A stretch of 30,606 bases of DNA from a virus, in IMG/VR virus record IMGVR_UViG_3300048694_000032, positions 1-30,606 of that record; one strand, written 5' to 3'. Below, one piece after another: positions 1 through 30,606 of this stretch. Within the stretch, counting starts at the first letter, position 1. Every line of letters starts with the position of its first letter. The translations under genes and the position numbers were made by a program. The notes below the pieces were generated by a model that was not told the origin of the DNA, did not search any database, and saw only the letters and a program-made list of their open reading frames with translations.

Positions 1-92
1 TCTGATGGTCCAATCTGTACCTGAGTAGAACGTGCTCTACTGTTTTCTTTCTTATGTAAAGCCTCAACTAATAATTCTTTTGGGTCAGTCAC
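1..92 (-). CDS. Partial hypothetical protein, cut by left edge
   Basis: The first 30 codons of a minus-strand gene are visible, beginning VTDPKELLVEALHKK, and the frame stays open to the window edge. The start is a GTG at 92, preceded by AGGAG with a 5-base spacer. It overlaps the TGA of the upstream gene as GTGA, so translation is probably coupled. I do not recognise the family from this fragment. It is the last visible member of the leftward operon led by the proteasome-like gene. Confidence 0.6.
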   Translation of the reverse strand, partial: MTDPKELLVEALHKKENSRARSTQVQIGPS

Positions 93-298
93 GCCAACTC
101 CTTCTCAATAGCCTGAATAGTTGGGCACGGATAGATATGAGCACACCAGCACATAAGTTTTTCTTTAGTAGGTACCCAATCTGGTATTGAACTTGGCTCG
201 TGTAATTCCACTACAGCGCGAAGGGATTTGGTTCCCCACATTCCTTCGGCTAAACGCTCAATTTCTTTTATTCCAAAAAGCAATTCTTCGTGTGTCAC
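89..298 (-). CDS. Small Cys-containing protein, CPTIQAIEKEL family
   Basis: This 69-residue protein ends in YPCPTIQAIEKELA and carries a CWC pair about 8 residues before that Cys, so it could bind a metal. It is a paralogue of the gene at 510-761: both begin (V/M)TH(E/D)ELL, share LRAVVELH in the middle and end with the same C-terminal motif. Small proteins with this ending recur in actinophage genomes, but I know of no established function. I chose the GTG at 298, not the upstream ATG, because it has AAGGGG six bases upstream, overlaps the preceding stop as GTGA and matches the paralogue's start. Confidence 0.75.
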   Translation of the reverse strand: MTHEELLFGIKEIERLAEGMWGTKSLRAVVELHEPSSIPDWVPTKEKLMCWCAHIYPCPTIQAIEKELA

Positions 299-513
299 TT
301 TTGTCCCCTTGCAATAGCAACGCATTTTCCAATAATAAATTCTACCAATTCTGCTTCAACATAATCTTTTACTTTTAACATAGGCTTAGACATTTCTATA
401 TCTTGTGCTATCTTCTTTCTGGTTTGAAATTCAATGACTGGTCTAATGGAGTTTTCAATAAGCCAGCAAATCTGGCAGTCGTCTCCTTCGTGTGGATGTT
501 CTATATCGGTCAT
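295..513 (-). CDS. Hypothetical protein with CxxC motif
   Basis: A 72-residue protein starting MTDIEHPHEGDDCQICWLIE. The CxxC near the N-terminus, preceded by HPHEGDD, could be half of a metal site. The remainder is rich in charged and aliphatic residues with no recognised domain. The ATG overlaps the preceding stop as ATGA and the TGA overlaps the next GTG start. It lies between two paralogous Cys-containing genes and is presumably made with them. Function unknown. Confidence 0.7.
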   Translation of the reverse strand: MTDIEHPHEGDDCQICWLIENSIRPVIEFQTRKKIAQDIEMSKPMLKVKDYVEAELVEFIIGKCVAIARGQK

Positions 514-761
514 CCCAACTCCTTCTCAATAGCCTGAATAGTTGGGCAAGGATAAGGATAGGAATCTGGTGGGTTACCTATCTCACACACTGAGCAAAAT
601 TGTAATTCTTGTTTTAGATAATTTGTATATGTGTATGGCTTATGTAATTCAACAACCGCACGAAGAGCACTCATTACTGAATTAGGACTTTTGAAAAAAT
701 GTGCCCAAGGAGAATGACCTGGTGTTGCTGTTAATAACGCTAACAATTCATCGTGTGTCAT
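510..761 (-). CDS. Small Cys-containing protein, CPTIQAIEKEL family (second copy)
   Basis: An 83-residue paralogue of the gene at 89-298. It begins MTHDELLALL, contains LRAVVELHKP, then CSVC, and ends YPYPCPTIQAIEKELG. The CxxC plus the later Cys suggests a small zinc-binding or redox fold, but the ligand set is incomplete as far as I can see. The ATG at 761 was preferred over the one at 779: it has AGGAG seven bases upstream and overlaps the previous TGA as ATGA. Role unknown. The duplication within one operon suggests gene-family expansion. Confidence 0.75.
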   Translation of the reverse strand: MTHDELLALLTATPGHSPWAHFFKSPNSVMSALRAVVELHKPYTYTNYLKQELQFCSVCEIGNPPDSYPYPCPTIQAIEKELG

Positions 762-892
762 TCGCAATCTCCTGTGCAATCGTGAGTCTCAGCAAACTTC
801 TTCTGGCAGGACTCACACGTAGCGCCATTTTCTACACACCAGTTGCAGTATCTATCTTTCTCAAAGAGAACCTTCTGGTCATCGCATCCCAT
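758..892 (-). CDS. 44-residue Cys-rich microprotein, putative zinc finger
   Basis: This short frame encodes 44 residues with seven cysteines: one at position 3, then CNWC, CESC, and two near the end (DCTGDCE). The paired CxxC motifs spaced about 10 residues apart look like a compact zinc ribbon. The ATG at 892 overlaps the TAA of the upstream gene (TAATG) and the TGA overlaps the next ATG, so it fits exactly between its neighbours. It could be a small regulator or an adaptor acting on a host protein. That is inference, and no family is recognised. Confidence 0.72.
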   Translation of the reverse strand: MGCDDQKVLFEKDRYCNWCVENGATCESCQKKFAETHDCTGDCE

Positions 893-1074
893 TAGAACGC
901 CCTATCCCATCTAGTTAAAGTGATGTTGAAGAATAATAAATTGATTTGAAATACTGTTGCTATCTTCACACCAGTATCTTCTCGAAACACTTGATAGAAG
1001 TCAATACCTAAACCAAAGTTTGACAGATGATAACGGTTAATGTAAACAGTTGACTTACTAAAATCTTTTTGCAT
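892..1074 (-). CDS. Hypothetical protein (60 residues)
   Basis: A 60-residue protein starting MQKDFSKSTVYINRYH, rich in aromatic and hydrophobic residues, ending LTRWDRAF. Its alternating hydrophobic pattern suggests a small beta fold. No Cys cluster, signal peptide or membrane segment is evident. Its ATG overlaps the TAA of the proteasome-like gene and its own TAA overlaps the next ATG, so it sits inside the coupled operon. Function unknown. Confidence 0.7.
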   Translation of the reverse strand: MQKDFSKSTVYINRYHLSNFGLGIDFYQVFREDTGVKIATVFQINLLFFNITLTRWDRAF

Positions 1075-1634
1075 TAGTACACCCTTTCCTGAGTAACCAG
1101 TTGTACAGGCTCGTGCGTATTCACGTCAAGCACCGACGCAATTTCTATGGCGCGGCGTGCCAACTTCTCTGACTTACTAGGTACCCAAGGCAGTTGCCCG
1201 TAGAGAAAGCCAAGAGCAAACTGGCCACCAGTACCCAGCCCGTAAAGTCCGTGGTCAGATTGAATAAAAGATAAATCAACAGCAATATGGAAAAGGTTGC
1301 CATTGAAAGCAACCAGATAGTCGAACCCAGCGTCTTTGTCTTTTGTGGCCTCGTATGGGTCATATCCATTCTCCTTAAACGCCGTGAGTATTGACGGCAG
1401 TATCTTCTTACCCATCCATTGAATAGGGTCAGAACCTTTATATGTCGGCGGGTTCCAGTTGTAGGCAAGGATGTCACCAGGTCTAGTATCACCGACGATA
1501 CCCAGCAGGTACTTACCAACGTGTACAATCTTTGGAGTCTTGGTTGATATAGTGCGAAGATTATCTTCGGTGATTTGTGAATCAGCAGCAAGAACTATTT
1601 TATCTTCGGTCTGTATCCCCACCAATGTCGTCAT
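1074..1634 (-). CDS. Proteasome beta-subunit / HslV-like Ntn hydrolase
   Basis: This 186-residue protein begins MTTLVGIQ and resembles the catalytic subunits of 20S proteasomes and HslV. After Met removal, Thr1-Thr2-Leu-Val-Gly-Ile aligns with the active-site start of those enzymes. The stretch IVLAADSQIT puts Asp at position 17, and TPKIVHVG supplies a Lys near position 33-34, giving the Thr/Asp/Lys set. GIVGD and LGTGGQFALGFLYG match conserved loops, the latter closer to HslV. Known family members degrade unfolded peptides in rings fed by ATPases. No alpha subunit or ATPase is seen here, so it may form a homo-oligomer or use host partners. An ATG at 1652 would add six residues (MRYTSP) and bury Thr1, so the start at 1634 is preferred although no Shine-Dalgarno precedes it. 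It is the first gene of the leftward operon. An Anbu-like or other Ntn peptidase is the main alternative. Confidence 0.85.
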   Translation of the reverse strand: MTTLVGIQTEDKIVLAADSQITEDNLRTISTKTPKIVHVGKYLLGIVGDTRPGDILAYNWNPPTYKGSDPIQWMGKKILPSILTAFKENGYDPYEATKDKDAGFDYLVAFNGNLFHIAVDLSFIQSDHGLYGLGTGGQFALGFLYGQLPWVPSKSEKLARRAIEIASVLDVNTHEPVQLVTQERVY

Positions 1635-1785
1635 AGGTGAAGTGTATCTCATCGGCGTGTCTTACGTCGGGAATGACACGCTTGTAATTAAACTACGAGC
1701 GTTAGCGAGTTTCGGTAAGAGCCGCCATATATCGGCGGCGGCTCCAGTGCTCGGCGAGGCCTCGCGTTATAGGCCGAGGCAGACT
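1635..1785. promoter_or_regulatory. Divergent intergenic region with stacked inverted repeats
   Basis: This gap lies between the leftward proteasome-like operon and the rightward zinc-ribbon/HNH pair, so it should hold divergent promoters. Inverted repeats visible: CGTGTC/GACACG at 1656-1661 and 1675-1680; GAGCCGCC/GGCGGCTC at 1719-1726 and 1737-1744; the perfect 12-base palindrome GCGAGGCCTCGC at 1754-1765; and CTCGGC/GCCGAG at 1750-1755 and 1773-1778. None is followed by a T-run in either direction, so operators or structured leader RNA are more likely than terminators. TACACT on the minus strand lies 7-12 bases before the ATG at 1634 and could be a -10 box for a leaderless transcript. Confidence 0.5.
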
Positions 1786-2016
1786 GTGTTGCTCCGTCTA
1801 CTTACCCTGCTGAAAAAGCGGGACAGTCTACCACCGATAACTGCTGCTGACTTACGTTCTCTTGGTCCAATCCACGTGTGTTCTTGTGGATGCACGGTCT
1901 TTAGTATCTTTGCTCAGTTTGAAGATTATGAAATAGCCTGGTGGGCACTTGATGCTACCTGTGCTAACTGTGGAAACTTAGTTCGTATCCCCTGCCCAGT
2001 AGACAAAGATGCATAA
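1786..2016 (+). CDS. Small zinc-ribbon protein
   Basis: A 76-residue plus-strand protein. Its C-terminal half has CSCGC followed about 30 residues later by CANC and then a final Cys (RIPCPVD), a zinc-ribbon arrangement. The middle (YEIAWWALDATC) resembles small zinc-ribbon proteins common in actinophages, whose role is unknown. An ATG-initiated frame could begin at 1471, but that would run antisense through the proteasome-like gene. The GTG at 1786 has GAGG six bases upstream and gives a normal-sized product. The 3' end overlaps the HNH gene by 8 bases. A transcription-related or nucleic-acid-binding role is possible but not shown. Confidence 0.7.
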   Translation: MLLRLLTLLKKRDSLPPITAADLRSLGPIHVCSCGCTVFSIFAQFEDYEIAWWALDATCANCGNLVRIPCPVDKDA

Positions 2017-2380
2017 ACTGTCTAACATAGATACAGATAATAGAACAGCAACGTGTTTAACGTGCGGAGATGTACTCATCCGCTATCGTCAGAAGAATAA
2101 GAATACAGGCACGATTACCTGGCGCTGTGCAAATGTAGTCAACCGCCGTCAAAATGCCCGCAAATGGCCTTATAGGCTCTTTAAGAAGTCATCCTGTCAG
2201 TGGTGTGGGTTTGTCCCTAAGTACTCAGCGCAGTTAGATGTGGACCATATCGACGGAGATAGCACAAACCACAGCGAATCTAACCTACAGACCCTTTGTG
2301 CCAACTGCCACAGGCAAAAGACTATTGATAACAAAGACCATATGAAAAGCAAAAAAGGCCCCACTCAGGTTTTATCCTGA
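2009..2380 (+). CDS. HNH endonuclease
   Basis: A 123-residue HNH nuclease. An early CLTC pair and a CQWC pair are followed by LDVDHIDGDSTNH and NLQTLCANCHRQKT, the standard HNH core with zinc cysteines and the metal-binding His/Asn residues. Such proteins are either free-standing homing nucleases or, when near terminase, packaging helpers. This one is on the opposite strand and far from the terminase in this window, so homing or a DNA-nicking role is more likely. It overlaps the zinc-ribbon gene by 8 bases. Its last 10 codons carry the hairpin that ends the opposing late operon. Confidence 0.88.
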   Translation: MHKLSNIDTDNRTATCLTCGDVLIRYRQKNKNTGTITWRCANVVNRRQNARKWPYRLFKKSSCQWCGFVPKYSAQLDVDHIDGDSTNHSESNLQTLCANCHRQKTIDNKDHMKSKKGPTQVLS

Positions 2381-2388
2381 GCAGGGCC
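2351..2388 (-). terminator. Rho-independent terminator of the leftward late operon
   Basis: Arms at 2357-2369 and 2376-2388 (GGCCC..CTCAGG / CCTGAG..GGGCC, two internal mismatches) enclose a 6-base loop. Read on the minus strand the hairpin is followed by six T residues (A-run at 2351-2356), the classic intrinsic terminator form. It follows the last lysis gene (ends at 2415) and lies within the 3' coding end of the opposing HNH gene. There is no T-run on the plus strand, so termination may be mainly leftward. Confidence 0.85.
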
Positions 2389-2414
2389 GTTGGTGCCTCG
2401 CAGTTAGCGGTTAA

Positions 2415-2606
2415 CTATTTTTTAGAACCGCGTCCAAATTCTTTTGCGTTCGGGTCTAACCACTTAAGTAAAGGACCAGCAAAGCCAGCGATGGCTGCTG
2501 CTCCTAGTTTCTTCGGGTCAGTTTCTCCTGCGAGGTAGAGTGCAATAGCAGATGCTGCTGCCGCACGAAACCACGTTACGGATACCGCTTTGAACTTATC
2601 GTTCAT
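2415..2606 (-). CDS. Small membrane protein, candidate holin
   Basis: A 63-residue protein with a hydrophobic stretch at about 9-26 (WFRAAAASAIALYLAG) and a second at about 34-48 (GAAAIAGFAGPLLKWL), ending in a charged tail (KEFGRGSKK). Size, the two possible membrane helices, the basic C-terminus and position directly after the endolysin gene fit a holin, which would open the inner membrane at lysis. The ATG overlaps the endolysin stop as ATGA. The neighbour at 3046-3258 is an alternative holin, and this sequence alone does not decide which one acts. Confidence 0.65.
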   Translation of the reverse strand: MNDKFKAVSVTWFRAAAASAIALYLAGETDPKKLGAAAIAGFAGPLLKWLDPNAKEFGRGSKK

Positions 2607-3049
2607 TTGTTCTCCTTCTTCTTTGGTAAAGGTTTGGGGAATATAGGTTTCTTTACCTGTGGTACTTCACCCATCCAACCAAACCAGTTATGGTCAGAGT
2701 TGACATACTCTGGTTTGATGGATATGTGAAGATGATGGTTGTGCTTGTTTGGTCCACTGTAATTATTCTCGTGGCCATCTTGATAAATTCTTCCAGCGTG
2801 AATCAAATACTTTACCCGCAGGTCTGATTTGAGTTTATTGAAGATGTCTTTGCAATCGACACCATTGGCTGGGTCGTGAGTTAAATCAACAGCAAGACCT
2901 GAGTTATGGTCTGAGTTGGGGTTTTGCTTGATGTGAGCCTTAGATGGGAGCAGACCATCCGCAGCCTTGTTCCTCTTGGGCCAAAACGCAGTCGCTTGTT
3001 TGAGTACAGCAATCGCAGATGGCGATGCTTTCTTTGCTAGTGGAATCAT
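2603..3049 (-). CDS. Endolysin, peptidase M15-like (L,D/D,D-peptidase)
   Basis: A 148-residue protein with the M15 metallopeptidase signature. SDHNSGLAVDLTHDP gives the His (48) and Asp (55) zinc ligands of the SxHxxGxAxD motif, and HNHHLHIS gives the HxH pair (106 and 108). M15 enzymes cut peptide cross-links or stems in peptidoglycan. The C-terminus (about 125-148) is a Pro/Lys tail and may help bind the anionic cell wall. No signal peptide is seen, so release should need a holin. It lies between two small membrane protein genes and overlaps both by ATGA junctions, forming a lysis cassette. Confidence 0.88.
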   Translation of the reverse strand: MIPLAKKASPSAIAVLKQATAFWPKRNKAADGLLPSKAHIKQNPNSDHNSGLAVDLTHDPANGVDCKDIFNKLKSDLRVKYLIHAGRIYQDGHENNYSGPNKHNHHLHISIKPEYVNSDHNWFGWMGEVPQVKKPIFPKPLPKKKENK

Positions 3050-3258
3050 CTACTATGTTCCTCAATGTGTTGTTCAAACTTACCTTCTAACTTTGCAAGC
3101 AGTACTTTAATTTCAGTAATGTCATCTCGCATACTACCGCCACCATTGGGTTTCATTTCTGATAAGTAGTTCTTTATCAGCCAGCGGAAGGCTCCAGCAG
3201 CAGCAAGTACTACTGCTAAAAAGCCAGATATTGTGGTTGCCCAATCTGCGATTGACAT
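3046..3258 (-). CDS. Membrane-anchored coiled-coil protein, lysis cassette
   Basis: A 70-residue protein with one N-terminal membrane segment at about 8-28 (TTISGFLAVVLAAAGAFRWL), a Gly-rich turn, then a charged amphipathic helix from about 43 to the end (ITEIKVLLAKLEGKFEQHIE). Single-span proteins with this plan occur beside endolysins in phages as holin or antiholin-like proteins. A tail-associated role is less likely. The ATG at 3258 has AGGAGAG three bases upstream, and the stop overlaps the endolysin start as ATGA. Confidence 0.65.
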   Translation of the reverse strand: MSIADWATTISGFLAVVLAAAGAFRWLIKNYLSEMKPNGGGSMRDDITEIKVLLAKLEGKFEQHIEEHSR

Positions 3259-3266
3259 TTACTCTC

Positions 3267-5477
3267 CTATACTGAACGGATAGTGCACATCAAGATACCA
3301 CCGAATCCGCTGAAGCGTTTATCGGTAGGTGTGCGGTTGACGAAATCAAGTTCTTCGATGATGCCCAGATAGGATTCACCAGTTCGGAAGTCTTGAATAC
3401 GGATGGTATCTCCAATGTTTTCTGTGTTTTGAAGTTGTTGCATTCTTGCCCAGGCTCTACCTTCGTAGCCCACCTGTACGCCAAACTTATCCATCTCAAA
3501 GTCGTAGCACGAGAGCGGATATTGAATTAAACGCTGACGTGGTACAGAAGGCAAAGCCTTGACTTGATAACCTGTAAACAGCGGAGTCTTGGTATCATCA
3601 GAACCACGCAAAATAGTGAACTTAAATGCTAGATATTGCTGCGGAGAGTTAGGATAAGAAACAGCAAGTTCTGAGATAGTAGAATCTTCAGCGTAGGAAC
3701 CTAGCGAATAGGCTACGTTAGATGAGTCAATAGATTCTACCTGCAGCCCACCGTTGGTGGTGTCATACTTTGGTAGAACAAACTTAAAGATTTTATTCTC
3801 AAGTGTGTTGTATCGGATGTAACCTGTACGCAGGTATCCCTGATAGACCAAGCGTGTTGATGACTCAATGTAGACGTGGCCATTACTTGATGTGTAGTTT
3901 GTAGTAAAGGCTAAGGTATCTGTTCCATCAATGAAAGCGCAGGCTGTGGTATAGCGCCCAGTGATTCTATCGCCAGCAGTCTCTGGGTAGTAGTAAGTAT
4001 CCCAGGCATAAGGAAATACCAGAGAGGTAATCTGTGTACCAAGGTCAATGCGTGTGGTTCCTGGAGCGCCATCTACGTTTGTTGCACACCAGATGTACTT
4101 GTCTCTAGCGGCAAAGTCATAGACTGGTTGCTCTGATTCAAAGATAAGTGGACCATAGGCAAGTGAGCCATCATCTGCTACGGCAGCAACTCGTACACCT
4201 TTACTGGTACCAATAGCCATAAAGCCAAGGTAATAATAGATTCGATAAATCAATTCACCAGATGGCATTTCCGCAGCAGTAATAGCGCTGGTTAGAGTTG
4301 GCATAGCGCCAGCGGTTGTCAGTGTAAACTTTTGAATGTTGGACTGCGAACCAGAGTATCCAGCGCAATAGATAGCAGCGCCAGATGATGTGATAGTTGT
4401 ATAGACAAAGTCATTTACTGGATGGGTATAGACAGCAGTTGGTAGCGCTGAAGCATTGCTTGCTATTTCATAGACAGCGTTATTGATACAGGCAACAATA
4501 CGCTCTTTGGTGTATTCCATTACCGCATCAGTAACAACAACCGAGGATGTCTTCCACATTAAAGTGTCAGCATCAGCAGCAGTTGCTGTGAGTAACTTCT
4601 TATACATTGCTGTCTTGTCCACGCCAGAATCAACAATCTTGGTAATCCAATAGGCGTAGACACCATCATCACAATAGGCATAGACAGGGTTATCCACACC
4701 TGCGTTGTAATCTACAAAGTGAGTAACATCAGATGTGACAGTTCCTGTTGATGCAGTTGAGGTGACATTGGATGCAGTCTTGGCATAGGTAAAGGTAACT
4801 GTGGTAGGAACTGAAGCAACGGTATAGGTTCCATTGAATGTGGAATCAACACCAGATACGGTCACTGACATACCCACAGAGAAGCCGTGAGCGGCAGATG
4901 TAGTCAGCGTTGCTACGTTTGAGGTCAAAGCCTTATTAGTAACGGATGCCGTGATGGTTGGGTAAATTTTATCAATGTCATACCCATCAAGCATTAGGCA
5001 ACCGTTGTAGGTATTACCACTAGCAGTCCACTTGATAGAGCGCAGATACTGTCCTGGTCTACCATTAGACTTTAGTGATGAGGTAGTGACGTGTGTTGGG
5101 TCTGTGTCAAGGATAAGTGTTGCTTGCCCTTTAGTCCAGACATCAAGCCCTTTAGATTCTTTATATTGAAAGCGTAGCGATTCATCTTGGATAGGCTCAA
5201 AGTATTTAATACCTTGTCCAAAGTGGAATGATGACTGGCTTCTAAACCACCAACCAAGTAGTGACTGCTCACCTGCTTCGCGGGTAAGGTCTAACTGTTG
5301 ACGACGATACTGGGCAGTTACGCGACGATAAGGAGTGTCGTCGGAAGTATCAAGGAAGAATGGGTAGCCACTGATTGCTACATCGTAGGCTTCAGCAGTA
5401 GCGTTATATGACGTATTACCTGCAGGATTTGACAGGTTATACGGAATCGGGTCAGTGATATCTGAACCAAATGCCAT
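3267..5477 (-). CDS. Large tail protein, candidate nozzle/hub
   Basis: A 736-residue structural protein. The N-terminal ~150 residues (YNATAEAYDVAISGYPFFLD, then RRQQLDLTREAGEQSLLGWW) look like a virion-assembly region. At about 185-250 there is a Thr/Ser/Val-rich beta segment (AAHGFSVGMSVTVSGVDSTF), of a type often found as an Ig-like insert in phage proteins. The middle (about 260-550) has repeated short strands ending in patterns such as YCDDGVYAYWITK and IWCATNVDG, consistent with a beta-propeller. The C-terminus is compact and mixed. In a short-tailed phage this could be the nozzle or hub; a minor tail protein is the alternative. ATG at 5477 has GGGAG seven bases upstream. It is the last tail gene before lysis. 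Confidence 0.7.
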   Translation of the reverse strand: MAFGSDITDPIPYNLSNPAGNTSYNATAEAYDVAISGYPFFLDTSDDTPYRRVTAQYRRQQLDLTREAGEQSLLGWWFRSQSSFHFGQGIKYFEPIQDESLRFQYKESKGLDVWTKGQATLILDTDPTHVTTSSLKSNGRPGQYLRSIKWTASGNTYNGCLMLDGYDIDKIYPTITASVTNKALTSNVATLTTSAAHGFSVGMSVTVSGVDSTFNGTYTVASVPTTVTFTYAKTASNVTSTASTGTVTSDVTHFVDYNAGVDNPVYAYCDDGVYAYWITKIVDSGVDKTAMYKKLLTATAADADTLMWKTSSVVVTDAVMEYTKERIVACINNAVYEIASNASALPTAVYTHPVNDFVYTTITSSGAAIYCAGYSGSQSNIQKFTLTTAGAMPTLTSAITAAEMPSGELIYRIYYYLGFMAIGTSKGVRVAAVADDGSLAYGPLIFESEQPVYDFAARDKYIWCATNVDGAPGTTRIDLGTQITSLVFPYAWDTYYYPETAGDRITGRYTTACAFIDGTDTLAFTTNYTSSNGHVYIESSTRLVYQGYLRTGYIRYNTLENKIFKFVLPKYDTTNGGLQVESIDSSNVAYSLGSYAEDSTISELAVSYPNSPQQYLAFKFTILRGSDDTKTPLFTGYQVKALPSVPRQRLIQYPLSCYDFEMDKFGVQVGYEGRAWARMQQLQNTENIGDTIRIQDFRTGESYLGIIEELDFVNRTPTDKRFSGFGGILMCTIRSV

Positions 5478-5480
5478 CTA

Positions 5481-5549
5481 TTATCTCCCATACTTTGCCC
5501 AGATGAAACCTACTACTGCACCGCAAATGAAACTAATAACAAGAATCAT
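5481..5549 (-). CDS. 22-residue membrane microprotein
   Basis: A very short frame encoding MILVISFICGAVVGFIWAKY plus two residues: an almost pure transmembrane helix with a positive C-terminal end (K, R). Its ATG overlaps the TGA of the previous gene as ATGA, and it ends 3 bases before the start of the large tail protein, so coupled translation is plausible. Membrane-spanning phage microproteins can act in lysis or in blocking superinfection, but nothing here tells which. Small size is the main reason for doubt. Confidence 0.5.
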   Translation of the reverse strand: MILVISFICGAVVGFIWAKYGR

Positions 5550-5662
5550 ATGCTCCACCAACCATCAGACTTAGCGTTGGGGTTATCTATCTTCCACTGC
5601 TCATTAAGTTTGTTCTGGTATTCCCAGTCAACGTCGTGGCTGTGGTTTGGGTCATCACACAT
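5546..5662 (-). CDS. Hypothetical 38-residue acidic/aromatic protein
   Basis: A 38-residue peptide starting MCDDPNHSHDVDWEYQNK and ending SDGWWSI, rich in Asp, His and Trp. The His/Asp/Cys-rich N-terminus could bind metal. The ATG overlaps the TAA of the preceding gene (TAATG) and the stop overlaps the next ATG. There is no separate strong ribosome binding site, which suggests coupling. No family recognised. Confidence 0.5.
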   Translation of the reverse strand: MCDDPNHSHDVDWEYQNKLNEQWKIDNPNAKSDGWWSI

Positions 5663-5877
5663 TAGGCGAGAAGTAACTTAGCCTCGTCCTCGGTGATACC
5701 TAATTTAGCAAGAAGTTCTGCTTTAGCAGCAGCCTTTGCTGTAGCCTCTGCTTCTGCTGCTGCTTTTTCTTCGGCAGCCCTTGCTGCGTCTGCTTCCATT
5801 TGTGCGATTTCTTCTGCAGTAAGTTCTACCTCAGTAGAAATGCCTGTTGAGCAGTCCACGATTATTTTTGTTGGCAT
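5662..5877 (-). CDS. Small Ala/Glu-rich coiled-coil protein
   Basis: A 71-residue protein. A short N-terminal strand (MPTKIIVDCSTGISTEVELT) is followed by a long Ala/Glu/Lys helix (about 21-56) and a C-terminal LGITEDEAKLLLA helix. Similar short proteins with a strand plus Ala/Glu coiled coil are common beside phage tail fibre genes, where they may help fibre assembly. That link is by position only. ATG at 5877 has GGAG five bases upstream. Confidence 0.65.
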   Translation of the reverse strand: MPTKIIVDCSTGISTEVELTAEEIAQMEADAARAAEEKAAAEAEATAKAAAKAELLAKLGITEDEAKLLLA

Positions 5878-5886
5878 TATTTCTCC

Positions 5887-6408
5887 TTATGATTTTGAGA
5901 TTCCGTACAGGGTTGCAGTTGAGTATTGAACGAATTTTGTTGAACCTGGAAAATATAATTTTATTGAAGTGATTGCCGATGTGCTATTCCATACACCCGC
6001 AATCATCATCATAAGCATTGCGCTTACATTTCCTTCACCAACGCTTTCAGTAGAAACTGATTTGTAATTGCTTCCAGCATAGTTCGGAATATAAATTTGT
6101 TGAGACGAAAATGTATTTGATGTAGTTGATGCTCCGTTAGAAAAACCAGAAAGAATACGGGTAATCGGGTTATCTTTATCGCTGTAAGCAGCAGAACCAT
6201 CTCCATAAATTCTTCGCCAGTTGTAATTTGAGCCAGTATCTCCATTGAATTGCATTGCGATATTCTCACCAATATCAGCAAGGTCATTTCTTGTTGATGT
6301 AAGAATGGCAAGGTCAGTGTATGTAGCAGGAATAGAAGTAAAGTCAATGCTTGCTGAACCACCACTTCCTACGGTTACAGAAGCAATTTTAGTAAATGTA
6401 TTTGCCAT
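5887..6408 (-). CDS. Beta-rich fibre/receptor-binding protein, paralogue 1
   Basis: A 173-residue protein predicted to be nearly all beta. It shares a layout with the genes at 6974-7498 and 7536-8129: an N-terminal FTKIASVTVGSGG..IDFTSIPATYTDL block, a central FNGDTGSNYNWRRIYGDG block, and a C-terminal ITSIKLYF...ATLYGI ending. The plan suggests a compact jelly-roll tip or decoration domain on the virion. Three diverged copies in a row suggest alternative receptor-binding proteins or a hetero-oligomeric tip. The ATG overlaps the TAA of the HNH gene upstream (TAATG). Confidence 0.7.
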   Translation of the reverse strand: MANTFTKIASVTVGSGGSASIDFTSIPATYTDLAILTSTRNDLADIGENIAMQFNGDTGSNYNWRRIYGDGSAAYSDKDNPITRILSGFSNGASTTSNTFSSQQIYIPNYAGSNYKSVSTESVGEGNVSAMLMMMIAGVWNSTSAITSIKLYFPGSTKFVQYSTATLYGISKS

Positions 6409-6962
6409 TATATCTCCTTGGCCAACTTATCAGGAGCATACTGCTCTAGGATTTCTATTGCGTATTTCACTTTATCCTCTACTCTCTGTCCCGCTGGTTG
6501 GGCTTTACTCCATAATTCTAGGTTTTTAATTCTATTATCTTTACGATTGCCGTTCTTATGATGCACCGATTCACCTTTGTGTAACCATCTACCAATATGT
6601 TCTGCCATTACCAAACGATGTTCATATACATTTCCACTTTTGTTTGCCATAGGGTGATTAGGAAGGTGAAGTGAAATATATCCACCTTCTAAAACAGCAT
6701 ATCCAGATGATGATATTGCTTCGGGATGGTCATACAAAGCAACTCTGCGATAGTGCATCTGACACATACCTTTAGCAATATGTGGTTTTTTACACTGACC
6801 GATAGTGCAATGTTTGTATTTACTGAAGTTTCCTCTGGGTAAAACTTTTGCAATGTCCCCGTGTATGCGTAGACGCTTTGCGTGCATTGAACAAAGTCCT
6901 CGTTCTTTGCGAGATTTTTCGCAACCATCTACCCCACAAGGATAATGATTTTTATATGGCAT
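6408..6962 (-). CDS. HNH homing endonuclease with N-terminal zinc-finger repeats
   Basis: A 184-residue protein. Two similar Cys/His units come first: [19 protein letters not shown] at about 9-27 and [20 protein letters not shown] at about 52-71, both CxxxxC-x9-CxxH and likely zinc-binding. The nuclease core follows: [15 protein letters not shown], then [20 protein letters not shown], the HNH_3 type pattern. Such free-standing nucleases cut DNA at a homing site and spread between phages. It sits inside the series of paralogous fibre genes in the same orientation, 11 bases after the next gene's stop region, so it looks like an insertion. It starts with ATG at 6962. Confidence 0.88.
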
Positions 6963-6973
6963 AAGAAATTATA

Positions 6974-7498
6974 TCAGGCAAATGCCTTTATTCCGTAAAG
7001 AGTGAAAGTAGAGCCTGAAATGAAATTTCCTGTTTGTGTTTCTGAAATAGCAATACGAATCGATGTAATAGCGGAAGTGTCTCTCCATAAACCAACAGAT
7101 GCAACAGTCCAACCGCCAGAACCAGCATAGTTTGTTCTATTCAAAACGGTTTTATATGTAGTGCTATTACTGTAATTTTGAAGGTGAAAAATAGCATCGC
7201 CCAACTGACTTGCGGTTGCGTTTGCTGCTGGCAGCACACCAAATCTCATATTGTTAAAATTTGTAAGCCTGTCAGAAGATGCGGTTGAACCATCCCCACT
7301 TATCCTAGTGGAAGAATAATTAGTTCCAGAGTCACCATTAAATCTGAAACCGATTTCTCGAATAGTATTAGCACTATCAAATCTACCCTGAACAACTAAA
7401 ACCAAATCCGTATAACTTCCACTTATTGACGAAAAAGTAACGCTAGATTGTGCGCTTGAAAGAGTTGTCGTTGCAATCGGTTCGTATGTTGAAGCCAT
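6974..7498 (-). CDS. Beta-rich fibre/receptor-binding protein, paralogue 2
   Basis: A 174-residue relative of the proteins at 5887-6408 and 7536-8129. It has VTFSSISGSYTDLVLVVQGR near the N-terminus, FRFNGDSGTNYSSTRISGDG in the centre, and ITSIRIAI...FTLYGIKAFA at the end. Spacing of these blocks is nearly the same as in paralogue 1, while the residues between are very different, as expected for exposed loops that bind variable receptors. ATG at 7498. Confidence 0.7.
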   Translation of the reverse strand: MASTYEPIATTTLSSAQSSVTFSSISGSYTDLVLVVQGRFDSANTIREIGFRFNGDSGTNYSSTRISGDGSTASSDRLTNFNNMRFGVLPAANATASQLGDAIFHLQNYSNSTTYKTVLNRTNYAGSGGWTVASVGLWRDTSAITSIRIAISETQTGNFISGSTFTLYGIKAFA

Positions 7499-7535
7499 TA
7501 TGCACCTACCTTAATAAATGTCATAGTTATCATCC

Positions 7536-8129
7536 TCACGATTTTATTCCGTATAGTGCAAAATGTGAATACTGAGCAAGACTTTGTGTAAATCCTGAAA
7601 CAGAAAATTTTATTGTGTTAATCGCAGATGTACTCATCCATAACCCTGAATAAAGGCTCACAATTCCTTTTTCTGTTCCTGTATTGTTTGTATCGTTTCC
7701 ACCTAGTGTGCGAAATGTTTTGTATTTATTGCCGTTTGCGTAATCTAAAACATCTACAACACCTGCTCCGAACATTCCAGAGTCGTAAGTATTGCGTGGG
7801 ATGTTGGCGATTGTTGCGTATGTTTGACTTGTACTTGCTCCAGACGATGCACTTGCTCCATTTCCTTCTAAAGCGTGGCGAGCATAATTAGAACCAGTAT
7901 CAACAGAACCATTGCCAACACGAATTGCCAAAGAACCTTGGTCGCTTCCAGAAGAAGAACCACGAGCAAGCCATCTAATTTGAAGATGTGTGTAAGTGCT
8001 TGGTATGGAACTAAATGTTACTTCTGAAGTTCCTCCAGAGCCTACGGTTACTGTAGCAATAGATTCAAAAGAGTTATTTGAAATACTTCCACTAATGCTT
8101 GAAGCGATAATTCCTAGAATTGGTGTCAT
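7536..8129 (-). CDS. Beta-rich fibre/receptor-binding protein, paralogue 3
   Basis: A 197-residue protein with a distinct N-terminal stretch, MTPILGIIASSISGSIS, before the conserved block (IATVTVGSGG, then VTFSSIPSTYTHLQIRWLAR). The centre (DTGSNYARHALEGNG) and C-terminus (INTIKFSVSG...FALYGIKS) match the other two copies. The short hydrophobic N-terminal segment, which I have seen in other phage fibre proteins, may attach it to the virion. The ATG overlaps the TAA of the collagen-containing gene upstream (TAATG). Confidence 0.72.
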   Translation of the reverse strand: MTPILGIIASSISGSISNNSFESIATVTVGSGGTSEVTFSSIPSTYTHLQIRWLARGSSSGSDQGSLAIRVGNGSVDTGSNYARHALEGNGASASSGASTSQTYATIANIPRNTYDSGMFGAGVVDVLDYANGNKYKTFRTLGGNDTNNTGTEKGIVSLYSGLWMSTSAINTIKFSVSGFTQSLAQYSHFALYGIKS

Positions 8130-8542
8130 TAGGAAATGTCACCCACAATCGTAAACGTATTGCTTGCTGTACAGATAACAGATGCTGACGAGTACTGCGC
8201 CCGCAGTTTAGGAGCAGCAGCGGTTGCACCAGTTGAGGTGATAGTTACACCTGCGCCAGCAGCAAATGAAGTCTGACCTGCGCCAATTTGCTGTACGTTG
8301 ATGACATCGTTAGCGCTAAAGACTGACGGAGGTACAGTGACAGTATTTGCAGAAGCATTAGATACAGTAACTAATTTATTAACATCACCAGCAGCCAAAG
8401 TGTAAGAGGCTACCTGCGCTGAGAAACCAGCAAGGACTGGACCTGTTGGTCCTGTAGCACCTGTAGTTCCTGTGCTACCCGTTGGTCCTGTCGGACCTGT
8501 TGGTCCTACTGTAGTTGGATTAGGAGTTATACCGACTGTCAT
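8129..8542 (-). CDS. Short collagen-like fibre protein with beta C-terminal domain
   Basis: A 137-residue protein. Residues ~13-36 are Gly-X-Y triplets ([19 protein letters not shown]), enough for a short triple helix. The rest is a beta domain (YTLAAGDVNKLVTVSNASAN, VINVQQIGAGQTSFAAGAGV, ending FTIVGDIS) closely related to the C-terminus of the gene at 8876-9697. A trimeric fibre with a stalk and a head domain is the likely form. It starts 1 base after the preceding stop. Confidence 0.75.
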   Translation of the reverse strand: MTVGITPNPTTVGPTGPTGPTGSTGTTGATGPTGPVLAGFSAQVASYTLAAGDVNKLVTVSNASANTVTVPPSVFSANDVINVQQIGAGQTSFAAGAGVTITSTGATAAAPKLRAQYSSASVICTASNTFTIVGDIS

Positions 8543-8543
8543 T

Positions 8544-8876
8544 TTATGCTATCTCGCTTCCGAATGCTGAGAATGAACTTGTACCTGTCGTTGAATAAAT
8601 CGTCACAACATCTGTTGTGGCCAAAGTAATTCCACCTGTGTAGGTAAATGTAGCACCAGCAGCAAGTGAAAGACCGTAGACAATGTAGTGCTGGCTGGCT
8701 AACGCTGCACCCGCTGGACGAATTGCTATGCGGATAGTGTCAGCAGTAGATGCGCCAGTGTTTACTACGTTAATGCTTGAGACAACCGTCGAGGTTGCGG
8801 CAGGAACTGTATAGAGCGTTGTCGCTGTGGTAGCGCTAGGCGCTGATTGACCAAGAACTTTATATACCGTTGCCAT
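8544..8876 (-). CDS. Small beta-rich virion protein
   Basis: A 110-residue protein starting MATVYKVLGQSAPSATTATT and rich in Thr, Ala, Ser and Val, with alternating strands through to FSAFGSEIA. Proteins of this plan in other phages are small tail or decoration proteins. I chose ATG 8876, which overlaps the previous TAA (TAATG) and has GGAG upstream, over the ATG at 8903 that lies inside the preceding gene. It lies between two fibre genes that share a domain, suggesting it acts with them. Confidence 0.7.
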   Translation of the reverse strand: MATVYKVLGQSAPSATTATTLYTVPAATSTVVSSINVVNTGASTADTIRIAIRPAGAALASQHYIVYGLSLAAGATFTYTGGITLATTDVVTIYSTTGTSSFSAFGSEIA

Positions 8877-9697
8877 TAGGATAGGTCTCCAATCAGTGTC
8901 CAAACGTTAGTGTCTGTCTTAACCAGAGTTGCAGCAGACCATTGAGCACGAGTCTTTGTTCCAGTGCCATTGACTGTAACGCCAGCAGCGCCAGAAACTG
9001 TTACCTGTCCTGCTCCGATTTGCTGGATGTTTACCTGTGCGCCCGTAGCGAATGCAACGGTAGCGTTTGCTGGCACAGTTAGTGTTATGGCAGAAGCATT
9101 ACTTAAAGTGACAAGTTTATTCTTGTCTGTTAGAGCAAGTGTATATGTGGTTCCAGTTTGTGCATTGAGCGTTAAGTCTAAGTTGATATTGGTCAACGTG
9201 TTAGACGCACCATCAATGGTCTTGTTGGTCAAGGTTTGTGTGGCGTTTGTTGTTACCACAGTATCTGTGACCGCAGGAAGAGTTAAAGTGGTAGTTCCAG
9301 CAACCGCTGAAGCCTGTACTGTTGTGGTTCCACTTGATGAACCAGAGAAGGCAACGTTAGTTACTGGGTTGATTGATGCCTTGAAAGCATTAAGGTCATC
9401 AGAGGTAAGAACGTGCTGAACTCCAGCGCCTGCTGTGTGAGCAATCGCTGACGTTCCTGCTCGTCCTCGAACGATGGTAAAAGTATCGCTAGAGACTGCA
9501 GTAATAAAAACAATTTCTTCGTTCGTAGTATCTGGGTCTAGCGCTACTGTGAACTGGTCAACATTTCCTGCGGCAAGTGTGACTCCACCAAGCAAGGCGG
9601 TGCCAGTACCTGTGGCAACAGTCATTGACGTTGCCGATGAAGATATGCCAGATGCCAGTGTTGTTTCAACTGACGTTGATGAGTATTGGCGAGTCAT
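8876..9697 (-). CDS. Modular tail fibre protein
   Basis: A 273-residue fibre protein. Residues ~1-105 form an attachment-like domain (EEIVFITAVSSDTFTIVRGR, then GTSAIAHTAGAGVQHVLTSD). This pattern of a declared interface, GRG/GRA turn, GT and H..GA also appears near the start of the connector at 9707-10609. Residues ~150-175 have the common fibre motif TLTNKTIDGASNTLTNINLD. Residues ~180-273 are a beta domain shared with the gene at 8129-8542 (NKLVTLSNAS, VNIQQIGAGQ, WTLIGDLS). It overlaps the next gene by TAATG and has AGGAAGG just upstream of its ATG. Confidence 0.8.
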   Translation of the reverse strand: MTRQYSSTSVETTLASGISSSATSMTVATGTGTALLGGVTLAAGNVDQFTVALDPDTTNEEIVFITAVSSDTFTIVRGRAGTSAIAHTAGAGVQHVLTSDDLNAFKASINPVTNVAFSGSSSGTTTVQASAVAGTTTLTLPAVTDTVVTTNATQTLTNKTIDGASNTLTNINLDLTLNAQTGTTYTLALTDKNKLVTLSNASAITLTVPANATVAFATGAQVNIQQIGAGQVTVSGAAGVTVNGTGTKTRAQWSAATLVKTDTNVWTLIGDLS

Positions 9698-9706
9698 TAG
9701 CCTTCC

Positions 9707-10609
9707 TTATTTGGTGATGTGTAAGCGAATTGGGAACTGGTCGGAGAGTTTGAGTGACTCTTCTTGCAAGCGTTGTTGATACAAAGCAAAAATGTACTTT
9801 GATGCAGCAACACCAGCACCAGATGGAATCTTGGAATCATTAAGGTCTGCTTCTGCAGATGAGAGATTGATACGGCCAGTATCTAGGAATGAGAGCATAC
9901 GATAGATAGCACCGTAGACAACTACATCCTGGCAGGATTCTGGAAGACCAGTGACATCGACAAAGTCATCGGTGTTAGCATCCATCGTATCTGGAATCAT
10001 TGCGTACCAGACTTTTACCGTACGTCCTGGCTGAATGTTCTCGTACAAGTTAACAGTCTTTTGTGTGTTAAATGTTGGTGTGTTTGATAATGGGTCAAAG
10101 CGCCAGCGCTTGACTGGAATCCATTCTTTGGATGAACCTGTGGTTTGCCAGGACATATACAAAACTTCACGAGCATCATCTGGCAGCGGATATGTAACCT
10201 GCGCTGCGTTAAATGTGAAAGATACTGTTCCTACTGCAAAGAGTTTTGGATAGAAGGAACGAATCGTATCATTGATAGCCTTCTTAATTGACACCCGTGG
10301 GAATGATGGAGCCAGGGTAACCATCGCATTAAGTGCGTGTGGAGACGGAGTAGTTCCCATATAGCCACGACCAAATCCTGGCGCAGCATTGAGCGTATTG
10401 TTTTGCTTATCAAAGTTATCTACCCAGATGAGTTCATCATCAATCTCGATAGTTCCTTTAGCCAAGTTATCTGATGAACCAACCTTGATTGCTGTCGTGG
10501 TGGTCGTCAAACCCGAAGGGTTAGTGACGTAGGTAAGACGGTCCTGTCGTAGCGTGTAACCAATAAGGTTACTTTTTACGGTGTCTACCATTTCGTTGAA
10601 TGTTGGCAT
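9707..10609 (-). CDS. Head-tail connector / tail adaptor-like protein
   Basis: A 300-residue protein. After an N-terminal helix (FNEMVDTVKSNLIGYTL) there is a short beta module with DDELIWVD, PGFGRGYMGT and PHALNAMVTL. The body has KKAINDTIRSFYPKLF, a strand-rich centre and a helical C-terminus (YGAIYRMLSFLD, then AASKYIFALYQQRLQEESLK). The order of helices and the KKAINDTIR..YP motif are like adaptor proteins that join portal to tail in short- and long-tailed phages. The ATG at 10609 is preceded by AAGG and lies within the last 41 bases of the glycosyltransferase gene, an unusually long overlap. Confidence 0.65.
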   Translation of the reverse strand: MPTFNEMVDTVKSNLIGYTLRQDRLTYVTNPSGLTTTTTAIKVGSSDNLAKGTIEIDDELIWVDNFDKQNNTLNAAPGFGRGYMGTTPSPHALNAMVTLAPSFPRVSIKKAINDTIRSFYPKLFAVGTVSFTFNAAQVTYPLPDDAREVLYMSWQTTGSSKEWIPVKRWRFDPLSNTPTFNTQKTVNLYENIQPGRTVKVWYAMIPDTMDANTDDFVDVTGLPESCQDVVVYGAIYRMLSFLDTGRINLSSAEADLNDSKIPSGAGVAASKYIFALYQQRLQEESLKLSDQFPIRLHITK

Positions 10610-11654
10610 TACCCACCTTTTCCTTATAGAACTCTAGGTTCTTTATTAGCCGTTCATCATTAGGCGACATCTCTGCCGCAATCTTTCCGTGTTTGTATGC
10701 AGTCTTGAAATCACCTAACTGCCACGAACACACTGCTATTAAGTCATCTGCCATATGGCCCCAGGCCCAGGCTTCAGATAAAAACTCTGTAGGTTTTTGT
10801 TTTACTTTCAGCGCTTCCTTAGATACAAGGACACACTCTGCCCACTCACCGTTGAGGTAGTAGTGGTTTGCTAGAGCAAGAAGTGCTTCTCGTGAAGGGA
10901 AGATTTCGACTGACTTCATCAGCCATTCTTCAGCCTGTTCTGGTTCACACTTTGACAGAATACGCATAGCGTATCCCTTTTCAGCAATGAACACAGAAAT
11001 CTCTAAGTACTCTTTAAGAGTAGAAGCAGCCTCGGTAAACATCTTTCGGTAGAAGTATTCTCTGCCTAAGTAGTACAAGTTACGAGAGTTCTTCTCTTCC
11101 TTGACCGCTTGTTCTAACTGCGGAAGATACTGTCCACGAGATTTTGTTTTATCTGGCAAGTGCCATATCTCAAAGTTAAACTTCTTGCTGGTCTTTGGTT
11201 CATCGTCATACTCTGTTGGTACTTCGTGAATCGGATATATCCAGCGGATACCTTTACGCTTGTGGATTCTAAAGCCATCAAACTCTACTGCTGGCTGTCC
11301 ATCTTCTGTCCAGTCAGTAATGAATCTGTACTGCGGTCTTGAGATTCCTTCTGCTAAAGCCTTCTCTAATTCAGGCCGCCATCCTGGCTGCATTACCTCA
11401 TCCATATCCAAGGCTACGCAGTAATCTACATCGTCAGGCAAAGCCATTAAACTTGCATTGCGAGCATCATCAAATCTAAATGGAACTGACCTGACGTGGA
11501 TAACATTGATACCAAGTTCTTGCGCTATCTCAACTGTTTTATCTGTTGAGCCAGTATCTGCTATAAGATGATAGTCAGCATCTTTGCTAGATTCATACCA
11601 GCGTTTGACGTGCTTATCTTCATTGAGTGCGATTGTATAGACGGCAACTTTCAT
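10569..11654 (-). CDS. Family 2 glycosyltransferase with TPR-like C-terminus
   Basis: A 361-residue enzyme. The N-terminal ~230 residues are a GT2 (GT-A fold) domain: MKVAVYTIALNEDKHVKRWY, then IADTGSTDKTVEIA, FRFDDARNASLM and the metal/nucleotide-binding DMD at 83-85 within ALDMDEVMQPGW, and an IHEVP motif near 150. The C-terminal ~130 residues are helical pairs resembling TPR repeats (YYLGREYFYRKMFTEAASTL, then AVCSWQLGDFKTAYKHGKIA), often used to hold a protein acceptor. GT2 enzymes move a sugar from a nucleotide-sugar donor. The gene lies 12 bases after the Thr-rich collagen-like fibre gene and inside the structural block, so a virion protein is a likely acceptor. Modification of host glycans is the alternative. 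Confidence 0.87.
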   Translation of the reverse strand: MKVAVYTIALNEDKHVKRWYESSKDADYHLIADTGSTDKTVEIAQELGINVIHVRSVPFRFDDARNASLMALPDDVDYCVALDMDEVMQPGWRPELEKALAEGISRPQYRFITDWTEDGQPAVEFDGFRIHKRKGIRWIYPIHEVPTEYDDEPKTSKKFNFEIWHLPDKTKSRGQYLPQLEQAVKEEKNSRNLYYLGREYFYRKMFTEAASTLKEYLEISVFIAEKGYAMRILSKCEPEQAEEWLMKSVEIFPSREALLALANHYYLNGEWAECVLVSKEALKVKQKPTEFLSEAWAWGHMADDLIAVCSWQLGDFKTAYKHGKIAAEMSPNDERLIKNLEFYKEKVGNANIQRNGRHRKK

Positions 11655-11666
11655 AACCGTTTATTA

Positions 11667-13533
<1,867 letters not shown>

Positions 13534-13537
<4 letters not shown>

Positions 13538-13830
13538 GATGCGACCTGTCGGAGAGCAGCCGCAGCAGGTATTCCAGAAGTGCCAGCGATGTAATTACAT
13601 ATACCGCTAAAATCAAGATAATCTTTTTCGCTAGTGATACCAGCAATTTGATTGATAACCCCCACTGCATCGGTCTTAGTAATTGCTACGCCTCTAGCAG
13701 CAGCCCACGCACGGGCTGCGCCTGAGACATCAAGGTAGGATGAACGAGGTGGATAAGTAGTACCGCCACCTGCGGCAAGACGATTAAGTTCGTCCTTGAG
13801 TGTTGACCAAGACTGTCCATACATCGTCAT
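13534..13830 (-). CDS. Hypothetical virion-region protein (98 residues)
   Basis: A 98-residue protein starting MTMYGQSWSTLKDELNRLA. It has an ARAWAAARGVAITKTDAVG segment and a second similar helical block (LDFSGICNYIAG). The first and second halves look weakly alike (YLDVSGAARAWA versus YLDFSGICNYIA), suggesting an internal duplication of a ~35-residue unit. GGAG lies five bases or so before the ATG at 13830. Family and role are not recognised; its place suggests a virion or assembly part. Confidence 0.65.
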
Positions 13831-13839
13831 AGTTGTCTC

Positions 13840-14142
13840 CTACTTCTTAGATTTATTTCTTTGTGAAATAGCCGCAGCCTTTTTCTTTGCATCTGCTTTG
13901 CTTGATGCTCCCCACGCTTGAAGCGATAAGAGAAGCCTTGTCGGCTCGCCATTTGGTTTTCTTTCAGGTCCTGGCATATTTCCCATACGAGCAAGGAAAG
14001 ATGCTCGTCGTGGGTTGTCACCAGATTTTACTGGCGCTTTAAGATTGTGACCCTGTGCTTTGGCTGATGCTCGTCCTTTTGCATTGAGGCCACCTTTAGG
14101 ATTCTTACCCTCTTTGCGTTGCCACGCTGGACTTTTTGCCAT
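13840..14142 (-). CDS. DUF6321-like basic protein
   Basis: A 100-residue very basic protein with AWQRKEGKNPKGGLNAKGRA at its start, then NPRRASFLARMGNMPGPE and GEPTRLLLSLQAWGASSKAD. This pattern is characteristic of a phage family I know as DUF6321, present in many unrelated tailed phages. No activity is established. The abundance of Lys/Arg and the position between capsid and tail genes suggest a virion or nucleic-acid-binding role (inference). Its first 38 bases overlap the preceding small gene. Confidence 0.75.
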   Translation of the reverse strand: MAKSPAWQRKEGKNPKGGLNAKGRASAKAQGHNLKAPVKSGDNPRRASFLARMGNMPGPERKPNGEPTRLLLSLQAWGASSKADAKKKAAAISQRNKSKK

Positions 14143-14263
14143 ACTCTCCGTACTTTCCTAAGATGTCTTTTACAGTTCCGTTTTTATTTAGACGAACTAC
14201 AAATCCATCTCTGATAACAACAGGATTGAATTTAATATGCTTGCGGTGTTGACCTGAAGACAT
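14105..14263 (-). CDS. Hypothetical basic protein (52 residues)
   Basis: A 52-residue frame starting MSSGQHRKHIKFNPVVIRDG and ending in a Lys/Arg-rich tail. The centre (VVIRDGFVVRLNKNGTVKDI) reads like a small two-strand hairpin. The ATG overlaps the preceding TAA (TAATG). No clear ribosome binding site and a 38-base overlap with the next gene lower the confidence. No family recognised. Confidence 0.55.
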   Translation of the reverse strand: MSSGQHRKHIKFNPVVIRDGFVVRLNKNGTVKDILGKYGEYGKKSSVATQRG

Positions 14264-14436
14264 TACTTCTTCTTGCCCATTTTCTTCTTGGACATTTTTG
14301 CTTCAGATAAAGCAATGGCAATAGCCTGCTTGCGAGACTTAACAACTGGACCCTTCTTGCTTCCGCTGTGAAGTGCGCCAGCCTTAAACTCGTGCATTAC
14401 TTTCTGTACTTTCTTAGCGCCGCTAGCCTTTTTCAT
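14263..14436 (-). CDS. DUF6496-like small basic protein
   Basis: A 57-residue protein with KVMHEFKAGALHSGSKKG followed by RKQAIAIALSEAKMSKK and a Lys-rich tail. I recognise this as the pattern of DUF6496, a short family found in many phages and some bacteria, function unknown. The ATG overlaps the preceding TAA (TAATG) and its TAA overlaps the next ATG. The basic nature fits the small-gene cluster around it. Confidence 0.75.
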   Translation of the reverse strand: MKKASGAKKVQKVMHEFKAGALHSGSKKGPVVKSRKQAIAIALSEAKMSKKKMGKKK

Positions 14437-14624
14437 TATGCTAGGTCCGCTTCGCTCATACTTGGAAGTGGCTTTTCTGTACGACCCTTGCCACCTACAC
14501 CAGTTTGAATATCTGCGTAGTTACGGTATTTACCAACAGTTCCGTATTCTTCAATGCGGACTTTCTGTGGTTCCATCTGTTCGTGGATAATTGCTTCTTG
14601 TTCACCGAGCCAGTCGCCAGCCAT
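14436..14624 (-). CDS. Hypothetical protein (62 residues)
   Basis: A 62-residue mixed-charge protein starting MAGDWLGEQEAIIHEQMEPQ and ending EKPLPSMSEADLA. It is the only acidic-to-neutral product in a row of basic ones. No domain, membrane segment or Cys cluster is apparent. Start and stop are shared with neighbours by TAATG junctions, so it is very likely expressed. Confidence 0.62.
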   Translation of the reverse strand: MAGDWLGEQEAIIHEQMEPQKVRIEEYGTVGKYRNYADIQTGVGGKGRTEKPLPSMSEADLA

Positions 14625-14770
14625 TATTTAGCCTTCTTTCCTTTAGCGCCCTTAGAGATTTCGTTGTAGGTTTTCATCTGCATAGCCTTGCCAGTTTTCT
14701 TTGCTTCCTTCTTGGCGGCTGCTTTTCCTTTTGCTGTATAAGCAAACTTCTTATTTCCTACTTTTGGCAT
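14624..14770 (-). CDS. Lysine-rich small protein
   Basis: A 48-residue protein, about one third Lys, starting MPKVGNKKFAYTAKGKAAAK. ATG 14770 was preferred over an ATG at 14809 because GAGG lies eight bases upstream and the earlier start would sit inside the preceding gene. Ala/Lys runs recall DNA-binding tails. It may neutralise packaged DNA, but no family assignment is possible. Confidence 0.65.
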   Translation of the reverse strand: MPKVGNKKFAYTAKGKAAAKKEAKKTGKAMQMKTYNEISKGAKGKKAK

Positions 14771-14771
14771 A

Positions 14772-14930
14772 TTACTTTCCTCTTGAAACGTGCTTCTTGC
14801 CACCTGCAAAGGATGCCTTTAAACCTGTGGTGTGAGCAGTGGTTGTACCTGCAGCCATAGACTTAGGCGCAGACTTCTTTCCACCTTTGAATGGGAATCC
14901 TACGGATTCCTTCTTCTTTACTGTTTTCAT
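14772..14930 (-). CDS. Basic Gly/Ser/Lys-rich small protein
   Basis: A 52-residue basic protein starting MKTVKKKESVGFPFKGGKKS and ending FAGGKKHVSRGK. AGGAG stands five bases before the ATG, a strong ribosome binding site. The stop is two bases before the next gene. Low complexity and basic composition resemble its neighbours and the proteins at 26277-26420 and 28182-28328. Function unknown. Confidence 0.65.
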   Translation of the reverse strand: MKTVKKKESVGFPFKGGKKSAPKSMAAGTTTAHTTGLKASFAGGKKHVSRGK

Positions 14931-14932
14931 TG

Positions 14933-15217
14933 TTACTCCTTGAATGTAAGGTTAATTCCATCGAATGCTTTACCGCCTTCGTTGGAGAACTTAACCGCTG
15001 CGTCTATATCTTTTTGTCTTGTACTGCGTGGCTCAATACCCTGCTTTACTGCGGAGTAATACGAGTCCAACTCTTTGTCGTCTTTCTTAATCTGGTCTTT
15101 ATCCCAACCACTTCGTGATGGAGTAGTTGATGGAGCAACCATTGGCATATTCTGTTGTAAGCAATCACCATACGATTGATGGTCTTGCGTCTTACAACTT
15201 GCTGTGCAATTTGTCAT
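14933..15217 (-). CDS. Small protein with N-terminal Cys motif
   Basis: A 94-residue protein starting MTNCTASCKTQDHQSYGDCL. It is followed by a charged helix region with ELDSYYSAVKQGIEPRST and a C-terminal VKFSNEGGKAFDG. The CxxxC-x10-C spacing and HxSYGxC pattern recur in small actinophage proteins located beside capsid genes. The cysteines could bind zinc or form disulfides. The ATG overlaps the preceding TGA as ATGA. Role unknown. Confidence 0.7.
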   Translation of the reverse strand: MTNCTASCKTQDHQSYGDCLQQNMPMVAPSTTPSRSGWDKDQIKKDDKELDSYYSAVKQGIEPRSTRQKDIDAAVKFSNEGGKAFDGINLTFKE

Positions 15218-15519
15218 ACTATTGGTGTGAGGTACTCACCATATCCTGCGTCAATAAGTACCTGCGCCTCCGCATCTGTCAATGTGTAGGAATGACCGCC
15301 AAGGTAATATGTTGTTGCATCGGCTAAATCATTTTGATAGGGGAAGCGGGTTTCTGTCACCGTTGTACCGTTAACAATCAAGGTAACTCCGCGACCAATA
15401 TCTGTCAAGAATCCGTGTCCATCAGATAATGGACGACCAGCAAGACGAGCATATGGAGAATACTGCGAACCTGAAATCCAGGTTTCTCCTTGCCACGGTG
15501 TTGTTAATTGATAAGGCAT
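15214..15519 (-). CDS. Small head-region protein, possible head completion or decoration
   Basis: A 101-residue protein starting MPYQLTTPWQGETWISGSQY. It has GHGFLTDIGRGVTLIVNGTT in the middle and SYTLTDAEAQVLIDAGYGEY near the end. I placed the start at ATG 15519, which has AAAGGA four bases upstream; the same frame is open further 5' but would cross the capsid gene antiparallel in phase, so the longer reading is a shadow. The position right after the capsid gene suggests a capsid decoration or head-tail joining role (inference). Confidence 0.65.
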   Translation of the reverse strand: MPYQLTTPWQGETWISGSQYSPYARLAGRPLSDGHGFLTDIGRGVTLIVNGTTVTETRFPYQNDLADATTYYLGGHSYTLTDAEAQVLIDAGYGEYLTPIV

Positions 15520-15577
15520 AACGTCCTTTCTAGTGATACAGGTGGCTTTGACACCACCTGTACCGAACCAACTAAAG

Positions 15578-16507
15578 TTAGTTGATTGATGTAGCAGACT
15601 CGATACGGTAGAGCGCTGCTTCACGGAGGCGGTTAAAGCCACCGAAGTAGTACCAACCGATGGTACGGAAACGACGGAGTGCGTCGATTTCTGGACCGAT
15701 AACAGTTGTGATGTCTTGAGCCATTGCTTCAGCAAGTGCTTCACGACCAGCAACGAACGCCTTGTAGACGTTAACTGAACCGCTGTTTGCTGCGTAAGGA
15801 ACGCGAGGTGTTTCGACAACGAATGCACCTTCGAGAACGCCAACAGCACCAGCCACGAATGGGGTACGGTCAACGTACTTGGTGAGTTCTTGGAATCCAC
15901 CAGTTCCTGCTTCTGCACGAAGGTCAGCGGACTGACGTGGGTGCACATAAGCAGCATAGAGTTCACCGATACGAGGCAAAGCCTTGTTGGTGCGGAGTTG
16001 AACTACAGCCTCGCGGATATCAGCAACGCTGAGTGTCATTGAGGATGTGATTGAGTTTGTGCTTGTTGCAGTACCTGCGTAGATTACGTTTGTACCTGCA
16101 GTAAGAACAGATGCAACAACCTTGTCGATTGAGTCAGCAGCATTGTAAGCGATGATGTCTGCAAGAGCAGCGTCAACATCGTTGAATGATGTGAGGTTCA
16201 ACTTCTTGGTTGTGGTTACGGCTGAGCCGTATTCTTGAAGTGTTACGGTAACTTGTGATGGGTTACCAAGAGCAACGGAGGAAACGTCGGTTGTTTCTGT
16301 CAAGGTGCTTGTTGCAGCAGCCAAGTCTGAGTAGATGGAGAATACAACTGACGAACCTGGCATTGCTTGCTGTACTGGCTTAACGTCAGCAATCGCACGC
16401 ATCACTGGGATGGAACGAAGTGCCATACGGACATATTGGTCGTACGCTGTTTGTACGAGGGCCGCAATGTCTGTTACGCCAGTTAAACTACCCGAAGGAA
16501 TTGCCAT
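15578..16507 (-). CDS. Major capsid protein, N4-gp56-like
   Basis: A 309-residue protein. The early region (YDQYVRMALRSIPVMRAIAD, then MPGSSVVFSIYSDL followed by TLTETTDV) matches the N4-gp56 type of HK97-fold capsid proteins. A middle segment (EYGSAVTTTKKLNLTSFNDV) and a helix-rich part (ADIREAVVQLRTNKALPRIG, YVHPRQSADL) resemble the spine helix and P domain, and the C-terminus has IDALRRFRTIGWYYFGGFNR. Length is normal for this fold without a large delta domain, in keeping with a separate scaffold gene upstream. ATG 16507 has AAAGG about 10 bases upstream. Confidence 0.88.
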   Translation of the reverse strand: MAIPSGSLTGVTDIAALVQTAYDQYVRMALRSIPVMRAIADVKPVQQAMPGSSVVFSIYSDLAAATSTLTETTDVSSVALGNPSQVTVTLQEYGSAVTTTKKLNLTSFNDVDAALADIIAYNAADSIDKVVASVLTAGTNVIYAGTATSTNSITSSMTLSVADIREAVVQLRTNKALPRIGELYAAYVHPRQSADLRAEAGTGGFQELTKYVDRTPFVAGAVGVLEGAFVVETPRVPYAANSGSVNVYKAFVAGREALAEAMAQDITTVIGPEIDALRRFRTIGWYYFGGFNRLREAALYRIESATSIN

Positions 16508-16541
16508 TGGGGTTTAGCCTTTCGTAATGTAGAGGTTCGGT

Positions 16542-17012
16542 TTAGAGTCCAGACTCACGAATGACTTGGTCCAGTTCTTCCTTGCTAGAAGCATTTAATA
16601 AGCGACGCATAATATCGCCACCCGCATCAGGCGATGCCGCCTGTTGAGTTGCGCTATTCATTCGCTTATATGCTGCTGCTTGGGCTGGGTCAACATTCGG
16701 TGTTGCCTGGCTTTCGGCTGTTTCAATACCGAATACATCTGAGTATTCAGTCAGCCATTTAGATACAGACTCTTCAGTTGGGTCTATATCCTGTGGGATA
16801 AATGACGCAATCTTGGTATTTACCCCGCGACTAGCGAGTGCATCTTTGATTGCTCGTTCTCTTTGTGCTTTGGAAAGATTCTCAAACTGAGATTTTAATT
16901 CAGCGAGTTCTTTCTCTTTTTGCTTATTTGCTTTACGCAACTGTTTGACGAGGTCGTTACCATCTGCTGATGGTGTATCAAAGTCGTCTTCTTCGTAGTC
17001 GTAGTTGGACAT
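16542..17012 (-). CDS. Scaffold-like protein
   Basis: A 156-residue acidic protein. The N-terminus is Asp/Glu-rich (YDYEEDDFDTPSADGND), followed by a coiled coil at about 20-50 (LRKANKQKEKELAELKSQFE), a helical middle and a C-terminal helix (EELDQVIRESGL). Size, coiled coil, high charge and position directly before the capsid gene are typical of scaffolding proteins that guide procapsid assembly. The ATG has AAGGA upstream. It follows a 124-base gap, so the scaffold-capsid pair may have its own promoter. Confidence 0.82.
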   Translation of the reverse strand: MSNYDYEEDDFDTPSADGNDLVKQLRKANKQKEKELAELKSQFENLSKAQRERAIKDALASRGVNTKIASFIPQDIDPTEESVSKWLTEYSDVFGIETAESQATPNVDPAQAAAYKRMNSATQQAASPDAGGDIMRRLLNASSKEELDQVIRESGL

Positions 17013-17136
17013 AGGTCCTTCTCCCTTATTGTTTGGTTTGCGTAGACCTCATACGGTTTGGGGAACGCCGTATGGCTTCTACTACTGGTCTTTCTTATCT
17101 CTCTAACAGGCCAGTCGTTCTGTTAGCAGGTCTTTG
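17013..17136. promoter_or_regulatory. Intergenic gap with two inverted repeats
   Basis: This is the longest gap inside the late block. It holds CATACGG/CCGTATG at 17050-17056 and 17068-17074, and CTAACAG/CTGTTAG at 17103-17109 and 17120-17126. Neither has a following T-run on the minus strand, so RNA processing, an operator or partial termination is possible. I found no convincing -35/-10 pair by eye. Capsid genes often need higher expression than their neighbours, which would fit a control site here. Confidence 0.35.
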
Positions 17137-18516
17137 TTATATCGAGCCAGCGCCTGGAGTTCCGAGCATATATCCAGTGATTGCTCGGTCACGGTTAAGT
17201 GCATTTTGTGCAAGTCCCGACCTACCTCCAAATGAAGATTTCTCAAGTTCAGTTAACTTTCTACGCTGTGCTGCAGCAGCAGTTCCACCAGCAAGGTTAA
17301 ATGCTTCTGCTTCTGCTTGAGTTCTTCCATATTGGTCTTGATTGTAAATCGACGCGAGTTGTCCACCGCGTTGAGTTGCGCTTGCAAGGAACGGAGATTG
17401 CGCTCCGTATTGTTCTCCAGTAATTCCAAGGTTTGCAAGTTCCTTTGCTCGTGCTGCAAATTCTGGAAGATTCTTTGCTATCTCTTCTGGAGTCATTCCA
17501 AGTAAATTTGCACCAAGGGCTGCTCCGCCGATTTGGGCAGATGTAACTTTTCGCTTAATGTCTTGAAGCGCATTAGTTGGGTCAAGTACATAGCCAAGAA
17601 TATCGCCAGTGTTAATCTCTGGATAGAATGCCTTAAGGCTTGCCATTACCTCTGGTGAACCATTGATAACTTTATTTAAACCCTCTTGTACGCGAGATTC
17701 TAATTCGTCAGAAGAGACATCTCCCGCAAGAAGTTTTTCAAAAGCAGGCGTCTTTCCTAGTTTTCCTGAAGAATAGTATCCTTGAGGAATACCGTATATC
17801 TGCATTACCTTACGGTAAGCATTTTCTTTTTGAATATACTCACCCTCAGATAGCGCTCGGTATCCGTTTTTAATGCGTGCCTCATTGGCAGCAAAACGGT
17901 CTTTGTATTCTGGAGTTGCGCGAAGTTCATTAATAAGTTCCGCTCCACCAGTTACGCCACGCTGTATCATATCTTCAAGAGGGCCAACAAGTGATTCAAG
18001 ACCAAGAGTTTTAAAATCCGTTCTTAGTGAATCATATGCTGATTTTAATGTAGCCTTTTTTGAATCTAAATATGATTGATAAGCGGCATATGCTTGTTGG
18101 TCTGTAAAAGTTTTTCCATCAGATGAAGTATAAACTACTGGCTTTTTTTCCGTGACTGTTCCGCCACCAGTAGTTGTTCCTGAAGATGAGCCCGAAGGTG
18201 CTCCAGTACTTGAACTTATTTTTACCCAACCCTGATTGTCATACCATTTGTAATTTCCGTCAGTTGGCATCTCTGGCTGCTTCCAGTTTCCAGATGCTTC
18301 ATCCCATACCCAAGCACGTCCAGGAGCGACTGGTTTCTTTTTAGTTGGTGTTGGCGTAAGGGTTGCGGTAGGTTCTGAAACGACTGGATTTACTGTCTGC
18401 GGAGCAGAATAGAAATTGAGATAGTTGAAATTTTTATTGGGGTTTGAACCAGAGGTGCCCTGTACGATGGCATCTTGCTCTGGGTCATAGTAAGATTTTC
18501 CTGTATAGATTGCCAT
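17137..18516 (-). CDS. Putative internal virion protein (459 residues)
   Basis: The N-terminal ~140 residues are low-complexity and rich in Pro/Thr/Ser/Gly, with two WxxxxGxWKxP-like pieces (AWVWDEASGNWKQP, KWYDNQGWVK). The rest is mainly helical (LKSAYDSLRTDFKTLGLESL, then GALGANLLG-type Ala/Gly segments, and AAAQRRKLTELEKSSFGGRS near the end). It lies between the giant protein and the scaffold, a common place for podophage ejection or core proteins. No enzymatic motif is seen. ATG 18516 follows the previous stop by two bases, with GGGG in front. Confidence 0.6.
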   Translation of the reverse strand: MAIYTGKSYYDPEQDAIVQGTSGSNPNKNFNYLNFYSAPQTVNPVVSEPTATLTPTPTKKKPVAPGRAWVWDEASGNWKQPEMPTDGNYKWYDNQGWVKISSSTGAPSGSSSGTTTGGGTVTEKKPVVYTSSDGKTFTDQQAYAAYQSYLDSKKATLKSAYDSLRTDFKTLGLESLVGPLEDMIQRGVTGGAELINELRATPEYKDRFAANEARIKNGYRALSEGEYIQKENAYRKVMQIYGIPQGYYSSGKLGKTPAFEKLLAGDVSSDELESRVQEGLNKVINGSPEVMASLKAFYPEINTGDILGYVLDPTNALQDIKRKVTSAQIGGAALGANLLGMTPEEIAKNLPEFAARAKELANLGITGEQYGAQSPFLASATQRGGQLASIYNQDQYGRTQAEAEAFNLAGGTAAAAQRRKLTELEKSSFGGRSGLAQNALNRDRAITGYMLGTPGAGSI

Positions 18517-18518
18517 TA

Positions 18519-19376
18519 TTACCCCGCAAGTCCAAAGTTACGTTTAACCGTTAGCAACACATCTGCTACTTCTTTGCGTGCCTTATCTGTATATTGCCAT
18601 TGGTCATCTTTTCTGAGCAGTCTTCGCAATTCAGAAAGATTCATATTTTTACTTAAAGCATCTTGTACATATTTGTTTGTTACGTCAATAGTCGAATATG
18701 GAATTTCAAGTTCATCAGCGATAGTTGATTGATAAGGTCCGATGACATCCATTAAGTCATATCCTTGGTCAATCATATTGCGAACGTTTTCTGGCATAGC
18801 AGTCTTTGCATAATTGCGAATCTTTTGTTCATAATTGTTAAGTGACTCACCTGTTGCTAACTCATCCATAGCCTGGTCAATCGTGTCAAACCCAAGAACT
18901 TTAGCGATTGAGTTTTCTGCCACACCGTTACGTTTTGCCACCTTAAGTAATGTATTGTAATTGTCCTGAAATGTCCCGCCAGTTTTTCCAGGTTCAAACG
19001 TAGTCCCTTTAATAAGTTCATCTTTAATGGTTGACTCTGGAATGCCACGTAAGTAATAGTCATCAAGTTGGTTTTCAGTAAACTGTACGCCTGCTTGCTT
19101 AAGCAATTTACGTAAATTTACTTTCCAGTCTTCTCGTGACTGCTGAAATACGTCAGAGTTTTCGAGTTGAGAAAGGTACCGAGTTTGTGCTGTGCCATTT
19201 AACTGTCCAAATAAAGACTTAGTTTTAAATATTTCTTTAGCCTTAATTGGGTCTTTATCAAATAAATCAAATACTTCCTGTAAGTATGGGTCTGCTTTTG
19301 TTCCATACTTTGGGTCAAGCAATAGAGCCGATACAAGACCAAGTTTATCTTGTATTGTAGAGGTGCCGTCTACCAC
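18519..19376 (-). CDS. Putative internal virion protein (285 residues)
   Basis: A helical, charged protein starting (V)VDGTSTIQDKLGLVSALL and ending EVADVLLTVKRNFGLAG. Repeated Asp-Asn-Tyr and Leu-rich helices are visible, with no catalytic motif. I chose GTG 19376 over the ATG at 19406: it has GGAGG six bases upstream and overlaps the preceding TAG (TAGTG), while the ATG lies 30 bases inside the previous gene. By position it belongs with the genes at 17137, 19376 and 20221 as a probable core or ejection component. Confidence 0.6.
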   Translation of the reverse strand: MVDGTSTIQDKLGLVSALLLDPKYGTKADPYLQEVFDLFDKDPIKAKEIFKTKSLFGQLNGTAQTRYLSQLENSDVFQQSREDWKVNLRKLLKQAGVQFTENQLDDYYLRGIPESTIKDELIKGTTFEPGKTGGTFQDNYNTLLKVAKRNGVAENSIAKVLGFDTIDQAMDELATGESLNNYEQKIRNYAKTAMPENVRNMIDQGYDLMDVIGPYQSTIADELEIPYSTIDVTNKYVQDALSKNMNLSELRRLLRKDDQWQYTDKARKEVADVLLTVKRNFGLAG

Positions 19377-20221
19377 TATTGACCTCCAATTTGCTTCATT
19401 ATCCAACTGCCAAAATCTGATTCACGTTTACGTTGTAGGTCGTCAGTTAATTCAGGCACTGCTTGAATTGCTGCCCCCACCTTACTTAAAGCCTTTTCTT
19501 CGCTATATCCTGGAGTTGATGTAGTAACGTTTTCAAGTTTTCCAGTCTGTGGATTCTTTACTTTTTTGGTTACGGTTACAGTTCCAGCATCCATCATACT
19601 TTGAATAGCGCCAGCAAGGTCGCTGTACCAAGGTTGCTTTTTATCATCTTCAGAAAGGCTTCTTCCTAAAATTGATTGTGCACCTTTATTGATAACTGCG
19701 TCTCGTTGCTCTGGGGTATATTGATATACTTGACGGCTTGGAAGTTTATCTGCAGATGCTGATATTTTAGCGGCTGCGCTGTTGCGAAGCATATCCTCAA
19801 CACTGAGAGTTTTTACCATTGGGTCTGTTGAAGCACTCATTGCTAATGCATAGCGAGATACCCATTTACCAAGAGTGGTTGGGTCTTGAATGTTTTTACC
19901 CGAAGCCCGCTTTACTAAATTTTGTAGCGCAGCATAAGCCTTTTTATTTGTTACAGCAAGTGAAGTAATATATGACTCATATTTAATTGGAGGTAGATTA
20001 GTTTCTACACCGAAACCAAAATCAACGCCAGAAGAATTACCTCCAGTGGAACCGCTTGTATCAAACGTCGTGCTGAATCCACCAGGCGATGGTTTTACAT
20101 ATGTTGATTGAGGGTCTGATTGATAAACTTTTTTTGCTTCAGCGGATACCTGCTCGGAGTTCCACTCAGGGTGAGCAGAACGAACTTCGTTCTCGTACTG
20201 CTTGTACGTCTTATTACCCAT
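19376..20221 (-). CDS. Putative internal virion protein (281 residues)
   Basis: A protein starting MGNKTYKQYENEVRSAHPEW. The first ~55 residues are a helix with a Gln/Lys pattern, then a Ser/Gly/Thr linker (~60-80), then helical segments (KKAYAALQNLVKRASGKNIQ, QYTPEQRDAVINKGAQSILG) and a C-terminal PELTDDLQRKRESDFGSW. ATG 20221 overlaps the TAA of the giant gene (TAATG). No known family recognised. Composition and context suggest an internal or ejected virion protein. Confidence 0.6.
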   Translation of the reverse strand: MGNKTYKQYENEVRSAHPEWNSEQVSAEAKKVYQSDPQSTYVKPSPGGFSTTFDTSGSTGGNSSGVDFGFGVETNLPPIKYESYITSLAVTNKKAYAALQNLVKRASGKNIQDPTTLGKWVSRYALAMSASTDPMVKTLSVEDMLRNSAAAKISASADKLPSRQVYQYTPEQRDAVINKGAQSILGRSLSEDDKKQPWYSDLAGAIQSMMDAGTVTVTKKVKNPQTGKLENVTTSTPGYSEEKALSKVGAAIQAVPELTDDLQRKRESDFGSWIMKQIGGQ

Positions 20222-23200
20222 TACTTAATCACCCCGAACTTATCATTTTCTAAATAACGTGTGTACAAATCAGAGAATCCTTTATCCCAGTTTTTCATTC
20301 TGAAGATATAGTCATCCCACTTTTCTTTGAGGTCTGAATTATATACGCTAGTAAGGCTACTATCTCCGTAGTAATCTTTTCGCTTAACAAGTTCTTGAGC
20401 AACATATGTTCTTGCTGCTACATAATCTGAAACAGCCTGCATAGTTGGCGTGTTTCCGTACTTGCCCATATAATCCTTGTCGCTGACAATGGTCATTAAG
20501 CCTTTGATATAACGCTTTGTCTTGTTTATATCAGTTGCACCAAACTCTTTGTCCTCGCCCCAGGCTGGAAGATATTTTTTCAATTCCTCTATCTTATTGT
20601 CCCATTGAGCCTTAAGCCCAAGTTGCTCAGCAGCAGAAGAATTAACAGACTTAAGTCCGTTTTGTGCCAGCAGTCCGTCCATCTGAGCGCTAAGTTTTTG
20701 ATAGAAATACCATCCAAGACTGATTTCCCTGTCTTTAAGAATGTCTTCTGTTGTGCGCTTTTCTGTGTAAGTTAGATTTCCACCAGGGCGAACTTCTCTA
20801 TTTTTGAAATAATTAGATGCTGCATCAGAGTACTTACTGGATGAAATGCCATTGTTGACTATAAACCCAACAAGACCTGGAACATTTAAATCATCCATCT
20901 TGCCGAGCAATGACCTAAACTCTTTTTCATTTCTTACAGCATTTGCTGTAGGAACTACACCAGTAGCATTTTTTGTTGTTGGCGCGGTAAGGATATATCC
21001 TATATCGCCCCATTTACTAAGGATGTAATCATTGACTTTATCTGGTCCGACTAATGGGTTAGCGATAGCCTTGCGGTAATCATCGATGATGACTTGCCAT
21101 TCTGGTCGGAAACTAAAAGTAAACGGCAACAGCATATTGACACCGATGCGTATGTCATATAAATGCTTAGCAAGTTTAATCGCATCATCAAAAGTTGGTT
21201 GTTTACCAACTCTTCCATCTTGAACCCATTCATTGTACTGGGTCTTCATTGCACTTGCTACCGCTGATGCAAAGGCTGCGTTGTCTAATCCAGCCTGGCT
21301 TGCTGCGTATTTTCTAGCAGCGGCTGGTAGTAATAAATCCCAAGGCTTTTCTGCAGGCTTGCCAAATGGAAGAAGGGAACTCATTATGGCATTTGCGGCA
21401 GATGGACCCACTGCTCTTGCTAAATAAGACCTGACATCTTCAACTACTTCTGGTCTACTGTTAGCAAACGATGATAGTGGAATTTGAACTGGTAAGCCAA
21501 ACGACGGAGCCAATGGGTTTTCGCCAGTAAGAAATACGTTAAGGCTATTTTTTGGAATAGAAATATCGTATCCTTTTGGAATACCAAACTTACCTTGAAG
21601 TCCCTGCGGAATTGTAAAGAGCAGGAACTGTGGCGTTGCTGGAGACTGTCCTGGAGGAACTTGATTACCTTCATTGTCCACAACCGTAGCGACTCGGTTT
21701 GGTGCATTCCATAACTGTTGAGTTCTGGCTATGCGTGAAGGGTCTTCAAACATAAACTTTCCGTAGACCTTAACTGCGTTATACTGTGCGTTAAAGAACG
21801 GAATCAAAAAGCGAAGCGTATTTGACATACCAGTGTTATTTGTTACACGGTACAAAACTTCATTAGTAGTCTTTAACGCTTGGGAATGCGCAGTACGCTG
21901 AAGTTGAATAATTAAATCTGGGTCTTGAAGATTCTTACCAAGACCTTCAGCAATCTTAACTTCTTCAGTAAGCGCTCGCTCATATAGTCTTTGATAAAAT
22001 GGCCAAGCAACCAAATTGTTTTCTGGGGTTGAACCAAGCACTTTGAACAATTTTGACAAAGTCTGATTGATAACGCTTCGAGTAGTTGAACTTCCATACC
22101 TAAATGTATCTTCCATAATCTTACGCCCAGCAATAGGGGTAAGGTTTGGAACACCGCGCATCAATACGTCAAATTGCTCTGGCGTTAATTCTTCACGAGC
22201 AATAAGGGATTGAACCTGACGGTCTGGAAATACTCTATTAAGTCTAGCGCGGGCTTCAGCAATGTGGCTAACTACTTCTTCTTTTGTAATGGAAGCCTTA
22301 ATTTCATTAAGGTAGAATTGTCCATCTTTTTTAAACCACTCAAGAATTTGAGTATCTGATTGTCCAGCAAGAAGACGCATAGCAAGTTGGTCATTGCGTA
22401 AAAATCTATTGGCAAAATTTGCCATTTCGTTAAAGTATTGCGGGTCCGTTGGATTAACAACTACACGCTCTGGTCCTAGTTTACCAGTAAAGGAATGAGA
22501 TGTCAGACCCTTTTGAGCATCAAAAGTCATATATGCTTGAGATTCAGTAAGCCAGTTTAGCGTCTTATCGCTTGCTGCTTCGTCTCGAATGGCCATACCG
22601 TTTGGTCCACCGAACGCACCGCCAGCATTTACCTCAACGCCTTTTGGTGTAATAATTTTTACGTCTTTTTCTCCGCCTTTTACAATTTTAAGTTCAGAAC
22701 GGATAAGAGCCATTTTTTGTGACTCTTCAATAAGGTCATCAATTTGATTATTGAGAGCCTCAATGTTTTGAGTATAGATTCTGATGCGGTTCATTTGGTC
22801 TTCGCCAAGAATTTCTGCAATGTCTTCAAAGTTTCTTGAACGAGAAAGGTCGTATGAAGTCACCACTCGAATATCTGGCTGCGCTCCAGGATGTTTAGCG
22901 CGAGCCTTAATGCCCATACCTTTAGGCATTTCACCCTCAAGCAGTCCCGCTGGCAATCCTTTTCGTGGTTCGATTGTAGGAAATGCCCCCTTTGGCAATC
23001 TTCCCTTTTCGCCAGGAACTTTATAGAAAATCTTTCCGCTTGGAAAGTCTGCATAAACAAGAGTTGTACCTTCTGGAAGTTTTCCTACAACTTCTTGTTT
23101 GACATATTTGCCAAATGCTTCTTGTTGTAATCTTTCAAACTTCTTTTTATCTTGACCAAAAAGTAATCCGTTTTGTTTATTTTTTAATTCTTTTAACTTA

Positions 23201-25488
23201 AAGTAATCTAAACGTTTTCCAGCATCAAGAACTGGAGCAGTCTTAGAAGATATAGCAAGTTCAACCATACCAGGTTCTATTGGCTTTCCAAATACTCCAG
23301 ATGCTCCAGCGTAATACTTTTCTGGGGTAAGTTCATCAAGAATCTGATTGCGAACATCAATATAACTGTTACGCATAGATATTGCTTTGCCAGTTCCAGT
23401 ACGCAACATACCTGGAGTTTTCAACTGAACAAGTTGTTGACCGTAGTTTTTTGCTATCTGTAAACGAGTCGCTGTGTTTTTAGCAAAATCTCTAATAACA
23501 TTATCTGTTTTTACCAAAGAACCAAGCGTAAGCGCTGCTCGCATTTGACCGTCAATGGTGTTACGGATTGGATAGCCCATACGAGTAAGCACAGATGCCT
23601 TAAAGAATGAGTTGGCAAAGTCTAACCAATCTTCACCTTCTTTTGCTATCTTAAGCGCTGTTGCACCAGGACGCTTAGAAACACGATAGATGTCTAAGAA
23701 ATTTGAAAAGTCTTTAAAGTTCATCATCGGAACTATGTTGGGCATTTCAGATTTCCAGAATGGTGACTTTACTAAATCTCCAGCATCATCTACCCAAAAA
23801 CCTTTTGTCTGCATTGTGTCCATAAGACCTCTGCGGACTTTACCAAATTCATTATACACGTTACGAGCATCTTCTGGCGTAAACCCTTTTTCCAGGGCAA
23901 TGATGTCCGCCAGTTCCTGCTCTATATTTTGAATAGCAACCATACGCTCTTGAGCGTTACGTGCGTTAATATAGGAGCGAGCAAGTTCATTCTTTACCGC
24001 TGCATACTCTATTCCTCGAATAGGTTTTACAGAATTGAGAGCGTACTTAATTTCGTTATATGAATCGGCTACTGGACCGCCGTCCACACGAACAATGCCA
24101 CGAGGAAGTTTAGTAAATGGTAAAGTGATAACAGTTACAGCGCGGCTAAATGGAGTCTTTTGAAATTTCTCCGTAAAGAAAGATACATTGTGGTAAACCT
24201 CAGACGCTGCCGCTCGTGCTTTTTCAACAGCCACACCTATGTTCTTATTGAAAACTTCTACGTCTGCCGCAGATGTGTAATCTCTGATGACTCGATAGTC
24301 ACTTACCTTTTGATTAAGAGCCTCTGCAAGGTTCTTGTCTCGACGGGTTAAGTCGTTAAGTACGTTTGTTAACTTATCGTACTCTTCAATGGTTGGCATA
24401 TGTTGATTAAAATTTATAGCCTGACCAAAGTCAATAGAGTTATAGCGCTTTTGAATTGGTTCTAAAATATCTTGAGTGCGTTGAATTTCATCAGCAATAG
24501 ATGCCTTTGTTTTTTCCAACTTAAGTAATGAATTCTTATCACCAGCGGCTGCAGCAAGAAAGTCTGCGACATCGTCGTAGTTATCTAATTCACCAGCAAT
24601 GGATGCAACAAAGCGTGGGTTGGTTGTGTTTTTAACAAACACATCGTCGATTGCTTGCTCTGGAGTTTTACCTACCAGTCGTTGAGCAACCACACCCATT
24701 GGTGTCTCTCGACCAATTTGTCCATCGGTCTTAAGCCACATACCGTGAGAATCTAGTTCTGAGCGAAGCCTTATTACATCTTCCGCTGAACGAATCGGAC
24801 GATTAAGCCCAGCAAGACGTAACGTTTTTGCGCCTTTACCAGCAATAACCAGCGGGTCTGCATACCAATTAAGAAATCCATCTAAACCACCAGATAAAAC
24901 TTTTCCAAAGATTTCATCTTGAAATGCCTTCTTGCGTTCATCTGGGTCGGCAATGTTAAAGTTTGGGCTAAGAAACGTCGGAAGGCTTAATCCTTTTTTC
25001 TCAAGAAGTGGAGTAACTCCAGCAGTCTCAAGTTCTGTACCAAGAAGATTTGCCGCTGCTTGACCTGGACTTACCTGACGTCCAAGCGTCCAGTTCTTAA
25101 CAATGTTTAATCCATCACCAGCAACAAGGTCTGCGTTTGTTAATAGCGCAGCGCTGATTGGTTGAGCAACTTTTGGATAAGCAAATTCATATGCTTTATT
25201 AAGTTGTTCCATACCAAGATTGAACGCGGTATCGACATTAAGAAATTCTGCTGGTTTTGTTATGGTTCCAACCGCCGCAGTTGCTGCAGTTCTTCCCATT
25301 GAGCCAACTTGCTTTTGAAGTTGTTCACCTTGTGCTTGAATTGCTGGCGCTGCTACTGGAGTAATAGTTGCTGCTTGTTTTTCTGCTAAACCAGTTCCAA
25401 GTCCTAGCGCAGCCTGAACTGGTGCAGCAATAGACTTGCCAATAGTGTTAGCAATAGCAGTTTTAAGAGAGTCCCAGTAGTTAGCCAA
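20221..25488 (-). CDS. Giant putative internal virion/ejection protein (1755 residues)
   Basis: The largest gene in the window. The N-terminal ~150 residues are Ala/Gly-rich with amphipathic helices (AAPVQAALGLGTGLAEKQAA, GRTAATAAVGTITKP). A long helical, charged middle (~250-650) includes MGYPIRNTIDGQMRAALTLG; about 870-1000 has FEDIAEILGEDQMNRIRIYT and a long coiled-coil-like helix; about 1240-1290 has NTLRFLIPFFNAQYNAVKVY, a pattern I associate with very large phage virion proteins. No lytic transglycosylase, protease or polymerase motif is evident. The place between portal and scaffold, not after tail genes, argues against a tape measure. It starts with TTG at 25488, preceded by AGAGG with a seven-base spacer. 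Confidence 0.68.
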   Translation of the reverse strand: MANYWDSLKTAIANTIGKSIAAPVQAALGLGTGLAEKQAATITPVAAPAIQAQGEQLQKQVGSMGRTAATAAVGTITKPAEFLNVDTAFNLGMEQLNKAYEFAYPKVAQPISAALLTNADLVAGDGLNIVKNWTLGRQVSPGQAAANLLGTELETAGVTPLLEKKGLSLPTFLSPNFNIADPDERKKAFQDEIFGKVLSGGLDGFLNWYADPLVIAGKGAKTLRLAGLNRPIRSAEDVIRLRSELDSHGMWLKTDGQIGRETPMGVVAQRLVGKTPEQAIDDVFVKNTTNPRFVASIAGELDNYDDVADFLAAAAGDKNSLLKLEKTKASIADEIQRTQDILEPIQKRYNSIDFGQAINFNQHMPTIEEYDKLTNVLNDLTRRDKNLAEALNQKVSDYRVIRDYTSAADVEVFNKNIGVAVEKARAAASEVYHNVSFFTEKFQKTPFSRAVTVITLPFTKLPRGIVRVDGGPVADSYNEIKYALNSVKPIRGIEYAAVKNELARSYINARNAQERMVAIQNIEQELADIIALEKGFTPEDARNVYNEFGKVRRGLMDTMQTKGFWVDDAGDLVKSPFWKSEMPNIVPMMNFKDFSNFLDIYRVSKRPGATALKIAKEGEDWLDFANSFFKASVLTRMGYPIRNTIDGQMRAALTLGSLVKTDNVIRDFAKNTATRLQIAKNYGQQLVQLKTPGMLRTGTGKAISMRNSYIDVRNQILDELTPEKYYAGASGVFGKPIEPGMVELAISSKTAPVLDAGKRLDYFKLKELKNKQNGLLFGQDKKKFERLQQEAFGKYVKQEVVGKLPEGTTLVYADFPSGKIFYKVPGEKGRLPKGAFPTIEPRKGLPAGLLEGEMPKGMGIKARAKHPGAQPDIRVVTSYDLSRSRNFEDIAEILGEDQMNRIRIYTQNIEALNNQIDDLIEESQKMALIRSELKIVKGGEKDVKIITPKGVEVNAGGAFGGPNGMAIRDEAASDKTLNWLTESQAYMTFDAQKGLTSHSFTGKLGPERVVVNPTDPQYFNEMANFANRFLRNDQLAMRLLAGQSDTQILEWFKKDGQFYLNEIKASITKEEVVSHIAEARARLNRVFPDRQVQSLIAREELTPEQFDVLMRGVPNLTPIAGRKIMEDTFRYGSSTTRSVINQTLSKLFKVLGSTPENNLVAWPFYQRLYERALTEEVKIAEGLGKNLQDPDLIIQLQRTAHSQALKTTNEVLYRVTNNTGMSNTLRFLIPFFNAQYNAVKVYGKFMFEDPSRIARTQQLWNAPNRVATVVDNEGNQVPPGQSPATPQFLLFTIPQGLQGKFGIPKGYDISIPKNSLNVFLTGENPLAPSFGLPVQIPLSSFANSRPEVVEDVRSYLARAVGPSAANAIMSSLLPFGKPAEKPWDLLLPAAARKYAASQAGLDNAAFASAVASAMKTQYNEWVQDGRVGKQPTFDDAIKLAKHLYDIRIGVNMLLPFTFSFRPEWQVIIDDYRKAIANPLVGPDKVNDYILSKWGDIGYILTAPTTKNATGVVPTANAVRNEKEFRSLLGKMDDLNVPGLVGFIVNNGISSSKYSDAASNYFKNREVRPGGNLTYTEKRTTEDILKDREISLGWYFYQKLSAQMDGLLAQNGLKSVNSSAAEQLGLKAQWDNKIEELKKYLPAWGEDKEFGATDINKTKRYIKGLMTIVSDKDYMGKYGNTPTMQAVSDYVAARTYVAQELVKRKDYYGDSSLTSVYNSDLKEKWDDYIFRMKNWDKGFSDLYTRYLENDKFGVIK

Positions 25489-25490
25489 GG

Positions 25491-25637
25491 TTAAACCTCT
25501 CTGGTTAGATATTTAATAAATTCATCTCGGTCACCTTCAGATTCCCACGGAACCTGGGCAAGAGAAAGAATGACCGCTGGTTCATCCATACCTAAAGCAT
25601 CAACAAAAGCGGTGACATCTTTAACAAATTGATTCAC
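25491..25637 (-). CDS. Hypothetical 48-residue protein
   Basis: A 48-residue acidic protein starting (V)NQFVKDVTAFVDALGMDE and ending DRDEFIKYLTREV, probably two or three helices. The start is GTG at 25637, with AAGGA five bases upstream and a GTGA overlap with the previous stop. Its TAA is two bases before the TTG of the giant gene, so it may be translationally coupled to it. No family recognised; perhaps a small assembly helper. Confidence 0.6.
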   Translation of the reverse strand: MNQFVKDVTAFVDALGMDEPAVILSLAQVPWESEGDRDEFIKYLTREV

Positions 25638-26047
25638 ATTATTCCTTGAATGTTGCGAACAAAAATTCTGAAAGACTGTGGTGAATCTGGAGCCGCAGCC
25701 ATTGCGTCAAGTGCTGGCATATATTTATTGATAATATCTAAATCTGATTGACGATATTGGCTTCCGTCAAGAATTCTATCAGCGCCAGTCATTATGTCTT
25801 CATTTGGTCTATTGGTATTATCAAACATACCAACGCCTCCGCCTGATGCGGCTTGGCGCACTTGTGTATTGGTTGCTCCGCGTACATCGGGAGTCTTTGC
25901 AAGTTTAGCACCTGATTTGATGGCGTCAGTTTCGATTCCTTCACCGTATGCGGTGGAACCCATCTTTAGTAAATCGTTTCGCACTGACTTGTCTCCTGGT
26001 CCTGGAACTCCAGCAAGAGGATTCATAGGCTGTGTATTTCTAGCCAT
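25634..26047 (-). CDS. Hypothetical virion-region protein (137 residues)
   Basis: A protein starting MARNTQPMNPLAGVPGPGDK, with a Gly/Ala/Thr-rich, probably unstructured centre and a more ordered C-terminus (SDLDIINKYMPALDAMAAAP, then SFRIFVRNIQGIM). The ATG lies within the last 8 bases of the preceding gene. Low complexity and the place among portal-proximal genes fit a small virion or assembly protein. No recognised family. Confidence 0.62.
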   Translation of the reverse strand: MARNTQPMNPLAGVPGPGDKSVRNDLLKMGSTAYGEGIETDAIKSGAKLAKTPDVRGATNTQVRQAASGGGVGMFDNTNRPNEDIMTGADRILDGSQYRQSDLDIINKYMPALDAMAAAPDSPQSFRIFVRNIQGIM

Positions 26048-26255
26048 TATTGTCCTCCATCTTTTCTAAATCTGTTGAAAACTGTTCCCACGTCCTATTG
26101 ACCTTAACTTTTCTATTGGCGTTATAGACGGACAGTTCTAATAATGATTCTGTTAATGTATGAAATGTTTGTGCTATGTTATGTAAAAACTCTGCTACTA
26201 CTACAAGGAAATCATCGAAGTTAACTGAGCGCGGTACAAAGTCCTTGTCATCCAC
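26040..26255 (-). CDS. Hypothetical helical protein (71 residues)
   Basis: A protein starting MDDKDFVPRSVNFDDFLVVV with a long amphipathic helix (AEFLHNIAQTFHTLTESLLE) and a charged C-terminus (WEQFSTDLEKMEDNNG). It overlaps its 3' neighbour by 8 bases. No Cys cluster or clear membrane segment. Function unknown; small helical proteins next to portal genes sometimes bind portal or scaffold. Confidence 0.62.
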   Translation of the reverse strand: MDDKDFVPRSVNFDDFLVVVAEFLHNIAQTFHTLTESLLELSVYNANRKVKVNRTWEQFSTDLEKMEDNNG

Positions 26256-26276
26256 GCTCAGTCTCCTTTGAATTCT

Positions 26277-26420
26277 TTACTTTGATACTTTAACTGGCTT
26301 ACCCTTACGAGCCGCTGCAGTGAAGCCGAATTTGACTTCGCCACCTGCTGGCTTGGAAGTGTCTCTCTTTCCTTCAACTGGCTTTGACATTGAAGCCGCC
26401 GCTACTGAACCTTTACGCAT
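26277..26420 (-). CDS. Small basic protein (47 residues)
   Basis: A 47-residue Lys/Ala-rich protein starting MRKGSVAAASMSKPVEGKRD and ending RKGKPVKVSK, with KFGFTAAARKG in between. GAGGGGG lies six bases before the ATG. Low complexity and net positive charge resemble the small proteins near 14-15 kb. It stands between the portal and a hypothetical gene. Family unknown. Confidence 0.6.
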   Translation of the reverse strand: MRKGSVAAASMSKPVEGKRDTSKPAGGEVKFGFTAAARKGKPVKVSK

Positions 26421-26434
26421 TTAACACCCCCTCA

Positions 26435-28174
26435 TTACCCTGCAATTTGTGCAAGTAAACTTGCTATATCTGGACGTTGTTGTGGAGCGCCAGCAGCAGG
26501 GGCCGCACCCATTTGTTCTGGAGTTGGCTGCGAGGCAGGAACGGGGGCCACGCCTGCTGCTGGAACTTGAGCACCAAGTTGTGCTTGTTGTGGTTGTGGT
26601 TCGGGTGTAAACACCTTCTCCACCACAGTTTCTAGTTGTAATCCTTTTTGTCGTCCTTGAATAACTTCAGCAATCCTTGCAACAATTTGTGAAGGGTCTT
26701 GACCTTGTGCAGCAAGCGTCGGAATTGCCGCGGCATACTGAGCCATAGCAACACGCAAACTATCACGCATTTCTTCAATGTCCACACGTTGTTCTTCTTG
26801 TGTAACATTTAACTCCATTGGGATTTCTCGACGGACATAATCACGAGAGACAAGTTTGTCTGAGCGCATCTGAAGCAAGGCAATGATGGCACGGTTTGGG
26901 TCCATACCAGACATAATGCCGTACTTAACATCTACACCATACTCGCCTTTGATGTCGCGGTTTGGAATGTATTTCAGTGTATACGGGGTTCCATCTTCAT
27001 TACCTTTTATGGTCTTGGTAATGGAACCAAAAAGTTTTTCATCTACCTCAAAGCAAAGACCAATCATATCAACAAAGAGTCGAGCAAACTGTGCTTGTGC
27101 TGCGCGAACTTGTGTATCAAATCCTGCTTGAAGTGCTTGAACTCCGCGGCCTGTAACGATTGAAGCGTCAAGATTTCCTGAGCGGACTTCTGGATAGCGA
27201 GCGCCTAGACGTAGTTCTCGTTCTAATACTTGCGACTCAGAGAATACTCCTTGTGGAAGTTCCAATGGAACGCGACGAATAGCCTGCGGATTGGATGAGC
27301 GCATAATCGAATCTGGACCGAAGGCAAGTTCTTGCACATCTTGCGGAATAGCAATCGGTGCTTGGATAGATTTTTCTGCTGCCTGAATTTGAAGGACAGC
27401 GAAGCGAGCACGGGCTAATTGTACCGCGAGAATATCATCGAACTGGCCTCTTGCTTCGCCGTCCAAAGATGAGCGCATAGCAACAGATGCTAAGCATTTA
27501 CCTAGTGGATTTGGAACGTTTGCTAAAACAATGTTGCCACGGTCTGGAAGGAATACTAAGTCCTGGTCTGCATCGTGGTAGCGCACCATTGTAATCAACG
27601 GCGAGCCTTGTACGTTTAACGAGTTTCCAAAAATTTGTTTCGAGAACTCTGGGTACTGAGAGGCAAGAGTTTCAGCATCAGATTGAGTGACGATTGTGAG
27701 CGATAGCGTGCGGCCAAAACGGTCAATCTCAGGATAAACGCCCCAAGGATTAAGAAGACGGATGCGAGGATTATTAGTATCATAGTCCAACTCTACAATC
27801 GCTGGAAGCATACCGTAGGTATTAAACCAGTCTGCTCCAGAATACATTTGGATTTGTAAATCTGATGAGGTCACATAATAGTTAGCAATGCGGGTTCTGG
27901 TATCTGCTGCCTTTCGAGCAGAGTCAGAAACCATATTGGTTGCTGAGCAGTTAAAAGATGGAAGAGGTGCCATCACTTCTGCTAAGTCTCGTGCTGCTAC
28001 ATCAACAAAGTTTGCTACTAAAGGTTTTGGATAATCTTCGGAGAACATTGCTGGGTAGACCTTGGAGATGTCTCCTTGGCGCACTGAAAGCACATCGCGC
28101 ATACGTTGGTCGCGCTTTGCATACTTGGTCTGAAGGCGTGATACCTTCGAGATTACCTCTTTTGTGCTGAGCAT
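26435..28174 (-). CDS. Portal protein
   Basis: A 579-residue portal protein, the 12-fold ring through which DNA is packaged. It starts MLSTKEVISKVSRLQTKYAK and contains YPKPLVANFVDVAARDLAEV, WFNTYGMLPAIVELDYDTNN followed by LLNPWGVYPEIDRFG, and later SGNLDASIVTGRGVQALQAG followed by a long stem helix with QVRAAQAQFARLFVDMIGLC. These are typical of portals that lack a fused head-assembly domain. The last ~70 residues are Pro/Gln/Ala-rich and probably disordered. I chose ATG 28174 (AGAGG upstream) over a TTG at 28207, which has no ribosome binding site and would overlap the previous gene. Confidence 0.87.
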   Translation of the reverse strand: MLSTKEVISKVSRLQTKYAKRDQRMRDVLSVRQGDISKVYPAMFSEDYPKPLVANFVDVAARDLAEVMAPLPSFNCSATNMVSDSARKAADTRTRIANYYVTSSDLQIQMYSGADWFNTYGMLPAIVELDYDTNNPRIRLLNPWGVYPEIDRFGRTLSLTIVTQSDAETLASQYPEFSKQIFGNSLNVQGSPLITMVRYHDADQDLVFLPDRGNIVLANVPNPLGKCLASVAMRSSLDGEARGQFDDILAVQLARARFAVLQIQAAEKSIQAPIAIPQDVQELAFGPDSIMRSSNPQAIRRVPLELPQGVFSESQVLERELRLGARYPEVRSGNLDASIVTGRGVQALQAGFDTQVRAAQAQFARLFVDMIGLCFEVDEKLFGSITKTIKGNEDGTPYTLKYIPNRDIKGEYGVDVKYGIMSGMDPNRAIIALLQMRSDKLVSRDYVRREIPMELNVTQEEQRVDIEEMRDSLRVAMAQYAAAIPTLAAQGQDPSQIVARIAEVIQGRQKGLQLETVVEKVFTPEPQPQQAQLGAQVPAAGVAPVPASQPTPEQMGAAPAAGAPQQRPDIASLLAQIAG

Positions 28175-28181
28175 TGTACCT

Positions 28182-28328
28182 CTATCGGTTGAAATCGCTA
28201 TAGGCAAAAGCGTTGCCAGGAGTTGCTACTCGCTGGTTTGTACCGTTGTGGTTCTTACGCTTTGCCTTCTTCACTTTTGTCTTACGCTTGACCGCTGCCT
28301 TAGAAACTAATACGTCCTTGCGTGGCAT
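28182..28328 (-). CDS. Small basic protein between terminase and portal (48 residues)
   Basis: A 48-residue protein starting MPRKDVLVSKAAVKRKTKVK, very rich in Lys/Arg in its first half and ending NAFAYSDFNR. AGGAG lies just before the ATG at 28328, and the stop is 8 bases before the portal ATG. The basic N-terminal part could bind nucleic acid. Position suggests a link to packaging or portal assembly, but no family is recognised. Confidence 0.65.
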   Translation of the reverse strand: MPRKDVLVSKAAVKRKTKVKKAKRKNHNGTNQRVATPGNAFAYSDFNR

Positions 28329-28337
28329 TGGTACTCC

Positions 28338-30197
28338 TTAGATAAATTGCTTTTCTTGTTCCATTAACAACTGGTCGATATTGACAACTCTGCGCTTGTT
28401 CATCTCTGCCCGTGAGAGGAAGGGGTTAGACATATGATGCTTTTGATGCATTCCTGTGTTGAGCATCTCTCGCGCTCTAATCTCACAAAACCACAAAGCC
28501 ATCACCATATCGGTCTTACCTTTAGTCGTCGGTGACCAGGTGATAAGTTGTTCTATTAAAGCCTTGATGTTTTCTGTCTGGTCTGAAGGAAGATGCATCA
28601 GGTTATCTCGGTGATGCTTTCCATCGGGTTGTTTTGTTCCAAACAGTGTAGACATTGATGCCACACCAAAACCTGAATCCCATTTATTGGCGCCAGTGTG
28701 GTGTTCTCGAAGGACAACACCTTTGGTTGCTAATTGCTGACGGATTCCCTCATCTTGTGTGAGGAATGACTGGAAGGCGTTCTTTTCCACAATCCACTCT
28801 GCGGGTGTGTAAAGGTTTGTCCAGTCGAATATGAGTTGGCGAATTGCTGCTGGGGTAGGCCTGGTAATCTTGATAGCATCCACAATGTACCGCTTGTGAG
28901 ATACGCGGTCAATAGCGTAGCAAATGGCTGCTGTGTCACCAACCATAGCAGGGTCAAGGCCGCAGATAAAACTAAAACCGTGAAGGTCACGAGGATGGCC
29001 AGGGTGGCCAGGAACGAGACGACCAGATTTACGCATTCCATCTATCGAACCCTTAACGCACACAGGGTCAAAAATAGCATCATCAGAAATGTCTTGTTGC
29101 TGATAGATAAGTGCCCAAGTAGAGGCATCCATTGACTGACGCTCATTGTACAGGTGCCTTCCATTCCAACGGGGATATAGTCCTTCTTCGTTCTTATCTG
29201 ATTCAGATTGACCGTCGAAGGGTTGGTCAGAATAAGGCCAGAGAGTGACCCACTTGTCAGGGTCCTCATCGGATTCTAATTGTGCTGGCATTGCCAGGTA
29301 TGTCCAGGGAACTAAGCCTCCAGGGTATCTATCTGGATTGCGTAGTTCTTTATATAAATCTACCGCTGCCACGCGTGTGCCGATAACAATTAACTTACCC
29401 GTCGGGTTAAGACGAGAACGCACATCCTGTTGTAACCACTTAATTTGCTTTTCAAAGTCATTGGCATTGGATAAGGTGACAGCGTCATCTATGATAATCA
29501 TATCTGCACGCTTGCCGTAAATCTGACCGCCGATACCTACGGCTTCAATGTTGGGGTCTTTCTCAGTAGACTCGCGCAGTTCATCACCGAAGGTGATACG
29601 AGTGGCTTGCCAGGAAGCGGTCTTAGAATTAAAGCCGACACCTGCAGCATAGGCCTGCTGGAGTTCTTCATACATCGGATGGGTCAAGCGTTGCTTGATA
29701 GCGTAGAGAAAGTCTGCGGCTAAGCGCTGGGTTTGAGAGACTATCAAGACTCTAAAGTTGGGGTCTTGGACTACCTTCCAGGTGACATAGTCAACGGTGA
29801 TAGTAATGGACTTGGCGTGGTTGGGTGGAATGTTAATCAGGATGCGGTTTGACGCGGTTCCCTTTTCATACTTCATCGACGGATGAAACCAGCCAGGTTC
29901 TCTGCCTTCAATGACATCCACCAGGTTCTGCTGGTGTGGAAATGTTTGCTGCTTGAGAAAGCGTGAGCGCCAGGTGGGAAAGTCTATATCCATCACGTCG
30001 GCATCTGCAAACTTCTTGTTGACAGCCCCCAGACGGGTTCTGTCGGCAAGGTTCTTAAAATTCAAATCTGAGCGGCGGTAGTACTCGTAAGTCTTTACTG
30101 ACTTCCCCGCGGCTTGGCAGGCTGCCTCAACGGTCATACCTTCTGCCATACATTGCAGAATTACCTTCTTGGCTAAGTCTGCTGGATTTTCTGACAC
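28338..30197 (-). CDS. terL: Terminase large subunit
   Basis: A 619-residue packaging motor. The ATPase has a Walker A variant NIPPNHAKS at ~122-130, Walker B DMIIIDD at ~232-238, and motif III VIGTR at ~271-275. The nuclease has an RNase H-like acidic set: Asp in GLDPAMVGD (~415), Glu in VEKNAFQ (~471) and Asp in KTDMVMALWF (~563). The first ~60 residues contain a helix-turn-helix-like piece (TVEAACQAAGKSVKTYEYYR), unusual at this position and similar to small-terminase DNA-binding domains. The start is GTG 30197, with AAGGA five bases upstream. It is the first gene of the visible late block; no separate small terminase gene is seen beside it. Confidence 0.93.
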   Translation of the reverse strand: MSENPADLAKKVILQCMAEGMTVEAACQAAGKSVKTYEYYRRSDLNFKNLADRTRLGAVNKKFADADVMDIDFPTWRSRFLKQQTFPHQQNLVDVIEGREPGWFHPSMKYEKGTASNRILINIPPNHAKSITITVDYVTWKVVQDPNFRVLIVSQTQRLAADFLYAIKQRLTHPMYEELQQAYAAGVGFNSKTASWQATRITFGDELRESTEKDPNIEAVGIGGQIYGKRADMIIIDDAVTLSNANDFEKQIKWLQQDVRSRLNPTGKLIVIGTRVAAVDLYKELRNPDRYPGGLVPWTYLAMPAQLESDEDPDKWVTLWPYSDQPFDGQSESDKNEEGLYPRWNGRHLYNERQSMDASTWALIYQQQDISDDAIFDPVCVKGSIDGMRKSGRLVPGHPGHPRDLHGFSFICGLDPAMVGDTAAICYAIDRVSHKRYIVDAIKITRPTPAAIRQLIFDWTNLYTPAEWIVEKNAFQSFLTQDEGIRQQLATKGVVLREHHTGANKWDSGFGVASMSTLFGTKQPDGKHHRDNLMHLPSDQTENIKALIEQLITWSPTTKGKTDMVMALWFCEIRAREMLNTGMHQKHHMSNPFLSRAEMNKRRVVNIDQLLMEQEKQFI

Positions 30198-30206
30198 GGG
30201 CTTCCT

Positions 30207-30606
30207 TTGGCGCGGCGCGAGATAGATTTTATCTCGGCGGGGAGGAAAATGATTATTTGTAAAATGATAGAACTATCCCCACTAAAAGCGGTGCAATGCA
30301 CCGCACAGCGGTGTTTAACTCCCTTGCAAGCCACAGCGCAGCAAGGGGTAAGTTGGTGCTCGGCCGAGGGGCCTCGCGTAACGGCAGTGTAGCGAGGTAC
30401 GGGTCGTAAAACGTAAGCCAGGGAGTTTTACTCCCCTACTATATATAAGGCGGGAAAAATAGGTGATTTCCCACGTTTGTGACGAACCTCACTAAAATAG
30501 TTATTAAAATACGGACAAAGTAGGACAGCCAATATAACCCTTTTACTTTAGTCGAAATATTTATTGTGGGAGTATGGGGCTGGGTGGGCTAAATTTTAAA
30601 ATTAGG
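30207..30606. promoter_or_regulatory. 400-base gene-poor region rich in palindromes upstream of terminase
   Basis: No gene is convincing here. Inverted repeats seen: CGAGATA/TATCTCG at 30218-30224 and 30230-30236; GCGGTGCA-A-TGCACCGC at 30288-30304; CCCTTGC/GCAAGGG at 30321-30327 and 30341-30347; the palindrome CTCGGCCGAG at 30359-30368 next to CGAGG-GG-CCTCG; GGGAGT/ACTCCC at 30421-30435; and AATTTTAAAATT at 30592-30603. From about 30436 on the sequence is AT-rich. It probably holds the late promoter of the leftward operon and possibly a packaging (cos/pac) or replication site. A plus-strand frame at 30207-30392 is judged a shadow. Confidence 0.5.

Follow-up and report, generated by a model that had tools for sequence, protein, structure and literature searches.

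A large and very common lineage of freshwater actinophages carries, as a core gene in one copy, a proteasome-fold Ntn hydrolase, which occupies one of two fixed genomic places. The gene was found in the window, i.e., the whole 30,606-nucleotide stretch of viral DNA analyzed here, and its relatives fall into two main clades, one around the window protein (window clade) and one around the protein of a cultured Planktophila phage (F5 clade). Our preferred reading, to which we assign a probability of roughly 55%, is that the protein forms an autonomous, BPH-like ring peptidase chamber in the infected cell, with no dedicated phage ATPase. Phage proteasome homologs, namely PPH and AAH, have already been described by Fuchs, Alva & Lupas in 2021 (PMC8665760), and what is new here is the context: a core gene, fixed places, and cultured carriers. 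Such homologs have been cataloged, and a fixed place in an early operon, a private operator, and a small coupled partner gene now offer concrete handles on their function.

RESULTS AND DISCUSSION

Sequence, fold, and active site of the peptidase

The peptidase is the only PF00227 protein of the window record (Table 1). It scores 25.5 bits against Pfam PF00227 (Proteasome; cut-off, 22.4), over residues 2-44 only, and matches the full-length profile of PHROG 1040, "peptidase HslV family," over residues 1-183 (79.9 bits, E 4.6e-22), while the cut-offs of the HslV equivalogs NF003964 (31.2 versus 137 bits) and TIGR03692 (29.6 versus 157.75 bits) were not reached. Although another in-frame ATG lies upstream, at 1652, in nearly all relatives the first codon is a start codon with Thr-Thr directly after it (this holds for 83 of the 84 distinct proteins of the window clade and for 64 of 64 in the F5 clade), so that we consider the start at 1634 correct and a propeptide absent. 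The start codons, ATG, GTG, or rarely ATT, nearly always abut Thr1, and removal of the initiator methionine alone would thus expose the nucleophile.

Table 1. Features at the start of the window
Feature	Position	Strand	Description
Cas4-like exonuclease, first 30 codons	3..92	minus	truncated by contig end; 82% identical to L094 gene
three small ORFs (89, 72, 78 aa)	89..779	minus	same operon as peptidase
w44	758..892	minus	44-aa Cys-rich ORF after w60; weak zinc-finger matches only, below cut-off
w60	892..1074	minus	60 aa, directly behind peptidase, one-base overlap (TAATG)
peptidase gene	1074..1634	minus (1634 -> 1074)	186 aa, proteasome-fold Ntn hydrolase, PHROG 1040
putative leaderless promoter	1635..1652	minus	-10 TACACT, ends 6 nt before ATG
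operator-like palindrome	1657..1679	minus	GTGTC-N13-GACAC, ends 22 nt before start codon
zn117	1663..2016	plus	small divergent gene, CxC / CxxC motifs, conserved part ~residues 54-116

The AlphaFold2 monomer model, built with 35 relatives as input, is of high confidence (pLDDT 91.4, pTM 0.88) and contains the Ntn fold, with helices at residues 50-59, 70-88, 137-146, and 148-169, including helix H2. A Foldseek search of the PDB returned BPH of Thiobacillus as the top match (1.9e-11) and HslV next, and VIA-align gave Z scores of 20.1 for BPH (2.6 A over 174 residues, 24% identity), 19.3 for HslV, 19.2 for yeast beta5, and ~19 for the Mycobacterium tuberculosis beta subunit, with residue 2 of the model superposed on Thr1 of the solved chains. 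The profile matches and the model together bear out the preliminary description, made from the letters alone, of a phage-borne Ntn peptidase resembling proteasome beta subunits and HslV. The residues that it listed (a Thr after the Met, Asp17, a Lys near 33-34, and the GIVGD and GTGGQFALG loops) are likewise all present: counted after Met removal, the protein has Thr1, Asp17, Lys34 (equivalent to Lys33, with a one-residue insertion), GIVGD with Gly47, and GLGTGGQFALG. In alignments, Thr1, Asp17, the Lys33 equivalent, Gly47, and the [ST]GG loop are common to the actinophage relatives and to isolated phages of other hosts. A census of 148 distinct proteins from the two actinophage clades found Asp17 kept in 83/84 window-clade and 64/64 F5-clade proteins and Lys33 in 82/84 and 64/64, one window-clade exception being apparently misread at its start. 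Between window-clade members, dN/dS is 0.08-0.12; the gene is under purifying selection with its catalytic residues kept, and its product is apparently an active enzyme.

Relation to known proteasome homologs

Profile comparisons placed the window clade next to the F5 protein (99.8% probability), the homolog of the Actinomycetia phage DSL-LC01 (99.7%), a phage/plasmid group (99.6%), and BPH-like sequences (99.2%), and far from HslV (81%) and actinobacterial PrcB (14%). With PHROG 1040, PPH, and AAH the window peptidase shares the proteasome fold, the Thr1/Asp17/Lys33/Gly47 set, the lack of a propeptide, carriage by Caudoviricetes, and the lack of a co-occurring AAA+ partner. Membership in PPH can be ruled out, as PPH proteins are ~140 aa long and without helix H2, whereas the window peptidase has 186 aa and contains it. 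The 2021 survey listed no Actinobacteria-specific phage with AAH (PMC8665760), whereas we find a homolog, possibly of the AAH type, in hundreds of actinophage contigs and in cultured actinophages. Homologs occur in the Planktophila phages LanE43AprE7/F5, where we found them here, and, already annotated, in DSL-LC01, in the Microbacterium phages WaterT and Pumpernickel, and in the Arthrobacter phage Hum25; these actinophage proteins differ from the window peptidase in being only 25-37% identical to it and in having other neighbors, mostly in accessory or early regions. Elsewhere, g89 of the Citromicrobium phage RXM is called "BPH" (PMC8953757), and in the Aeromonas phage 2L372X (L416 601-1152 and beyond) the neighboring genes 2L372X_210 and _211 are both labeled "peptidase HslV family" and might encode the two subunits of one assembly.

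Of the cellular enzymes, BPH (5ovs, 5ovt, 5ovu) is the closest in kind: it is the best structural match, it too lacks a dedicated unfoldase, and it has a similarly extended, acidic pore loop. In the model, the H2-S7 "pore loop" (~residues 89-103, DPYEATKDKDAG) is extended, rich in acidic residues, and BPH-like by eye, whereas that of HslV is short. BPH differs in belonging to cellular, stress-linked operons, and in our tree the phage proteins group on a branch separate from that of BPH-like sequences. HslV has the same fold (Z ~19), catalytic residues, and GSGG-type loop but also an HslU partner and a basic cluster in its short pore loop, neither of which is seen for the window peptidase. PrcB, the bacterial 20S beta subunit, has the same fold (Z 18-19) and would be expected to share the Thr1 mechanism, but its propeptide and alpha subunit are both absent here and the profile similarity is very low. 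Anbu is not among the structural matches listed, which excludes nothing.

A proposed autonomous chamber without a phage ATPase

Neither an alpha subunit nor an HslU/Clp-type ATPase was found in the window, as the preliminary description had stated, or in 25 related and comparison phage genomes. The AAA_2 profile (HslU/ClpX type) gave no match over its cut-off in 25 phage records, whereas all 14 of 14 control genomes were positive. PF00004 matches in the F5 clade were considered as partner ATPases and rejected, these proteins being DnaB_C/AAA_25-like. A lack of AAA+ partners has likewise been reported for group I homologs and for BPH (PMC8665760, PMC5777263), the latter being a double heptamer that has no known ATPase partner. 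Against our reading, assays of BPH on model substrates did not reveal clear activity, and pull-downs yielded no partner (PMC5777263). A host ATPase of the Clp/ARC/Mpa type could nevertheless serve the phage peptidase.

We infer the peptidase activity, ring assembly, expression timing, and substrates of the phage enzyme as follows. With its proteasome fold, the protein would work as a threonine peptidase, its Thr1 exposed by removal of the start Met, and would self-assemble into a closed ring chamber like those of BPH and HslV. Its targets may be small, unfolded, or loosely folded polypeptides, be they dismantled host proteins, chains that are damaged or still being made, or a small set of particular substrates. 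In the window clade, where the gene opens the early/replication operon and is coupled to w60, transcription would start at a leaderless promoter of its own that is under operator control, and in the F5 clade the enzyme would be produced together with the portal and head genes.

The preliminary description had supposed that the protein might join host rings or poison them. Some actinobacteria do own proteasomes, a PF00227 protein being present in 178 of 396 sampled actinobacterial genomes, which speaks for a subunit that enters or blocks the proteasome or HslV rings of the host and thereby redirects or poisons its proteolysis. That fraction is fewer than half, however. Moreover, the phage protein is far nearer to phage and BPH-like sequences than to PrcB (99% versus 14%), it has no alpha partner, and its catalytic residues are kept under purifying selection, a constraint that is not expected for a poison subunit. 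The proposal thus fared badly, and we hold it to be very improbable. In a search for a proteasome of 'Ca. Nanopelagicales', two candidate orders (five and three species) had no PF00227 protein, and the literature searched held no paper linking the two.

A core gene of freshwater actinophages

Relatives of the window clade are encoded on at least 587 viral contigs, and an F5-type relative is encoded on 199. The window terminase is 46% identical to those of the Planktophila phages LanE43AprE7/F5 and 44% identical to those of Streptomyces phages such as WRightOn, and from this similarity we consider that the window phage probably infects a freshwater actinobacterium. Two phages have been isolated on 'Ca. 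Planktophila' LanE-43 (PMC10202952), and LanE43AprE7/F5 (OX376640/1) carry homologs of the peptidase. The records OX376640 and OX376641 have no annotation and bear the organism name "Caudovirales sp. ct2KA10," so that a search by name misses them.

To count carriers independently of the peptidase, contigs were picked by their terminase, and among the 26 records of at least 30 kb, 24 hold exactly one copy. One of the two without a copy (L213/G001) has a terminase 100% identical to that of the window but is a fragment that, by its coordinates, should end short of the locus. The other (L302/G012) has an F5-type head module where an 84-aa gene comes straight after the portal gene (L302 3027-5146), leaving the peptidase slot cleanly empty; no peptidase occurs in its 9.5-kb stretch past the tail and lysis genes either, this contig holding part of a genome. 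In cellular genome contigs, a profile search with the window-clade alignment returned no relative and no close cellular donor, and a second, F5-based scan returned seven remote homologs. The Streptomyces homologs L371/L372 are 30% identical to the F5 protein and lie in a neighboring branch of the tree.

Two fixed genomic places

In the window clade, the divergent gene zn117 lies immediately upstream of the peptidase in each of the 114 loci that extend to this side, and w60 lies downstream in 109 loci, so that the gene does keep the same place in related phages, a point that the preliminary description had left to be checked. The gene zn117 itself adjoins the tail and lysis genes; as its conservation covers only a part of the reading frame, its true start may be near 1789. 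Behind zn117, on the strand opposite the peptidase and between the latter and the lysis genes, the window carries an HNH endonuclease gene (2009-2380, plus strand), which is probably a mobile insertion, since only some relatives have it. The F5 clade has a different arrangement: in all of its 80 loci, the peptidase comes directly after the portal gene and has the same direction. When loci were sorted by terminase, the peptidase followed the portal gene in 0 of 32 loci of the window's clade and in 45 of 46 F5-clade loci. The window and F5 peptidase clades are each 100% supported in the tree, but their sisterhood is weak (43/83), and both one relocation and two separate acquisitions are possible.

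The position in the F5 clade is more in keeping with late action than with early action and counts against our main reading. It raises the alternative of a protease of capsid or virion morphogenesis, a counterpart of prohead proteases that would use an Ntn threonine active site to digest the scaffold or to process proteins of the head: the place behind the portal gene is the usual slot of prohead proteases, the gene there is co-directional and preceded by a Shine-Dalgarno site, a separate scaffold gene is present, and no other prohead protease family was recognized among the head-module proteins of the window that were scanned. The Shine-Dalgarno-like motif behind the portal gene reads AGGGGAC, and 29 of 48 sites fit the strict motifs scored. 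On the other hand, the window-clade gene is never behind the portal gene and heads the early operon instead, the head module is the same in the related Streptomyces phage WRightOn, which has no peptidase, the Microbacterium phage WaterT has the peptidase plus a separate annotated capsid maturation protease, and the F5-type contig G012 has the module with its slot empty. We set aside one universal prohead protease, given the window clade, WRightOn, and WaterT; such a function is unlikely, while a head role may exist in the portal-linked clade, as its gene position hints. As an account of the peptidase in general, we regard a morphogenesis protease as quite doubtful. Alternatively, with a proteasome-type chamber as an obligatory part of the phage program, the enzyme may have switched jobs or timings, from an early, operator-controlled takeover peptidase to a portal-linked enzyme of the head operon (or the reverse), the portal-linked form possibly representing a new catalytic class, Ntn threonine, among proteases of capsid maturation or scaffold clearing; we consider this scenario unlikely. 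The two contrasting positions provide a test of early host takeover versus virion assembly, for which cultured 'Ca. Planktophila' phages carrying the gene exist.

Expression signals in the window clade

Leaderless actinobacterial promoters have a TANNNT hexamer ~6 nt before the start codon. This layout recurs upstream of the window-clade peptidase genes: of 83 distinct upstream regions, 43 have a TANNNT that ends exactly 6 nt ahead of the start codon, where shuffled sequences would give 1.3, and 78 have one at a distance of 5-9 nt. Against an expectation of 0.08, 71 of these 83 regions hold a palindrome GTGTC-N5-16-GACAC, which overlies the presumed -35 region and mostly ends 24-28 nt short of the start codon; it occurs once in the window and is almost private to the peptidase promoter across the lineage. 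A phage regulator such as zn117, or a phage sigma factor, would be candidates for its binding. Together with the operon context, these signals point to early expression in the window clade.

For one clade, the dedicated operator and the early promoter make regulated action likely and argue against a general stress or amino-acid-recycling peptidase that raises virion yield in nutrient-poor hosts rather than being a strict takeover factor. Such an enzyme would suit a core gene that is kept whatever its operon context and is widespread in freshwater viral contigs, and bacterial BPH operons are stress-linked (PMC5777263), yet we give this explanation little credence.

The downstream operon and w60

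In longer relatives, the peptidase is followed, in order, by w60, a Cas4-like exonuclease, a gp49-like protein, WhiB, a DnaB-like ATPase, a PD-(D/E)XK nuclease, primase pieces, and a sigma-70 region 4 protein, to which some add a cytosine methylase (L094). The peptidase homolog of DSL-LC01 likewise adjoins a WhiB gene. The view of the preliminary description that the gene leads a putative host-takeover operon is thus in keeping with its place as the first gene of what is probably an early/replication operon. In the window, four small ORFs separate w60 from the Cas4-like gene, of which the 89-aa and 78-aa ORFs are alike and both match phrog_23623. Near the early region, L094 also encodes a glutamine amidotransferase-like protein (GATase_6, class II Ntn-type; 19005-19889, minus strand), a second Ntn-type enzyme in the lineage.

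The coupling of w60 to the peptidase by an overlap of -1 or -4 nt is found in 103 of 110 loci. Its product belongs to a well-conserved protein family with the pattern NW..GIDYY...QINLLFFNITITRW, for which we found no PHROG match in 29 members, none in the phage collection, and no known family; the structure model, of low confidence, is all-beta and has no significant structural match. We conclude that w60 represents a new, uncharacterized, and probably all-beta family. Of the coupled, small Cys-rich genes announced in the preliminary description, the coupling holds for w60, which contains no Cys, and the richness in Cys holds for w44; the suggestion that they are adaptors found no support.

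So strict a coupling could also mean that the peptidase processes or ligates just one or a few substrates, in a connectase-like or signaling role, possibly with w60 among them. One of the proteasome-like homologs, connectase, is a ligase that acts as a monomer (PMC8665760), and BPH is suspected to be substrate-specific (PMC5777263). However, the F5 clade and the L050/G009 branch have the peptidase and no w60 match, and the model, its strand order read by eye, lacks an S3/S4 insertion of the connectase type; we keep this idea in view as a tentative and rather unlikely one, and we continue to favor the autonomous chamber.

Outside this locus, the window encodes a long collagen-like GPTG repeat protein of 505 aa (11667-13184, minus strand) and DUF-like paralogous beta proteins (7536-8129, 6974-7498, and 5887-6408), all of them probably tail or fiber associated.
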